From NCBI GenBank assembly GCA_947462105.1, contig CANHNJ010000001.1, forward strand, positions 124,001 through 188,000: a DNA stretch of 64,000 nt, in the 5' to 3' direction. The notes under the pieces were generated by a model. It had not been told where the DNA came from, searched no databases, and saw only the letters and a program-made list of their open reading frames with translations. Shown here one piece after another: positions 1 through 64,000 of this stretch. This stretch comes from Alphaproteobacteria bacterium (lineage in GTDB: Bacteria > Pseudomonadota > Alphaproteobacteria > Micropepsales > Micropepsaceae). The position numbers and the translations under genes were made by a program. Every line of letters starts with the position of its first letter. The first letter of the stretch is position 1.

Positions 1-1
1 G

Positions 2-586
2 GTGGTCCGCACCACCGTCGCCGGTGCGCCGGCCATCATCAGCCGCACCGGCTATACCGGCGAGGATGGCTTCGAGATCAGCATCGAGGGCGCCGATGCC
101 GATCGTGTCGCCCGCGCCCTGCTGGCGGAAGAAGAGGTTCTGCCCATCGGCCTGGGTGCGCGCGACAGCCTGCGGCTGGAAGCCGGTCTTTGCCTTTATG
201 GCCATGACATGGACGAAAGCACCGACCCGGTGGAAGCCAGCCTGGTCTGGGCCATCGGCAAACGCCGCAAGCTGGAAAAGGGTTTCCCTTCCGCCGACGC
301 CATCATGGCCAAGGTGGCCAATGGCACAGCGAAGAAGCGCGTCGGCATCAAGCCGGAAGGTCGCGCGCCTGCCCGCGAAGGCACCGAGATCATGGCAGGG
401 GGCCGCATCATTGGCCGTGTCACCTCGGGCGGCTTCGGTCCGTCGGCTAATGGCCCGGTCGCGATGGGCTATGTCGAAAGCGCCTTTGCTGCCGACGGCA
501 CAAAAATCGAACTGATGGTGCGTGGCCAGGCCCTTCCGGCCACCGTCGCGCCGATGCCTTTTGTTCCCCACAATTATAAGCGCTGA
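2..586 (+). CDS. gcvT: Aminomethyltransferase, T-protein of glycine cleavage (C-terminal part)
   Basis: The T-protein transfers the methylene carbon from aminomethylated GcvH to tetrahydrofolate and releases ammonia. Only about 194 residues are in the window, roughly the second half of a protein of about 370, so the true start lies upstream. Family marks are [13 protein letters not shown] near the beginning, [18 protein letters not shown], and a C-terminal barrel with [11 protein letters not shown]. The stop at 584-586 is ten bases before gcvH, so it is the promoter-proximal visible gene of a gcvT-gcvH-gcvPA-gcvPB operon. The identification is secure; the 5' end cannot be judged. Confidence 0.96.
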
Positions 587-596
587 GAGAAAAGAC

Positions 597-971
597 ATGA
601 GCGAGACACGATACACCGACCAGCATGAATGGGTTCGCCTGGACGGCAACAGCGCCACAGTGGGCATCACCAGGTTTGCCGCCGAGCAACTGGGCGACGT
701 CGTCTATGTCGAACTGCCGCCTGCGGGCAAGGCGGTAAAGGCGGGCGCCGAAGCGGCCGTGGTCGAAAGCGTCAAGGCCGCCAGCGAAGTCTATGCCCCG
801 GTTGGTGGTGAAGTCACCGGCGCCAATGATGTGCTGACCACCGAGCCGTCCAAGGTCAATGACGATCCGGAAGGTGAGGGCTGGTTCTTCAAGCTGAAGC
901 TTGCCGACACGGGCGAGTTCGCCAAGCTGATGGACGCCGCTGCCTACGCCGCCTTCACGAAGGACCACTGA
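597..971 (+). CDS. gcvH: Glycine cleavage system H protein
   Basis: This small lipoyl carrier (124 residues) shuttles the aminomethyl group between P- and T-proteins. The lipoyl-lysine is expected at K60 in ESVKAASE, the usual context. The start at 597 is chosen because the conserved N-terminus with HEWVRL begins there and AGAGAAAAG stands a few bases upstream; an open frame runs further upstream but overlaps gcvT. Its TGA overlaps the gcvPA ATG (TGATG at 969-973), which points to translational coupling. Length and motifs fit the family fully. Confidence 0.98.
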
Positions 972-2305
972 TGCGTTACCTGCCGCTGACCATCGAAGAC
1001 CGCCGCGCCATGATGGCGAAGATCGGCGTCTCAGAGATTGACGCCCTGTTCCGCGATGTGCCCGATGGCGCCATCGCGCCATTGTCGGCCTTCAACCTGC
1101 CCGATACCCAGGGCGAGCTGGAAGTGGACCGCGCCCTGTCGCGCCTGGCGGCGAAGAACATCGCGGCGGGCAGCGCCCCGACTTTCTGCGGCGCGGGTGC
1201 CTACAAGCATCATGTCCCCAGCGCGGTCGATCACCTGATCCAGCGGTCGGAATTCCTCACCAGCTACACGCCTTACCAGCCGGAAATCGCCCAGGGCACG
1301 TTGCAATATCTCTTCGAGTTCCAGACGCAGGTTGCCTTGCTGACCGGGATGGAAGTGGCGAACGCCTCGCTCTATGACGGCTCCACCGCCACCGCCGAAG
1401 CGGTGCTGATGGCGCAGCGCGTCACAAGACGCAGCAAGGCGATCCTGTCGGGTGGCCTGCACCCGCATTATGCCGAGACGGTTGAGACTGTGGCGGGCCT
1501 GTTCGGCGAGATGAAGCGGGTACCGGTGACGCCGGGCAGCGCCGAAGACCTGATTGCGCTGATCGACGAAGAAACCGCCTGCGTCGTGGTGCAGTCGCCC
1601 GATGTCTACGGCCTGATCCGCAACCTGCGGCCCATCGCCGACGCCGCCCATGCCAAGGGCGCGCTGCTGATCGCGGTGGTGACCGAAATCGTCTCGCTCG
1701 GCCTGCTGGAGTCGCCCGGCGCGCAGGGCGCTGACATCGTGGCGGCGGAAGGCCAGAGCATCGGCAATGGCCTGAATTTCGGCGGCCCCTATGTCGGCCT
1801 GTTCGCCACGCGCGAGAAATTCCTGCGCCAGATGCCAGGCCGCCTGACGGGCGAGACGGTCGATGCCGAAGGCCGCCGTGGCTTTGTGCTGACGCTGTCG
1901 ACCCGCGAGCAGCATATCCGCCGTGAAAAAGCGACCAGCAACATCTGCACCAATTCCGGCCTGTGTACGCTGGCCTTTACCATCCACATGACGCTGCTGG
2001 GCGAAGAGGGATTGTCGCGGCTGGCGCGGCTCAATCACGCCAAGGCCGTGACGCTGGCCGCCCTGCTGGGCAAGCTGGATGGCGTGCAGGTGCTGACGCC
2101 TGCCTTCTTCAACGAGTTCACACTCAAGCTGTCCAAGCCTGCCGCTGCCGTGGTGGATGTGCTGGCGGCCAAGGGCATCCTGGCGGGCGTTCCCGCGTCA
2201 CGGCTGGGCGGTGCGGACGATCTGCTGATCGTCGCCGTCACCGAAACTGCCACCGACGAAGACATGGCCGCGCTCGCAGCCGCGCTGAAGGAGATTCTGT
2301 CGTGA
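971..2305 (+). CDS. gcvPA: Glycine dehydrogenase (decarboxylating) subunit 1
   Basis: This is the N-terminal half of the split PLP-dependent P-protein (444 residues). It forms a heterodimer with GcvPB and helps build the active site that decarboxylates glycine onto GcvH. Family signatures are [18 protein letters not shown], the [15 protein letters not shown] block and [10 protein letters not shown]. The PLP lysine is not expected here but in subunit 2. The gene is coupled to its neighbours on both sides: its ATG overlaps the gcvH stop, and its TGA at 2303-2305 overlaps the GTG start of gcvPB. Confidence 0.97.
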
Positions 2306-3873
2306 GCCTCAACAACCAGGGCCGTCCCACCGGGGCTGGCAGCGCCGAGATGGCATCCACGCCGACCACCATCTCCGGTGATCGCGGTCTCGATCATGAA
2401 GAGAAGCTGATCTTCGAACTGGGGCATGGCGCGGTGGGTGTTGATCTGCCGGACGTGAAGGTGGCCGATGACCGTCTGGGCGGCATGCGCCGCAATGGCG
2501 CGGTCGGCCTGCCGGGCCTCAGCGAGCCGGAAACGATCCGTCATTATGTTCGCCTCAGCCGCAAGAACTACGCCATCGACAGCGGGCTTTATCCGCTGGG
2601 TTCCTGCACCATGAAGCACAATCCGCGCCTGAACGAGAAGATGGCGCGGTTGCCGGGGTTCGGTGACCTGCATCCGCTGGCTCCCGCGTCGGCGACGCAG
2701 GGCGCGCTGGGCCTGATCAGCGAACTGATGAAGTGGTTGACCACCCTGACCGGCATGCCCGCCGTTGCCATGTCGCCCAAGGCGGGCGCGCATGGCGAAC
2801 TGTGCGGCCTTCTGGCGATCCGCGCCGCGCTGGAAGCGCGCGGCGAGGGCCATCGCAAGCGCATCCTGGTGCCGGAATCGGCGCATGGCACCAATCCCGC
2901 CACGGCGGCCTTTGCCGGTTTCACGGTGGATGAAGTGCCCGCAAAGCCGGACGGTCATGTCGATGCCGACGCGCTGGAAGCCAAGCTCGGCCCCGATGTC
3001 GCGGCCATCATGCTGACCAATCCCAACACCTGCGGCCTGTTCGAACCGCGCGTGAAGGAGATGGCGGATGCCGTGCACAAGGCGGGCGGCTACTTCTATT
3101 GCGATGGCGCCAACTTCAACGCCATCGCCGGCAAGGTGCGGCCGGGTGATCTCGGCATCGACGCCATGCACATCAACCTGCACAAGACCTTCTCGACGCC
3201 GCATGGCGGCGGCGGGCCCGGCGCGGGCCCGGTGGTGTTGTCCGAGCGCCTGGCGGCCTTCGCGCCGCTGCCGCTGCTGGTGCATGATGCCAAGGGCTTT
3301 CGCCTGGTGGAAACCCGCGCGGAAGCGCCCGAGGGCGCCCAGCCCTTCGGCCGCATGTGCGCCTTCCACGGCCAGATGGGCATGTTCACCCGTGCCTTGT
3401 CCTACATGCTGAGCCACGGCCGCGACGGCGTACGCCAGGCATCCGAGGATGCGGTGCTGTCGGCCAACTATATCCTGGCCTCGCTCAAGGATGTGATGAG
3501 TGCGCCGTTCGGCGACGGTCCCTGCATGCACGAAGCGCTGTTTGACGACAGCTTCCTGGAAGGCAGCGGCGTCACCACGCTCGATTTCGCCAAGGCGATG
3601 ATCGATGAGGGCTATCACCCCATGACCATGTATTTCCCGCTGGTGGTGCATGGCGCGATGCTGATCGAGCCGACGGAAAGCGAGAGCAAGGAATCGCTCG
3701 ACCGCTTCATCCATGTGCTGCGCAGCCTGGCGCTGGAAGCCAGGGCCGGGCAGACCGCGCGCTTCGAGGGCGCGCCGCATTACGCGCCGCGCCGCCGCCT
3801 AGATGAGACGCTGGCCGCGCGCAAGCCGGTGCTGCGCTGGAAGCCGGATGTATTGAAAGAGGCGGCCGAGTAG
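2302..3873 (+). CDS. gcvPB: Glycine dehydrogenase (decarboxylating) subunit 2
   Basis: This is the C-terminal, PLP-binding half of the split P-protein (523 residues). The Schiff-base lysine is about K295 in [27 protein letters not shown] and the NPNTCGLFE block are also typical. I chose the GTG at 2302 because it overlaps the gcvPA stop (GTGA); an ATG at 2350 is possible, and the first 16 residues are not conserved-looking. The TAG stop (3871-3873) directly abuts the stop of the opposing pentapeptide-repeat gene, leaving no intergenic base and no room for a separate terminator. Confidence 0.96.
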
Positions 3874-4344
3874 CTACTGGCAGAAGTGCGGCGTGAATCC
3901 GGGCGGCAGCAGGGTCGCCTTGTCGCTGCAGGCGACATCGACCTGTTTCTGGGTCAGGCCCTTCACGTTGCGCAAATCGGTGCCCAGGAACGAGGTCACC
4001 GAGGTGATCGCGCCGGTCAGGTCGGCGCCGTCCAGCTTTGCACCGGCCAAATTGGCCGCCGACAATTCGGTGCCGCGAAAGCTGGCGCCGCGAAAATCGG
4101 CGAACGACATGCACATCATCTGTGCGTTGGCGCCGTCGAAAATCGCCCCGCGCAGGTCGCGTTCCTTGACGCAGGTGTTGAACAGGTTGGCGCCCATCAG
4201 CTTGCAGCCGGGGCAATCGACAATGCCGCCATGGATGCGTGCCACAGCCGCCGGGTCGGCGCCCTTGCTGCCGACGAACTGCGATGCGTCCACGGCCAGC
4301 GCGGGCGTGGCGATCAGGGCGAAAAGGGCGAGGGCGCGTTTCAT
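3874..4344 (-). CDS. Secreted pentapeptide-repeat protein
   Basis: This 156-residue protein opens with a signal peptide (MKRALALFALIATPALA, cut probably before VDASQ). It then shows about ten A(D/N)LxX-type repeats, for example GANLF, LRGAIFDGANA, FRGASFRGTELSAANLAGAKLDGADLTGA, predicting a right-handed quadrilateral beta-helix. Cysteines include a CPGC pair and others that could form disulfides in the periplasm. The function is unknown; pentapeptide proteins range from gyrase mimics to structural proteins, and this exported form does not suggest a gyrase mimic. It is alone on its strand between gcvPB and nrdJ, and 62 bases separate it from the nrdJ stop. Confidence 0.85.
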   Translation of the reverse strand: MKRALALFALIATPALAVDASQFVGSKGADPAAVARIHGGIVDCPGCKLMGANLFNTCVKERDLRGAIFDGANAQMMCMSFADFRGASFRGTELSAANLAGAKLDGADLTGAITSVTSFLGTDLRNVKGLTQKQVDVACSDKATLLPPGFTPHFCQ

Positions 4345-4406
4345 TCCGGCACAGTCTTTCAGGCTGCCGGAAGCTTACGCGCCCAATTCCCAACAAGCGG
4401 TGAAAA

Positions 4407-7400
4407 TCAGCTGCAACCCGTGGTCGAACCGCAGGTGTTGCACTTCATGCAGGTGCCGTTGCGCACCAGGGTGAAGTTGCCGCAACTACCACAATTATCG
4501 CCCTCGAAGCCCTTGAGCCTGGCTTCCGCCGCGCGGCGGGCGCGGGCATCGCGCCCAGTGCCCATAGCCGCTTCCAGCGTCGCCACCTGCGCGGCCACGC
4601 CCAGCTCGGCCTGCACGCTGGCGCCGATGGCGCTGATATCCAGCAGCTCGGCGTCATTGTCGGCGGCATAGTCCACGCCGCCAAATTGCGGGCTGTCATG
4701 GTCGTGATCCAGCATGCGGGCCGCACTACCCCCCACCACTGTCATGGAGCGGCCGCGAATATAGCCGCGCGAGGCCAGCTTGCTGATCTCGGCGCTGGGC
4801 GCCGTTGCGGCATTGCCCGCGCCAAGGTCTTCGTCCTGCGGCGGCACATGCGCCAGGTCGCTGCGGCCGAGATAGGAAACGCCCAGTTCGCGGAAGATAT
4901 AGTCCAGCACGCTGGTGGCGTTCTTGATGGAGTCGTTGCCGATCACCAGGCCCGCCGGTTCGAAGCGGGTAAAGGTGAAGGCGTCGACGAACTCCTCCAG
5001 CGGCACGCCATATTGCAGGCCCACCGAGATGGCGATGGCGAAATTGTTCATCAGGCTGCGGAAGGCGGCGCCTTCCTTGTGCATGTCGATGAAGATCTCG
5101 CCCAGGCGGCCATCTTCATACTCACCGGTATGGAGATAGACCTTGTGCCCGCCCACGATCGCCTTCTGGGTATAGCTCTTGCGGCGATGGGGCAGCTTTT
5201 CGCGTTCATGCACCCGGATGCGCTCGATCACCTTCTCGACGATGCGCTCGGTCACCACCGTCTGCTGCACGGGTGCGTGGGTGCGCGGCGCCGGCGCCTC
5301 TGCCGCCTCGTCATCTTCCTCGTCGATGAGCGAGAAGACCGTGCTGGCCAGCGGCTGGCTGAGCTTGGAGCCGTCGCGGTAGAGCGCGTTGGCCTTCAGG
5401 CCCAGCTTCCAAGATAGCATATAGGCTTCGCCGCAATCGTTCACGGCGGCGCTGTTGGGCATGTTGATGGTCTTGGAGATGGCGCCCGAGACGAAGGGCT
5501 GCACCGCCGCCATTATGCGGATATGGCTTTCCACCGACAGGGCGCGCTTGCCGGTGCGGCCACAGGGGTTGGCGCAGTCGAACACCGGCAGATGCTCGGC
5601 CTTCAGGTGTGGCGCGCCTTCCAGGGTCATGGCGCCGCAGACATGCAGGTTGGCGGCGTCGATATCGGGGCGGGCAAAGCCCAGCGCCTTGAGCAGGTCG
5701 AAATCGGGCGCGTCCATCGTGGCGGCGTCTATCTTCAGCGTCTCGCGGCAGAATTTCTCGCCCAGCGTCCACTTGTTGAAGACGAAGCGGATGTCAAAGG
5801 CGCTTTCCAGCCCGGCTTCCACCGCGCCGATCTGCTCGTCGGTGAAACCCTTGCCGCGCAGCGCGTCATAATTCAGGCGGCCGCGATAATCCTCCAGCGT
5901 GCCATAGCCGACCGCATAGGCGACGATGGCGTCGATCTCGGTCTGGCCATAGCCCAGATTCGCCAGCGCCTCGGGCACACAGCGGTTGATGATTTTGAAA
6001 TAGCCGCCGCCGGCCAGGGTCTTGAACTTCACCAGGGCGAAGTCCGGCTCCACGCCGGTGGTGTCGCAATCCATCACCAGGCCGATGGTGCCGGTGGGCG
6101 CGATCACGCTGGACTGGGCGTTGCGGAAGCCGAACTCCTTGCCCATCGATAGCGCGTCGTCCCAGGCGCGCTTGGCGGCGTCGGCCAGGGCGCGGTCGGG
6201 AATGGCCTTGAGGTCCAGCGGCACGGGCAGGGTGGCCAGCTTCTCGTAACCACTGCTCTCGCCATGTGCAGCGCGGCGATGGTTGCGGATCACCCGCAGC
6301 ATCGCGTCCTTGTTGGCGGCATATTCCGGGAACGGCCCCACCTCGCCTGCCATCTCCGCGCTGGTGGCATAGGAAACGCCGGTCATGATGGCGCTGATCG
6401 CGCTCGCGATGGCACGGCCTTCGCGGCTGTCATAGGAAATGCCTTCGCTCATCAGCAGGCCGCCGATATTGGCGAAGCCCAGGCCGAGGGTGCGGTAGTC
6501 ATAGGAAAGCTGCGCGATCTCCTTGGAGGGGAACTGCGCCATCAGCACCGAGATTTCCAGCACGATGGTCCAGAGCCGCGTCGCATGCTCGAAGGCATCG
6601 ATGTCGAAGCTGCGCGCACCCACATCGCCCTTGCGGAACGCCATCAGGTTGAGCGAGGCCAGGTTGCAGGCGGTATCGTCCAGGAACATGTATTCGCTGC
6701 ACGGATTGGAGGCGCGGATTTCGCCGCCCGCCGGGCAGGTGTGCCAGTCATTGATGCTGCTGTGGAACTGGATGCCGGGATCGGCGCAGGCCCAGGCGGC
6801 GTGGCTGACCTTCTGCCACAGCTCGCGTGCCTTCAGGGTCTTGGCCACGTGCGGCGTGCCGCGGAAAGTCAGGTTCCAGTCGCCATCTTCCTGCACCGCC
6901 TTGAGGAAGGCGTCGGTAACGCGCACCGAGTTGTTGGAATTCTGGCCCGAGACGCTGGTATAGGCGTCGGAATCCCAGTCGGTGTCATAGGTCTTGAAGT
7001 CGATTTCCTTGAAGCCCTGGCGCGCGAAGCTGATCACCCGCTCGATGTAATTGTCAGGGATCATGCTGCGGCGGGCGGCGCGGATCTCGCGGCGCAGGGC
7101 AGGGTTCTTGGCGGGATCAAAGCAGTCGTCGCCCGAACCGTCGCAATTGATGCAGGCCTTCATCACGGCCTTGAGGTGCTTCTCGGACAGCTTGGAACCG
7201 GCGACCATCGCGGCCACCTTCTGCTCCTCGATCACCTTCCACTCGATGAAATCCTCGATGTCGGGATGGTCGATATCCACGATCACCATCTTGGCGGCGC
7301 GGCGCGTGGTGCCGCCCGACTTGATCGCACCGGCGGCGCGGTCGCCGATCTTCAGGAAGCTCATCAGGCCGCTGGACTTGCCGCCGCCCGACAGTTTTTC

Positions 7401-8099
7401 ATCGGCGCCGCGCAGGGGCGAGAAGTTGGTGCCGGTGCCCGAGCCATACTTGAACAGCCGCGCCTCGCGGGTCCACAGGTCCATGATGCCGCCTTCATTG
7501 ACCAGGTCGTCCTTGACGCTCTGGATGAAGCAGGCATGCGGCTGCGGATGCTCATAGGCGCTGGTCGACTTGGTCAGTCGCCCGGTCTTGTGATCGACGT
7601 AATAGTGGCCCTGGCCGGGGCCATCGATGCCATAGGCCCAGTGCAGGCCGGTGTTGAACCATTGCGGCGAATTGGGCGCGCACTTCTGCGACGCCAGCAT
7701 GTGGCAAAGTTCGTCATAGAACGCGCGGGCGTCGGCCTCGCCATCGAAATAGCCACCCTTCCAGCCCCAATAGGCCCAGGTGCCGGCGAGACGGTCGAAG
7801 ACCTGCTTGGCCGACTTCTCGCCGGTGGTGTCCTTGCCGGCGCCCTGCTTCTTCCAGAGGAATTCCGGCACGCCTTCCTCGGCGACGGACTTCAGGGTCT
7901 TGGGGACCCCGGCCTTGCGGAAATATTTCTGCGCCAGCACATCGGACGCGACCTGGCTCCAGCTTTCCGGAACCTCGATGCCGTCCTGCGCAAACACCAC
8001 CGACCCGTCCGGGTTGCGGATTTCGCTGGCGGAGGTGCGGAACCCGATGCCCTCGTAAGGCGAATGACCTTCGACCGTAAAATGGCGGCGGATGCGCAT
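4407..8099 (-). CDS. nrdJ: Vitamin B12-dependent ribonucleotide reductase (class II)
   Basis: The enzyme reduces ribonucleotides to deoxyribonucleotides using adenosylcobalamin to make the thiyl radical. At 1230 residues it has the size of the long alphaproteobacterial NrdJ. Landmarks are an N-terminal block with [14 protein letters not shown], the [18 protein letters not shown] active-site segment, [11 protein letters not shown], and a Cys-rich tail (CGSCGNF...[13 protein letters not shown]) that can serve as redox shuttle or zinc ribbon. The start at 8099 is taken because homology-like sequence begins at [11 protein letters not shown] and GGAGTG lies about 6 bases upstream; the open frame continues 188 codons further with no protein-like features. 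No class I or III reductase is seen in the window. Confidence 0.97.
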
Positions 8100-8342
8100 G
8101 GGAAACACTCCGGAAAGTGACAGTTGGTCGGCCCCAGCCCTGCTCTTGGCACCACATCTTTTCTGGTCGCTTCGGCTCACGCCTGCGCTCCAGGGGACAG
8201 GAATCCGTCCGCGAGGATGAGATTCCTCACGGCGGGGGCCGTATAGCGTCCGCCAGATTTGGTGCCGTGTGCGACGGCTGGCCCAAAGTATGGACATGGG
8301 CTGCCGAGGCGCGCAAGCGGGAAGTGGTTCGCTGCAATTTGC
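8100..8342 (-). promoter_or_regulatory. Long nrdJ upstream region, possible structured leader
   Basis: No coding signal is seen in the 243 bases between the NrdR box and nrdJ. On the minus strand GCTATACGG near 8240-8248 could be a -10 element. Downstream of it GGAATC/GATTCC arms (8200-8205 and 8221-8226) and CTGG/CCAG arms (about 8163-8193) could fold. I could not recognise a cobalamin riboswitch (no B12 box). An nrdJ-associated RNA motif has been described in the literature, but I cannot test membership here. Confidence 0.35.
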
Positions 8343-8358
8343 CCACAATATCTTGTGG
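8343..8358 (-). promoter_or_regulatory. NrdR box upstream of nrdJ
   Basis: The 16-base palindrome CCACAATATCTTGTGG matches the NrdR repressor box consensus (ACACwATATATwGTGT) at nearly all core positions. It lies 243 bases upstream of the nrdJ start and on the correct side. NrdR boxes usually occur in pairs; I found no good second copy at 21 or 31 bases. An AT-rich CCAAAATATTTTCAGG at 8411-8426 is about 67 bases away and matches poorly. Repression of nrdJ by NrdR-ATP/dATP is the expected consequence. Confidence 0.75.
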
Positions 8359-8514
8359 CCAGGCAACCCTCTGAAAAGCTGGAGTCCGGCGGTACGCGCG
8401 GAACCCGGGCCCAAAATATTTTCAGGCCATTTCATCACAGCGCCGCGGACGCCTTTGGAGGCTTTGTGGATGGCGCGGCCAGGACGCCGGACGGCCCTGT
8501 GACTTTGCTTTGTC

Positions 8515-8543
8515 TTGGCTGCCCCAAGGCCCGCCCCTATAGT
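8515..8543 (+). promoter_or_regulatory. Probable sigma-70 promoter of the NDUFA12 gene
   Basis: TTGGCT (8515-8520), a 17-base spacer and TATAGT (8538-8543) form a good housekeeping promoter. Its start point would fall about 20 bases before the ATG at 8572. Confidence 0.55.
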
Positions 8544-8571
8544 CCGGCCCTTGAGTCTTGCGGTGCATCCA

Positions 8572-8937
8572 ATGATCTTTTCCTGGTGGAAATCCCAGAC
8601 AGTCGGAACTTGGCTGACGACGCGCCTGTATGGCGAGCCGGTGGGGACCGATGTCTTCGGCAACCGCTATTACCAGAACCGCGACGGCTCCCGCCGCTGG
8701 GTCACCTACAACGGCACCGTCGAGGCCAGCCGCGTGCCGCCGGACTGGCATGGCTGGCTGCATCACACCTATGCCGAACCGCCGACCAAGGCGCCGTTCA
8801 AGACCAAGGGCTTTGAAGCCGTGCACCAGCCCAACCTGACCGGCACCGAAGGCGCCTATCGTCCCGAAGGCTCGCTGAGCAAGGGCGGCGCGCGCCCGCC
8901 CGCGACCGGTGACTACCAGGCCTGGAAGCCGGAATGA
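8572..8937 (+). CDS. NADH:ubiquinone oxidoreductase accessory subunit, NDUFA12 family
   Basis: This is the bacterial homologue of the mitochondrial complex I subunit NDUFA12/B17.2 (121 residues), a supernumerary subunit typical of Alphaproteobacteria. The start [15 protein letters not shown] is the conserved one; an upstream in-frame ATG at 8515 overlaps the promoter. Recognisable blocks are [11 protein letters not shown], the RRWVTYNG segment, [11 protein letters not shown] and the terminal [10 protein letters not shown]. It stands apart from the nuo operon, as usual, and is followed by mlaD with a four-base overlap (ATGA). Confidence 0.93.
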
Positions 8938-9455
8938 GCGCCGCGCCGGCAAAGACCGCATCGCAAGGCAATCTCTCCGAGACACTGGTCGGTCTGGGCG
9001 TGGTGCTGGCTGCCGCGCTGATCCTCGCCCTCGCCATTCTTGGCAAAGGCACGGGCGCCAGCACGGGCTATGATCTCAATGTGAAGCTGGCCAAGGCCGA
9101 TGGCCTGGGCGTCGGCACCGAAGTGCGTTTGTCGGGCATCAAGGTCGGCTCGGTCACGGACCTCACGCTCGATCCGCGCACTTTCCTCGTCACCGTGCAT
9201 ATGCGCATGGAGCCACGCGTCGAAGTGCCGGTGGATTCCTCCATCCTGGTAACGTCGGCCGGATTGCTGGGCAGTCCCTATCTTTCCATCACGCCCGGCG
9301 GCGACGACAAGGTGCTGGCACCCGGCGGCAGCATCGAGAACGCGCAGGGCTCGATCGACATCATGAGCCTGGTCGGCCGTTTCGCCACTGGCGCCGCCAC
9401 GACCAACACGCCGCCGCCTCTGTCTTCGCCGCAGGCGCTCCCAGACGGGCCATGA
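8934..9455 (+). CDS. mlaD: MlaD-type MCE domain lipid transport protein
   Basis: MlaD is the periplasmic substrate-binding component of the Mla phospholipid transport system, anchored in the inner membrane. The 173 residues contain one N-terminal membrane segment (about 18-37, [20 protein letters not shown]), then one MCE domain with [28 protein letters not shown] and LGSPYLSI. The MlaE/MlaF partners are not in the window; in many alphaproteobacteria mlaD sits in this NDUFA12-aat neighbourhood apart from them. ATG overlaps the NDUFA12 stop and its own stop overlaps the next start, so the three genes are probably co-translated. Confidence 0.92.
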
Positions 9456-10003
9456 AAGCAGCGCTCTCCGCTTTGCTTGCGCTTGGCGCGGGGCTTGCCG
9501 CCGCGCAGGCCCAGAGCGCCAAGCTGGATCTGGCGCAGCAGACTCCGTCCCGGCCTGCCGCAACCGCTGCCGCAATCCCGCCCGCCGCCGCTGCGGCAGG
9601 GCCGCTGACGCTGATGCTGCGCGGGCTGGACAAGATCACCGGGCGCCCCACCGAGATCAGCGCCCCCATCGGGCGGCCGGTGCGTTTCGCCACTCTCACC
9701 ATCACGGCCCGCTATTGCTATTCCACGCCCGCCAGCGAGACGCCGGAAACCAGCGCCTTTGTGCAGATCGATGACCGCCGCGCCGATCAGCCGGCGCGCC
9801 GCGTCTTTTCCGGCTGGCTCTATGCCTCCAGCCCCGGCCTCAATGCGGTGGATCATCCGCTCTATGACGTCTGGGTGATCAGCTGCAAGGGCGGCTCGGT
9901 GCCGGCCGGCGCCATCGCCGCCGCTGCACCCGCCAAGGTGGCGGCGCCGGATTCCTCCGACAAGGAAAAGCCGGTGGAGCTTCCCGCCGGTGCGGGCCGT
10001 TAA
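9452..10003 (+). CDS. DUF2155 domain secreted protein
   Basis: This 183-residue protein has a signal peptide ([20 protein letters not shown]), an Ala/Pro-rich linker (about 25-50), then the DUF2155 core: [33 protein letters not shown] and [27 protein letters not shown]. The tail is again Ala/Pro-rich. Two core cysteines (RYCY and VISC) may pair in the periplasm. The function is unknown; the family is nearly confined to Alphaproteobacteria and typically lies next to aat and mlaD, as here. Its TAA stop shares the palindrome TTAA (10000-10003) with the stop of the opposing aat. Confidence 0.9.
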
Positions 10004-10608
10004 GCCAGATCCTGCCAGTACGCTTCGTGGCCCAGCGCGTTTTCCAGTAGCGCGAGATAACGCTCGCGCGGGATTTCCACCGCGCCGAAGCGCGCCAGAT
10101 GCGCGGTGAGGAACTGGGTGTCGAGCAGGCTGAAGCCGCCGCGCCGCAATCCTTCCACCAGATGCACCAGCGCCACCTTGCTGGCGTCGGTGGCGCGGCT
10201 GAACATGCTTTCTCCGAAAAAGACGCCGCCCAGCTTGACGCCATACAGGCCGCCGACCAGTTCGCTATCCTGCCAGCATTCCACCGAATGAGCGTGGCCG
10301 CTGGCGGCCAACGATGTGTAGAGGCGCAGGATCTCGTCATTGATCCAGCTTTCCTCGCGGCCCGGCGCTGACGCGGCGCAGCCCTGCATCACCTGGACGA
10401 AGGCGCGGTCGGAGGTGACGGTGAATTTTCCGGACCGCACGGTGCGGGCCAGCCGGTGCGGAACATGGAACGTGTCGAACGGGATGATGCCGCGTTTTTC
10501 CGGCGAGACCCAGTACAGGTGCGGGTCATCCCGCTTCTCGGCCATGGGGAAGAGGCCGCGGGCATAGGCCGCGAGCAGCAGTTCCGGCGTCAGGGCGGTG
10601 CCGTGCAT
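10000..10608 (-). CDS. aat: Leucyl/phenylalanyl-tRNA--protein transferase
   Basis: Aat adds Leu or Phe to N-terminal Arg/Lys and so creates N-degrons for ClpS-ClpAP. The 202-residue length is normal. Signatures are the start [40 protein letters not shown] and [23 protein letters not shown]. It follows accC in the same direction with a hairpin repeat in the 49-base gap, so it may be partly uncoupled from the acc operon. Its stop overlaps that of the DUF2155 gene. Confidence 0.96.
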
Positions 10609-10628
10609 GCGGCAAGACTAGGCACACT

Positions 10629-10656
10629 TGTCATGCCCGCGAAAGCGGGAATCCAG
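10629..10656. repeat. Palindromic dispersed intergenic repeat (GCGAAAGC hairpin)
   Basis: The unit CATGCCCGCGAAAGCGGGAATCC folds into a CCCGC/GCGGG stem (10636-10640 and 10645-10649) with a GAAA loop. This is a widely scattered proteobacterial intergenic repeat that often yields spurious 'DSRFRGHDK' peptides. It lies exactly between the accC stop and the aat start and may act as an mRNA-stabilising or attenuating hairpin. No second copy was noticed in the window. Confidence 0.7.
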
Positions 10657-10657
10657 G

Positions 10658-12001
10658 CTAGTGCCCCAGGCCCGCCAGGTGCTTCTCGAGCCAGTGGATC
10701 GAGTAATCGCCATTGATGATGTCGGGATCGCGCACCAGGCCCTGGAACAGGGGAATGGTGGTCTCGATGCCGCCCACCACCAGCTCGTCCAGCGCGCGGC
10801 GCAGGCGCAACAGGCACTCGTTGCGGTTGCGGGCATGGACGATCAGCTTGCCTGCCAGGCTGTCGTAGTGGGGCGGGATGCGATAGCCGGCATAGATCGC
10901 ACTGTCGAAGCGCACGCCCAGGCCGCCCGGGGTGTGGAACTGGGTAATCAGGCCGGGCGAGGGCCGGAAGGTGAAAGGATGCTCCGCATTGATGCGGCAT
11001 TCGATGGCGTGGCCCTCGAAGACGATATCTTTCTGGGTTAAGTCCATGGCCGCGCCCGAGGCGATGCGGATCTGCTCGCGCACGATGTCGATGCCGGTGA
11101 TGGCTTCCGTGACCGGATGCTCCACCTGCAGGCGGGTATTCATCTCGATGAAATAGAAGCGGCCATCCTCATAGAGGAACTCGATGGTGCCGGCGCCGAG
11201 ATAGCCCAGCTTCTCCAGCGCGCGGGTGCAGATGCCGCCGATATCGTCACGTTCCTGCGCATTGAGGGCGGGGCTGCCCGCTTCTTCCCAGACCTTCTGG
11301 TGGCGGCGCTGCAGCGAGCAGTCGCGCTCACCCAGGTGCACCACCTTGCCGTGGCTGTCGGCCAGGATCTGGATTTCGATATGGCGCGGCTTCTGGAGGT
11401 ACTTCTCCATATAGACCGTGTCGTTGCCGAAGGCGGCCTTGGCCTCGGTGCGGGCCTGGCTGAGCGCGAAACTGAGCTCGCTGGCGTCCTTCGCCACCTT
11501 CATGCCGCGGCCGCCGCCGCCGGCGGTGGCCTTGATCAGCACGGGATAGCCGATGCCTTCGGCGATCTTCGCCGCCTCGGCGTCGCTGACTTCGCCGTCG
11601 GAGCCGGGCACGGTGGGAATGCCCAGTTCCTTCACCGTCTGCTTGGCGGTGATCTTGTCGCCCATCATGCGGATATGGTCGGCGGTGGGGCCGATGAAGG
11701 TCAGGCCGTGTTCCTTGACGATGTCGGCGAACTTGGCGTTCTCCGACAGGAAGCCATAGCCGGGATGGATCGCCTCGGCGCCGGTGATCTCGCAGGCGGC
11801 GATGATCGAGGCCATGTTGAGATAGGACTGGCCGGCAGCGGGCGGGCCGACACAGACGCTTTCGTCTGCCAGGCGCACATGCATGGCGTCGCTGTCTGCG
11901 GTGGAGTGGATCGCCACCGTGGCGATGCCCATCTCCTTGCAGGCGCGGATGACGCGCAGGGCGATTTCGCCGCGATTGGCGATGAGGATCTTCTCGAACA
12001 T
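10658..12001 (-). CDS. accC: Acetyl-CoA carboxylase, biotin carboxylase subunit
   Basis: AccC carboxylates the biotin on AccB with ATP and bicarbonate, the first half of the acetyl-CoA carboxylase reaction. The 447-residue protein shows the preATP-grasp start [17 protein letters not shown], the glycine-rich ATP loop GGGGRGM, HLGERDCSLQRRHQK, and the catalytic EMNTRLQVEHPVTE. Its ATG overlaps the accB stop by one base (ATGA on the minus strand), so aroQ-accB-accC are coupled. Length and motifs are complete. Confidence 0.98.
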   Translation of the reverse strand: MFEKILIANRGEIALRVIRACKEMGIATVAIHSTADSDAMHVRLADESVCVGPPAAGQSYLNMASIIAACEITGAEAIHPGYGFLSENAKFADIVKEHGLTFIGPTADHIRMMGDKITAKQTVKELGIPTVPGSDGEVSDAEAAKIAEGIGYPVLIKATAGGGGRGMKVAKDASELSFALSQARTEAKAAFGNDTVYMEKYLQKPRHIEIQILADSHGKVVHLGERDCSLQRRHQKVWEEAGSPALNAQERDDIGGICTRALEKLGYLGAGTIEFLYEDGRFYFIEMNTRLQVEHPVTEAITGIDIVREQIRIASGAAMDLTQKDIVFEGHAIECRINAEHPFTFRPSPGLITQFHTPGGLGVRFDSAIYAGYRIPPHYDSLAGKLIVHARNRNECLLRLRRALDELVVGGIETTIPLFQGLVRDPDIINGDYSIHWLEKHLAGLGH

Positions 12002-12465
12002 CAGCCGATGACGCAGAGAGTCTGGCCGAACTCGACCGGGTCCTTGTCGGAAACGCAGATCTCGGTGACCGTGCCGCTGCGCGGCGCGATGATCGGGTTC
12101 ATGGTCTTCATCGCCTCGACAATGAACAGCGTCTCGCCTTCCTTCACCGGCTTGCCGACGGCAATGAAGGCCGGCTTGCCCGGCTCGGCCGCAAGATAGA
12201 CGGTGCCGACCATGGGCGACGGTACCGCGCCCGCAACCGGGCCGGAAGCAGTGGGCGCCGCGACGGGCGCAGCCGCAACCGGTGCGGAGGCCGCAACAGC
12301 GGCGGCGTTGACGGCGGCGCGGGACACGCGGATGCGCGCGCCGTTATGCTCGATCTCGATCTCGGTCAGGCCGGTCTCGTTCAGCAGCGCGGAAAGCTCG
12401 CGGATGGCGTCGGCATCGACGCCGGGCTTGGCCACGGCTTTTGCCTTGGGATCGTCTTTGCTCAT
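12001..12465 (-). CDS. accB: Acetyl-CoA carboxylase, biotin carboxyl carrier protein
   Basis: This 154-residue carrier is biotinylated at K120 in the canonical EAMKTMN. The order is an N-terminal folded segment (about 15-50), an Ala/Pro/Val-rich hinge (about 50-80) and the C-terminal biotinyl domain (about 80-154). It is the middle gene of aroQ-accB-accC; its ATG overlaps the aroQ stop by four bases. Confidence 0.98.
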
Positions 12466-12935
12466 TTCTTCTTGGCCTTCAGGATGTCAGCGACAGCGTC
12501 GACGGCACGGATATAGCCCTGTGCGCCGAAGCCCATGATGATGCCGGTCGCGGCCTTGGCCACCCAGGAATGGTGGCGGAAGGGCTCACGCCGGTGCAGG
12601 TTCGACAGGTGGCATTCGATGATCGGAATGGTGCAGGCCAGCAGCGCGTCGAGGATGGCGACGGAGGTGTGGCCGTAACCGGCGGGATTGATGATGATGG
12701 CGGATGCCTGCTTGCGCGCTTCCTGGATCCAGTCGACCAGGTCGCCCTCGCGGTTGGTCTGGCGGAAGACCACCGACAGGCCATGCGTCTTGGCCTGAGC
12801 GGCGCACATCTCGCCGATCTGGGGCAGGGTGGTGTAGCCGTAAATCTCAGGCTCCCGGTCCCCCAGCAGGTTGGTATTGGGGCCGTTGAGAATGTAAATC
12901 GGCAAAGTCTTGTTTTCTTTGGCTTTTTTAGCCAT
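12462..12935 (-). CDS. aroQ: 3-dehydroquinate dehydratase, type II
   Basis: AroQ converts 3-dehydroquinate to 3-dehydroshikimate in aromatic amino-acid synthesis. The 157 residues carry [11 protein letters not shown] (the usual Leu after NGPN is Thr here), the lid with EIYGYTTL, the [17 protein letters not shown] block and the [18 protein letters not shown] segment. Both ends of the protein are Lys-rich. It heads the aroQ-accB-accC operon, the arrangement common in Alphaproteobacteria. The short gap to thiS-thiG (68 bases) holds the divergent promoters. Confidence 0.97.
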
Positions 12936-12967
12936 ATACGGTCCCTATCCGGAAGCGATTCAAGCCT

Positions 12968-12973
12968 TATAAT
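12968..12973 (+). promoter_or_regulatory. Candidate -10 element for the thiS-thiG gene
   Basis: A perfect TATAAT stands about 30 bases upstream of the ATG at 13004. No matching -35 hexamer is seen at 16-18 bases. The 68-base divergent gap is too short for a TPP riboswitch, and the THI-box core is absent. Confidence 0.35.
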
Positions 12974-13003
12974 CGCATCCCTCGCGGAACGGAAATCCTG
13001 TCT

Positions 13004-14002
13004 ATGTCCTTGAATGTCACACTGAACGGCGAAGCCCGCCAATTGCCCGGTCCCGTCAGCGTCGCCGGAATGCTGACCGGCCTGGGGCTCGACCCCGCCA
13101 AACTCGCGGTGGAGCGCAATCTGGCCATCGTCCCACGCTCGACGTACGGCAGCGTGACGGTGGAAGAGGGCGACCGGTTCGAGATCGTGCACTTCATCGG
13201 CGGCGGCAATGCGCCCGTCGTGCCGCCGAAAGAAGACAGGCCGCTGGTGATTGCTGGCAAGACCTATTCGTCGCGCCTGATCATCGGCACGGGCAAGTTC
13301 AAATCCTATGCGGAGAATGCCCAGGCGCTGGAAGCCAGCGGCGCGCAGATGGTGACGGTGGCGGTGCGCCGCGTGAACCTCACCGACCCGAACCAGCCCA
13401 AGCTGATCGATTTCATTGACCCGAAGAAATACACCTACCTGCCCAACACTGCCGGTTGCTACACCGGCGAGGATGCCGTGCGCACGCTGCGCCTGGCGCG
13501 CGAGGCCGGCGGCTGGACCCTGGTCAAGCTGGAAGTACTGGGCGAGAAGAAGCTGCTCTATCCTGACATGCTGGAGACGCTGCGCGCCACCGAGATGCTG
13601 GCCAAGGACGGTTTCCAGGTCATGGTCTATTGCAGCGACGATCCTTTGATGGCCAAGCGGCTGGAAGACATGGGCGCGGTGGCGATCATGCCGCTGGCGT
13701 CTCCGATTGGCTCCGGCATGGGCCTGACCGCCACGGTCAATATCCGCATGATCATCGAGGACGCCAAGGTGCCGGTGATCGTGGATGCAGGCATCGGCAC
13801 GGCCTCGGACGCGGCGGTGGCGATGGAGCTGGGCTGTGATGCGGTGATCTCCAACACCGCCATCGCCCATGCGCAGGAGCCGGTGAAGATGGCCCACGCG
13901 ATGAAGCTGGCGGTGGAAGCGGGGCGTCTGGCCTGGCTCGCGGGCCGCATGCCGAAGAAGGCTTATGCCGATCCGTCCAGCCCGCTCAGCGGGCTAATTT
14001 AG
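13004..14002 (+). CDS. thiG: ThiS-ThiG fusion: sulfur carrier and thiazole synthase
   Basis: The single frame (332 residues) joins a ThiS-like beta-grasp domain (about 1-68) to ThiG (about 80-332). ThiG makes the thiazole phosphate of thiamine from DXP, dehydroglycine and ThiS-thiocarboxylate. The ThiS part ends in HFIGGGNAP, with the Gly-Gly at 66-68 continuing into the linker rather than being a free C-terminus. The ThiG part has the Schiff-base lysine near K175 ([10 protein letters not shown]), LIIGTGKF and [12 protein letters not shown]. No other thi gene is adjacent. Such fusions are known in databases; how the carrier is activated is the open question. Confidence 0.93.
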
Positions 14003-14122
14003 GGCGCGGTCCTTTTGCGTCTTGGGTTCGTCGCGCGTGCTCACGTACGCTAGGTACGCTCCGCGCGCGCTCCTGCCCACGCCACAAAAATCCTCGCGCC
14101 TGTAGGGTGAAGGCTTCGGTTC
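14003..14122. other. Intergenic stretch with imperfect GC-rich hairpin
   Basis: Between the convergent thiS-thiG and DsbA-like genes lies GCGCGTGCTCACGTAC (14033-14048) facing GGTACGCTCCGCGCGC (14053-14068), which can form an imperfect hairpin with GTAC at its core. It could stop transcripts from either side, but it lacks a T-run. It resembles a common alphaproteobacterial intergenic motif. No gene is seen. Confidence 0.4.
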
Positions 14123-14872
14123 TTATTTCTTGGCAAAGGCGGCGTTGAAGCCAGCTTCGTCCATAGCACCGGGATACATCCGCCCGTTGATGATGAAGGT
14201 CGGCGTGCCGTCCAGGCCGACCTTCTTGGCGAAATCATATGACGCATTCACCGTCGCCGCCGTTTCCGGCTTCATCATGTCGGTGCGCAGCTTGGCGATA
14301 TCCAGCCCGGCCTGCTTGGCGCCGGCGAAAATCATCTCTTCGGTGATCGCCTCGGCCTGGCCCATCAGGAAATAATGGAAGGCCAGGAACTTGTCGGGCT
14401 GCTGCCGCGCCGCCGCCACGCTGGCGCGGGCTGCGGTCACCGCGCCCTCGCCATGCAGTTCGCGCAGTGGAAATTCGATGAAGGCGAAGCGGGTATCACC
14501 CTTGCGCTGCGCCACGATCTTCTGCACCGCCGGCAGCGAGGCGCGGCAGAACGGGCAGTCATAGTCATAGAACTCGATCATGGTGTTGGCCGCGTTCTCC
14601 GGCCCCGTCACGAAGGCGATCTTGGGATCGAAAAAGGCATTGAGGCCGACCTTCTTGACCATCGCCTCGTTCGCGGCGGCCGTCTTGGCGTCGTCGGCCT
14701 TCTGCGCCGCTGCCGCCATCTCGTTGACGATCTGCGGATGGCTGATGAGGTAGTTGCGCAGCTGCACTTCGTTCACCGGCATGTAGCCGGTGTTGGTCAT
14801 CACGATCACCGCCGCCACCGCGATCATCGCGCCGCACAGCGCCGTCACCAGGGTCGAAATTACATTCTGCAT
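14123..14872 (-). CDS. DsbA-family thiol-disulfide oxidoreductase, membrane-anchored
   Basis: The 249-residue protein has an N-terminal membrane segment (about 8-26, probably an uncleaved anchor), a charged helical linker (about 35-75) and a thioredoxin/DsbA fold. The CPFC active site (C106, C109) lies in EFYDYDCPFCRAS, and the cis-Pro loop is DGTPTFIING. It is expected to work in the periplasm as oxidase or isomerase of disulfides. I prefer ATG 14872 over GTG 14875 because AGGA then lies 6 bases upstream. The stop of the M48 protease gene is 12 bases before, so the two form an operon, suggesting a shared role in envelope protein quality control. Confidence 0.9.
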   Translation of the reverse strand: MQNVISTLVTALCGAMIAVAAVIVMTNTGYMPVNEVQLRNYLISHPQIVNEMAAAAQKADDAKTAAANEAMVKKVGLNAFFDPKIAFVTGPENAANTMIEFYDYDCPFCRASLPAVQKIVAQRKGDTRFAFIEFPLRELHGEGAVTAARASVAAARQQPDKFLAFHYFLMGQAEAITEEMIFAGAKQAGLDIAKLRTDMMKPETAATVNASYDFAKKVGLDGTPTFIINGRMYPGAMDEAGFNAAFAKK

Positions 14873-14884
14873 CACAAATCCTGT

Positions 14885-16291
14885 TCAGCGCCGCCGCTGC
14901 GGCATGGAGCCCTGCGTCGCGCCGATAATGTCGTTGGCCCTTTGCCAGTCCGAACTGCCTTGCGGCAGCTTGGAACGCGCGCGCGAGGCGAAGACGAAGG
15001 CCTGGGGCAGGTTGCCGCCATTATAGTTTGATTCGGCGGTGGCGAGATCGGCCATCGGCAGGTTCTGCAACATGCTGTAGGCCTTGGCGACCTGGTACCA
15101 GGTGAAAGGATCTTCCTCCTCCGTCAGCAGGGCGGCCTTGAGGTTGCCCAGGGCGGCGGGCGCCAGCTTGGCATCGTCCATCGCCAGTTGGGCCGTGGCC
15201 AGTGCGGTGCGCAATTGCGGCGCCTGGGGCTTGAGGCTGACCGCCTTCTGATAGGCGGGCACCCCCAGCGCGGGCTTGGCCATCATCACGTGAATCTGGC
15301 CCAGCACTTCCTGGAAATAGGGATTGTTGGGTTCTTCGGTGATCAGGCTGTTGATCTCGGCCAGGGCCCGCTGCAGGTCAGGCTTCTTCATGTAGGCCAT
15401 GGCGCGGGCATAGCGCGCCGCCGCCGAAGTGTTGCTGACCGGATAGCGCTTGAGTGTCTCGTCAGGCGGCAGGATGAAGCCGGACAGCTTGGCCTGCACC
15501 ATCTGCAGCGCATGCACGCTCTGGGGCGGATCAGGCACATCGCGATAGGGCGAATTGTCGAGATGGTCCTGCAGGGCAGAGACGCGCTCCTGGCCCACCG
15601 GATGGCTGACGGCAAAGGGTTCGATCTTGTAGGCGGAGCGCGCCTGTTCCTGCGCGAAGCGCACAAAGGTGTCGTACATGCCCTGCGGCGACTGGCGCGT
15701 GGCGGTCAGCAGCTTGACGGCAATCTGGTCGGCCGAGGATTCCTGGATGCGGCTGAAGGCATTGTACTGGTTCTGCGCGATCGACTGGCCCATGCTCATG
15801 ATGGCGGCACCGGCCGGGCCACCGCCCGCCAGCATCACCGCCAGGCCCACCACCATCGACAGCAGCATGGGCACGCTGGCCTTGTTCATGGCGTCGCTGC
15901 CGCGGGTCAGATGGCCACCCGACAAATGGCCGGTCTCGTGCGCCAGCACGCCGATCAGCTCGTTGGGCTTCTTCACCTCCAGCAGCATGCCGGCGAAGAT
16001 GAAGATGTCCTGTGGCTGGGTGGCGAAGGCATTGATGCTCATGTCGCCCATGAGGAAGACGCGGACGGCGTTGACGTCCATGCCGGCGGCACGGGCCAGC
16101 GGCAGCTCATAGCTGCGCAACAGCTCTTCGGTCTCGGTATCGCGCAAGGCGAAAACGGCGTTGTTCGAGGGCTGGGCGAAGGACGGCGTGATCGGTGTCA
16201 GCGCCAGCAAGGCGCCCGCAAAGCCCAGGGTGAAGGCGGTCTTCCGCCAATGCGTCCTTCTGGACGCCTGGGTGGGGTTGCATATCGTCAA
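14885..16291 (-). CDS. Periplasmic M48 metalloprotease with TPR domain (BepA-like)
   Basis: This 468-residue protein has a signal peptide ending about SFA-Q40, the zinc motif HETGH (118-122) with a downstream glutamate in QESSAD, and a C-terminal half of TPR repeats (for example SLKPQAPQLRTALATAQLA). This is the BepA/YfgC layout, which assists or degrades outer-membrane proteins such as LptD. The start is TTG at 16291: no in-frame ATG or GTG precedes the signal peptide, and GGAAAGG lies just upstream. It is followed by the DsbA-like gene, which fits a role in disulfide-dependent outer-membrane assembly. Confidence 0.92.
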   Translation of the reverse strand: MTICNPTQASRRTHWRKTAFTLGFAGALLALTPITPSFAQPSNNAVFALRDTETEELLRSYELPLARAAGMDVNAVRVFLMGDMSINAFATQPQDIFIFAGMLLEVKKPNELIGVLAHETGHLSGGHLTRGSDAMNKASVPMLLSMVVGLAVMLAGGGPAGAAIMSMGQSIAQNQYNAFSRIQESSADQIAVKLLTATRQSPQGMYDTFVRFAQEQARSAYKIEPFAVSHPVGQERVSALQDHLDNSPYRDVPDPPQSVHALQMVQAKLSGFILPPDETLKRYPVSNTSAAARYARAMAYMKKPDLQRALAEINSLITEEPNNPYFQEVLGQIHVMMAKPALGVPAYQKAVSLKPQAPQLRTALATAQLAMDDAKLAPAALGNLKAALLTEEEDPFTWYQVAKAYSMLQNLPMADLATAESNYNGGNLPQAFVFASRARSKLPQGSSDWQRANDIIGATQGSMPQRRR

Positions 16292-16432
16292 GGCTTGACC
16301 TTTCCTTCCAGCCCGCGCTTCAAGTCACCCCCGGCGCCGACCGTAGGGGGGCGCGCGGACAAGGTCAACGAAGCGCCGGGCCACGTGTGGACCGGATTTG
16401 GCGCCGAAAAAGGCAAGGATTACAACCCCGTT

Positions 16433-17797
16433 ATGTCGCGATTCCCTGTCCTTGGCTTTCTGGCCGCGCCGCTCTCCGCTCTGGTCTTTCTGGGAGGCTG
16501 TGCGGGCGGCAGCTTTTTCGGCAGCGACGGCAATGAAACCTCCGCCGTGCAGAGCGCGGGTGCGCGTCAGCTGGTCGTGGGCGACGAACCCTTTGCCGTG
16601 CGCACCGCCGCGCAGCTGCTGGCGCAGGGCGGCAGCGCGGCCGATGCGGCGACGGCGATGTTCTTCGCGCTCTCTGTCACCTATCCGGTGGCGGCGGGTC
16701 TGGGCGGTGGCGGCATCTGCATCGCGCGCGATGCAGCGGGCGGCCTGACCGAGTTCGATTTCCTGCCGCGCGCCGCCAATCGCGGCGGCGCCTATGCCGT
16801 ACCGGCCGCCGTGCGTGGCTTCCAGGAACTGCAGCGCCGTTTTGGCGCTCTGCCCTGGCAGCGCACGGTTTCGGGGGCCGAGGCGCTGGCCGATGCGGGC
16901 GTCCCCATCTCCGAAGCCTTGTCTGCGCGCCTGCAGGGTACCGAGGGCATTGTCCGCCTGGATGCTGCGCTGGCATCGCAGTTCCTCGATGAGTCCGGCC
17001 AGCTCAAGCGCGCCGGTACCAGCATGCGCAATCCGGCGCTGGCGCGCACGTTGGGCGTGGTGCGCCAGGAAGGCGCCGAAGGCTTCACCGCCAGGATCGG
17101 GGCACAGATCACGGCCTATGCGGCCGGGCAGGGCGGCGCCATCGGTGCCGATGATCTGGCGGCGGTTGTCGTGCGCCAGGTCCAGCCGGCGCGGCGCACG
17201 CTGGGCCAGTTCACCGTTGCCTATCCCAATACCGGCACCGGCGCAGGTGCTTTCGCCGCCGCGCTGCTGTCTGGCGTGGCGAATGCCGGCGCAGCCAATG
17301 CCAATGCGGCGGGCGTGGCGTCGGCGCGGGCTGCGCTGGCCTCGTTCAACGCGACCAGCATTCCCGCCGACTTCGGCTCCACCGGCTTTGCCGTGGTGGA
17401 CAACCAGGGTGCGGCGGTGTCGTGCGCCGTGACGCTGAACGGTCCGTTCGGTGCTGGCCGCACCGTCACCGATACCGGCATGCAGTTGGCGGCAGCGCCG
17501 TCCGGTCCTTCCGGCCTGGCCTCGGCCTTCCTGATGCCGGTGATTGCGGCGGGTGATGGTTACACCTTCGTCGGCGCTGCGGCAGGCGGGCCCAATGGCA
17601 GCGCGGCGCTGGCGGGTGCGCTGGTGCGCATGGCGCGCGGCGCGCGTCTGTCTGCGCCCGGTGATCTGCAGGGCAGCGGCGCGGCCCCGAAGGACACGAT
17701 CAACGTGATCGCCTGCCAGGACAGCTGCGTGGCGCTGACCGATCCGGGCGGAGCCGGGCTGGGCGCGACCGGCGACAGGCCAGTTCTGTCCCAGTGA
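16433..17797 (+). CDS. Gamma-glutamyltransferase-like lipoprotein, divergent
   Basis: The 454-residue protein resembles gamma-glutamyltranspeptidase in outline: N-terminal AAQLLAQGGSAADAATAMFFALSV and GLGGGGICIA match the large subunit, and GSTGFAVVDNQGAAVSC with a TGMQL block matches the start of the small subunit. It is about 120 residues shorter than classical enzymes. The catalytic Thr of the TTH motif aligns with S316, followed by T317-G, so the nucleophile is changed to Ser or lost. MSRFPV...FLGGC is a lipoprotein signal with C23 as lipid site. The gene is coupled to the GFA gene by a GTGA overlap. The enzyme activity is uncertain. Confidence 0.78.
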   Translation: MSRFPVLGFLAAPLSALVFLGGCAGGSFFGSDGNETSAVQSAGARQLVVGDEPFAVRTAAQLLAQGGSAADAATAMFFALSVTYPVAAGLGGGGICIARDAAGGLTEFDFLPRAANRGGAYAVPAAVRGFQELQRRFGALPWQRTVSGAEALADAGVPISEALSARLQGTEGIVRLDAALASQFLDESGQLKRAGTSMRNPALARTLGVVRQEGAEGFTARIGAQITAYAAGQGGAIGADDLAAVVVRQVQPARRTLGQFTVAYPNTGTGAGAFAAALLSGVANAGAANANAAGVASARAALASFNATSIPADFGSTGFAVVDNQGAAVSCAVTLNGPFGAGRTVTDTGMQLAAAPSGPSGLASAFLMPVIAAGDGYTFVGAAAGGPNGSAALAGALVRMARGARLSAPGDLQGSGAAPKDTINVIACQDSCVALTDPGGAGLGATGDRPVLSQ

Positions 17798-18195
17798 AAG
17801 TGCACGGAACCTGCCACTGCAGCGCCATCGCCTATGAGGCGGTGGTCGATCCCGCCCGCGCCGTCGTCTGCCATTGTGCCGATTGCCAGGTGCTTTCCGG
17901 CGCGCCGTTTCGCGCCTCGGCTCCTGCCAAGGCGGAAGACTTCAAGCTGCTGCGCGGCGTGCCCACGGTCTATGTGAAGACGGCGGAAAGCGGCAACCCC
18001 CGGGCCCAGGGCTTTTGCGGCGCCTGCGGCAGCGCGCTCTATTCCGCCGATGCGCCAGACGCGAAGGTCTATAATTTGCGCATTGGCGCGATGGCAGAAC
18101 GGGACGCGCTGCCGCCGCGACGCGCGATCTGGTGCGGCTCTGCCCTGGACTGGACCCGCGACCTGCTGGATTTGCCGGATATTCAGAAGCAGTAA
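17794..18195 (+). CDS. GFA family protein (glutathione-dependent formaldehyde-activating fold)
   Basis: The 133-residue protein carries the zinc pattern of the family: GTCHCSAI near residue 6, CHCADC near 27, and FCGACGSALY near 74. Members bind zinc and in a few cases glutathione; the substrate of this one is unknown. GTG at 17794 overlaps the TGA of the GGT-like gene. A good terminator follows two bases after the stop, so this is the last gene of the pair. Confidence 0.9.
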   Translation: MKVHGTCHCSAIAYEAVVDPARAVVCHCADCQVLSGAPFRASAPAKAEDFKLLRGVPTVYVKTAESGNPRAQGFCGACGSALYSADAPDAKVYNLRIGAMAERDALPPRRAIWCGSALDWTRDLLDLPDIQKQ

Positions 18196-18196
18196 A

Positions 18197-18226
18197 GGCG
18201 GCTCGCGTTGGCGAACCGCCTTTTTT
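18197..18226 (+). terminator. Rho-independent terminator after the GFA gene
   Basis: A stem GGCGGCTCGC (18197-18206) / GCGAACCGCC (18211-18220) with one mismatch and a GTTG loop is followed by six T (18221-18226). It separates the GFA gene from the opposing rne stop. Confidence 0.85.
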
Positions 18227-18247
18227 CATTTCCGGCGTTGTGGCGAA

Positions 18248-20989
18248 CTACTTTTCTTCGTCGCCGCCAAAGGCTTTCTGCCACCAACCCTTCTTGGTTG
18301 GCTTGGCAGGTTCAGCCGAGGGCGTGGTGTCCACCTCATCCGCATCGGACGACAGGGACCAGACCGGCGCGGCAGGTGCGTTGGGCACGGGACCGCCATG
18401 TGCCCCACCATGTGTCGGCGTGGTGTCGACTTCATCGGGCACGCCGAAACGTGCTTCGGCAGCCGGGAAGGGTGTCTCCTGGTCGTGCGGACGCTGCTCG
18501 CGATCACGCCCGCCACGACGGCCACGACGGCGGCGGCGGCGACGGCCGCCTTCGCCCTGCACCTGGCCTTCACCGGCCTCGGAAGACGGGGTGGCGTCGG
18601 TATCCTCGCTGTTCGGCTCTTCACCGTCGGCGGCGATGCCGTCAGCCTGCTGTTCGCGCGGGGGCTGGTCGCCACGCGGCTGACCATCACCGCGCGGCGC
18701 CTGGCCGTCGCGGCGATTGCGGCCACGGCCGCCACGGCGGCGGCGCTTGCCACGGCCTTCGCCTTCACCATCGCCACGCGGCGCGGCGTCACCGTCACGC
18801 TCGCGCTTGGCGGGGGCGTCGTCGTCACCGGCTTCGGCAGCCTCGTCCTGCGCAGTCTCGATGTATTCTTCCTCGTCCGCTTCCTCGACATAGTCGGGCT
18901 CGGGCTCGTCGGAATGCACGAAGCCGGATTCGATCCCGGCGGAATGGTTCTTCGGGCGCTCGCCGGGCTCGCGGCTCTTGAGGCGGTCGATCTCGAACTC
19001 GCCCGCCGGCATGCCTTCCTTGGGCAGGAAGGTTATTTCCATGCGGTATTCGCTTTCCAGGCGGGCCACTTCGCGGCGCTTCTGGTTGAGCACATAGATG
19101 GCAATGTCGGTCGGCACCTTGATGGCGACGGCGGCGGACTTGGCCTTCTCGCCTTCCTCTTCCAGGGCGCGCAGCACGCGCAGGGCCGAGGATTCCACCG
19201 AGCGCACCAGGCCGATGCCACCGCAATGGGCGCAGGTGACGGTGGACCCGGCCACCACGCCGGCGCGCAGGCGCTGGCGGGACATTTCCATCAGGCCGAA
19301 CTGGCTGATCTTGCCGATCTGGACGCGGGCGCGGTCGTTCTTCACCGCATCGCGCAACCGCTTCTCGACCTCGCGGTCGTTGCGGCTTTCCTCCATGTCG
19401 ATGAAGTCGATCACGATCAGGCCAGCCAGATCGCGCAGGCGCAGCTGGCGGGCCACTTCGTCGGCGGCCTCCAGGTTGGTCTTGCGCGCGGTTTCCTCGA
19501 TCGAATGTTCGCGGGTGGCGCGGCCGGAATTGACGTCGATCGAGACCAGCGCTTCGGTCTGGTTGATGACGATGTAGCCGCCCGACTTCAGCGTGACGGT
19601 GGGCGAGAACATCGAGTCCAGCTGGGCCTCGATATGCATGCGCTGGTAGAGCGGCACGCTGTCCTTGTAGTGATGGACGTTCTTGGCATGGCTCGGCATG
19701 AGCATGCGCATGAAGTCCTTGGCGTTGCGGAAGCCCAGATCGCCTTCCACCACGACGTCCAGCACATCCTTGTTGAAGAGGTCGCGCAGGGCCCGCTTGA
19801 TCAGGTCGCCTTCTTCATAGACGCAGGCGGGCGCGTTGGAATTGAGCGTGGTCTCGCGGATCGTGTCCCACATCCGCATCAGATATTCATAGTCGCGCCG
19901 GATCTCGATCCGGGTGCGGCTTTCGCCAGCAGTCCGGATGATCAGGCCCATGCCTTCCGGCAGCTCCAGGCCCTGGGCGGCGCTCTTCAGGCGCTTGCGG
20001 TCGGCGGCGTTGGTGATCTTGCGGGAAATGCCGCCGCCGCGCGGGGTATTGGGCATCAGCACGCAATAGCGGCCCGCCAGCGAGAGATAGGTGGTGAGGG
20101 CGGCGCCCTTGTTGCCGCGTTCTTCCTTGACGACCTGCACCAGGATGATCTGGCGGCGCTTGATCACTTCCTGGATCTTGTAGTGCTTCTTGCGCACCCA
20201 GCGCTGCGAGGGGCGGGCGGACTGCAGGGGCTGCGCATCCTCCGAACCGCCTTCGGCAGTCTCGGACGGCGTGGTCTCGCCCTCGGCGCCGTCGCCGCTG
20301 ACCGGCTCGATCTCGCCTTCATTCTCTTCCGCAGCGTCTGCGGCGGCGGTCTCGTCCTGGCCGTAATCGGTCAGATGGGCCTCGGCGGCCTCGGACTTGG
20401 TGGCGGCGTCCTCATCTTCTTCTTCATGGTCGTGATCCTGCTGCTCGACCGCCGCGCCACCATGGTTGACGAAGACATCTTCATGTTCGTGGTCGGCGTC
20501 CGGCGCTGCCTCGGCGGCAGCGGGGGCGGCGTCGGCCTCCGGCTCGTCCGTCGCTTCCACCGGCACCAGCGGCGCCATCTCGGCCTCGCCCTCCTCGATG
20601 GCCTCGGGTTCGTCGGCCTCATCCTCTTCGTCGCTTTCGACCGGCTTGGGGCCGGAGCTGATCTCGAAGGATTCGATGTCGTCCTCGGAGCGGCGGCGGG
20701 CTTCGGCCTCCTGCTCGGCGATCAGGGCGGCGCGGTCGGCAGCGGGGATCTGGTAATAGTCGGGATGGATTTCCGCGAAGGCGAGGAAGCCCTGGCGGTT
20801 GCCGCCATACTCGACGAAGGCGGCCTGCAGCGACGGCTCAACGCGCGTCACCTTGGCGAGGTAGATGTTACCCTTGAGAGGCCGCTTGGACGCGGCCTCG
20901 AAATCGAATTCTTCGACCTTAGAACCGTCGAGAACGACAACCCGGGTCTCTTCCGGGTGGTTGGCATCGATAAGCATGCGCTTGGACAT
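18248..20989 (-). CDS. rne: Ribonuclease E
   Basis: RNase E starts mRNA decay and processes rRNA and tRNA; it scaffolds the degradosome. The 913-residue protein begins with MSKRMLIDANHPEETRV, and the S1 domain (about 35-330) is interrupted by an acidic, Glu/Asp/Ala-rich insertion of roughly 200 residues, an alphaproteobacterial trait. Catalytic aspartates are in VSIDVNSGRATRE and VIDFIDMEE, and the Zn-link is CAHC. The C-terminal third is disordered, with Arg/Gly-rich RNA-binding stretches and a short WWQKAFGG end. The start at 20989 has GGAGAA 6 bases upstream. Confidence 0.97.
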   Translation of the reverse strand: MSKRMLIDANHPEETRVVVLDGSKVEEFDFEAASKRPLKGNIYLAKVTRVEPSLQAAFVEYGGNRQGFLAFAEIHPDYYQIPAADRAALIAEQEAEARRRSEDDIESFEISSGPKPVESDEEDEADEPEAIEEGEAEMAPLVPVEATDEPEADAAPAAAEAAPDADHEHEDVFVNHGGAAVEQQDHDHEEEDEDAATKSEAAEAHLTDYGQDETAAADAAEENEGEIEPVSGDGAEGETTPSETAEGGSEDAQPLQSARPSQRWVRKKHYKIQEVIKRRQIILVQVVKEERGNKGAALTTYLSLAGRYCVLMPNTPRGGGISRKITNAADRKRLKSAAQGLELPEGMGLIIRTAGESRTRIEIRRDYEYLMRMWDTIRETTLNSNAPACVYEEGDLIKRALRDLFNKDVLDVVVEGDLGFRNAKDFMRMLMPSHAKNVHHYKDSVPLYQRMHIEAQLDSMFSPTVTLKSGGYIVINQTEALVSIDVNSGRATREHSIEETARKTNLEAADEVARQLRLRDLAGLIVIDFIDMEESRNDREVEKRLRDAVKNDRARVQIGKISQFGLMEMSRQRLRAGVVAGSTVTCAHCGGIGLVRSVESSALRVLRALEEEGEKAKSAAVAIKVPTDIAIYVLNQKRREVARLESEYRMEITFLPKEGMPAGEFEIDRLKSREPGERPKNHSAGIESGFVHSDEPEPDYVEEADEEEYIETAQDEAAEAGDDDAPAKRERDGDAAPRGDGEGEGRGKRRRRGGRGRNRRDGQAPRGDGQPRGDQPPREQQADGIAADGEEPNSEDTDATPSSEAGEGQVQGEGGRRRRRRRGRRGGRDREQRPHDQETPFPAAEARFGVPDEVDTTPTHGGAHGGPVPNAPAAPVWSLSSDADEVDTTPSAEPAKPTKKGWWQKAFGGDEEK

Positions 20990-21438
20990 GGGATTCTCCG
21001 GCGGCGCGCCTTCCTGCCCGCGTTCCAGCGCGAGACATTGGGAGGGGGGACCGCATGTTTGAGGTGGGCGACCGGCGCGCGCCTTCGTCACCCGGCTGGG
21101 CCGGGCGGATGGAGAGGCGGTGTGATGTGTCGGTCATGACGAACTTAAATCCGGAACCGCGGATACCGCGGGGAAACAGGCTGCTATCGGGGGAGGGCTT
21201 CCTGGCGCCGGTCCTTTGCCTTGGGGCAGGGGGCTGGCGGGGCGTCCGATCCACGACTTGCGGTTGTATAATCTACAATCCGGCGACGCAGCTTGGGTGA
21301 AGTTGTAGGGGGCCCATCCCCCCGGCACAAGGGCCATCGGTCAATGGGCCGAACGGGCCTATGATCGCGCCCGCAGTGGCTAACGAATCGTAAACTTTTC
21401 CGGCGCATCCTCCGGCGGCGGCGCAGAAAGCATAAAAG
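20990..21438. other. 449-base divergent region between rne and the amidase gene
   Basis: No gene is seen. Visible elements are a CCGCGGATACCGCGG palindrome (about 21157-21171), a TTGTATAATCTACAA inverted repeat (about 21263-21277) holding TATAAT on the plus strand and TATACA on the minus strand, and a short GGGG/CCCC stem near 21309-21324. This space is large enough for a long rne 5' UTR such as the autoregulatory leaders known in other groups, but I could not recognise a known rne leader. Confidence 0.4.
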
Positions 21439-22731
21439 TTGTTCCTTTTCAGTGTTCTAGCGGGAGTTGTTGCGACGGGGCTGATACTGGCGCCCGCCGC
21501 TGCGCAGGCCCCGGCTGGGAATGACGCCATTGGCCGCCTGCTGGGCCGGGGTGCCGCGCCCAGCCCTGCAGCGGCCCGTCCGGCCAGCCCCGCCCCGGCG
21601 GTGATGAGCGCCCGCATCGGCGAGCATGCCGACCGCACCCGGCTGGTGCTGGAGCTCTCGGACCCCGTGACCCTGCGGGCCTTCAGCCTGGCCAATCCCA
21701 ACCGCGTTATCCTGGACATGCCGGAAGTCGCCTGGCGCATGGGCAACCCGCCCGTGCCCACCGGCAGCGGCCTGATCAAGGCCTATCGCTATGGCGTCTT
21801 CCGCACCGGCAATTCGCGCATGGTGATCGATCTCAACCGGCCCGCCAGGCTGGCCGAGACGCTGGTGATCCCGCCCACCGCAGGCTTTGGCTATCGCGTG
21901 GTGATCGACATGTTCCCCGCCACCCAGACCGCCTTCGAGAGCGATGCGGGCTGGCCCGCCGACCTGAAGAAGCGCGAAGCCGATGCCGAGCGCCGTGCGC
22001 GGGTGGCAAATGTTCCGCGCGCCAACGGCAAGAAGGTCGTGGTGATCGATCCCGGTCATGGTGGCATCGATTCCGGCGCCAGCGGCGTCAACGGCCTGCT
22101 CGAAAAGGACCTGGTGCTGGCCGAAGGCCTCATGCTGGCCAGGGAACTGCGCGCGCGCGGTGTCACCGTATTCCTGACCCGCGAAAAAGACGGCTATGTC
22201 CCCTTGCGCGACCGTGTCGCCTTTGCCCGCGCCCACAAGGCCGACCTGTTCGTTTCCCTGCACGCCGATTCGCATTCCGACGCCACGGTCAGCGGCCTTT
22301 CAATCTACACCATCAGTGATGGCCGCTCCGACCGCGAAGCGTCTGCTTTGGCCCAGCGCGAGAACCAGTCGGACATAATCGCGGGCGTGGACCTGCCGGC
22401 GGATAATGCCGTGACGCCGATCCTGATCGACCTGGCGCAGCGCGACACGATCAACAAGTCCTCGCGCTTCGCCAAGGGCGCGCTGGTGCAGCTTGCGGGG
22501 GCCACCGCGATCCTGCCGCGCAGTCCGCATCGTTCTGCCAGCCTGGCGGTGCTGACGGCGCCCGACGTGCCCGCCGTACTGATCGAACTAGGCTATCTGT
22601 CCAACCGTTCCGACGCGGGCCAGATGAAGACGGATTCCTGGCGCGCCGGCGTGGCAGGCGCCATCGCCACTGCCGTGGTCCGGTATTTCGCCGGGGATTC
22701 CGCCGTTCTGACGGCGGCGGGAACCCGCTGA
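21439..22731 (+). CDS. amiC: N-acetylmuramoyl-L-alanine amidase with AMIN domain
   Basis: This periplasmic zinc amidase cleaves stem peptides from glycan for daughter-cell separation. The order is a signal peptide (about 1-23), an AMIN domain for septal targeting (about 55-165) and Amidase_3 (about 200-420). Zinc and catalytic residues are in VIDPGHGGIDSGASG, GLLEKDLVLAEG, FVSLHADS and LIELGYLSNRSD. The start is TTG at 21439: an in-frame TAA lies two codons upstream and the next GTG/ATG would remove the signal peptide. The signal lacks an N-terminal positive charge, so the start is not certain. It leads an amiC-mrcA pair. Confidence 0.93.
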   Translation: MFLFSVLAGVVATGLILAPAAAQAPAGNDAIGRLLGRGAAPSPAAARPASPAPAVMSARIGEHADRTRLVLELSDPVTLRAFSLANPNRVILDMPEVAWRMGNPPVPTGSGLIKAYRYGVFRTGNSRMVIDLNRPARLAETLVIPPTAGFGYRVVIDMFPATQTAFESDAGWPADLKKREADAERRARVANVPRANGKKVVVIDPGHGGIDSGASGVNGLLEKDLVLAEGLMLARELRARGVTVFLTREKDGYVPLRDRVAFARAHKADLFVSLHADSHSDATVSGLSIYTISDGRSDREASALAQRENQSDIIAGVDLPADNAVTPILIDLAQRDTINKSSRFAKGALVQLAGATAILPRSPHRSASLAVLTAPDVPAVLIELGYLSNRSDAGQMKTDSWRAGVAGAIATAVVRYFAGDSAVLTAAGTR

Positions 22732-22794
22732 TGCGCCCTTTAAATCCGCTGCCCCCGGGGCTATGACAGGCGTCCACAAGGCTTCCCGAGACCC

Positions 22795-25245
22795 ATGCTT
22801 CGCCGCATTCTGACCTATCTGGGAATTGCCGCCGCCGCGCTGGCGGTGCTGGCCGTGGGCGCTGGCGTTTTCTATCTCATCACCATCACGCGCGACCTGC
22901 CCAGCCTCGAGACGCTGCAGAACTACACGCCGCCCATCACCACCCGCGTCTATGCCGGTAACGGCACCGTGCTGGGCGAGTATGCCCGCGAGCGGCGCAT
23001 GTTCGTGCCCATCGACTTCATTCCCAACCGGGTGAAGCAGGCCTTCACCTCGGCCGAGGACCGCAATTTCTACAATCATCCCGGCGTCGATCCGTCGGGC
23101 ATCCTGCGCGCTGCGGTCAAGGATGTCGGGCTGGTGATCCAGCGCCGCCGCCCGCAGGGCGCTTCCACCATCACCCAGCAGGTGGCACGCAACTTCCTGC
23201 TCAATTCCGACGTCAAGTTCAGCCGCAAGATTCGCGAGGCCATCCTGGCGGTGCGCATCGACGCCACCTATCCCAAGGACAAGGTGCTGGAGCTGTATCT
23301 CAACGAAATCTTCCTGGGACAGAACTGCTATGGCGTGGCGGCGGCGGCGCTGAACTATTTCGGCAAGTCGCTGGATGAACTCACCGTCCCGGAAGTCGCC
23401 TTCCTTGCCGCCCTGCCCAAGGGCCCCAGCAACTATGATCCGCGCCGCTATCACGCTGCGGCGATCGAGCGCCGCGATTGGGTGATCGACCAGATGCTGG
23501 ACAACAACTATATCAGCCGCGCCGAGGCCGATGCGGCCAAGGCCACGCCGCTGGTGACGCAGAGCCGCGCCCTGGGCAGCCAGGCCGCCGACGTGGATTA
23601 CTATGTCGAGGAAGTGCGCCGTCTGCTCTACGCCAAATATGGCCAGCATCAATTGTATGATGGCGGCCTGCAGGTACGTGCCTCTCTCAACACCCAGTTG
23701 CAGAACTATGCCGTCAGCGCGCTGCGCTCCGGCCTGGTGCGGTATGACCGCCGGCATGGCTGGCGCGGTGCCAGGCAGCAGATGGATATCGGCGGCGACT
23801 GGAAAAAGGCGCTGTCGGTGCGGCCTAACCAGTCCGGCATCGAGACCTGGCGGCTTGCCGTCGTGCTGGGCTATGACGCCAAGGCCGTCCGTGTCGGTTT
23901 CGGCGATGGCAGCACCGGCGTCATTCCCGCCGAAGGCTATCGCTGGGCGCGCAAGCAGTTGGGCGGCGGCAGTGTCGGTGCCTCGCCCGCCGCGCCGCAG
24001 GAGATCGCCAAGCCCGGCGACCTGATCTACGTCGAAGCCATCAGCGCCAAGGATGGCGGCAAGCCCGGCCAGTTCGGCCTGCGCCAGGTGCCGGAGATCA
24101 ACGGTGCCATCGTCGTGATGGATCCGCACACCGGCCGTGTGCTGGCGATGTCGGGCGGCTTCTCTTATGCCTCGTCGCAATTCGACCGCGCCATGCAGGC
24201 GATGCGCCAGCCCGGCTCGACCTTCAAGCCCTTCGTCTATGCGGCGGCGCTGGACAATGGCTACACCCCGGCGACCAAGGTGCTGGATGCCCCCTTCGAG
24301 CTCGACATGGGGCCGGGGCAGGGCATCTGGCGGCCGGAGAATTTCGAGGTCGGCGAATATCTGGGCGAAGCCACGCTGCGGCGTGGCCTGGAACTGTCGC
24401 ACAACCTGATGACGGTGCGCCTGGCCTGGCAGATGGGCTTGGACAAGGTCGCGCCGCTGGCGGAACGCATGGGCGTCTATGACAAGATGCCCCGCTTCCT
24501 TGCCAACGCGCTGGGCTCGCAGGATACGACGCTGATGCGTCTCGTCGGCGCCTATTCCGAATTCGTCAATGGCGGCAAGAAGGTCCAGGCTTCGCTGGTT
24601 GACCGCGTGCAGGATCGCAACGGCAAGACCGTCTGGCGGCATGATGCGCGCAAGTGCGATGGCTGCAACGATGCCGCCTGGAAAAATCAGAGCGAGCCGC
24701 TGCTGGAAGACACGCGCGAGCAGGCACTGGATTCCCGCACCGCCTACCAGATCACCTCCATCCTGCAGGGCGTGGTCCAGCGCGGCACCGGCGTTTCCAT
24801 CGGCGTGGTCGGCAAGCCGCTGGCGGGCAAGACCGGTACCTCCAACGAGGCGCGCAATACCTGGTTCATCGGCTTCTCGCCCGATCTGGCGGCAGGCGTC
24901 TATGTCGGCTTTGACGACAATCGCAGCCTGGGCCGCAGCGAGCAGGGCGCCACCGTCGCCGCGCCGATCTTCCGCGACTTTATGCTGGAGGCGCTCAAGG
25001 ATGCGCCGCCCACGCCGTTCCGCGTTGCGCCCGGCATCGAGCTGATCAGCATCGATCGCATGAGCGGCAACCCCGCCAGCGGCCCGGGCACTATCCTGGA
25101 AGCCTTCAAGCCGGGCACCGCGCCGGGCGAATATTTCGGCCCCGAGACTGCAGACCCCACGCCGGCGCAGCAGCCGGCGGGCGGGGGCGCGCAAACGCCG
25201 GCGCCGCCCGCTTCGGTGGGCGAGGGCACCGGTGGGCTTTATTAA
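22795..25245 (+). CDS. mrcA: Penicillin-binding protein 1A (bifunctional transglycosylase/transpeptidase)
   Basis: PBP1A polymerises glycan from lipid II and cross-links it. The 816 residues comprise an N-terminal membrane anchor (about 10-31), a GT51 domain with catalytic E88 in SAEDRNFYNHPG and RRPQGASTITQQVARN, an OB-like insertion, and the transpeptidase with the active serine S475 in PGSTFKP, the SHN triad in ELSHNLMT and KTGTSNEARNTW. The tail is Pro/Ala-rich. It lies 63 bases after the amidase, and prfB follows. Confidence 0.97.
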   Translation: MLRRILTYLGIAAAALAVLAVGAGVFYLITITRDLPSLETLQNYTPPITTRVYAGNGTVLGEYARERRMFVPIDFIPNRVKQAFTSAEDRNFYNHPGVDPSGILRAAVKDVGLVIQRRRPQGASTITQQVARNFLLNSDVKFSRKIREAILAVRIDATYPKDKVLELYLNEIFLGQNCYGVAAAALNYFGKSLDELTVPEVAFLAALPKGPSNYDPRRYHAAAIERRDWVIDQMLDNNYISRAEADAAKATPLVTQSRALGSQAADVDYYVEEVRRLLYAKYGQHQLYDGGLQVRASLNTQLQNYAVSALRSGLVRYDRRHGWRGARQQMDIGGDWKKALSVRPNQSGIETWRLAVVLGYDAKAVRVGFGDGSTGVIPAEGYRWARKQLGGGSVGASPAAPQEIAKPGDLIYVEAISAKDGGKPGQFGLRQVPEINGAIVVMDPHTGRVLAMSGGFSYASSQFDRAMQAMRQPGSTFKPFVYAAALDNGYTPATKVLDAPFELDMGPGQGIWRPENFEVGEYLGEATLRRGLELSHNLMTVRLAWQMGLDKVAPLAERMGVYDKMPRFLANALGSQDTTLMRLVGAYSEFVNGGKKVQASLVDRVQDRNGKTVWRHDARKCDGCNDAAWKNQSEPLLEDTREQALDSRTAYQITSILQGVVQRGTGVSIGVVGKPLAGKTGTSNEARNTWFIGFSPDLAAGVYVGFDDNRSLGRSEQGATVAAPIFRDFMLEALKDAPPTPFRVAPGIELISIDRMSGNPASGPGTILEAFKPGTAPGEYFGPETADPTPAQQPAGGGAQTPAPPASVGEGTGGLY

Positions 25246-25281
25246 GTGGCTTGTCACGGCCCGGGGCGCCGGGCCATCCAG

Positions 25282-25310
25282 TTGACAAAGACGCTGTCAC
25301 AGACGATTTC
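25282..25310 (+). promoter_or_regulatory. Candidate promoter of prfB
   Basis: A perfect TTGACA -35 (25282-25287) is followed after 17 bases by GATTTC, a poor -10. It lies 78 bases before the prfB ATG and after a GGCCCGGGGCGCCGGGCC hairpin that may end the mrcA transcript. Confidence 0.35.
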
Positions 25311-25387
25311 ACTGAGCCTGATTTGGACCGCAAGGCCCTGTTTCACCTGGGTGGCCCGCATGCGCGGGCCATGACATCGAGAATAGA

Positions 25388-26519
25388 ATGCGCCCCGAAA
25401 TCGCCCGCGCCGTCGACGAAATCCAGCAGGCCATCGCCCTGCTGAGGAGGCATCTTTGACTGGGATGTCGCCAACCGCCGTCTCGACGAACTGAACGCCC
25501 GCGCCGAAGACCCTTCGATCTGGAATGACGCCCAGGCGGCGCAGAAACTGATGCGCGAGCGCCAGAAGCTCGACAGCTCGATGAACGCCGTCCGCACCAT
25601 CGAGAACGAGTTGGCCGATGCCATCGGCCTGATCGAGATGGCGGAAGCCGACAATGACGCCGCCATGGTCGTCGATGCCGAAGCCGCCATCCTGGGCCTG
25701 CAGAAACGTGCCGAGCAGGCGCGGCTGCAATCCATGCTGTCGGGCGAGGCCGACGGCAATGACAGCTATCTGGAAATCCATGCCGGCGCCGGCGGCACCG
25801 AGAGCCAGGACTGGGCCTCGATGCTGTACCGCATGTACATGCGCTGGGCCGAGAGCCACGGCTACAAGCTGCAACTGATCGAAGAGTCCGAAGGCGAAGC
25901 GGCGGGGCTGAAATCGGCGACGCTGCTGGTCAAGGGCGAGAACGCCTATGGCTGGTTGAAGAGCGAGGCGGGCGTCCACCGGCTGGTGCGCATCTCGCCC
26001 TTCGATTCCGCGGCGCGGCGGCATACGTCGTTTTCAAGCGTCACCGTCTATCCGGTGATCGACCAGTCCATCAATATCGAGGTTCCGGAAAAGGATGTGC
26101 GGATCGACGTCTATCGCGCCAGCGGCGCGGGCGGCCAGCACGTCAACAAGACCGAAAGCGCCGTGCGCATCACGCACATTCCCACCGGCATCGCCGTGGC
26201 CTGCCAGACCGAGCGCAGCCAGCACCAGAACAAGGCCAATTGCTGGGACATGCTGAAGGCGCGGCTTTACGAGATCGAGCTGCAGCGCAAGAAGGCCGAG
26301 ACCGGCGCCTTTGTCGGCGAGAAATCCGAGATGGGCTGGGGCCACCAGATCCGCTCCTATGTGCTGCAGCCCTACCAGTTGGTGAAGGACCTGCGCACCG
26401 GCGTCGAAAGCCGTTCGCCGCAGGACGTGCTGGATGGCGATCTCGACGCCTTCATGGCGGCGGCGCTTGCGCAGGAAGTCGGCGGCAAGCCGAAAGAGAA
26501 GATCGAAGATTTGGAGTAA
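25388..26519 (+). CDS. prfB: Peptide chain release factor 2, with programmed +1 frameshift
   Basis: RF2 releases peptides at UGA and UAA. Translation starts at ATG 25388, reads 23 codons to CTT at 25454-25456 and meets TGA at 25457-25459. The classical recoding signal is present: AGGAGG (25445-25450), three bases, then CTTTGAC. A +1 shift gives a 376-residue protein continuing [13 protein letters not shown]. The SPF codon-recognition motif ([10 protein letters not shown]) and the GGQ catalytic motif ([10 protein letters not shown]) are intact. The TGA is itself an RF2 stop, so low RF2 raises frameshifting: an autoregulatory loop. A strong hairpin terminator follows. Confidence 0.97.
25445..25460 (+). 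promoter_or_regulatory. Programmed +1 frameshift site of prfB
   Basis: The internal Shine-Dalgarno AGGAGG, the slip codon CTT, the stop TGA and the following C form the conserved RF2 recoding element. The spacing (three bases between AGGAGG and CTT) is the same as in Escherichia coli. Confidence 0.95.
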
Positions 26520-26568
26520 ACGGCGAGGCCGGTCCGGCCGCTCGCTCAAGCTCGCGGCGTTCGTCGCT

Positions 26569-26597
26569 CGAAACGGTCCACTGGACCGTTTCGTTTT
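26569..26597 (+). terminator. Terminator after prfB, strong palindrome
   Basis: A perfect 11-bp stem CGAAACGGTCC (26569-26579) / GGACCGTTTCG (26583-26593) with an ACT loop is followed by TTTT. It lies between the convergent prfB and bactofilin genes. The preceding GCTCGCTCAAGCTCGCGGC is also repeat-like, and the whole unit may be a dispersed element. Confidence 0.7.
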
Positions 26598-26615
26598 CCT
26601 GCGGAAAACCGCTCC

Positions 26616-27140
26616 TCACCCACCCAAAGGTGCGAACGTCGCCTGGCCGGGCAGCGGCGCCTGCACGCGCGGTGTCACGAAGGTCTGCGACGCGGGCTCG
26701 GCAACCGGTGCAGCCTTGCGCTGGCCGTCGCCCAGGGGATCGTCGGAATGGCGGCAATTGCCTTCGAAGAAGGCGCCGGATTCCACCGCGAAGGCTTCGT
26801 GCAGGATGTCGCCCTCGACATGGCTGGTGGTGCAGAGCTGCACCTTGCGGGCGCGGATGCGGCCGATGACGCGGCCACGGATCACGACTTCCTCGGCGAA
26901 GATCTCGCCATGAATCTCGGCCTTCTCGCCGATCACCAGGCTGACGCTGCGGACATCGCCTTCGACGCGGCCATCGATCTGCATGTCGCCGGCGCAGGTG
27001 ATGGTGCCGGTGATGACGGCGTCGGCCGAGAGGATCGAGGGGGCGGAACCGCGCGCGGGCTTGCGCGCGGCAGCAATGGGCGTGGCGGCAACCGGCGCGG
27101 TGGTCACGGGGTTGCTGTCCTTGGGCTTGCTAGAGAACAT
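26616..27140 (-). CDS. Bactofilin
   Basis: Bactofilins polymerise without nucleotide into beta-helical filaments that position cell-wall enzymes. The 174 residues have a disordered N-terminus (about 1-35), the bactofilin core with repeated beta-strand hydrophobics (ITGTITCAGDMQIDGRVEGDV, KAEIHGEIFAEEVVIRGRVIGRIRARKV, HVEGDILHE) and a Pro-rich tail. The gene overlaps the M23 peptidase gene by 11 bases and is translated after it, the pairing seen in several bacteria where a bactofilin anchors an M23 endopeptidase for cell shape. Confidence 0.93.
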   Translation of the reverse strand: MFSSKPKDSNPVTTAPVAATPIAAARKPARGSAPSILSADAVITGTITCAGDMQIDGRVEGDVRSVSLVIGEKAEIHGEIFAEEVVIRGRVIGRIRARKVQLCTTSHVEGDILHEAFAVESGAFFEGNCRHSDDPLGDGQRKAAPVAEPASQTFVTPRVQAPLPGQATFAPLGG

Positions 27141-28545
27141 GGCGGCCGGCCTCTATGAAACTGTTCGGGTTGCGGACCTTGTCGTCATACAGGATCTCGT
27201 AGTGCACATGGCTGCCGGTGCTGCGGCCGGTCGAGCCGACGCGGCCCACATCCGCACCCTTGGACACGCGCATGCCGGGACGCACATTGATCCGCGAAAG
27301 GTGACCATAGCGTGTATGGATGCCGAAGCCGTGGTCGATTTCCACCATGTTGCCGTATGCCCCCCGGTTGCCCGCGAATGTTACGGTGCCGGACGCCGTT
27401 GCGATCACCGTAGCGCCATAGGGACCGGCGAAATCGATGCCGGGATGGAAGGCATAGCGGCCGGTGAAGGGGTCAACACGGGCGCCGAAACCGCTGGAGC
27501 GGTCGAACTGGGCGCCGTTCACCGGCATGGCCAGCGGCACATGGCCCACGGCATTGATCAGGCCGTCCAGCTCGGCCAGCACGGTGGAAGCGCGCAGATA
27601 GGCCTTGGTGAAATCCTGGTCGGCGATGCCTTCCAGCCGGAGATTTTCCAGCGGGATTTCCGGCCCGCCCACGGCGGCGGCGGCGAGGCGACGGGGAAAC
27701 AGGTCGGGATGCAGGCCGCTGGCGCGGATCACGGCGCGCAGCCGGTCGACGCCCTGGCGCAGCGCGCTTTCGGTCTTGGCCATCAGCATCGTATCGGAAC
27801 GATCAATCTGTGCGATGCGCGTGGTCTGTTCGTCCAGCGCCTTGAGCGCCGGGTGGTCGGAATGGGTGGTGGAAACCTGGCGCGCGGGGGTGGGGCTGGC
27901 GAACAGACCACGCACCGTATCCAGGGCGCGGTCGAGGAAGCCCTTGCTCTGCTCGGGCGCCTTGCCGGTGCGTGGCTGCGGCGCGGGCAGTTCGGCCATC
28001 ATGGGCAGGGCAGAGCTGCCGCCATCTTCGGCGATGATGTCGGGTTCTTCCGTCAGGGCGCTTTCGTTTGACGCCACATCCTGCGGCGCGGCGCCATAGA
28101 CCAGCGGCTGGGCCTTTGCTGCGCCGGCGCGGATGCCGCCGACGGCGGCATTGGCTTCGCTCTGGCGCGCCAGGAAGCCGGAGATGGCGTTCTGCTTGGC
28201 GGCCAGCGTATCGGCGGTCGACTTGAAGCGATCCTCGGCCGACACCAGCGCGCCGTTCAGCTCGTCATAGGAGAGCTGCAGGTCGGCCATCCGGTTCTCA
28301 TAGGCCGACTGCATCTGCTGATAGCGATGATCGGTGGCGGCGATGATACGGTCCTTGAAGATCACATTCACCGTGGCGAAGGCGACCCAGCCCAAAAAGA
28401 TTAGCGTCAGCCCGGCCAGAGTCGCCTGCAGCGACGGCCCGAAGGTGAAGAACTGCACGCGCCCGTCGCTGCGGATATAAATCTGCCGCTCCGGAAACGT
28501 TTGATGCAGCCATGTCCAGACACGCTGAAGCAGCGTTTCCGTCAT
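27130..28545 (-). CDS. M23 family peptidoglycan endopeptidase, membrane-anchored
   Basis: The 471-residue protein has a cytoplasmic N-terminus (about 1-45), one membrane helix (about 48-68), a coiled-coil segment (about 75-125), a Pro/Ala linker and a C-terminal LytM domain. Zinc ligands are H367 and D371 (HPGID) and H446/H448 (SHVHYEI), so it looks catalytically active. I chose ATG 28545 (MTETLLQRVW); the open frame continues 55 codons upstream without protein character and into the BCP gene. The downstream overlapping bactofilin is its likely localisation partner. Confidence 0.93.
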   Translation of the reverse strand: MTETLLQRVWTWLHQTFPERQIYIRSDGRVQFFTFGPSLQATLAGLTLIFLGWVAFATVNVIFKDRIIAATDHRYQQMQSAYENRMADLQLSYDELNGALVSAEDRFKSTADTLAAKQNAISGFLARQSEANAAVGGIRAGAAKAQPLVYGAAPQDVASNESALTEEPDIIAEDGGSSALPMMAELPAPQPRTGKAPEQSKGFLDRALDTVRGLFASPTPARQVSTTHSDHPALKALDEQTTRIAQIDRSDTMLMAKTESALRQGVDRLRAVIRASGLHPDLFPRRLAAAAVGGPEIPLENLRLEGIADQDFTKAYLRASTVLAELDGLINAVGHVPLAMPVNGAQFDRSSGFGARVDPFTGRYAFHPGIDFAGPYGATVIATASGTVTFAGNRGAYGNMVEIDHGFGIHTRYGHLSRINVRPGMRVSKGADVGRVGSTGRSTGSHVHYEILYDDKVRNPNSFIEAGRHVL

Positions 28546-28706
28546 TTGCGAATTATCCTTGAGGGCCTTCTGTGCGCCCAACCCACTTCCGGGCGGCATT
28601 TCACCCTCTTGCTGTGGTGCGATCAAGCGCCGATGCCAGAAAAAGGACCGTGCGGTTAACCGGGGGCCAAAGCGGCGCAGAGATTTGCGGTCTGGAGCGG
28701 GTTTTT

Positions 28707-29216
28707 TCACAGGTTTTTCGCCGCTTCCAGCACGGCCGCGACATGGCCAGGAACCTTAACCTTACGCCAGGATGCGGCGATCCTGCCTTTGGTATCGATC
28801 AGGAAGGTAGATCGCTCAATGCCCATATACTTTCGGCCATAGAGGGTTTTCTCGCCCCAGACGCCCCAGGCCTGCGCCACGGCGATATCCGGGTCCGAGC
28901 CCAGCGCCACCTTCAGCTTGTGCTTGCGGCGAAACTTCTCGTGGCTTTCCAGGCTGTCCTTGGAAATGCCCAGCACAAACACGCCCAGCGCCTCGAATTT
29001 CCGGGCGGCAGCGCTGAAATCCACCGCCTCCCGGGTACAACCGGAAGTGTCATCCTTGGGATAGAAGTAAATGACGTAGGCGCGGCCCTTGAGGCTGGCG
29101 CGGGAAACCTTGCCGCAGTCATCGCTGGCAAGGCTGAAGTCGGGGGCCTTGTCGCCCACCTGGAGCCCGTCCGCTTTCTGGGCCAAGACGGTCTTGGTCG
29201 CGGTCCGGGAAGCCAT
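28707..29216 (-). CDS. bcp: Peroxiredoxin of the BCP/PrxQ family
   Basis: BCP reduces peroxides with a peroxidatic cysteine, here C60 in PKDDTSGCTREA, within a 169-residue thioredoxin fold. The resolving cysteine usually five residues later is Val65, so this is either a 1-Cys enzyme or uses C34 (SDDCGK), the only other cysteine. Other family marks are the N-terminal GDKAPDFSL and ERSTFLID near the end. It lies upstream of the M23-bactofilin pair in the same direction with a gap of about 160 bases, so co-transcription is possible but not shown. Confidence 0.94.
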   Translation of the reverse strand: MASRTATKTVLAQKADGLQVGDKAPDFSLASDDCGKVSRASLKGRAYVIYFYPKDDTSGCTREAVDFSAAARKFEALGVFVLGISKDSLESHEKFRRKHKLKVALGSDPDIAVAQAWGVWGEKTLYGRKYMGIERSTFLIDTKGRIAASWRKVKVPGHVAAVLEAAKNL

Positions 29217-29406
29217 GAAACCCCTTGAAAATCGGCGGTACGCTTTTGTGCCGTCCCGCCATAAAATCAGCCCTTAACCGCGTTTACCCCATATAGTGGG
29301 GCAAGGCGAGAGATGCTTCGCGGGCGCGACCCAACATCCTGCATTTCCCGCCCTTTTTAGGTCCAAGTGCTGCGATAGTAGGCATGTTTCCGGGATATTT
29401 AGGCGC

Positions 29407-32400
29407 TTGAAACTGCCCTTCGCCAACTTTGTGAAACGGCACCATTTCAGCCGTGCTGCCCTCAGCCTGGGCATCATCGCTGCGGCGGTGGTGTTCTTCG
29501 CGGCAGGCGCGGTGCTGCGCCTGTTCATGGGGCCGGTGTCGCTGGGTCCGCTGCGCGGGCCGATCGCCGACGCCATCCGCCAGGCCATGCCCGGCATCAC
29601 CCTGCAATATGACCAGGCGGCGGTGGAATGGAGCCGGGACGAGGGCCGCATCAACCTGGTCGTGCTGGGCGCGCGGATGTTCGACGGCAATGGCCGCATC
29701 GTCGCCCAGGCGCCCAAGGCCGATATCGACATGGCGGCGGGCCCGCTGCTGTCGGGCCGCTTCGTGGTCCGCCGCGTCACGCTGGTGGGCGTGCAGCTTG
29801 CCCTGGTGCGGATGATGGATGGCACGCTGCGCCTGGGCGTGGCGGGCGACAAGGGCAGCGACGACATCATCGAAAAGATCCGCGAGGTCATCAACCGCAA
29901 CAGCAGCGGACCGTCTTCGCTGCAGAGTTTCGCGGTACGCGATGCGCGCCTAGCCATCCATGATGAACCCACCGGCCTGTTCCTGGTGGCGCCGCGTGCG
30001 GCGCTGAACATCCGGCCGCAGGGCGAGGCGATCGCCGCCGCCTTCGATGCCGAGGTGGAAATTTCCGGCCGCAAGGCCAGGATTGGCGCCGACATCACCG
30101 TGCCGCCCAATGACGCGCCGGTTTCCGGCAGCTTCACGGTCTCCGATCTCGACCTGCGGGCGCTGGCCACCAATACGCCGAAATTCGCCGTGCTGAAGGA
30201 TGTGGCGCTGGTCACCGGCTTCAGCAGCCGCTTCCGCTTTGGCCCCGGCGCGAAGCTGGCCTTCGCAGAATTCGACGCTACCGCCAAGGGCGAGGCACCG
30301 TTCGGGCTTTACCGCGCCAAGACGCTGCATGTGAACAGCTTGCGGCTGGTCGGCCGCTATGACGGCACCAATGTCCGCCTCAACCGTGCCGAGCTGGACG
30401 CAAGCGAAGTCAAGTCCAGCCTGGCCGGGCAGGCGGCGCTGGTGCGGGGCGCAGACGGCGCCATCGCGCAGGTAAAGGGCGACATCAACGCCAGCAGCCT
30501 TGTCATCGCCGTGCCCGGTCTCTTCCCGCAGAGCACCACCTTCAACACCGTCAGCTTCAGCGGTGCCTATGATTTCGTGGCCAGGAAGCTTGACGTGACG
30601 CGCGCCACCGTCACCAGCCCGGCCTTCAACCTGGAAACATCCGGCGCCATCACCTTTGCCGACAAGATGACGCCCGGCCTGGTGATGCGCGGCAAGATTG
30701 GCCAGATGCCGGTCAAGACCCTGATGGGTTACTGGCCGCTGCCTGCCGCGCCGGGCGCGCGCGAGTGGATCGCCAACAACATCTTTGCCGGCATTGTCGG
30801 TCCGGCAACCTTCGATCTCAACATGGCGCCGGGCGTGCTGGGCCAGACGGGGCTGCTGCCCAGCCAGTTGAAGGTCGCCTTCAGCGTGCGCGACGTCGAG
30901 GCCAACTACCTGACCGGCCTCACGCACCTCACCGGCGTGGCGGGCGCGGCGCAGCTCACCGGCGACGATTTTGCGGTGGATTTCACGAGCGGCCGCGTCG
31001 GCAACCTGGTCGTCACCACCGGCAAGGCGATCATTCCCACCGTCAGCAAGGACGGCACCGTCGGCACCTTCACGGCGCATGTGAACGGCGCGATGCAGGA
31101 GATCATGACGCTGATCGACATGAAGCCGCTGACCTATCCCACCAAGTTCGGCATCGATCCCAAGACGACTCTGGGTGACGCCAGCCTCGACCTGAGTTTC
31201 CGCGTTCCCATGCTGTCCGACCTGCCGGTGGACGATGTCGGCATCGGCATCAAGGCCGCCGTGAAGGGCTTCGCCGTCAGCCTGGGCAGACTGCGTCTGA
31301 ACGAAGGCGACGTCACATTCGACATCGACAATGACCGCCTGCGCCAGGCCGGCACGGTGATGCTGGCGGACCAGCGCTATGCCTTCGACTGGACCGAGGA
31401 TTTCCGGACCACGCAGAATGTCACCACCCGCGTCAACGCGCGTGGCCTGCTGACGCCGTCGGTGCGCGAGACGCTGAACATCAATATCGGCAAGGTGGTG
31501 AATGGCGCCTGGCCGGTGAGTGCCGTCATCACCGGCCATCGCGGCCGGCTGCTGCAGGCCGAGGCGACGGTGGACCTCACCCCCGCCATCATCACCGTGC
31601 CCTTCATCAACCAGGGCAAGGCGGCGGGCGAACCCGCCACCGGCCGCATCACGGTGAACTTCACGCCGGACAGCCAGATTTCCGACCAGGTCATCCGCAT
31701 CAGCGGCGCCAATGTCTCCGCCAGCGGCACGGCGATCTTCGACCGCCAGGGCGCGCTGGCGCGGCTGGATTTCACCAATGTCCGCCGTGGCCTGACCGAC
31801 ATCGCCTTCACCCTGACGCGCGGGGCGAATGGCGACGTCTATGACGTGCGCGGGCGGGCATTGGACGGTTCCGCCATCGGGCGCAACGGTTCGTGCAATG
31901 CACCGCCGGGTGGCGTCAGGCCGCCGCCCAGGCCCGATGAAAAACCGGAAGGCGCCTATCGCGTCACCGCGCGGCTGGAGCGGCTGGCGCTGTGCGACGG
32001 CGTTTCCATCAATGACGTCGCCTTCGATTTCGCGGCCATCGGCGAGCGGCCTTCGGCGCTGAGCATGAGCGGCAAGGTCGCCAACACCGCCGCGATCACG
32101 GCGAAGCTGGAGAATACGGCGCAGGGCCGCCGCGTCACGGTCAATGCCACCGATGCGGGATTGCTGGCGCGGGCGCTTTTCACCTTCACCGGCCTGCGCG
32201 GCGGCACGCTGGCCATCGTCGCCAACCTGCCGGGCCGCGCTGCCGACGCGGACACCGCTGCCGCCACGCCGGATTTCCAGGGCAACCTCACCATCACCGA
32301 CTTCAAGATGGTCAACCAGGCCTTCCTGGCGCGGCTGTTCTCGTCGGTGTCCTTCACCGGTTTTGGTGACCTGCTGCAGAACCAGGGCATCAGCATGGAC

Positions 32401-32859
32401 AAGTTCGAGATGCCCTTCTCGTCCAAAAACAACGTCATCGCCATCAATGGCGCCATCTTCAGCGGTGGCGTCGGCGGCACTGCGGAGGGCTATGTTGACC
32501 GGCCCAAGTCGCTGGTGGCGGTGAAGGGTTCGCTGGTGCCGGCCTATGGCCTGAACAGCTTCATCAGCAATGTACCGCTGCTGGGCGACCTGCTTGCCTC
32601 CAAGAAGGGCGAGGGCATTTTCGGCGTCACCTATTCGATGAACGGCCCCACCGACAATCTGGCGCTGTCCTACAATCCGCTGTCCATGCTGGCGCCGGGC
32701 ATCCTGCGCCGCATCTTCGAGGGCCGTACGCCCACGGCCGCCAGCGCGCCATCCAATCAGGTCGCGCCGCCTGCGGCGGGCGCTCCGGGCAATCCGGAAA
32801 CACAGACGCCGCCCCCGCCACAGGCGAGCACGCCTGCAACGCAGCAGCAGGCACGCTAG
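29407..32859 (+). CDS. AsmA/YhdP-like envelope protein with DUF3971 domain
   Basis: This very long protein (about 1150 residues) has one N-terminal membrane helix ([20 protein letters not shown]) and then a large beta-rich periplasmic body of the AsmA-like superfamily. Conserved pieces are [37 protein letters not shown] and a C-terminal AsmA_2-like block with [15 protein letters not shown] and [10 protein letters not shown]. Relatives bridge inner and outer membrane and move phospholipid. The start is unsure: TTG 29407 is chosen, GTG 29431 is an alternative, and a GTG at 29296 gives an implausible leader. The TAG stop shares CTAG with tyrS. Confidence 0.88.
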
Positions 32860-34103
32860 GCCGGCTTTACCAGCACGTGCTTTTTCTTGCCGCTTGTCAG
32901 TTTCAGCACGCCGTCGCCGTTGAGGGCCGAGGCATCGACCGTCAGTTTCGGATCGCTGACGGTGGCATCGTTCAGCTTCAGGCCATTGTTGGCGATGAGC
33001 TTGCGCGCTTCGGAGTTGGAGGATGCCAGCCCCGCCGCCACGGCAAGATTCAGGATGCCATCCGGCAGCGTCGCGGTGATGGTGGGCAGGCCCTCGGCAC
33101 TGGCGCCTTCCTCGAAGGCGCGGCGTGCGGTTTCGGCGGCTGCACCGGCAGTGTCGCTGCCATGCGCCAGCGCCGTCGCCGCGTTGGCCAGGATTTTCTT
33201 GGCGTCGTTCAGTTCCGCGCCCTGCAGGCTTTCCAGCCGCGCGATCTCGTCCAGCGGCAGCTCGGTGAACAGGCGCAGGAAGCGGCCGACATCGCTGTCC
33301 TCGGTGTTGCGCCAGAACTGCCAGTAATCATACGGGCTGCACATGTCCGGGTTCAGCCACACCGCACCGGCGGCGGTCTTGCCCATCTTGGCGCCCGAGG
33401 ATGTCGTCAGCAACGGCGTGGTCAGGGCGAAGAATTGCTGGTTCTCGACGCGGCGGCCCAGATCGATGCCCGAGACGATGTTGCCCCACTGGTCGGAGCC
33501 GGAGGATTGCAGGCGGCAGCCATAACGCCGGTACAGTTCGACAAAATCATAGGCCTGCATGATGGAGTAATTGAACTCCAGGAAGCTGAAAGGCAGGTCG
33601 TTGTCGATCTTCGCCTTGACGCTGTCCATGGTCAGCATGCGGTTGATCGAGAAATGCCGCCCGATCTCGCGTAGGAAGGAGACATATTCCAGCTTGTCCA
33701 GCCATTCGGCGTTGTCGACCATGATGGCGTCGCTGGGGCCATCGCCGAAGGTAAGGAATTTCTCGAAGGCGCGGCGGATGGAGGCCTTGTTGGCGTCGAT
33801 CTGTTCCTCGCTCAGCAGCGGCCGCGCCTCGTTGCGGAAACTGGGATCGCCGACCTTGGTGGTGCCGCCACCGATCAGCACGATGGGCTTGTGGCCGGCC
33901 TGCTGCAGGCGGCGCAGGGTCATGATCTGCAGGGCGTGGCCGACATGCAGCGACGGCGCGGTGGCGTCGAAGCCGATATAGGCGGTGACGCGCTCCTTCT
34001 GCATCAGCGCATCCAGGTCGGCATCGGCGGAGCACTGGTAATAGGCCCCGCGCGCCGCAAAGTTGCGGAGGAAATCGGACTGGAATTGCGGCGCGGCGGG
34101 CAT
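32856..34103 (-). CDS. tyrS: Tyrosyl-tRNA synthetase
   Basis: TyrRS charges tRNA-Tyr. The 415-residue class I synthetase has the HIGH-type motif HVGH (53-56), the [13 protein letters not shown] loop, the tyrosine site with [11 protein letters not shown] and GSDQWGN, KMSKS-type KMGKT, and a C-terminal S4 RNA-binding domain ([15 protein letters not shown]). The start at 34103 gives [11 protein letters not shown]; the open frame extends 44 codons upstream into anmK on the other strand and is not used. It is divergent from anmK with 40 bases between them, a common arrangement. Confidence 0.97.
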
Positions 34104-34143
34104 GCTATAAACCTGCTTCGGTGAGGCAGGCGGCATAGCACAA

Positions 34144-35235
34144 ATGGCAGAAATCAAGAAAGTCATCGGCCTGATGAGCGGCACCTCGCTGGATGGTGTC
34201 GATGCCGCCCTGATCGAGACCGATGGCGAGGGCATCGTCCGCCCCGGTCCCGGCCTGACCCTTGCCTATGACGCGGACACACGCGCCCTGTTGCGGGCGG
34301 CGCTGGAAACGGCGCGGGGGTTGGGGCGGAACGCCCCGGTCCCGGCTTCCATTTTGGCGGCGCAAACGCGCCTGACCGAGATTCACGCCCAGGCGGTGCA
34401 GGTGCTGGTGGCGCAGGCCGGGCCCGCCGACCTGATCGGATTCCACGGCCAGACCATCCTGCACCGGCCCGAACAGGGCTGGACCTGGCAGATCGGCGAC
34501 GGCGCGCTGCTGGCGCTGCTGACCGGCACGGATGTGATCAACGATTTTCGCAGCGCCGACGTGGCGGCGGGCGGGCAGGGCGCGCCCCTGATGCCGCTCT
34601 ATCACGCGGCGCTGGCATCGGGCTCGGCACTGCCCAAGCCGCTGGTGGTGGTGAATATCGGCGGCGTCGGCAACGTCACTTACATAGACGGCGATATGGT
34701 GCTGGCCTTCGACACCGGCCCCGGCAACGCACCGATCGACGACTGGATGCAGCGTCATACCGGCAAGACCGTGGACACTGGCGGCGCGCTGGCGCGCACG
34801 GGGCTGATCAATCCGCAAGCGCTGGTACAGATGCTGGCCAATCCCTGGTTCGACCGCACGCCGCCCAAGTCGCTGGACCGGATGGATTTCGGCATGGACG
34901 CGGTGGAAGGCCTCAGTGCCGCCGATGGCGCCGCCACGCTGACCGCCTTCACCGCCGCTTCACTGGACCGTGCGGCAGAGCATTTTCCCGGGCGGCCCCG
35001 CAGCTGGATCATCTGTGGTGGCGGCCGCCACAATGATTTCCTGATGGACCAGTTGCTGCTGCGGCTGTCGGGCAATGTTTTGAAGGCGGAAGGGGCGCGC
35101 TGGGATGGCGATGCGCTGGAAGCCGAGGGCTTTGCCTATCTGGCGATGCGGTCCTTGCGCGGCCTGCCGCTGTCGCTGCCCACCACCACCGGCGTGCCGC
35201 AGCCACTGACCGGCGGCGTGCTGCACAGGGCTTAG
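34144..35235 (+). CDS. anmK: Anhydro-N-acetylmuramic acid kinase
   Basis: AnmK phosphorylates and opens 1,6-anhydro-MurNAc recovered from cell-wall turnover, giving MurNAc-6-phosphate. The 363 residues carry the family's N-terminal [46 protein letters not shown] and [13 protein letters not shown]. The gene is single, divergent from tyrS, and ends before a strong hairpin. Confidence 0.96.
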
Positions 35236-35253
35236 GGCTTTTTTAATCTGGGG

Positions 35254-35277
35254 GCCACCCGGGAAAAGCCGGGTGGC
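35254..35277. terminator. Hairpin between convergent anmK and hydrolase genes
   Basis: A perfect 9-bp stem GCCACCCGG/CCGGGTGGC with a GAAAAG loop sits in the 53-base convergent gap. It has no flanking T-run after the stem on the plus strand. A second stem GGGAAGGCC/GGCCTTCCC follows at about 35280-35301 and runs into the hydrolase stop codon region. Together they probably limit read-through. Confidence 0.5.
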
Positions 35278-35288
35278 TGCGGGAAGGC

Positions 35289-35945
35289 CTACCGGCCTTC
35301 CCTTGGCTTGCTCATCAGGTCCGAGACATAGCCGTTCACCGCGTCCACGACATCGGTTTCGTGCTTGTCGAAGAAGTGATTGGCGCCGTCGATCTTGTTG
35401 TAGGTGATCTTGATGCCCTTCTGGGCGGTCAGGCGGTCCACCAGCTTCTGCACATCGGGTTCCGGCACGACATTATCCTTGGTGCCGTGCACGATCAGGC
35501 CCGAGGTGGGGCAGGGTGCCAGGAAGGCGAAGTCGTACATGCTGGCGGGCGGCGCGATGGAGACAAAGCCGGTGATTTCCGGCCGGCGCATCAGCAGTTG
35601 CATGCCGATCCAGGCGCCGAACGAGATGCCGCAGACCCAGACATGGCTGGGATTGGGATAGAGCGTGTTCATCCAGTCCAGCACGGCGGCAGCATCACTG
35701 AGTTCGCCCGAACCATTGTCGAAGCTGCCCTGGCTGCGGCCGACGCCACGGAAATTGAAGCGCACCGTGGTGCAGCCCAGCCCGTGGAACATGTGGAAGA
35801 GGTCATAGACCAGCGGGTTGTTCATGGTGCCGCCGAACTGGGGGTGCGGGTGCAGCACCAGGGCCATCGGCGCGCCGGGGGCCTTCTGGCGCTGGTAACG
35901 CGCTTCGATGCGGCCGGCGGAACCAGGAAGAATAATGTCAGGCAT
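35289..35945 (-). CDS. Alpha/beta hydrolase, CocE/dienelactone-like small hydrolase
   Basis: This 218-residue protein has the alpha/beta hydrolase nucleophile elbow GISFGA (S108), an oxyanion region HPHPQFGGTMNN, the RFNFRGVGRSQG block and a late histidine in GANHFFDKHE. The acid is likely in HGTKDNVVPE. The substrate is unknown; this subfamily is often annotated only as hydrolase. It lies alone, divergent from the iscR-suf operon. Confidence 0.88.
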   Translation of the reverse strand: MPDIILPGSAGRIEARYQRQKAPGAPMALVLHPHPQFGGTMNNPLVYDLFHMFHGLGCTTVRFNFRGVGRSQGSFDNGSGELSDAAAVLDWMNTLYPNPSHVWVCGISFGAWIGMQLLMRRPEITGFVSIAPPASMYDFAFLAPCPTSGLIVHGTKDNVVPEPDVQKLVDRLTAQKGIKITYNKIDGANHFFDKHETDVVDAVNGYVSDLMSKPREGR

Positions 35946-36073
35946 CCGTGAAATCCCCCACGGGGCTGCAGGGCCCCAAATTTAAGGCGCAAGTCGGATT
36001 TAAGCGGCCGCCGGGCAAATTAAAACTCCAACAATATCATGTACTTATTTGGTCGTATTGGTCGCGCGGGCTA

Positions 36074-36099
36074 ATACTTGACCGCATTACTCAGGAAAT
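36074..36099 (+). promoter_or_regulatory. IscR-type Rrf2 box over the suf operon promoter
   Basis: The 26 bases begin ATACTTGACC and end ACTCAGGAAAT, matching the type 1 IscR site (ATAsYTGAC...AGTCRRGTAT) well, including the TTGAC and ACTC-GG cores. It covers the -35 and the spacer of the promoter, so holo-IscR binding should block transcription. Confidence 0.75.
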
Positions 36100-36106
36100 C
36101 TATATC
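36078..36106 (+). promoter_or_regulatory. Promoter of the iscR-suf operon
   Basis: TTGACC (36078-36083), 17 bases, then TATATC (36101-36106) make a good housekeeping promoter embedded in the IscR box. The start point would be near 36113, about 70 bases before the iscR ATG. Confidence 0.65.
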
Positions 36107-36183
36107 CAGCCGACTGGCCGGGCGTCCTTCTACACCAAGGGGGTAGCGTCCAGCCAAGGAAAATCGCCTGCGAGGAGCCATTT

Positions 36184-36678
36184 ATGCGGCTAAGCACCAA
36201 GGGACGTTACGCCGTGATGGCGATGGCCGATCTGGCCGGCAATGCCGCCGAAGGCAAGCCGGTGGCCCTGGCCGACATCGCGCAGCGCCAGGACATCTCG
36301 CTTTCCTATCTGGAACAGCTCTTCGCCAAGCTGCGGCGCGGCGGGCTGGTGACCAGCGTGCGCGGCCCCGGCGGCGGCTATCGCCTGGCCCGCCCTTCCA
36401 CGGAACTTCGCATCGCCGACATCATCGTGGCGGTGGACGAGCCCATCGCGGCCACCCGCTGCAAGCCGGGTTCTGCCAAGGGTTGCACCAAGACCGGCGC
36501 CCGCTGCGTCACCCATGACCTGTGGGAAGAGCTGGGGCAGCAGATTCATGTCTTCCTTTCCTCCGTGTCGCTGGCCGATGTGGTGGACCGCAAGGTGCTG
36601 GGCCGTGCCCGGCCCTGTAACGACGTTGATCGTCCTGTCGGCTCCGCCGACGGGGCGGCCGAGATCGCCGCCGAGTAG
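36184..36678 (+). CDS. iscR: Rrf2-family Fe-S regulator IscR
   Basis: IscR senses Fe-S sufficiency with a [2Fe-2S] cluster and represses its own operon. The 164 residues have the winged helix (about 1-80, MRLSTKGRYAVMAMADLA ... RGPGGGYRLARP) and cluster ligands C93, C101, C108 and H111, with slightly longer spacing (x7, x6, x2) than in Escherichia coli (x5, x5, x2). It leads the suf operon, seven bases before the cysteine desulfurase. The matching box in its promoter supports autoregulation. RirA is a weaker alternative because the C/H pattern fits IscR. Confidence 0.92.
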   Translation: MRLSTKGRYAVMAMADLAGNAAEGKPVALADIAQRQDISLSYLEQLFAKLRRGGLVTSVRGPGGGYRLARPSTELRIADIIVAVDEPIAATRCKPGSAKGCTKTGARCVTHDLWEELGQQIHVFLSSVSLADVVDRKVLGRARPCNDVDRPVGSADGAAEIAAE

Positions 36679-36685
36679 ATTTTTC

Positions 36686-37858
36686 ATGCATTATCTTGAT
36701 CACAACGCCACCTCTCCCATCCGGCCCGAAGCCCAGGCCGCGCTGATCCATGCGCTGTCGGTGGGCGGCAACGCGTCGTCCGTGCATGCGCGCGGCCGGG
36801 CGGCGCGCGCCCTGATCGAAGAGGCCAAGGAAAAGGTCGCGCTACTGGCCAATGCCGCCGGGCACGATGTCATTTTCACCAGCGGCGCCACCGAGGCCGC
36901 CAACCTGGGACTGGCGGGCGCGGTGGAAGGCGCCATCGACCAGCATGAGGCCGACAAGAAGGTTGCGCGCATCACCCGGCTTTTCGTCTCCACCATCGAG
37001 CACAGCGCGGTGGCGGCGCCGGCGCAGCGCCTGAGCGAGCGGGTGCCGGGCGTGCGGCTGGAGACGCTGCCGGTGACGCCGGACGGTGTGCTGTATACCG
37101 AGGCGCTGCGCGTGGCGCTGCGCGAAGGCAAAGGCCGCGCCCTGGTGGCGGTGATGGCCGCGAACAATGAGACCGGCGTGGTCCAGCCGGTTGCGGAAAT
37201 CTCGCGCCTGTGCCGCGAGGCGGGCGCGCTGCTGCTGGTCGATGCGGTGGCGGCGGCCGGCAAGATCCCGCTGGATGCGGCGCTATGCGATTACATGGTG
37301 CTGTCGGCGCATAAGATTGGCGGGCCGCAGGGCGTGGGCGCCTTGCTCGTGGCAAAAGGCGCGCCGCTGGCGGCGCAGCTCGTGGGCGGCGGCCAGCAGG
37401 GCGGCTTGCGCGCGGGCACCGAGAACCTGTCCGGCATTGCCGGTTTCGCCGCCGCATCCCATGCCGCGCGTGATGGCGAGGGCGAGCGGGCCCGTGTCGC
37501 GCATCTGCGGGATCGTTTCGAGACGCTGTTGAAGCAGGAAATTCCCGAAGCAGTGATTTTCGGCACCGAGGCGCCGCGCCTGATCGGCACCAGCAATTTC
37601 GCGCTGCCCGGCATCGCCTCGGCCACCGCCATGATAGCACTCGACCTGGATGGCGTGAGGATGAGCGCGGGCTCGAGCTGCTCGTCCGGCAAGGTCGCCG
37701 CTTCGCATGTGCTGGCCGCGATGGGCGTTGCGCATGCCCTGGCCTCCTGCGCCCTGCGCGCCAGCTTCGGCTGGAATTCCGACATGAACGATGTGGAGGC
37801 CGCTATCGCTGCCCTGGTAAAATTGTGGCAGCGCAAAACTGCCCTGGAGGCCGCATGA
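36686..37858 (+). CDS. Cysteine desulfurase, NifS/IscS-type
   Basis: This PLP enzyme takes sulfur from cysteine for Fe-S assembly. The 390 residues start [15 protein letters not shown]; the PLP lysine is in [13 protein letters not shown], and the persulfide cysteine is in [16 protein letters not shown], on the group I loop. The start at 36686 agrees with this N-terminus; the frame runs further upstream inside iscR. Its TGA overlaps the sufB ATG. It is a second desulfurase beside SufS in the same operon, an arrangement common in Alphaproteobacteria. Confidence 0.95.
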
Positions 37859-39312
37859 GCAGCCCGGCGCAAATTGAAACCCGCGAGGCCGTCGCCGAGA
37901 TCGGCGACAAGTACAAATACGGCTTCGTCACCGATATCGAGATGGACATGGCGCCCAAGGGCCTGTCCGAAGACACGGTGCGCTTCATCTCGGCCAAGAA
38001 GGGCGAACCGGAATGGATGCTGGAATGGCGTCTGGCCGCCTTCCGCCGCTGGCTGACCATGAAGGAGCCCAAATGGGCGCGGGTGCATTACCCGCAGATC
38101 GACTACCAGGATTCCTATTATTACGCGGCGCCCAAGAACACGCCGTTGAAGCAGAGCCTGGACGAAGTCGATCCCAAGCTGCTGGAGACCTATAAAAAGC
38201 TGGGCATCCCGCTGAACGAGCAGATGGCGCTTGCGGGCGTGGCGGTGGATGCGGTGTTTGACAGTGTTTCGGTCGCCACCACCTTTAAGGAGAAGCTGAA
38301 CGAGGCGGGCGTGATCTTCTGCCCGATCAGCGAAGCGATCCGCGACTATCCCGAGCTGGTGAAGAAGTATCTGGGCACTGTCGTGCCAGTGACCGACAAT
38401 TTCTTTGCCACGCTGAATTCGGCGGTCTTCTCCGACGGCACCTTCGTCTATGTGCCCAAGGGCGTGCGCTGCCCGATGGAGCTTTCCACCTATTTCCGCA
38501 TCAACGCGTCGGAGACGGGCCAGTTCGAACGCACCATCATCGTCGCCGATGAAGGCAGCTATGTCAGCTACCTGGAAGGCTGCACCGCGCCCAAGCGCGA
38601 TGTGAACCAGTTGCATGCCGCCGTGGTGGAACTGGTGGCGCTGGATCATGCCGAGATCAAGTATTCGACCGTCCAGAACTGGTACCCGGGCGACGAGAAC
38701 GGCAAGGGCGGCATCTACAATTTCGTCACCAAGCGCGGCGATTGCCGGGGCGACCATTCCAAGATCTCGTGGACGCAGGTTGAAACCGGCTCGGCGATCA
38801 CCTGGAAGTATCCCTCCTGCATCCTGCGCGGCGACCATTCGGTGGGCGAGTTCTATTCCATCGCCATCGCCAACCATTTCCAGCAGGCCGATACCGGCAC
38901 CAAGATGATCCATCTGGGCGCCAACACGAAGTCGCGCATCATCTCCAAGGGCATTTCGGCGGGCAAGGCGCAGAACACCTATCGCGGACTTGTGTCGGTC
39001 TATGGCAAGGCGAAGAACGCCCGCAACTATACCCAGTGCGATTCGCTGCTGATCGGCGGCGCGTGCGGCGCCCATACCGTGCCCTATATCGAAAGCCGCA
39101 ATCCGACCGCGCGCATCGAACATGAAGCGACCACCTCGAAGATTGCCGAGGATCAATTGTTCTATTGCCTGCAGCGCGGCATCCCGCAGGACGAGGCGGT
39201 GTCGCTGATCGTCAACGGCTTCTGCAAGGAAGTGCTGCAGCAGCTCCCCATGGAATTCGCCGTCGAAGCGCAAAAGCTGGTCGGCATCAGTCTGGAAGGC
39301 TCCGTCGGTTAG
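37855..39312 (+). CDS. sufB: Fe-S assembly scaffold subunit SufB
   Basis: SufB is the core of the SufBCD scaffold that builds Fe-S clusters. The 485-residue protein has the usual blocks [60 protein letters not shown] and the C-terminal [17 protein letters not shown]. The ATG overlaps the preceding stop, with GGAGG upstream. It acts with SufC (ATPase) and SufD encoded directly downstream. Confidence 0.98.
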
Positions 39313-39314
39313 TC

Positions 39315-40079
39315 ATGCTCGAGATCAAGAATCTGCACGTTTGCGTCGGCGACAAGCCCATCCTCAAGGGCCTGACGCTTTCGATCCAGCCCGGCCAGGT
39401 CCATGCCATCATGGGCCCCAACGGCTCGGGCAAATCGACGCTGTCCTATGTGCTGGCGGGCCGCGCCGGCTATGACATTACCGAAGGCGCCATTGCCTAT
39501 AACGGTGAAGACCTTGCCGCGATGCCGCCGGAACAGCGCGCCGCCAAGGGCGTTTTCCTGGCCATGCAGTACCCGGTGGAGATTCCCGGCGTCACCACCA
39601 TGACTTTCCTCAAGACGGCGCTGAACGCGCAACGCCGCACGCGCGGCGAATCCGATCTCGACGCCATCGGCGTGCTGAAGCTGGTGCGCGCCAAGGCCAA
39701 GGCGCTGAATGTCTCGGAAGAGATGCTCAAGCGCGCCCTCAATGTCGGTTTTTCCGGCGGCGAGAAGAAGCGGCTGGAAATCCTCCAGATGTCGCTGTTC
39801 GAACCGAAGCTGGCGATCCTGGATGAAACCGATTCCGGCCTCGACATCGATGCGCTGAAGCTGGTGGCCGAAGGCGTCAACGCGCTGCGTTCGCCCGAAC
39901 GCGCCATGCTGGTGATCACGCATTACCAGCGCCTGCTGGATTACATCGTGCCCGATCGCATCCATGTGCTCGCCGGGGGGCGCATCGTTGCCGAAGGCGG
40001 CAAGGAACTGGCACTGGAACTGGAAGCCAAGGGCTACGAGCATATCGTGGGCCAAGACAGCATAAAGAGATCGGCATGA
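39315..40079 (+). CDS. sufC: Fe-S assembly ATPase SufC
   Basis: SufC is the ABC-type ATPase that drives SufBCD. The 254 residues show Walker A GPNGSGKST, the ABC signature FSGGEKKRLE and Walker B LAILDETDSGLDIDAL. The start at 39315 (MLEIKNLHVCVGDKP) lies three bases after the sufB stop; the frame runs upstream in sufB. Its TGA overlaps the sufD ATG. Confidence 0.98.
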   Translation: MLEIKNLHVCVGDKPILKGLTLSIQPGQVHAIMGPNGSGKSTLSYVLAGRAGYDITEGAIAYNGEDLAAMPPEQRAAKGVFLAMQYPVEIPGVTTMTFLKTALNAQRRTRGESDLDAIGVLKLVRAKAKALNVSEEMLKRALNVGFSGGEKKRLEILQMSLFEPKLAILDETDSGLDIDALKLVAEGVNALRSPERAMLVITHYQRLLDYIVPDRIHVLAGGRIVAEGGKELALELEAKGYEHIVGQDSIKRSA

Positions 40080-41176
40080 CGGCGCTGGCAGCACGCCGCG
40101 AAGAAGCCCGCACCAGCTTTGCTGGGCGCGGCCTTCCCACCCGCCGGGTCGAGGACTGGAAATATTCCGACCTCAAATCGGCGCTGGGCGAAGCCGGCCT
40201 GGGCGAGGAGGCTGCAGCCACCCGCATCATGGGTCTGCCGCAGGGTCTGGAATTTGCCGATCTGGCCGATCCCCATGCGCCCGCCTGGGTCGCTGCACAT
40301 CTCGGCACGCTGGCGCGCAATGCTGTCAGCGAATCTTCGCTGGCCTTTGCCGAAGGCGGCATCGCCCTGCGCGTGCCGGCCGGCCAGGCCATCGCCACGC
40401 CGCTGGCGCTGGAATTGTCGGGCAAGGGCCATCTGCGCCTGCTGCTGGTGCTGGAAGCGGGCGCGTCGCTGTCGCTGTTCGAGACCGGCGATGCCGCCGG
40501 GCCGCGCAATGCCGGAATCGAGATCGTGCTGGGCGAAGACGCGTCGCTGGATCATGTGCGCCTGAGCCGTCCCGTGCCCGGCGTGCAGGTGGAAGAAATC
40601 GCGCTCAGCCTTGCCGCCCGCGCCCGCTACAACGCCCATTTCGCCAGCTTCGGCGGTAAGCTGTCGCGCACCGAGCTGACCATTGCGCTGGAAGGCAGGG
40701 GCGCGCAGGCGCAGCTCTCCGGCGTCTCGGTGCTGGGCGGCGACGCGCATGCCGACATCACCACCCATCTCATTCATGCCACGGGCAACACCCACAGCAC
40801 CCAGTTGTTCAAGAAGGTGGCGGGCGGCAAGGCGCGCGCCGTCTATCAGGGCCGGGTGACGGTGGCCAAGGGCGCTGACGGCGCCGACAGCCGCCAGACC
40901 GCCAAGGCGCTGCTGCTGTCCGAGACGGCGGAAGCCGACCTCAAGCCGGAACTGGAAATCTTCGCCGACGATGTGAAGTGCGCCCACGGTGCCGCCATCG
41001 GCGACCTGGATGCGGATTCGCTGTTCTACCTGCAGGCGCGCGGCATTCCCGAAGCCGATGCCCGCGCGTTGCTGATCCATGCTTTCCTGGAAGATGCGCT
41101 GACCAACATCACCCGCGATGATGTGCGCGGCATGGTGCGCAACGCCGTCGGCCAGGCCCTGGCGGCGCTGACATGA
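40076..41176 (+). CDS. sufD: Fe-S assembly subunit SufD
   Basis: SufD pairs with SufB in the scaffold. The 366 residues include the N-terminal helical part with FAGRGLPTRRVEDWKYSDL and the C-terminal beta-helix with FADDVKCAHGAAIGDLDADSLFYLQARGI, the family hallmark. It overlaps both neighbours by four bases. Confidence 0.97.
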   Translation: MTALAARREEARTSFAGRGLPTRRVEDWKYSDLKSALGEAGLGEEAAATRIMGLPQGLEFADLADPHAPAWVAAHLGTLARNAVSESSLAFAEGGIALRVPAGQAIATPLALELSGKGHLRLLLVLEAGASLSLFETGDAAGPRNAGIEIVLGEDASLDHVRLSRPVPGVQVEEIALSLAARARYNAHFASFGGKLSRTELTIALEGRGAQAQLSGVSVLGGDAHADITTHLIHATGNTHSTQLFKKVAGGKARAVYQGRVTVAKGADGADSRQTAKALLLSETAEADLKPELEIFADDVKCAHGAAIGDLDADSLFYLQARGIPEADARALLIHAFLEDALTNITRDDVRGMVRNAVGQALAALT

Positions 41177-42417
41177 GCGCGGCGGCGAAAATCATTCCGG
41201 CGTTCGATGCGCAAGCTGCCCGCCGCGACTTCGCCATCCTGGCCAAGCCGGTCTATGGCAAGCCGCTCGCCTATCTCGACAGCGGTGCCTCGGCACAGAA
41301 ACCCGCCATCGTGCTGGAAACGATGAAGGCCTTCGCCGAAACCGAATACGCCAATGTCCATCGCGGCGTGCATTACCTGTCGGGCGCGGCCACCGATCGC
41401 TATGAAGCGGCCCGCCGCACGGTGCAGAAATTCCTGGGCGCAGCAGCTGAGGATGAGATCGTCTTCACCAAGGGCGGCACCGAGGCGATCAACCTGGTCG
41501 CCTATTCCTACCTGATGCCCTTGATCCAGCTGGGCGACGAGATCGTCCTGTCGGTGATGGAGCATCACTCCAACATCGTGCCGTGGCATTTCCTGCGCGA
41601 ACGCCAGGGCGCGGTGCTGCGCTGGGTCGATGTGCAGGAGGATGGCAGCCTGGATATCGCGGCGCTGGATGCCGCGATCACGCCGAAGACAAAACTGGTC
41701 GCCATCACCCACATGTCCAACGTGCTGGGCACGCTGACGCCGCTGGCCGAAATCGTGAAGCGCGCCCACGCCAAGGGCGTGCCGGTGCTGGCCGATGGCG
41801 CCCAGGGCGCGGTGCACGAGATTGTCGATGTGCAGGCGCTGGATATCGATTTCTATGCCATCACGGGCCACAAGCTTTATGGCCCCACCGGCATCGGCGC
41901 GCTCTTTGCCAAGCGGGCGCATCTCAAGACGATGCGGCCCTTCAATGGCGGCGGCGAGATGATCCGCGAAGTGACGCGCGAGCGCATCACCTATGCCGAC
42001 CCGCCCGCCCGCTTCGAAGCCGGTACCCCGCCCATCATCGAAAGCGTCGGGCTGGCGGTGGCGCTGGATTACCTGTCCGGCTTCGACCGTGCCGCCGTCA
42101 AGGCGCATGAACACGACCTGCTCAGCTATGCCCGCGAAGGCGTGCGGCAACTGAACTGGGTGCGGGTGATCGGCGATGCCCCGGGCAAGGGCGCAATCCT
42201 GTCATTCGAAGCAGAGGGGATGCATGCGCACGACCTCGCCACCATATTGGATCGTGAAGGCGTGGCGGTGCGCGCGGGCCACCATTGCGCCCAGGTGCTG
42301 ATGGAACGGTTCGGGGTCACTTCGACCAGCCGCGCCAGCTTTGCCCTCTACAATACCCGCGCCGATGTTGATGCGATGCTGTCCGGGCTGCACAAGGCCC
42401 GCGAGATATTGGTCTGA
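41173..42417 (+). CDS. sufS: Cysteine desulfurase SufS
   Basis: SufS mobilises sulfur for SufBCD. The 414 residues have the PLP lysine in ITGHKLYGPTG, the YLDSGASAQKP start, EHHSNIVPWH, and the catalytic cysteine in RAGHHCAQVLMERFG, a group II desulfurase. It overlaps sufD and is followed after two bases by the sufU-like gene, its probable sulfur acceptor. Confidence 0.97.
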   Translation: MSAAAKIIPAFDAQAARRDFAILAKPVYGKPLAYLDSGASAQKPAIVLETMKAFAETEYANVHRGVHYLSGAATDRYEAARRTVQKFLGAAAEDEIVFTKGGTEAINLVAYSYLMPLIQLGDEIVLSVMEHHSNIVPWHFLRERQGAVLRWVDVQEDGSLDIAALDAAITPKTKLVAITHMSNVLGTLTPLAEIVKRAHAKGVPVLADGAQGAVHEIVDVQALDIDFYAITGHKLYGPTGIGALFAKRAHLKTMRPFNGGGEMIREVTRERITYADPPARFEAGTPPIIESVGLAVALDYLSGFDRAAVKAHEHDLLSYAREGVRQLNWVRVIGDAPGKGAILSFEAEGMHAHDLATILDREGVAVRAGHHCAQVLMERFGVTSTSRASFALYNTRADVDAMLSGLHKAREILV

Positions 42418-42419
42418 AC

Positions 42420-42863
42420 ATGGATAATTCGCTCAGGGAACTGTACCAGGAGGTCATCCTCGACCATTCGCGCCACCCGCGCCATTACGGCGTGCTGGAA
42501 GCTGCGACGCACAAGGCAGAAGGCTACAATCCGCTCTGCGGCGACCGCGTCACGGTCTATCTTGTGCTGGATGGCCAGGGCCGCGTCGCCGATATCCGTT
42601 TCGAAGGCAAGGGCTGCGCCATCAGCCAGGCCAGCGCTTCGCTGATGACCGATCTGCTGGCGGGCAAGACGGCGGCAGAGGCCGAACAGCTCATGGAAGG
42701 CTTCCTGCACATCGTGAAGGGCGAAACGCCCAGCGCCTTGCCGGAAGACGCGCGCGATCACATGGACGTCATGTCGGGCCTGTCGGCGTTCCCCATGCGG
42801 GTGAAATGCGCCACCCTAGCCTGGCACACTTATAAGAATGCCGTGGAGGAGGGCGCACAATGA
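42420..42863 (+). CDS. sufU: SUF-system NifU-like protein (SufU type)
   Basis: This 147-residue IscU-fold protein accepts sulfur from SufS or serves as scaffold. The three conserved cysteines are in NPLCGDRV, GKGCAISQASAS and RVKCATLAWHT. The SufU-type spacing, with an insertion before the last cysteine, separates it from IscU. It replaces SufE, which is not seen in this operon. It overlaps the next gene by four bases. Confidence 0.92.
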   Translation: MDNSLRELYQEVILDHSRHPRHYGVLEAATHKAEGYNPLCGDRVTVYLVLDGQGRVADIRFEGKGCAISQASASLMTDLLAGKTAAEAEQLMEGFLHIVKGETPSALPEDARDHMDVMSGLSAFPMRVKCATLAWHTYKNAVEEGAQ

Positions 42864-43207
42864 GCGAGCCCGCGCAAACCCCGAAACTCTCCCAGGTCGA
42901 TCTGGACGACTTCACCGCCAAGCTGGTGACGGCGCTGAAGACGGTCTATGACCCGGAAATCCCGGTTGATATCTATGAGCTGGGTCTTATCTATAAGGTC
43001 GATGTTTCCGACACCAAGGACATCGCCGTGGACATGACGCTGACCGCGCCGAACTGCCCCGTCGCCGGCGAGATGCCGGTGATGGTCAAGACGGCGCTGG
43101 AAAAGGTCGAAGGCGCAGGCGCGGTGACGGTGAACATGACCTTCGATCCGCCCTGGACGCCGGACCGCATGAGCGAAGAAGCCAAACTCGAACTGAACAT
43201 GTTCTGA
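42860..43207 (+). CDS. sufT: SUF-system MIP18/DUF59 protein (SufT-like)
   Basis: The 115-residue DUF59 protein carries YDPEIPVDIYELGLIY and LTAPNCPVAGEMP with the conserved cysteine of the MIP18/PaaD family. Members help deliver Fe-S clusters to target proteins. Its place after sufU is typical of alphaproteobacterial suf operons. ATG overlaps the sufU stop. Confidence 0.92.
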   Translation: MSEPAQTPKLSQVDLDDFTAKLVTALKTVYDPEIPVDIYELGLIYKVDVSDTKDIAVDMTLTAPNCPVAGEMPVMVKTALEKVEGAGAVTVNMTFDPPWTPDRMSEEAKLELNMF

Positions 43208-43212
43208 GGCCG

Positions 43213-43614
43213 ATGATGGAAACGCCCACTTCCAATAATAACGTCACGCCCAAGCCCCGCCGGGAACGGCCCAAGCCGGTCCGCCTGACCGATGCTGCCG
43301 CTGCACGCATCGCCGAGATCATGGCCGATGCGGAAGGGAAATATCTGGGCGTGCGCGTCGGCGTCACCAATGGCGGCTGCGCCGGCATGAGCTACACGAT
43401 GGCCTATGCCGAGGACACCAAGCCGTTCGAGGAAGTGATGGAAGAGAAGGGCGTGAAGATCTTCATCGATCCCAAGGCCATCCTGTTCCTGATCGGCACC
43501 GAGATGGATTTCGTGGCCGAAAAGATGGGCTCGCGCTTCGTCTTCAACAATCCGAACCAGACGGCGGCCTGTGGCTGCGGCGAGAGCGTCTCGATCACGC
43601 CTGCGCAGGCCTGA
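43213..43614 (+). CDS. sufA: A-type Fe-S carrier protein (SufA/IscA/ErpA family)
   Basis: The 133-residue protein ends with the A-type core: the three cluster cysteines are in TNGGCAGMSY and ACGCGES. The first about 20 residues are a basic, Pro-rich extension. Two adjacent ATGs (43213 and 43216) are possible starts, with GAGG just upstream; the first is used here. It likely carries clusters from SufBCD to apo-proteins. Its stop overlaps the next start (TGATG). Confidence 0.93.
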   Translation: MMETPTSNNNVTPKPRRERPKPVRLTDAAAARIAEIMADAEGKYLGVRVGVTNGGCAGMSYTMAYAEDTKPFEEVMEEKGVKIFIDPKAILFLIGTEMDFVAEKMGSRFVFNNPNQTAACGCGESVSITPAQA

Positions 43615-43949
43615 TGGCGAGCGACCCGCATCGCTATGACGACCTGTTCCAGCCCTTTGGCCGTATCGTCATCAAGCGCCTGTTCGGCGGCGAGGGCATC
43701 TTCGCCGGGTCGCTGATGATCGGGCTGGTGATGCGCGAACAGCTTTACCTGCGCACCGGCGATAACAGCCTTCCCCGTTTCCTGGCCGAGAAATGCACGC
43801 CGTTCCGTTTTGAGAAGGGTGGCAAGACCGTCAGCACCGCCTATTACAGCGTGCCGGACCGGTTGCTGGACGACCCGGAAGAATTCGCGGACTGGGCACG
43901 GGATGCCGAGCGCGCCGCTCTGGCGCGCGCCGCGCGGACCAAGCGCTAG
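43614..43949 (+). CDS. TfoX N-terminal domain protein
   Basis: This 111-residue protein matches the TfoX/Sxy N-terminal domain (IVIKRLFGGEGIFAGSLMIGLV, YLRTGD, PFRFEKGG, YYSVPD). In gammaproteobacteria the domain is part of a competence activator; small single-domain alphaproteobacterial forms have no proven role. It ends the suf operon by a one-base overlap, so it is probably co-transcribed. Its TAG is the palindrome CTAG shared with the opposing GGDEF gene. Confidence 0.85.
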   Translation: MASDPHRYDDLFQPFGRIVIKRLFGGEGIFAGSLMIGLVMREQLYLRTGDNSLPRFLAEKCTPFRFEKGGKTVSTAYYSVPDRLLDDPEEFADWARDAERAALARAARTKR

Positions 43950-45001
43950 GCCGCTGCGTTGTCCAGCGCTGCGATGCGCGTGTCGTTCTGGTTGATCACC
44001 AGGTTGCGGCCATTCTGCTTGGCGCCATAAAGGCAGGCATCAGCGCGGCGGATGACGTCCTCGACCGCTTCGCCCGGCGCGAATTCGGATACGCCGATGG
44101 AAATGGTGATGGTGCCCAGCACGTCGCCGGTGGACTTCTTCACCAGCTTCTTGGTCTCGACGGTCTGGTGGATCTGGTCGGCGACGCGCGTGGCGGCGTC
44201 AAGCCCGGTGCCGCGCAGCAGCACGGCGAATTCCTCGCCGCCATAGCGGGCGGCGGTGTCGCGGCCCTTGACGTTCTCCGCCAGGCAGCTCGCCACCAGG
44301 CGCAGGACCTGGTCGCCGGTCTGATGGCCCCAACTGTCGTTGAACTTCTTGAAATGGTCGATGTCGCAAAGCAGCAGCGTCACCGGCTCGGCCGTTTCGG
44401 CGCACTGCGCCATCGCGGTGCGCACGGCATCGTCGAACGCCTTGCGATTGGCAATGTTGGTGAGGGGGTCGGTCAGGCTTTCCTTGCGGACATTGTCCAG
44501 CTTGGAGCGCAAATCATGCACCTGCTCGGAAGAACGCTGCAGTTCGCCTTCCAGGCTCTTGGTGCGCTCTTCCATGTCGCGCGTGGCGGCCAGCAGGCCA
44601 TTGACCAGCTTGCGCAAATCTTCCGGCGAACGGCCATCGGCGCCCAGGGCGCCCGAAGCCGCAGACAGCGTGTTCTGGTACTGTGCGGTGTCGCGGCCTG
44701 CCGCTTCCAGCTTGCCCAGGACGCCGTTCATCACCTCGTTGATGCCGGTGCCCAAGCTATCCATGGCGCGGGCGGCGCGGGCGCTGGACAAGCAGCGCAG
44801 GCGCAGGTCCGACAGGAGTTCCGGCGTGAAGGCCTGGCGGCCGGCGATCAGGCTGCCCATCCCCTGCGAAACGGCAGGGGGCTCGCCCGAGGCATAGGCA
44901 TAGAAAAGCTCGAAAATTTCCGGGGTCGCGGGCACGCCGCACTCGCTCATGAGTGCAAGCGCCGTCTTGGCGATACCCTGTTCACGATCCGGCTTTTGCA
45001 T
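43946..45001 (-). CDS. Diguanylate cyclase (GGDEF domain)
   Basis: The 351-residue soluble protein has an N-terminal helical domain (about 1-130), a coiled-coil linker (about 135-172) and a GGDEF domain with GGEEF at 254-258 and LLCDIDHFKKFNDSWGHQTGD. The active site is intact, so it should make c-di-GMP. The inhibitory I-site RxxD is changed to K245-G-R-D248, which may weaken product inhibition. No membrane segment is seen. The promoter and signal are not recognisable. It is transcribed toward the suf operon. Confidence 0.93.
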   Translation of the reverse strand: MQKPDREQGIAKTALALMSECGVPATPEIFELFYAYASGEPPAVSQGMGSLIAGRQAFTPELLSDLRLRCLSSARAARAMDSLGTGINEVMNGVLGKLEAAGRDTAQYQNTLSAASGALGADGRSPEDLRKLVNGLLAATRDMEERTKSLEGELQRSSEQVHDLRSKLDNVRKESLTDPLTNIANRKAFDDAVRTAMAQCAETAEPVTLLLCDIDHFKKFNDSWGHQTGDQVLRLVASCLAENVKGRDTAARYGGEEFAVLLRGTGLDAATRVADQIHQTVETKKLVKKSTGDVLGTITISIGVSEFAPGEAVEDVIRRADACLYGAKQNGRNLVINQNDTRIAALDNAAA

Positions 45002-45130
45002 GTCGTTCCCCTTCGCCCAATACGGGGCGCGATGGCCTGATCGTAGGAGGGGGAGCGTAAGAAAGAGTTAAGCCGGGAACCCGCGACGGACAATTTTGCG
45101 CCGTAAAGCGGGAAAAAATCCCGAACGCCG

Positions 45131-46723
45131 TCACTCCCCGGAAGGCTCGGGCTTCCGGGCCACCGGCACCGGGCGCAGCAGGAAGGCGGGAAGCTGGCTG
45201 CGGTCCACCGCCTCCGGCTTGGCGGCCTGCTCATTGTGGTGGCGCTGGCTGCCGCGTTCGCGCTTCTCGTGGCTCTGCTTCTCGCTGGGCGAACGGTTTT
45301 CCTGTTCGCGGGCGCGCTGGTCACCGCGCGGACGCTGCTCGCGGTTCTCACGCGGCTCACGATGCTCGCGCGTCTGGCGCTCCTCCTGGGGCCGTTCGGC
45401 CTGCGGCTGCGGCGCCTGTGCTTGTGCCTGCGGCACTTGTGCCGGCGGTGCGGCGGCAACAGGTGCGGCCGGCGCCGGTTCCAGCGACGCCGTCATGTCA
45501 TGGTACTTGCCGTCCGGCGGGCGGCGGTCGCGCGGCTTGCCGTCACGGCCGCGATTGCGGTCCTTAGCCCCGCGGCCGCCGTCACGGCCACCGCGTCCAC
45601 CCTGTTCGCCGCGCGGGCGCACATCGTCGCGCACTTCGATGTCCATCATCTCGCGCCGGGCCAGGGTCTGGCCGGTGATCTTCTCGATGGCGTCGATATA
45701 TTTCTCGTCGCGCTTGCTGGCTAGCATGAAGGCCATGCCGCTGCGGCCGGCGCGGCCGGTGCGGCCGATGCGGTGGACATAATCGTCGGCATGGATCGGC
45801 ACGTCGAAATTGAAGACATGGCTGACCGACGGCACATCGAGGCCGCGCGCCGCCACGTCGGAGGCGACGAGGATCTTCAGCTCGCCGGCGCGAAAGCGTT
45901 CCAGCGTCCGGGTGCGCAGCGACTGGTCAAGGTCGCCGTGGATCGGCGAGGCGTCGAAGCCGTGCTTGGCCAGGCTCTTGGCCACGACATCGACATCGCG
46001 CTTGCGGTTGCAGAAGACGATGGCGTTGTTCAGCGTCGGCTCGGCTTCGCGGATCAGGCGGCGCAGCGCCTCGCGCTTGGCCCAGTCATTCGCCGGGATC
46101 ATCACCATTTCCTGGGTGATGTTGGTCGCGGTGGTGGCGGGGCGCGAAACTTCGATGCGGGCCGGATTGTGCAGGAACTGTTCGGTGAGGCGCTGGATTT
46201 CCGGCGGCATGGTCGCGGAATAGAACAGCGTCTGGCGGGTGAAGGGCAGCTTCTTGCAGATTTCCTCGACGTCGGGAATGAAGCCCATGTCGAGCATGCG
46301 GTCGGCTTCGTCGATCACCAGGATGTTGACCTGGGAAAGCAGGATGCGGCCGCGTCCGAAATGATCCATCAGGCGGCCCGGCGTGGCGATCAGCACATCG
46401 ACGCCGCGCTCCAGCTTCTTGATCTGTTCGTCCATCGCCGTGCCGCCGATCAGCAGCGCGTGGGTCAGCTTGGTGTACTTCGCGTACTTGTTGAAGCTTT
46501 CCGAGACCTGGTCGGCCAATTCGCGGGTGGGCTCCAGAATGAGCGCGCGGGGCATACGCGCCTTGGCGCGGCCCTGGGACAGCATCTCGATCATCGGCAG
46601 GGTGAAGCTGGCGGTCTTGCCGGTGCCGGTCTGGGCGATGCCGATGACATCGCGGCGCTGCAGGGCCAGAGGAATGGTCTTGGCCTGGATCGGCGTGGGG
46701 GTGGTGTAACCGCTCTCGGTCAC
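45131..46723 (-). CDS. DEAD-box ATP-dependent RNA helicase
   Basis: The protein (530 residues from GTG 46723) has all helicase motifs: Q motif GYTTPTPIQ, AQTGTGKT, PTRELA, DEAD in VIDEADRMLDMGF, SAT in FYSATMP and HRIGRTGR in motif VI. The last about 150 residues are disordered, rich in Arg, Gly, Gln and Pro, as in RhlE/DeaD-type enzymes. The frame continues upstream to about 46861 with typical N-terminal sequence (FDDLNLSPEILKAV) including the conserved Phe before the Q motif, but contains no ATG, GTG or TTG; see the finding. The reported start is therefore a conservative one. Confidence 0.93.
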   Translation of the reverse strand: MTESGYTTPTPIQAKTIPLALQRRDVIGIAQTGTGKTASFTLPMIEMLSQGRAKARMPRALILEPTRELADQVSESFNKYAKYTKLTHALLIGGTAMDEQIKKLERGVDVLIATPGRLMDHFGRGRILLSQVNILVIDEADRMLDMGFIPDVEEICKKLPFTRQTLFYSATMPPEIQRLTEQFLHNPARIEVSRPATTATNITQEMVMIPANDWAKREALRRLIREAEPTLNNAIVFCNRKRDVDVVAKSLAKHGFDASPIHGDLDQSLRTRTLERFRAGELKILVASDVAARGLDVPSVSHVFNFDVPIHADDYVHRIGRTGRAGRSGMAFMLASKRDEKYIDAIEKITGQTLARREMMDIEVRDDVRPRGEQGGRGGRDGGRGAKDRNRGRDGKPRDRRPPDGKYHDMTASLEPAPAAPVAAAPPAQVPQAQAQAPQPQAERPQEERQTREHREPRENREQRPRGDQRAREQENRSPSEKQSHEKRERGSQRHHNEQAAKPEAVDRSQLPAFLLRPVPVARKPEPSGE

Positions 46724-46861
46724 CGCCTTGAGAATCTCGGGAGAGAGGTTCAGATCATCGAAACCGGGCAGGATTTCGGCGACGGGAGGAGACGAAGTGA
46801 TCGCGTTATCAATAACTTCGAGGGTTCCGGCTTCCGCGCCGGAGATCGTAACTTGGGTCGT

Positions 46862-47012
46862 AGCACGCTCCTGAAAAGGGGCGCTGCTTTCGCGCCCGCG
46901 TCATCCTCATGCCCATATGGCCGAGGCTATGCAGGGGGACATAAGGAAGATTCCCTGAAAAATCAAGCATTCTGCGGGTTGACGGTTCCCGGCCCGGGTT
47001 TAGCTTGCCCGG
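46862..47012. other. Divergent promoter region, helicase / M28 peptidase
   Basis: On the minus strand TTGATT, 16 bases and TTATGT (around 46945-46972) could serve the helicase. On the plus strand TTGACG near 46980 precedes a GC-rich CCCGGCCCGGG and TTTAGC. Neither is strong. Confidence 0.3.
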
Positions 47013-48689
47013 ATGGGGACGGCACGCATCTGGAGTCTGGGCCTGCTGGCGGCAGCGATCTGGTGTTTGTCCGTGTACGGATCAGGTGCGCCCGCGCCGC
47101 TCCCTCTGGGCGCACCACCGACGGCATTCTCCGCCGCCCGCGCCGATGCCACCCTGGCGCGCCTGCTGGGCCCGGAGCGGCCGCGTCCCGCCGGCTCGCC
47201 CGAAGCCGCCGCCTTCCGCGCCCGGCTGCAGGACGAATTGACGAAGCTGGGCGTGCCGCACCAGGCGATCACGCAGGAGAGCTGTTATGAGCGCCAGGGC
47301 CAGCGCCGCTGTCTCACCGTCACCAATATCCGCGCCGTGGTGGTGCCGGGCGAAGCGCCCGAAGTGCTGCTGATGGCGCACACAGATTCGGTGGTGCGCG
47401 GTCCCGGCGCTGCCGATGACGCCTCGGGCGTCGCCGTAATCCTGGAAACAATTCGCGCCCTGAAGGCGCGTGGGCTTGAGGGTGCGCGCCCGCTGGCGGC
47501 GCTGTTCACCGATGGCGAGGAGCGCGGCCTGTTCGGAGCCTTCGCCTATGCCGCCGATCCCGCCAACATCGCCCGCACCGGCATGGTGGTGAATGTCGAG
47601 GCCCGGGGCAATCAGGGCCCCAGCCTGCTGTTCCAGACCCATGCGGGCGATGCGAAGCTGATCGATCTGTATGCCGGTGTCGCGGCGCATCCGGCGGCTT
47701 CGTCGCTCTATGCGGAAATCTACCGCGTGTTGCCCAACAACACCGACCTGACGCCGTTTCTGGAAGCGGGCGTCGCCGGGGTGAACTTCGCCTTCATTGG
47801 CAATCTGCGGCAATACCATTCTGCCGATGACCGCCGCGCCAATATCAGCCCGGTGACGCTGCAGCATCATGGCGACAATGTGCTGGCGCTGACCGGGGCG
47901 CTGGTTCATGCCGACCTCGCCACGCTGCAGGGTGGCAAGGCGATCTATGTCGATGTGCTGCGGCGCTGGCTGCCGCGCCTGCCGGCCAGTCTTGCGCTGC
48001 CGTTCTCCGTCGCGGCCTTCCTCGCCATCGTGCTGGCGGGCTGGAGCAGCGTCCGCGAGCGGCGCGGCGCGCATCGGCCGTTCCTGGCCGCGCTGGCGCC
48101 CATAACATTGCTGCTGCTCTGTGTGGCGGCGGGCTTCGTGCTGTATGCGCCGATGGCGCTGGCGGGCACGCGGACGCTCAACGTGGCCAGTCCCCTGTTG
48201 CAAACTTTGCTGGTGGCGGCAGGCCCCGGCGGGCCGTGGCCGGGCAATCCGGTGTGGTTGCGATTGGCGCTGGGCTTTGGCGTCTGGGCAGCGGCCCTGT
48301 GGTCGGCGCGCTGGGCGGGGCCCATCGCCTGCTGGCTGTGGTTCGCCGGTCTGGCAGTGGCCTGCGCCATCTGGCTGCCGGGCCTGTGCCCTTATTTCCT
48401 GTTTCCGTCCCTGGTCGCCGCGCCGCTGCTGCTGCTGACATCGCGCGGCGGGCGTGGCCTGGCGCTGTTCGTGGCGGCGCTGGCCGGGATGGTGATCTGG
48501 ATCGGCTTCCTGGCGGGCGCGGAAGACATCCAGGGCCTGCGCCTGCATCCGCTTTTCACCCTGAGCGCAACCTTCGGGCTGTTGGCGCTACTGCCGCTGA
48601 TGGCGGGACGGCGGCTGGGCGGCTCGGCATCGCTGTCGGCGCTGCTGGCGCTGGTTTTCGCCGTGATCGCGGGCTTCAACGCCGTCTAG
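47013..48689 (+). CDS. M28 family metallopeptidase with C-terminal membrane domain
   Basis: The 558-residue protein has an N-terminal signal anchor, a zinc aminopeptidase domain (about 40-315) and about seven to eight membrane helices (about 325-555). Peptidase residues are HTD in LLMAHTDSV, ADDASGVAV, the DGEERGLFG pair and a later histidine in QYHSADD. The layout resembles ER metallopeptidase 1-like and bacterial multi-pass M28 proteins; the substrate is unknown. The catalytic part should face the periplasm. Its TAG lies in CTAG shared with parE. Confidence 0.9.
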   Translation: MGTARIWSLGLLAAAIWCLSVYGSGAPAPLPLGAPPTAFSAARADATLARLLGPERPRPAGSPEAAAFRARLQDELTKLGVPHQAITQESCYERQGQRRCLTVTNIRAVVVPGEAPEVLLMAHTDSVVRGPGAADDASGVAVILETIRALKARGLEGARPLAALFTDGEERGLFGAFAYAADPANIARTGMVVNVEARGNQGPSLLFQTHAGDAKLIDLYAGVAAHPAASSLYAEIYRVLPNNTDLTPFLEAGVAGVNFAFIGNLRQYHSADDRRANISPVTLQHHGDNVLALTGALVHADLATLQGGKAIYVDVLRRWLPRLPASLALPFSVAAFLAIVLAGWSSVRERRGAHRPFLAALAPITLLLLCVAAGFVLYAPMALAGTRTLNVASPLLQTLLVAAGPGGPWPGNPVWLRLALGFGVWAAALWSARWAGPIACWLWFAGLAVACAIWLPGLCPYFLFPSLVAAPLLLLTSRGGRGLALFVAALAGMVIWIGFLAGAEDIQGLRLHPLFTLSATFGLLALLPLMAGRRLGGSASLSALLALVFAVIAGFNAV

Positions 48690-50665
48690 ACGTCGATCGC
48701 TTCCGCTGCAAATTGTGCGTTTTCCTGGATGAACTGGAAGCGCAGTTCCGGCTTCTTGCCCATCAGCCGCTCGAACAGGCTTTCGGTGGCGGCGATTTCA
48801 TCATCGGCGATCTCGACCCGCACCAGGGTGCGATGGCCGGGCCGCATGGTGGTTTCCTTCAACTGGGCTGGCATCATTTCGCCCAGGCCCTTGAAGCGGG
48901 AAATCTCCACCTTCGATCCGGCGCGGAAGGCGCTCTTGAGCAGGCGGTCGCGGTCGGCCTCGTCGCGGGCATAGACGGTCTTGCCGCCCTGGCTCATGCG
49001 ATAGAGCGGCGGCATGGCGAGGAACAGTTTCCCGTCGGCGATCAGCCCCGGCATCTCGCGGTAGAAGAAGGTCAGCAGCAAGCTGGCGATATGCGCGCCA
49101 TCGACATCGGCGTCGGTCATGATGATGACGCGGTCGTAGCGCAGGTCGGTCTCGCTGTATTTCGCACCGATGCCGCAGCCCAGCGCCTGCACCAGATCGG
49201 ACAATTCCTGGTTCTGCTGCAGCTTGCCCGCCGCAGCAGCGGCCACGTTCAGGATCTTGCCGCGCAGGGGCAGGATCGCCTGGGTGGCGCGGTCGCGCGC
49301 CTGCTTGGCGCTGCCGCCAGCGCTGTCGCCTTCCACCAGGAAGATCTCGGTATCCGCCGAAGCGTTCTTGGAACAATCAGCCAGCTTGCCGGGCAGGCGC
49401 AGCTTGCGCGTGGCGGACTGGCGCTTGGTTTCCTTTTCCTGGCGCTTCTTGACCCGGTCTTCCGCAGCATCGATCACGAAGTTCAGCAAGCGGTCGGCTT
49501 CGGCCGGACTTTCAGCCAGCCAGTGATCGAAATGGTCGCGCACAACATTCTCGACCAGGCGCTGGGCGTCGGGCGAGGAGAGCTTGTCCTTGGTCTGGCC
49601 CTGGAATTCCGGCTCGCGGATGAAGACCGACAGCATCGCCATGGCGCTGTCCATGATGTCGTCCGCCGTGATCACGGCGGTCTTGCGATTGTTGACGCGC
49701 TCGCCATGCGCCCGCAGGCCCTTGGTCAGGGCGTTGCGCAGGCCCTGCTCATGCGTGCCGCCAGCCTGGGTGGGGATGGTGTTGCAATAGGAGCGGGTGA
49801 AGCCGTCATGGGCGGGCGTCCAGGTGACGGCCCATTCCACCGCGCCGCGCGTGGTGTCCTTGTTCTCATGCTTGCCCGCGAAGGTGCGGTTGGTGACGGT
49901 CTGCGCCTTGCCGACTTCGCCCGCCAGGTAATCCGCCAGGCCGCCGGGAAACTTCAGCACATCCTCGACCGGGGTCGCGCCGCCATCGCTGAGCAGCGAC
50001 GGATCGCACTTCCAGCGGATTTCCACGCCGCGAAAGAGATAGGCCTTGGACTTGGCGGCGCGATGCAGCCGCGCAGGTTCGAACTGGAGATGGCCGAAAA
50101 TCTTCTCGTCGGGCTTGAAGCTGGTGATGGTGCCGCGCCGGTTGACCGCGCCCAGATCCTTCAGCTTGCCCACGACATGGCCGCGCTCGAAGCGCAGCTT
50201 GAAGGCATGCTTCTCGCGCGCGACATCGACCTCCATCCATTCGGACAGGGCATTGACCACCGAGGCGCCGACGCCATGCAGGCCGCCGGAGGTCTCATAG
50301 GCCTTGCCGTCGAACTTTCCGCCGGCATGCAGCGTGGTCATGATGACTTCCAGCGCCGTCTTGTTCTTGTACTTGGGATGCGGATCGATGGGGATGCCGC
50401 GGCCATTGTCGCTGATCACCAGCACATTGCCCGGCTTCAGCTCCATCTCGATGCGGCTGGCATGGCCGGCCACGGCTTCGTCCATGGAATTGTCCAGGAT
50501 TTCCGCCGCCAGGTGATGCAAGGCGCGCTCGTCGGTGCCGCCGATATACATGCCGGGGCGGCGACGCACGGGCTCAAGCCCCTCCAGCACCTCGATGTCC
50601 TTGGCGGTATAGGCCTTGGACGCGGCGGCGCCGGTGTCGAAAAGGTCAGTCTTGTCCTTGGCCAT
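48686..50665 (-). CDS. parE: DNA topoisomerase IV subunit B
   Basis: ParE with ParC decatenates sister chromosomes. The 659 residues have the GHKL ATPase (EILDNSMDEAVAGH, DNGRGIPIDPHPK, GGLHGVGASVVNALS), the transducer and the TOPRIM domain (VEGDSAGGSAKQARDR, MTDADVDGAHI). The lack of the GyrB-specific insertion and the length favour ParE over GyrB. The start at 50665 gives MAKDKTDLFD; a very long open frame upstream is a shadow of the next genes. Confidence 0.96.
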   Translation of the reverse strand: MAKDKTDLFDTGAAASKAYTAKDIEVLEGLEPVRRRPGMYIGGTDERALHHLAAEILDNSMDEAVAGHASRIEMELKPGNVLVISDNGRGIPIDPHPKYKNKTALEVIMTTLHAGGKFDGKAYETSGGLHGVGASVVNALSEWMEVDVAREKHAFKLRFERGHVVGKLKDLGAVNRRGTITSFKPDEKIFGHLQFEPARLHRAAKSKAYLFRGVEIRWKCDPSLLSDGGATPVEDVLKFPGGLADYLAGEVGKAQTVTNRTFAGKHENKDTTRGAVEWAVTWTPAHDGFTRSYCNTIPTQAGGTHEQGLRNALTKGLRAHGERVNNRKTAVITADDIMDSAMAMLSVFIREPEFQGQTKDKLSSPDAQRLVENVVRDHFDHWLAESPAEADRLLNFVIDAAEDRVKKRQEKETKRQSATRKLRLPGKLADCSKNASADTEIFLVEGDSAGGSAKQARDRATQAILPLRGKILNVAAAAAGKLQQNQELSDLVQALGCGIGAKYSETDLRYDRVIIMTDADVDGAHIASLLLTFFYREMPGLIADGKLFLAMPPLYRMSQGGKTVYARDEADRDRLLKSAFRAGSKVEISRFKGLGEMMPAQLKETTMRPGHRTLVRVEIADDEIAATESLFERLMGKKPELRFQFIQENAQFAAEAIDV

Positions 50666-50782
50666 CGCCGTTAACGCTTCGAATCGCGGAAATCCTGCCG
50701 AAACTAGCGCAAGCGGTTGTCCCAACGCAGCTTTTTCCGCACGGCAAGCCGTTTTTAACACATGCGAGAATAATGTGCGGCC

Positions 50783-52141
<1,359 letters not shown>

Positions 52142-52204
52142 AGCGTTTTCGTGAACCTGCCGGTGTACGCGCCCGGGCAGTCCAGCGCGGTCGCCTGAAA
52201 AGAA

Positions 52205-52229
52205 AAAGCCGGGCACGAGGCCCGGCTTT
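52205..52229 (-). terminator. Terminator of glnBA, between convergent kinase and glnA
   Basis: A perfect 10-bp stem AAAGCCGGGC/GCCCGGCTTT with a 5-base loop. Read on the minus strand it is followed by TTTCTTTT, so it ends the glnB-glnA transcript. It may also stop the kinase transcript from the plus side. Confidence 0.85.
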
Positions 52230-52251
52230 CCCAATTCGCGTCGGACTGAAA

Positions 52252-53673
52252 TCAGACCGAATAGTACATCTGGAACTCGATGGGGTGCGGCGTGTGCTCG
52301 AAGGCATACACTTCTTCCATCTTGAGTTCGACATAGCTGTCGATGAAGTCCTGGCTGAACACGCCGCCCTTCTTGAGGTAGTCGTGGTCGGCCTTGAGGC
52401 TGTCCAGCGCTTCGCGCAGCGAGCCACAGACCTGCGGCACCTTCGCCAGCTCTTCCGGCGGCAGGTGGTAGAGGTCCTTGTCCATCGGACCGCCCGGATG
52501 GATCTTGTTCTCGATGCCGTCCAGGCCGGCCATCAGCATGGCGGCATAGGCGAGATACGGGTTCGCGCCCGGATCGGGGAAGCGAACCTCGACGCGCTTG
52601 CCGTTGGGCGAGGGCGAGAACGGGATGCGGCAGGAGGCCGAACGGTTGCGGGCCGAATAGGCCAGCAGCACCGGGGCTTCGAAGCCGGGGATCAGGCGCT
52701 TGTAGCTGTTGGTCAGCGGGTTGGTGAAGGCGTTCAGCGACTTGGCGTGCTTGATGATGCCGCCAATGTAGTAGAGGCACAGGTCCGACAGGTCGGCATA
52801 GCCCGAACCGGCGAAGAGCGGCTTGCCGGCCTTCCAGATCGACTGGTGGACATGCATGCCCGAACCATTGTCGCCATAGATCGGCTTCGGCATGAAGGTC
52901 GCCGTCTTGCCATAGGCCTGGGCGACCTGGTGGATGACATACTTGTAGATCTGCATGTAGTCGCCGCACTTGGTCAGCGTGTTGAACTTAAAGCCAAGTT
53001 CATGCTGGGCGCTGGCGACTTCGTGATGGTGCTTTTCCGGCTGGATGCCCATGTCCTTCATGATCGCCAGCATCTCTCCGCGCATGTCCTGCTCGGAGTC
53101 GATCGGCGGGACGGGGAAGTAGCCGCCCTTCACCTTGGGACGATGGCCGAGATTGCCTTCCGGATACTCGGTGCCGGTGTTGTTCGCACTCTCCTTGGAG
53201 TCGACATAATAATAGGCCTTGCCCATCGAGACTTCGAAGCGGACATCGTCGAAGATGAAGAACTCGGCTTCCGGGCCGAAATAGGTGGTGTCGCCGACGC
53301 CCGAGGAGTTGACGTAGTTCTCGGCAGCCTTGGCGATGGAGCGCGGGCAGCGGCCATACATCTGGCCAGTCATCGGCTCCAGCACGTCGCAGATCAGGAT
53401 CAGCGTGGTCTGGGCGAAGAAGGGATCGATCACCGCAGTGTCCAGATCCGGCTTCAGCAGCATGTCGGACTCGTTGATCGCCTTCCAGCCGGCAATCGAC
53501 GAACCGTCGAACATGGTGCCTTCGTTCAGGAAGTCGTCATCGACCATCATCAGGTCGAAGGTGACATGGTGCCACTTGCCCTTGGGATCGGTGAAACGGA
53601 TATCGACGTACTTGATTTCCTTTTCCTTGATCAGCTTGTGGATGTCGGCGGCGGTCGTCTTCTTGTCGGCCAT
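52252..53673 (-). CDS. glnA: Glutamine synthetase type I
   Basis: GlnA makes glutamine from glutamate, ammonia and ATP. The 473 residues carry [10 protein letters not shown], the EAEFF metal ligands in [18 protein letters not shown] in [11 protein letters not shown], the ATP-loop [23 protein letters not shown] and the adenylylation tyrosine in [11 protein letters not shown]. The start at 53673 ([14 protein letters not shown]) follows AAGGGAAGACAG. It lies 90 bases after glnB in the same direction, as in most Alphaproteobacteria, so it shares the glnB promoter. Confidence 0.98.
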
Positions 53674-53763
53674 TGTCTGTCTTCCCTTCAACGTTGATCT
53701 GGCTTGTTTGATTGTCGCTCCGGCGCTTGCCGGCGCGACCGCCCCCACCGGGCGGGTTTGCGA

Positions 53764-54147
<384 letters not shown>

Positions 54148-54149
54148 TT

Positions 54150-54166
54150 AAGCAGGACTTGTGCCG
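54150..54166 (-). promoter_or_regulatory. Sigma-54 promoter of glnBA
   Basis: On the minus strand the 17 bases CGGCACAAGTCCTGCTT contain GG-N10-GC and match the sigma-54 consensus TGGCACg-N4-TTGCTT at all but three positions. The start would be about 38 bases before the glnB ATG. This fits NtrC control of glnBA. I did not find a clear pair of NtrC sites upstream. Confidence 0.7.
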
Positions 54167-54328
54167 ATTTTTCGAGCTACTATAGTATAATAAAAACAAA
54201 GACTTGGTTATAAGTGGCGTTTGCCGGTCAATTGCCGTGCGGCCTAATAAACAAGCACATTGCATATATTTTGACCAACGCGAAGTTGGGCGAAGCGCCC
54301 GATTTGTGAGCCGTGGGGCGGGCTGGCT
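54167..54328. other. AT-rich divergent region, glnB / aminotransferase
   Basis: This is the most AT-rich stretch of the window (about 54176-54275). It includes TATAGTATAATAAAAAC on the plus strand, whose complement TATACTATAG could be a sigma-70 -10 for glnB. Near 54275-54300 two overlapping hairpins, CCAAC/GTTGG and GGGCG/CGCCC, precede the aminotransferase. An open-promoter and activator-binding role is likely; no gene is seen. Confidence 0.4.
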
Positions 54329-55495
54329 ATGGTCGGTTCCATGTCCCGCGCGCTCAACCCGGTTCTTGCCGGGCTTCCCACCACCATCTTCACCCACATG
54401 TCCGTCCTGGCGGCGGCGCATGATGCGGTCAATCTGGGGCAGGGCTTTCCCGATACCGATGGTCCCCTGGGCATCCGCGAGACGGCGGCGCGGGCGCTGC
54501 TGCAGGGCCCCAACCAGTATGCGCCGATGCGCGGCGTGCCCGAATTGCGGGCCGCCATCGCCGCGCATGCCCAGGCCCATTACGGACTGGCCTATGATCC
54601 CGACAGCGAAGTGATCGTCACCTGCGGCGCCACCGAAGCCATCGTCGCGGCCTTGCTCGCGGTGGCGCGGCCGGGTGCCGAAGTGGTGCTGGTGGAGCCG
54701 ACTTATGATTCCTATCGCCCCATCGCCGAGGCGGCGGGGCTGACGGTGAAAAGCGTGGTGCTGTCGCCGCCGGACTGGCGCCTGACCGATGCGGCGCTGC
54801 AGGCCGCCATAAGCGACCGCACCGCTGCCATCCTGATCAACTCGCCGCAGAATCCCATCGGCCGGGTGCTGACCCGCGCTGAACTGGAAAGCGTGGCACG
54901 CGCGGCGGGTGCTGCCGACGCCGTGGTGATCTGCGACGAGGCCTATGAGCATCTCGCCTATGACGCGGCCCATGTTCCGCTGGCGACCTTGCCGGGCCTG
55001 CGCGAACGCACGTTGCGCATCGGTTCGGCGGGCAAGATCTTCTCGCTCACCGGCTGGAAGATCGGCTGGCTGACCGGGCCCGCCAGCCTGATGGACGCGG
55101 TGACCAAGGCGCACCAGTTCCTCACCTTTGCCATTCCCGGGCCGCTGCAGCAGGGCATCGCGCATGGCCTTCGCCACGAGATGGCTTTTCCTGCGGCTCT
55201 GCGCGAACGCCTCAAGGCCAACCGCGATTTCCTCGCCGCCGGCCTGTCGCGGCTGGGCTTCGATGTGCTGCCCTGCGAGGGCACCTATTTCCTCGTCGCC
55301 GGCATCACGGGTGTGACGCAGGAAAAAGACCTGGCCTATTGCGAACGGCTTGTGCGCGAAGCGGGCGTGGCGGCGATCCCGCTGTCCGCCTTCTTCCAGG
55401 ACGGCAAGGTGGACACATGCTTGCGCTTCGTCTTCTGCAAGGAACGCCCCGTGCTGGAAGAGGCGCTGGCCCGGCTGGCGCGCTATCTGGGATAG
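54329..55495 (+). CDS. PLP-dependent aminotransferase, class I/II (YbdL/kynurenine aminotransferase-like)
   Basis: The 388-residue fold-type I aminotransferase has NLGQGFPDTDGP, YAPMRGVPELRAAI, the INSPQNPIGRV substrate/PLP loop, VICDEAYEHL and the PLP lysine in GSAGKIFSLTGWKIGW. Closest known groups are methionine aminotransferase YbdL and kynurenine-oxoglutarate transaminases; specificity cannot be read. ATG 54329 and ATG 54341 are both possible starts; the conserved region begins at SRALNPVLAG. It is divergent from glnB. Confidence 0.92.
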   Translation: MVGSMSRALNPVLAGLPTTIFTHMSVLAAAHDAVNLGQGFPDTDGPLGIRETAARALLQGPNQYAPMRGVPELRAAIAAHAQAHYGLAYDPDSEVIVTCGATEAIVAALLAVARPGAEVVLVEPTYDSYRPIAEAAGLTVKSVVLSPPDWRLTDAALQAAISDRTAAILINSPQNPIGRVLTRAELESVARAAGAADAVVICDEAYEHLAYDAAHVPLATLPGLRERTLRIGSAGKIFSLTGWKIGWLTGPASLMDAVTKAHQFLTFAIPGPLQQGIAHGLRHEMAFPAALRERLKANRDFLAAGLSRLGFDVLPCEGTYFLVAGITGVTQEKDLAYCERLVREAGVAAIPLSAFFQDGKVDTCLRFVFCKERPVLEEALARLARYLG

Positions 55496-55604
55496 GCCGT
55501 GCGGGCTGTCCCCACCGGCTGCGTTGATCGCAAACGAAAATCGCCCCGGATATCCACCGGGCGCGGGCCCTGCGCCTGCGCTAGGATAGCGCCACGCTTC
55601 CGGG

Positions 55605-55718
55605 ATGGAAGACATGAGGCCGGCAAAAAAGATGCGGTTGATTTTTTTGCGGTTCAAATGGGAGTGGGAGCAGACAGTGAAGGATATCAAGACGTTGGTT
55701 GCGGAAGGTGTTGGATAG
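55605..55718 (+). CDS. Candidate 37-residue small protein upstream of nnr
   Basis: A frame of 37 codons starts at ATG 55605 (a second ATG at 55614, with GGAAG three bases before it) and ends with TAG two bases before the nnr ATG. The product is basic and hydrophobic-aromatic (MRLIFLRFKWEWEQ...), ending VKDIKTLVAEGVG, which looks amphipathic. It uses sensible codons and fills an otherwise empty gap. There is no homology evidence here, so it may be only a leader ORF that couples translation to nnr. Confidence 0.35.
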   Translation: MEDMRPAKKMRLIFLRFKWEWEQTVKDIKTLVAEGVG

Positions 55719-55720
55719 GG

Positions 55721-57208
55721 ATGGCCGCTAAGGTGCTTTCCTGCGCGCAGATGGCCGCTGCCGACGCCTTCGCGGTGAAGGCGGGCGTGCCGTCGCTGAC
55801 GCTGATGGAGAATGCGGGCCGCGCCGTTGCGGATGCCATCGTGGCGCGTTTCAGGCCCTGTCCGGTGGTGGTGCTGTGCGGCCCCGGCAACAATGGCGGC
55901 GACGGCTTTGTCGTGGCGCGGCTGCTGGATGAAAGCGGCTTCACCGTGCGCGTGGCGACAGACGGTGGCCACAAGGGTGATGCCGATGTGATGGCCGCGA
56001 AATGGAGCGGCGAAACAATCGCCCTGACGCCCGATGCGCTGCGCGGGGCGCGGCTGGTGGTGGATGGATTATTCGGCGCGGGCCTGTCGCGGCCGCTGGA
56101 AGGCGCGGCGGCGGCAATGGTCGAGGCACTGCATGATCTGCCGGTGGTGGCGATTGATATTCCCAGCGGTGTTTCCGACGATACCGGTCAGGCTTTATCT
56201 TTGGTCGCTCCGGCTCGCGCCGACGCTCCGGCGGCGGTGCATGTGACGGCGGTACTGACCGTCACCTTCCACGCCAAGAAGCCCGGCCATCTGCTGCTGC
56301 CGGGCCGCGCGCTGTGCGGCGAGATCGTGCTGGCCGATATCGGCATCCCGGCGGATGCCGTCGCCACCCAATTGCACGAGAACACGCCCGCGCGATGGAC
56401 ATATCCCTGGCCGCGCGCCGACGGACACAAATATGATCGCGGCCATTGCGTCGTGGTCAGCGGCGGGCCGACCGCGACGGGCGCAGGCAGGCTGGCGGCG
56501 CGTGGCGCCCTTCGCATCGGGGCCGGGCTGGTGACGGTGGCCTCGCCGCCGAACGCCGTGATGGTCAACGCGGCGCATCTCACCGCCATCATGCTGCAAC
56601 CCTTCGACGGCGCCGAGGGACTGGCAAAGTTGCTGCAGGACAAGCGCCTCAACAGCATCGTGATCGGACCGGCCTTTGGTGTGGGCGGTGAAACAAGAGA
56701 GATGGTGATGGCGGCGCTGGCGAGCGGCGCAGCCTGTGTGCTGGACGCGGATGCGCTCACCGCCTTCCGCGACGATCCCGGCGCGCTTTTCGCACGCCTG
56801 CATGACCGTTGCGTGCTGACGCCGCATGACGGCGAGTTCGAGCGGCTCTTCCCCGGCCTGCGGGAAGATGGCGACAGCAAGGTCACAGCGGTTCGCGCCG
56901 CCGCCGCGCGGGCAGGCTGCACCTTGCTGCTCAAGGGCGGCGACACCGTGATCGCGCAGCCAGATGGCAGGGCCGTCATCAACGCCAACGCGCCTGCCTG
57001 GCTGGCCACCGCCGGGGCAGGGGATGTGCTGGCCGGCTTCATTGCCGGTCTGCTGGCACAGAGCGTGATGGGGTTCGATGCCGCCTGCGCCGGGGCCTGG
57101 CTGCATGGGGACGCCGCTTTTCGTGCCGGTCCCGGCCTGATTTCCGAGGATTTGCCGGAATTTTTGCCGGAAAGCCTGGCGGCTCTAGCCTCCCTCCATG
57201 ACACTTGA
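55721..57208 (+). CDS. nnr: Bifunctional NAD(P)H-hydrate epimerase / ADP-dependent dehydratase
   Basis: This repair enzyme restores NADH and NADPH from their hydrated forms. The 495 residues have the YjeF-N epimerase domain (about 1-210: LTLMENAGRAVADAI, GPGNNGGDGFVVAR, VVAIDIPSGVSDDTG) and the ribokinase-like dehydratase domain (about 220-490: VVSGGPTATGAGRLAARGAL, LTPHDGEFERLFPG, LLLKGGDTVIAQPDGR, LATAGAGDVLAGFIAGLL). The start at 55721 gives MAAKVLSCAQM; a longer frame upstream includes no further domain. The 3' end is 39 bases before tRNA-Leu. Confidence 0.95.
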   Translation: MAAKVLSCAQMAAADAFAVKAGVPSLTLMENAGRAVADAIVARFRPCPVVVLCGPGNNGGDGFVVARLLDESGFTVRVATDGGHKGDADVMAAKWSGETIALTPDALRGARLVVDGLFGAGLSRPLEGAAAAMVEALHDLPVVAIDIPSGVSDDTGQALSLVAPARADAPAAVHVTAVLTVTFHAKKPGHLLLPGRALCGEIVLADIGIPADAVATQLHENTPARWTYPWPRADGHKYDRGHCVVVSGGPTATGAGRLAARGALRIGAGLVTVASPPNAVMVNAAHLTAIMLQPFDGAEGLAKLLQDKRLNSIVIGPAFGVGGETREMVMAALASGAACVLDADALTAFRDDPGALFARLHDRCVLTPHDGEFERLFPGLREDGDSKVTAVRAAAARAGCTLLLKGGDTVIAQPDGRAVINANAPAWLATAGAGDVLAGFIAGLLAQSVMGFDAACAGAWLHGDAAFRAGPGLISEDLPEFLPESLAALASLHDT

Positions 57209-57247
57209 TATAGGGGCCCGCTTCGGCGCGGGAATCCTGCGCCAAGG

Positions 57248-57332
57248 GCGGACATGGCGGAACTGGTAGACGCGCTGGATTTAGGTTCCAGTGACGAAAG
57301 TCGTGGGGGTTCAAGTCCCTCTGCCCGCACCA
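57248..57332 (+). tRNA. tRNA-Leu (anticodon TAG)
   Basis: The 85-base gene folds into the class II cloverleaf: acceptor GCGGACA/TGCCCGC, D arm, anticodon stem CTGGA/TCCAG with loop TTTAGGT (anticodon TAG), a long variable arm GAC-GAAA-GTC and T arm GGGGG-TTCAAGT-CCCTC. The CCA end is encoded. Acceptor pair 5-68 is A-C, a mismatch in an otherwise paired stem. tig follows 36 bases later. Confidence 0.95.
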
Positions 57333-57368
57333 GTTTCAAGACAGATAGATAGAGTAAGGACGTTCGAG

Positions 57369-58715
57369 ATGCAGATCACCCAGACGCTTTCCGAGGACCT
57401 TCGCCGCCAGTTCACCGTCACGGTGTCGGCCAGCGAGCTGGACAACCGCGTCACCAAGCGTCTTGAGGACATGAAGGGCAAGATCAACCTCAAGGGCTTC
57501 CGTCCCGGCAAGGCGCCGCTCTCCCACCTCAAGAAGCAGTTCGGCAAGTCCGTGCTGGGCGAGGTGGTCGAGGAGGCCGTCAGCGAAGGCAGCCAGAAGG
57601 CGATCACCGACAACGCCCTGAAGCCCGCCATCCAGCCGCGTGTCGAGCCGGTGGGTGACATCAATGCCGTCGTCGATGGCAATGCCGATCTCAGCTTCAC
57701 CGTCACCGTGGACCTGATGCCGGACTTCACCCCGACCGACGTCTCGACCCTGAAGGTAGAGAAGCTGGTCAGCGATGTCAGCGACGCCGAGATCGATGAG
57801 GCGGTCGAGCGCATCGCCAAGAATGTGCGCGGCCATGCCAAGCGCGCCGATGGCGAGCCCGCCCAGAAGGACGACATGGTCGTGATCGATTTCGTCGGCA
57901 GCGTTGATGCCGTCGAGTTCGAAGGCGGCACCGGCAACGATTTCAACCTCACGCTCGGCTCGGGCCAGTTCATCCCCGGCTTCGAGGACCAGCTCATCGG
58001 CGCCAAGGCCGGTGACAAGGTCGATGTGAAGGTGACGTTCCCCACCGAATATCATGCCGCCAACCTGGCCGGTAAGGACGCGCTGTTCGTCGTGACCGTC
58101 AAGGAAGTGCAGGCCCCCGAAGAAGCCAAGATCGACGACGCCCTGGCGCAGAAGCTGGGCCTGGACACCGTGGCGACGCTGCGTGACCGAGTCCGCGACC
58201 AGATCAAGAATGATTATGGCCAGGCCACCCGCATGCACCTGAAGCGCCGCATCCTGGATGCGCTGGACAAGGTGCATGACTTCGCGCTGCCGCCCGCGAT
58301 GGTGGAAGCCGAGTTCGGCGCCATCTGGGCCCAGGTCGAGGCCGAGCTGGCGCGCGAAGGCAAGACCGCCGCCGACGAGGGCAAGAGCGAGGACGAACTC
58401 AAGGCCGAGTACCGCAAGATCGCCGAGCGCCGCGTGCGCCTGGGCCTGGTGCTGGGCAAGCTGGGCGAGCAGAACGGCATCACCATCACCGGTGAGGAAG
58501 TGAACCGCGCCATCACCGAGCGTGCCCGCCAGTATCCGGGCCAGGAGCAGCAGGTGTTCCAGTATTACGCGCAGAACCAGCAGGCCCAGGCCGAGATCCG
58601 CGCCCCCCTGTTCGAGGACAAGGTGGTGGATTTCATTGCCGAGCTGGTCCAGGTCTCGGAGAAGAAGGTCGCCAAGGACGTTCTCTTCGCCGATCCGGAA
58701 GATGAAGTCGCCTAA
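57369..58715 (+). CDS. tig: Trigger factor
   Basis: Trigger factor is the ribosome-bound chaperone and prolyl isomerase. The 448 residues have the N-terminal ribosome-binding domain with the signature [17 protein letters not shown], the FKBP domain (about 150-245: [25 protein letters not shown]) and the C-terminal helical chaperone arms. The start at 57369 ([11 protein letters not shown]) has AGGA nine bases upstream. The order tig-clpP-clpX-lon is classical. Confidence 0.97.
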
Positions 58716-58819
58716 GGCTTCGGCCCACGCCTCGTATTTGGCGGCAGCAACGCTATATTAAGCGGAACCGGCCAGTTTTCCGGTTACTGTCTGCTCACGA
58801 ATCAAAAGGCGCCCGTCCA

Positions 58820-59467
58820 ATGGCCTACGACAACAAGCCGCTCGAATTCTACAACAACACCCTGGTTCCCATGGTGGTGGAGCAGACCGCCCGCGGCGAG
58901 CGCGCCTTCGACATCTATTCCCGCCTGCTTAAGGAACGGCTGATCTTCATCACCGGGCCGATCGAGGATTACGGCGCCAGCCTGCTGACTGCCCAGCTTC
59001 TCTTCCTGGAGGCCGAAAACCCCAAGAAGGAAGTGCACATGTACATCAACTCGCCGGGCGGGCTGGTGACGGCGGGCATGGCGATCTACGACACCATGCA
59101 GTATGTGCGGCCCAAGATTCACACCTACTGCATTGGCCAGGCGGCTTCGATGGGCTCGCTGCTGCTTTGCGCCGGCGAGCAGGGCCATCGCTATGCCCTG
59201 CCCAACGCCCGGGTGATGGTGCACCAGCCCTCGGCCTCCTTCTACGGCCAGGCGGCCGACATCGCCCGCCACGCCCAGGAGATCGTCAAGCTGAAGCGGC
59301 GCCTGAACGAGATCTACGCCAAGCATACCGGCCAGTCGGTCGAAGCCATTGAAAAGCTTCTGGACCGCGATACCTACATGACGGGCGAGGAAGCCAAGGG
59401 CTTTGGCCTGATCGACAACGTCATGGAACGCCGGGCCGATGCCGGTGAAGCGGCGGATCAGGGCTGA
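58820..59467 (+). CDS. clpP: ATP-dependent Clp protease proteolytic subunit
   Basis: ClpP forms the tetradecameric serine protease chamber for ClpX and ClpA. The 215 residues have the triad S110 (GQAASMGS), H135 (VMVHQP) and D184 (LDRDTYM), with spacing as in Escherichia coli. The upstream 104-base gap holds a TATATT (58751-58756) and an ACCGG/CCGGT hairpin near 58766-58783, but no clear full promoter. The C-terminus is short and acidic. Confidence 0.98.
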
Positions 59468-59723
59468 AATCCGCCATTTCCGGGCTGACCCCGCTGGCGC
59501 AGTGGTCTTCCGGACCTGGCAAAAGTTCCCTTTTGCTCCGCGTTTTTAAGGGCTTGACCGGTTTTAAACAAATCTTGATCCGGCCAGCCTTAGCATGGTC
59601 GAATGTTGGGACGGCGGGGTGCTTCGGCTTCCGCCCATTGTGCAAAGCAGCAAACGCCTCCGCGTGGAAGCTGCCCCGCCCCGCGAAGGGGGCAAAAGGG
59701 TCGAAAGGGCCCGGTGGATAGAG
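59468..59723. other. 256-base gap between clpP and clpX
   Basis: No gene is recognisable. TTGACC near 59556 and TTGATC near 59576 are possible -35 elements without good -10 partners. The stretch from 59650 to 59715 is purine-rich and GC-rich. clpX could be partly transcribed from here. Confidence 0.35.
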
Positions 59724-60989
59724 ATGAGCAAGGCCAGCGGCGGCGAGTCGAAGAACACCCTCTACTGCTCTTTCTGCGGCAAGAGCCAGCATGAGGTGCG
59801 CAAGCTCATTGCGGGCCCGACCGTGTTCATCTGCGATGAATGCGTCGAACTCTGCATGGAAATCATCCGGGAGGAGAACAAGACCTCCTTCATGAAGTCC
59901 AAGGAGGGCGTGCCCACGCCCCAGGAAATCTTCAAGGTCCTTGACGACTATGTCGTCGGCCAGAGCCATGCCAAGATGGTGCTCTCGGTCGCGGTGCACA
60001 ATCACTACAAGCGCATCAATTCGTCCGGCAAGAACGGCGATGTCGAGCTGGCCAAGTCCAACATCATGCTGATCGGCCCCACCGGCTGCGGCAAGACGCT
60101 GCTGGCGCAGACGCTGGCGCGCATCCTGGACGTGCCCTTCACGATGGCCGACGCCACCACCCTGACCGAAGCGGGTTATGTCGGCGAGGACGTCGAGAAC
60201 ATCATTCTCAAGCTGCTGCAGGCCGCCGACTACAATGTCGAGCGGGCCCAGCGCGGCATCGTCTATATCGACGAAGTCGACAAGATCAGCCGCAAGTCGG
60301 ACAATCCCTCCATCACCCGCGACGTCTCGGGCGAAGGCGTGCAGCAGGCGCTGCTCAAGATCATGGAAGGCACCGTCGCCTCCGTGCCGCCCCAGGGTGG
60401 CCGCAAGCATCCGCAGCAGGAATTCCTGCAGGTCGACACGACCAACATCCTCTTCATCTGCGGCGGCGCCTTTGCCGGTCTCGACAAGATCATTGCCCAG
60501 CGCACCCAGGGTTCCTCGATGGGCTTCGGCTCCAACCCGAAGGGCCCCGACGAGCGCGGCACCGGCGAGCTGCTGCGCGAGGTCGAGCCCGAGGATCTGC
60601 TGAAGTTCGGCCTGATCCCGGAATTCATCGGCCGTCTGCCGGTCATGGCGACGCTGGGCGACCTGCAGGAGCAGGCTCTGATCGAGATCCTGACCCGCCC
60701 GAAGAACGCGCTGGCCAAGCAGTATATGCGCATGTTCGAGATGGAAGGCGTCAAGCTGCGCTTCCAGGAAGAGGCGCTGCACGCCATTTCCAAGCGCGCC
60801 ATCCAGCGCCGGACCGGTGCCCGTGGCCTGCGATCCATTCTGGAAGGCATCCTGCTGGAAACCATGTTCGAGCTGCCGACCCTGCAGGGTGTGCAGGAGG
60901 TCGTCATCACCGCCGATGTGGTCTATGGCAAGGCGCGCCCGCTTTATACCTATTCGGACAAGATCGAGGCCCAGAAGTCGGCTTCGTAA
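59724..60989 (+). CDS. clpX: ATP-dependent Clp protease ATP-binding subunit ClpX
   Basis: ClpX is the AAA+ unfoldase that feeds ClpP. The 421 residues begin with the C4 zinc domain (YCSFCGK ... [10 protein letters not shown]), then Walker A GPTGCGKT, pore-loop GYVGEDVEN, Walker [10 protein letters not shown] and the late [14 protein letters not shown] block with sensor arginine. The start at 59724 is the conserved MSKASGGE; the frame is open further upstream but without conserved sequence. Confidence 0.98.
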
Positions 60990-61087
60990 GCCGGGATCGG
61001 GCATTGCGACAGGGTTAAAGTTCCCGGCGTTTCCGCTTGCTTGCCTGTGCATGGCCAACGCCTTGCGATGCTTGCGTCAATCGCTGC

Positions 61088-61120
61088 CTTGAAACCTTTG
61101 TGCAAGCGGCCCACTTTATT
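61088..61120 (+). promoter_or_regulatory. Candidate heat-shock (RpoH) promoter of lon
   Basis: CTTGAAA (61088-61094), a 16-base spacer and CCACTTTATT (61111-61120) resemble the sigma-32 type promoter. It lies about 130 bases before the lon ATG, and lon is a usual RpoH target. Confidence 0.45.
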
Positions 61121-61249
61121 GTGTCCGGAGTCGGCCAAACCCTTCCGATCAAAGAAGGCAGGCGGCTTCTTCACCAACCTCTTCCGTGCCCAGGTGGGGC
61201 GGAAGGGCGGACATAGATACCCGGTTTTCTGGCCGGGCAGGAGCACGAC

Positions 61250-63694
61250 ATGGCGGACAATTCCGCGAAAGATTCCCCGAAGGACGCCTCCAAGGAGGTC
61301 ACGACCATCACCGCGCCGGTGCTGCCGCTGCGCGACATCGTCGTCTTCCCGCACATGATCGTGCCGCTCTTTGTCGGCCGCGAGAAATCGGTGCGCGCCC
61401 TTGAAGAGGTGATCAACGAGGAGGGGCAGATTCTCCTGCTGACCCAGAAGAACGCCGCCGAGGATGATCCCACCGCCGACGGGCTGCACACCATCGGCAC
61501 GATGGCGACCGTGCTGCAGCTCCTCAAGCTGCCGGACCAGACCGTTCGCGTGCTGGTCGAGGGCAAGTCGCGCGCGCTCGTGAAGGGCTTCACCGGCCGT
61601 ACCGAGTATTTCGAGGCCGAGCTGGAAAAGCTGCCCGAGGACGCGCCTGGCGCGCAGGAGACCGAGGCGCTGATGCGTACGGTCAAGACCAACTTCGAGC
61701 AGTACATCAAGCTCAACAAGAAGATCCCGTCCGAGACCCTGGCTGCCGTGGCCGGAATCGAGGATGCGGCCAAGCTTGCCGATACCGTCGCCTCGCATCT
61801 GTCGGTGAAGATCGGCGAGCGCCAGGCGTTGCTGGAAACGCTGAGCACCACCGAGCGGCTGGAGAAGATTCTCTCGCTGATCGAGGGCGAGATCGGCGTG
61901 CTGCAGGTCGAGCGCAAGATCCGCAGCCGCGTCAAGCGGCAGATGGAAAAGACCCAGCGCGAATATTACCTCAACGAGCAGTTGAAGGCGATCCAGAAGG
62001 AACTCGGCGAAGGCGACGAAGGCCGCGACGAGATGAACGATCTGGAAGACCGCATCCGCAAGACCAAGCTGTCCAAGGAAGCGCGCGAAAAGGCGCAGGC
62101 CGAGGTCAAGAAGCTGCGCTCGATGTCGCCCATGTCGGCGGAAGCCACAGTGGTGCGCAATTATCTCGACTGGCTGCTGTCCTTGCCGTGGGGCAAGAAG
62201 AGCAAGGTCCGCAAGGACATTGCCGGCGCCGAAGGCGTGCTCAACGACGATCACTATGGCCTGGACAAGGTCAAGGAACGCATCCTGGAATATCTCGCCG
62301 TGCAAAGCCGCGTCGGCAAGATGAAAGGGCCGATCCTGTGCCTGGTCGGCCCTCCGGGCGTCGGCAAGACCTCGCTGGGCAAGTCCATCGCCAAAGCGAC
62401 GGGCCGCGAGTTCGTGCGGATGTCGCTGGGCGGCATGCGCGACGAAGCGGAAATCCGCGGCCATCGCCGGACCTATATCGGCTCCATGCCGGGCAAGATC
62501 GTGCAGTCGCTGAAGAAGGCGAAGACGAGCAATCCGCTCTTCCTGCTGGACGAGATCGACAAGCTGGGCGCCGATTACCGCGGCGACCCGTCCTCGGCCC
62601 TGCTCGAAGTGCTGGACCCGGCGCAGAACGCCACCTTCAACGATCATTACCTGGAGGTCGATTTCGACCTGTCGGATGTGATGTTCGTCACCACGGCCAA
62701 CAGTCTGAACATGCCGCAGCCTTTGCTGGACCGCATGGAGGTGATCCGCATCGCCGGCTATACCGAGGATGAAAAGCTCGAGATCGCCAAGCGCCACCTG
62801 GTCCCCAAGGCGGTGGAGGAGCATGGCCTCAAGACCGAAGAATGGAAGATCACCGATGCCGGTCTGCGCGACCTGATCCGCTACTATTCGCGGGAAGCGG
62901 GCGTGCGCAACCTGGAGCGCGAGATCGCCAACCTGGCCCGCAAGGCGGTGAAGGAGATTCTCTCCACCAAGACCGTCGCGGTCGAGGTGACGCCAGACAA
63001 TCTGGGCACCTATGCCGGTGTTCGCCGCCATCGCTATGGCGAGATCGAGGGCGAGGACCAGGTCGGTGTCGTCACCGGGCTGGCCTGGACCGAGGTCGGC
63101 GGCGAGACGCTCACCATCGAAAGCGTCATGCTGCCGGGCAAGGGCCGTTTCCAGGCCACCGGCAAGCTGGGCGAAGTGATGAAGGAATCGATCGACGCGG
63201 CGCGGTCCTATGTCCGCTCCAAGGCGACCAGCTTCGGCATCGCGCCGCCCAAGTTCGAGAAGATCGACATCCATGTGCATGTGCCCGAAGGCGCCACGCC
63301 CAAGGATGGTCCCTCGGCGGGCCTGGCAATGGCCACCTCGATCATCTCGGTGCTCACCGGCATCCCGGTGCGCCGCGATGTGGCGATGACGGGCGAGATC
63401 ACCTTGCGCGGACGGGCGCTGCCCATCGGCGGCCTGAAGGAAAAACTGCTCGCGGCGCTGCGGGCGGGGATCAAGACGGTGATCATCCCGAAGGAGAATG
63501 AAAAGGACCTGGCCGAAGTGCCCGACAATGTGAAGAGCGGCATGACGATCGTGCCGGTCAGCCATGTCGGCGAAGTGCTCAAGGTCGCGCTGGTGCGCGA
63601 GCCCGAAGCCATCGACTGGGTGGAACCCGAGGCCCCGGTGCTACCCCGGGTGGCGCTGGACGAGGGCGACCCCGATCCGCTCGTGACCCACTAG
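61250..63694 (+). CDS. lon: ATP-dependent protease Lon
   Basis: Lon degrades misfolded and regulatory proteins. The 814 residues contain the LAN substrate-binding domain (about 20-215: [20 protein letters not shown]), AAA+ (about 330-520: Walker [19 protein letters not shown]) and the serine-lysine protease domain with S689 ([11 protein letters not shown]) and K732 (GLKEKLL). All essential residues are present. A short linker [12 protein letters not shown] precedes the LAN domain. A strong terminator follows. Confidence 0.98.
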
Positions 63695-63914
63695 AAGTTG
63701 AACAGGAGCGTTGGCCCGGAAAAGTGGAGTTCCGGTTTTGCGCAGGTCACGCGACCAAAACCTGAAGTGAGGGCCCGGAAGGAACTTCCGGGCCCTCATT
63801 TTTGGCCGATTTTCGCGTAAAAATCCGGATTTCAGCGGTTTTTCGCCTTGCCCGCCTGCATGCCCCCCCCCTAGAGTCCGGCCAGCAGGGAAGAATCACA
63901 ACAAGGAGCCATCC
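63695..63914. repeat. lon-hup intergenic region with repeat-like motif
   Basis: GCGTTGGCCCGGAAAAGTGG (63709-63728), followed by TTCCGGTTTT and CGACCAAAACC, resembles a dispersed intergenic element common in Rhizobiales-type genomes (the 'CCGGAAAAGTGG...CCGGTTTT' type). It is present once here. Downstream come the lon terminator and, near 63820-63900, the leader of the HU gene. Confidence 0.4.
63769..63803 (+). terminator. Rho-independent terminator of lon
   Basis: A perfect 13-bp stem GAGGGCCCGGAAG / CTTCCGGGCCCTC with a GAA loop is followed by ATTTTT. It stands 75 bases after the lon stop and before the HU gene. Confidence 0.9.
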
Positions 63915-64000
63915 GTGAACAAGAACGATCTGATCCAGAAGCTTGCGGATACGACTGGTCTGTCCAAGAACGACGCCGCCAAGGCGGTGGATGGCACCTT
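63915..64000 (+). CDS. hup: HU-family DNA-binding protein (partial, 5' end)
   Basis: The frame starts at GTG 63915 with AAGGAG six bases upstream and reads MNKNDLIQKLADTTGLSKND..., the N-terminus of an HU-family histone-like protein, before the window ends after about 28 codons. HU compacts DNA as a homodimer in most Alphaproteobacteria. Its place after lon is conserved in many proteobacteria (lon-hupB). Confidence 0.9.
   Translation, partial: MNKNDLIQKLADTTGLSKNDAAKAVDGT

Follow-up and report, generated by a model that had tools for sequence, protein, structure and literature searches.

Comparative evidence for a genus-wide structured leader RNA at nrdJ, with NrdR-like sites around its putative transcription start, in the alphaproteobacterial family Micropepsaceae

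NrdR is described as a general repressor of ribonucleotide reductase (RNR) genes, and vitamin B12 riboswitches are known on operons for B12-independent RNRs (available part of PMC3848588). NrdR operators have been characterized at E. coli nrdAB, which has boxes 0, 1, and 2, and at S. pneumoniae nrdHEF, which has three boxes (excerpts of PMC12051234 and PMC12176259). The operator rule given in the accessible section of PMC12051234 requires two boxes that are set apart by whole helix turns, whereby the spacer measures 15–16 bp. For P. acnes, the portion of PMC3848588 at hand names a cobalamin riboswitch (RF00174) on nrdAB and nrdDG and not on nrdRJ. A “nrdJ RNA motif” is an Rfam prediction that is named in work on Streptomyces (part of PMC8388888). 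The nrdJ locus presented here resembles the E. coli and S. pneumoniae promoters in that 16-bp palindromic, NrdR-like sites are placed at whole helix turns around the putative promoter and number more than two, and it resembles E. coli nrdAB in having one box downstream of the promoter (same excerpts of PMC12051234 and PMC12176259). It differs from those promoters in that box 1 is 62 bp away from the next box, that the old box-2 position is degenerate, and that the last box lies inside a predicted structured leader. With the P. acnes RNR riboswitches, as far as the cited part of PMC3848588 describes them, the comparison is one of B12-linked RNR control by leader RNA, since this genome has such a riboswitch ahead of nrdA-nrdB; unlike RF00174, the nrdJ leader has another fold, and RF00174 was not found at nrdJ in the loci scanned. 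The nrdJ RNA motif, as mentioned in that part of PMC8388888, shares only the nrdJ-named RNA with our locus; no Rfam match was obtained here, though the model of that motif may not be among those scanned.

The window, i.e., the whole stretch of 64,000 nucleotides that was analyzed (GCA_947462105.1, contig CANHNJ010000001.1, positions 124,001 to 188,000), carries nrdJ on its minus strand at 4407..8099. The gene encodes a class II RNR of 1230 aa (Pfam PF02867, PF08471, PF12637), whereby PF08471 assigns NrdJ to the B12-dependent enzymes, in agreement with the preliminary description of this locus. The ATG start at 8099 is the same in related loci, and a probable Shine-Dalgarno sequence, GGAG (8108..8111, minus strand), is located 8 bases 5′ of it. 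The nrdJ reading frame stays open upstream across the whole leader up to a TTG at 8663 (window 4407–8663). This looks like chance in GC-rich DNA, as the compensatory pattern in relatives (see below) is RNA-like. The divergent neighbor at 8515–8937 is an NDUFA12-type gene (PF05071), so that its promoter and nrdJ use one intergenic region.

Within the window, CCACAATATCTTGTGG at 8343–8358 is the sole site that deviates by at most 3 mismatches from the NrdR consensus ACACWATATATWGTGT, with 0.03 such sites expected from shuffles. On the minus strand, this box 1 (CCACAAGATATTGTGG) has 13/16 matches to the consensus, and 243 bases separate it from the nrdJ ATG. The preliminary description had reported a near-perfect, single NrdR box at this distance. 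The box itself was confirmed, but it does not stand alone: another two NrdR-like sites follow at near-fixed spacing in 64 aligned loci. The best-matching site coincides in position with box 1 in 51 of these loci and lies at most one base off in 60, and it shows 9 to 13 consensus matches in 59 of the 64. In a related genus (L191–L194), box 1 is partnered by a site that lies 32 bases further on, over the −35 element; in the genus of the window, the likeness of this position to a box is lost. This box-2 position of related genera corresponds to 8328–8311, overlaps the −35 element, and is degenerate in the window’s genus, where the box-2 registers average about 6/16 consensus matches (64 loci). 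The genome encodes NrdR itself (PF22811 match), with a full reading frame that includes D15 and R17, the contact residues named in the accessible part of PMC9110341.

Conservation among the 64 loci, when anchored on the first base of the RNA model, suggests a −35 element TTGCGC (8311..8316), a −10 element CATACT (8287..8292), and a transcription start near 8280, all on the minus strand. The second T of the −35 element, at position −35, is kept in 63/64 loci, with its neighbors at 70–90 percent. In the −10 region, A, T, A, and T at −11, −10, −9, and −7 occur in 63, 59, 62, and 63 of 64 loci, respectively, and a T at −6 is present in 64/64. A −10 that had been placed in the middle of the leader (GCTATACGG, 8247–8239) falls where the aligned sequences vary, whereas CATACT at 8292–8287 is the −10 that is conserved. 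The NrdR-like box 3 (TGTCCATACTTTGGGC, 8281..8296, minus strand) overlaps this −10 element and has a mean of 7.1/16 consensus matches (8 in the window), whereby the contact bases C4 and G13 are present in 56/64 loci. The NrdR-like box 4 (GCACCAAATCTGGCGG, 8250..8265, minus strand) lies downstream of the putative start, has a mean of 9.7/16 matches (9 in the window), and retains C4 and G13 in 64/64 loci. The distance from box 1 to box 3 is 62 bases in 51/64 loci and within one base of 62 in 60, that from box 3 to box 4 is 31 bases in 49/64 and 32 in 15/64 (spacer of 15 or 16 bp), and box 4 lies 93–94 bases past box 1. In a ranking of offsets by consensus count, box 4 came first and box 1 second, and box 3 was the best remaining non-shifted offset. 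Box 4 was also the top offset in 50 loci that were scored with a matrix of 35 sites, which lie upstream of nrdJ in other alphaproteobacteria and were chosen by at least 13 consensus matches. Since boxes 3 and 4 fit the consensus moderately, NrdR binding at these two sites is a prediction.

Other elements were seen in the same region or at related loci. Upstream of box 1, at about 8392–8374, there is a CCGCTTGACTCGCGG-TTTT element that is conserved in the genus and degenerate in the window; its gap to box 1 is 11 bases longer in some species, which is about one helix turn. It may be another promoter or part of the divergent gene. Between box 1 and the −35 element (about 8343–8326), loci L116, L118, and L138 carry TTAA-N7-GTAA-like pairs, which are degenerate in the window and which we take to resemble the site of the cell-cycle regulator CtrA. 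A literature search on such CtrA-like pairs at nrdJ found nothing relevant. In Rhizobiales-type nrdJ loci (L061, L063, L064, L065, L070, L079, and L081), two good NrdR-like boxes stand 243 to 248 bases apart, an arrangement that could reflect looping or two promoters.

For the comparative analysis of the leader, two queries, the leader DNA and the N terminus of NrdJ, were run against 96 genomes of the family and matched 55 and 92 of them, respectively; an order-level search gave the same 96 genomes. Upstream regions were taken from 90 family loci, and the alignment comprised 95 upstream sequences, including six from named records. Among the 69 genomes of the genus, conservation begins at box 1 and extends to about 50 bases 5′ of the ATG. 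A covariance model, R1, was built from 43 leaders with the window left out, and it matches the window at 8280–8184 with 58.2 bits and an E-value of 2.6e-9. R1 matches 64/96 family genomes, all of which belong to the genus of the window (64/69) and carry a match at nrdJ. Of these, 43 supplied the leaders from which R1 was built, and 21, the window among them, did not. The five genus genomes that were missed comprise two without an nrdJ start, one whose contig starts within nrdJ, and two with degenerate leaders (L137, L174). The preliminary description had set conservation of the leader in relatives as one test of its proposal. Such conservation is found within the genus but not beyond it, as R1 matches none of the 27 family genomes that belong to other genera. 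Three genomes show an extra weak match off nrdJ (G020:C30, G024:C69, and G017:C1:1604743; E 8e-4 to 0.048), beside which no RNR or B12 gene was recognized by eye among ORFs of at least 120 aa. A search of 385 genomes of the class under stricter filters yielded four matches, all from this genus, and missed one genus member, so that distant forms may have escaped. Out of 80 named nrdJ loci, six (L002–L007) have an upstream match, whereby the scores equal those of six genomes already counted, and thus these are not new leaders; twelve weaker matches at named loci (E 0.0045 to 0.78) lie inside the nrdJ coding sequence.

The Rfam covariance scan that had been recommended for nrdJ-associated and cobalamin models gave no family at its gathering score in the window’s leader, nor any family at E up to 1 in related upstream loci (n = 20, of which 15 come from this genus). 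When E-values up to 10 were admitted for the window, three sub-threshold matches to eukaryotic families appeared near the leader (E 0.9 to 9.2), which are attributed to chance; the best of them is mir-58 on the opposite strand (E 0.9). A search of the open-access literature found no report of this nrdJ leader. As far as these scans and searches show, the leader is new as an RNA family, and it is of a known kind.

The structured leader RNA is predicted to extend over 8135..8280 (minus strand), with the putative +1 near 8280 and with a helix P1 that closes P2 and P3. Folded alone, the window’s leader is only slightly more stable than its shuffles (z −1.9; 8/200 shuffles as good), and the evidence for structure comes from the relatives. 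In 63 distinct aligned rows, 81 percent of the cells of the R1 structure are paired compared to 37–51 percent when the structure is slid, figures that are favored by an alignment fitted to the structure. The alignment of leaders, which had been proposed as a check for compensatory changes, revealed that 17 of the 25 R1 pairs change on both sides. P1 joins 8280–8260 to 8154–8135 (minus strand), so that the 5′ end meets a segment about 100 nt further on; the first 22 nt of the leader are complementary to the 36 nt that follow GUCCCC. Over 38 sequences under 80 percent identity, the native P1 duplex has a mean energy of −23.5 kcal/mol versus −18.8 kcal/mol after partner exchange, and 0/20,000 shuffles reach the native value, which also holds within two clades (0/20,000). 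With 15 sequences, the counts are 0/20,000 across clades and 3/20,000 within clades. Of the controls, the Shine-Dalgarno region gave 851/20,000 across and 4315/20,000 within clades, while the reversed 3′ segment (8951/20,000 and 10,694/20,000) and the P3 strand (18,700/20,000 and 19,369/20,000) were flat. The P1 duplex of the window itself (−25.6 kcal/mol) is equaled by 6/58 foreign 3′ segments and by 0/58 foreign 5′ segments. Folding by energy only yields P1, counted as at least 8 long-range pairs, in 25/38 leaders, and the fold of the window keeps it with 15.2 expected long-range pairs. In the short part of P1 that falls within R1, 81 percent of cells are paired and 1/3 pairs changes on both sides.

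P2 (8193..8254, minus strand) pairs GG(C)GGAC at 8254–8248 with GUCCCC at 8198–8193. It is paired in 83 percent of cells with changes on both sides in 2/6 pairs, and its covariation (11/20000 within clades, 556/20000 across) is weaker than that of P3; the window’s own P2 is absent from the energy-only fold of the window. The hairpin P3 (8209..8232, minus strand) has 6/7 model pairs that change on both sides and covaries as strongly as P1 (0/20000 shuffles). The leader further contains a conserved internal loop, AAAUCU opposite NRAAY, with conserved bases on both sides. Two sets of complementary arms that had been noted before fit less well. GGAATC/GATTCC (8226–8221, 8205–8200) exist as letters, but their pairing excludes the covarying P3, and CTGG/CCAG (8193–8190, 8166–8163) fall within an inserted dispersed repeat or at its border. 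The idea of a structured leader specific to nrdJ is strongly supported by the covariation in relatives. Comparison of the aligned loci shows conservation of the predicted leader, as well as P1, P3, and, in part, P2 and the hairpin H1 that is described below.

One could argue that this conservation acts mostly at the level of the DNA, where it would reflect NrdR boxes 3 and 4 and a palindromic operator that is read as H1, and that the RNA fold is a by-product. It would fit such an explanation that box 4 is the best NrdR-like offset and that H1 is a palindrome at the putative start site. However, P1 and P3 covary between separated strands, and the same applies to the loop of H1, which H1 itself leaves unconstrained, and the 3′ segment of P1 (1/20,000 within clades). 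Covariation of separated strands is not predicted by duplex-DNA binding, and we regard a mainly DNA-level origin as improbable. Box 4 does overlap an RNA-constrained motif of the nrdJ leader.

The copy in the window carries an insertion of the dispersed repeat GGAGCGCAGGCGTGAGCCGAAGCGACCAGAAAAG (8158..8191, minus strand), which lies between P2 and the P1 3′ strand, occupies the conserved loop of the leader, and was not seen in the other aligned leaders. Similar copies, with 17 to 20 of 21 core bases, occur at ten other places in seven genomes, two of them in this genome and eight in six others; an exact-type search that tolerated up to 3 mismatches detected the repeat in 5 of 12 genomes. The window’s leader may be an impaired member of the family, the relatives having leaders without the insertion. 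The repeat, as GGAGCGnnGGCGTGAGCCGGAGCGACC at 8191–8158, contains a small GGC-GTGA-GCC hairpin. By eye, several of its copies lie shortly 5′ of an ATG, and once it is found in tandem (L254).

H1 (GCCGU...ACGGC, 8264..8278, minus strand) is a hairpin that excludes P1. Its 4 model pairs are paired to 96.4 percent in the 63 distinct rows, 3 of them with changes on both sides, and the window’s H1 has a compensatory U-A pair. The covariation of H1 amounts to 0/20000 across clades and 2213/20000 within clades, the latter being not significant, and 6/38 leaders have no run of 4 pairs. H1 with at least 4 pairs can be imposed in 32/38 leaders at a mean cost of 2.4 kcal/mol; in the 20 leaders with P1 as best fold the cost is 3.7 kcal/mol (0.1 to 8.1). 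In the fold of the window, none of the expected pairs fall in H1. Since H1 is weak within clades, missing in 6/38 leaders, and without weight in the window’s fold, the case for a switch rests mostly on one clade-level change. Among the 9 bases of the Shine-Dalgarno region, 5.5 are paired with H1 forced versus 5.7 in the best fold (predicted folds of 20 leaders), and the window’s leader yielded no terminator-like site. Together with the weak H1 signal, this led us to consider it likely that the leader regulates nrdJ and possible that a ligand-driven switch operates there. A candidate for Shine-Dalgarno sequestration, the C-rich motif CUGUCCCC, was rejected, as its covariation (1187/20000) was not significant.

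Two more specific forms of such regulation can be weighed against these data. The leader could represent a new riboswitch class, in which the internal loop would bind adenosylcobalamin, a nucleotide, or a deoxynucleotide and would thereby favor P1 or H1. This would agree with two exclusive folds of similar energy that are both largely kept, with loop bases conserved on both sides, and with the fact that each of the 64 genomes in which the leader occurs has it at nrdJ. However, no expression platform was found among the features examined (terminator-like site, Shine-Dalgarno pairing), the conservation on the 5′ side of the loop may stem from NrdR box 4, and H1 is weak within clades. Moreover, the association with one gene only gives no hint to the ligand. 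Thus, we consider a new riboswitch class rather unlikely. Alternatively, the 5′-terminal helix might do no more than protect the 5′ end of the mRNA from decay, in the manner of the ompA stem, whereby H1 would be a folding intermediate. P1 starts at the putative +1 and covaries as strongly as P3, just as one would expect of a protective helix, but the conserved internal loop and the wide conservation of H1 would be left unexplained, so that protection as the sole function is a tentative option at best.

Since the enzyme needs B12 and cobalamin riboswitches are common in these genomes (found in 90/96 of the family), a diverged cobalamin riboswitch at nrdJ might also come to mind. The preliminary description had failed to identify one, and the Rfam models bear this out: RF00174 has no match in the window’s leader (E up to 10) nor in the 20 related upstream loci (E up to 1), whereas the same model does match elsewhere in genomes of this family. 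A diverged member of this class is therefore very improbable. The one cobalamin riboswitch found in this genome is located at G000:C4:66892. It belongs to a region (L245, G000:C4:66300–76000) in which the riboswitch is followed on the same strand by genes for a TonB receptor, a periplasmic binding protein, a FecCD permease, and an ABC ATPase, and then by nrdA and nrdB. Genes for putative B12 uptake and for a B12-independent RNR may share one B12-controlled operon. Class I small-chain genes exceed the cut-off in 36/96 genomes. Such a gene is present in 30 and absent from 34 of the 64 leader-bearing genomes, which makes the leader independent of a second RNR.

Overall, the data point to a structured leader that is specific to nrdJ, occurs across the genus, and has NrdR-like sites around its putative start, and we consider a two-level control of nrdJ probable, with NrdR acting at the DNA and a cis-acting RNA leader acting after initiation. 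In such a two-level control, the NrdR sites would stand in helical phase, with box 1 upstream and boxes 3 and 4 over the −10 element and just after +1, and the dATP-sensing repressor would block initiation at nrdJ via these boxes. The transcript would start near 8280, its first nucleotides being the 5′ strand of P1, and P1 would close P2 and P3 into one rod of roughly 130–150 nt with the conserved internal loop. The leader would then set nrdJ output after initiation, most likely by the choice between the P1 and H1 folds or by shielding the 5′ end from decay. The start site, NrdR binding, and cis-regulation are what we infer for nrdJ from the aligned loci. A bolder version, which we consider unlikely, is an orphan riboswitch class for class II RNR, where NrdR would read dATP at the promoter and the 5′ RNA would read a second signal, adenosylcobalamin or a nucleotide, by the choice between H1 and P1. 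If this were true, one stretch would serve as a repressor site in the DNA and as an aptamer loop in the RNA, given the overlap with the last NrdR box. The site where an NrdR-like box overlaps a constrained RNA loop offers a clean case to separate selection on DNA from selection on RNA, and the nrdJ leader would be an orphan RNA with a directly testable ligand. A leader on the B12-dependent gene itself would add a second, post-initiation layer to the control of DNA precursor supply.
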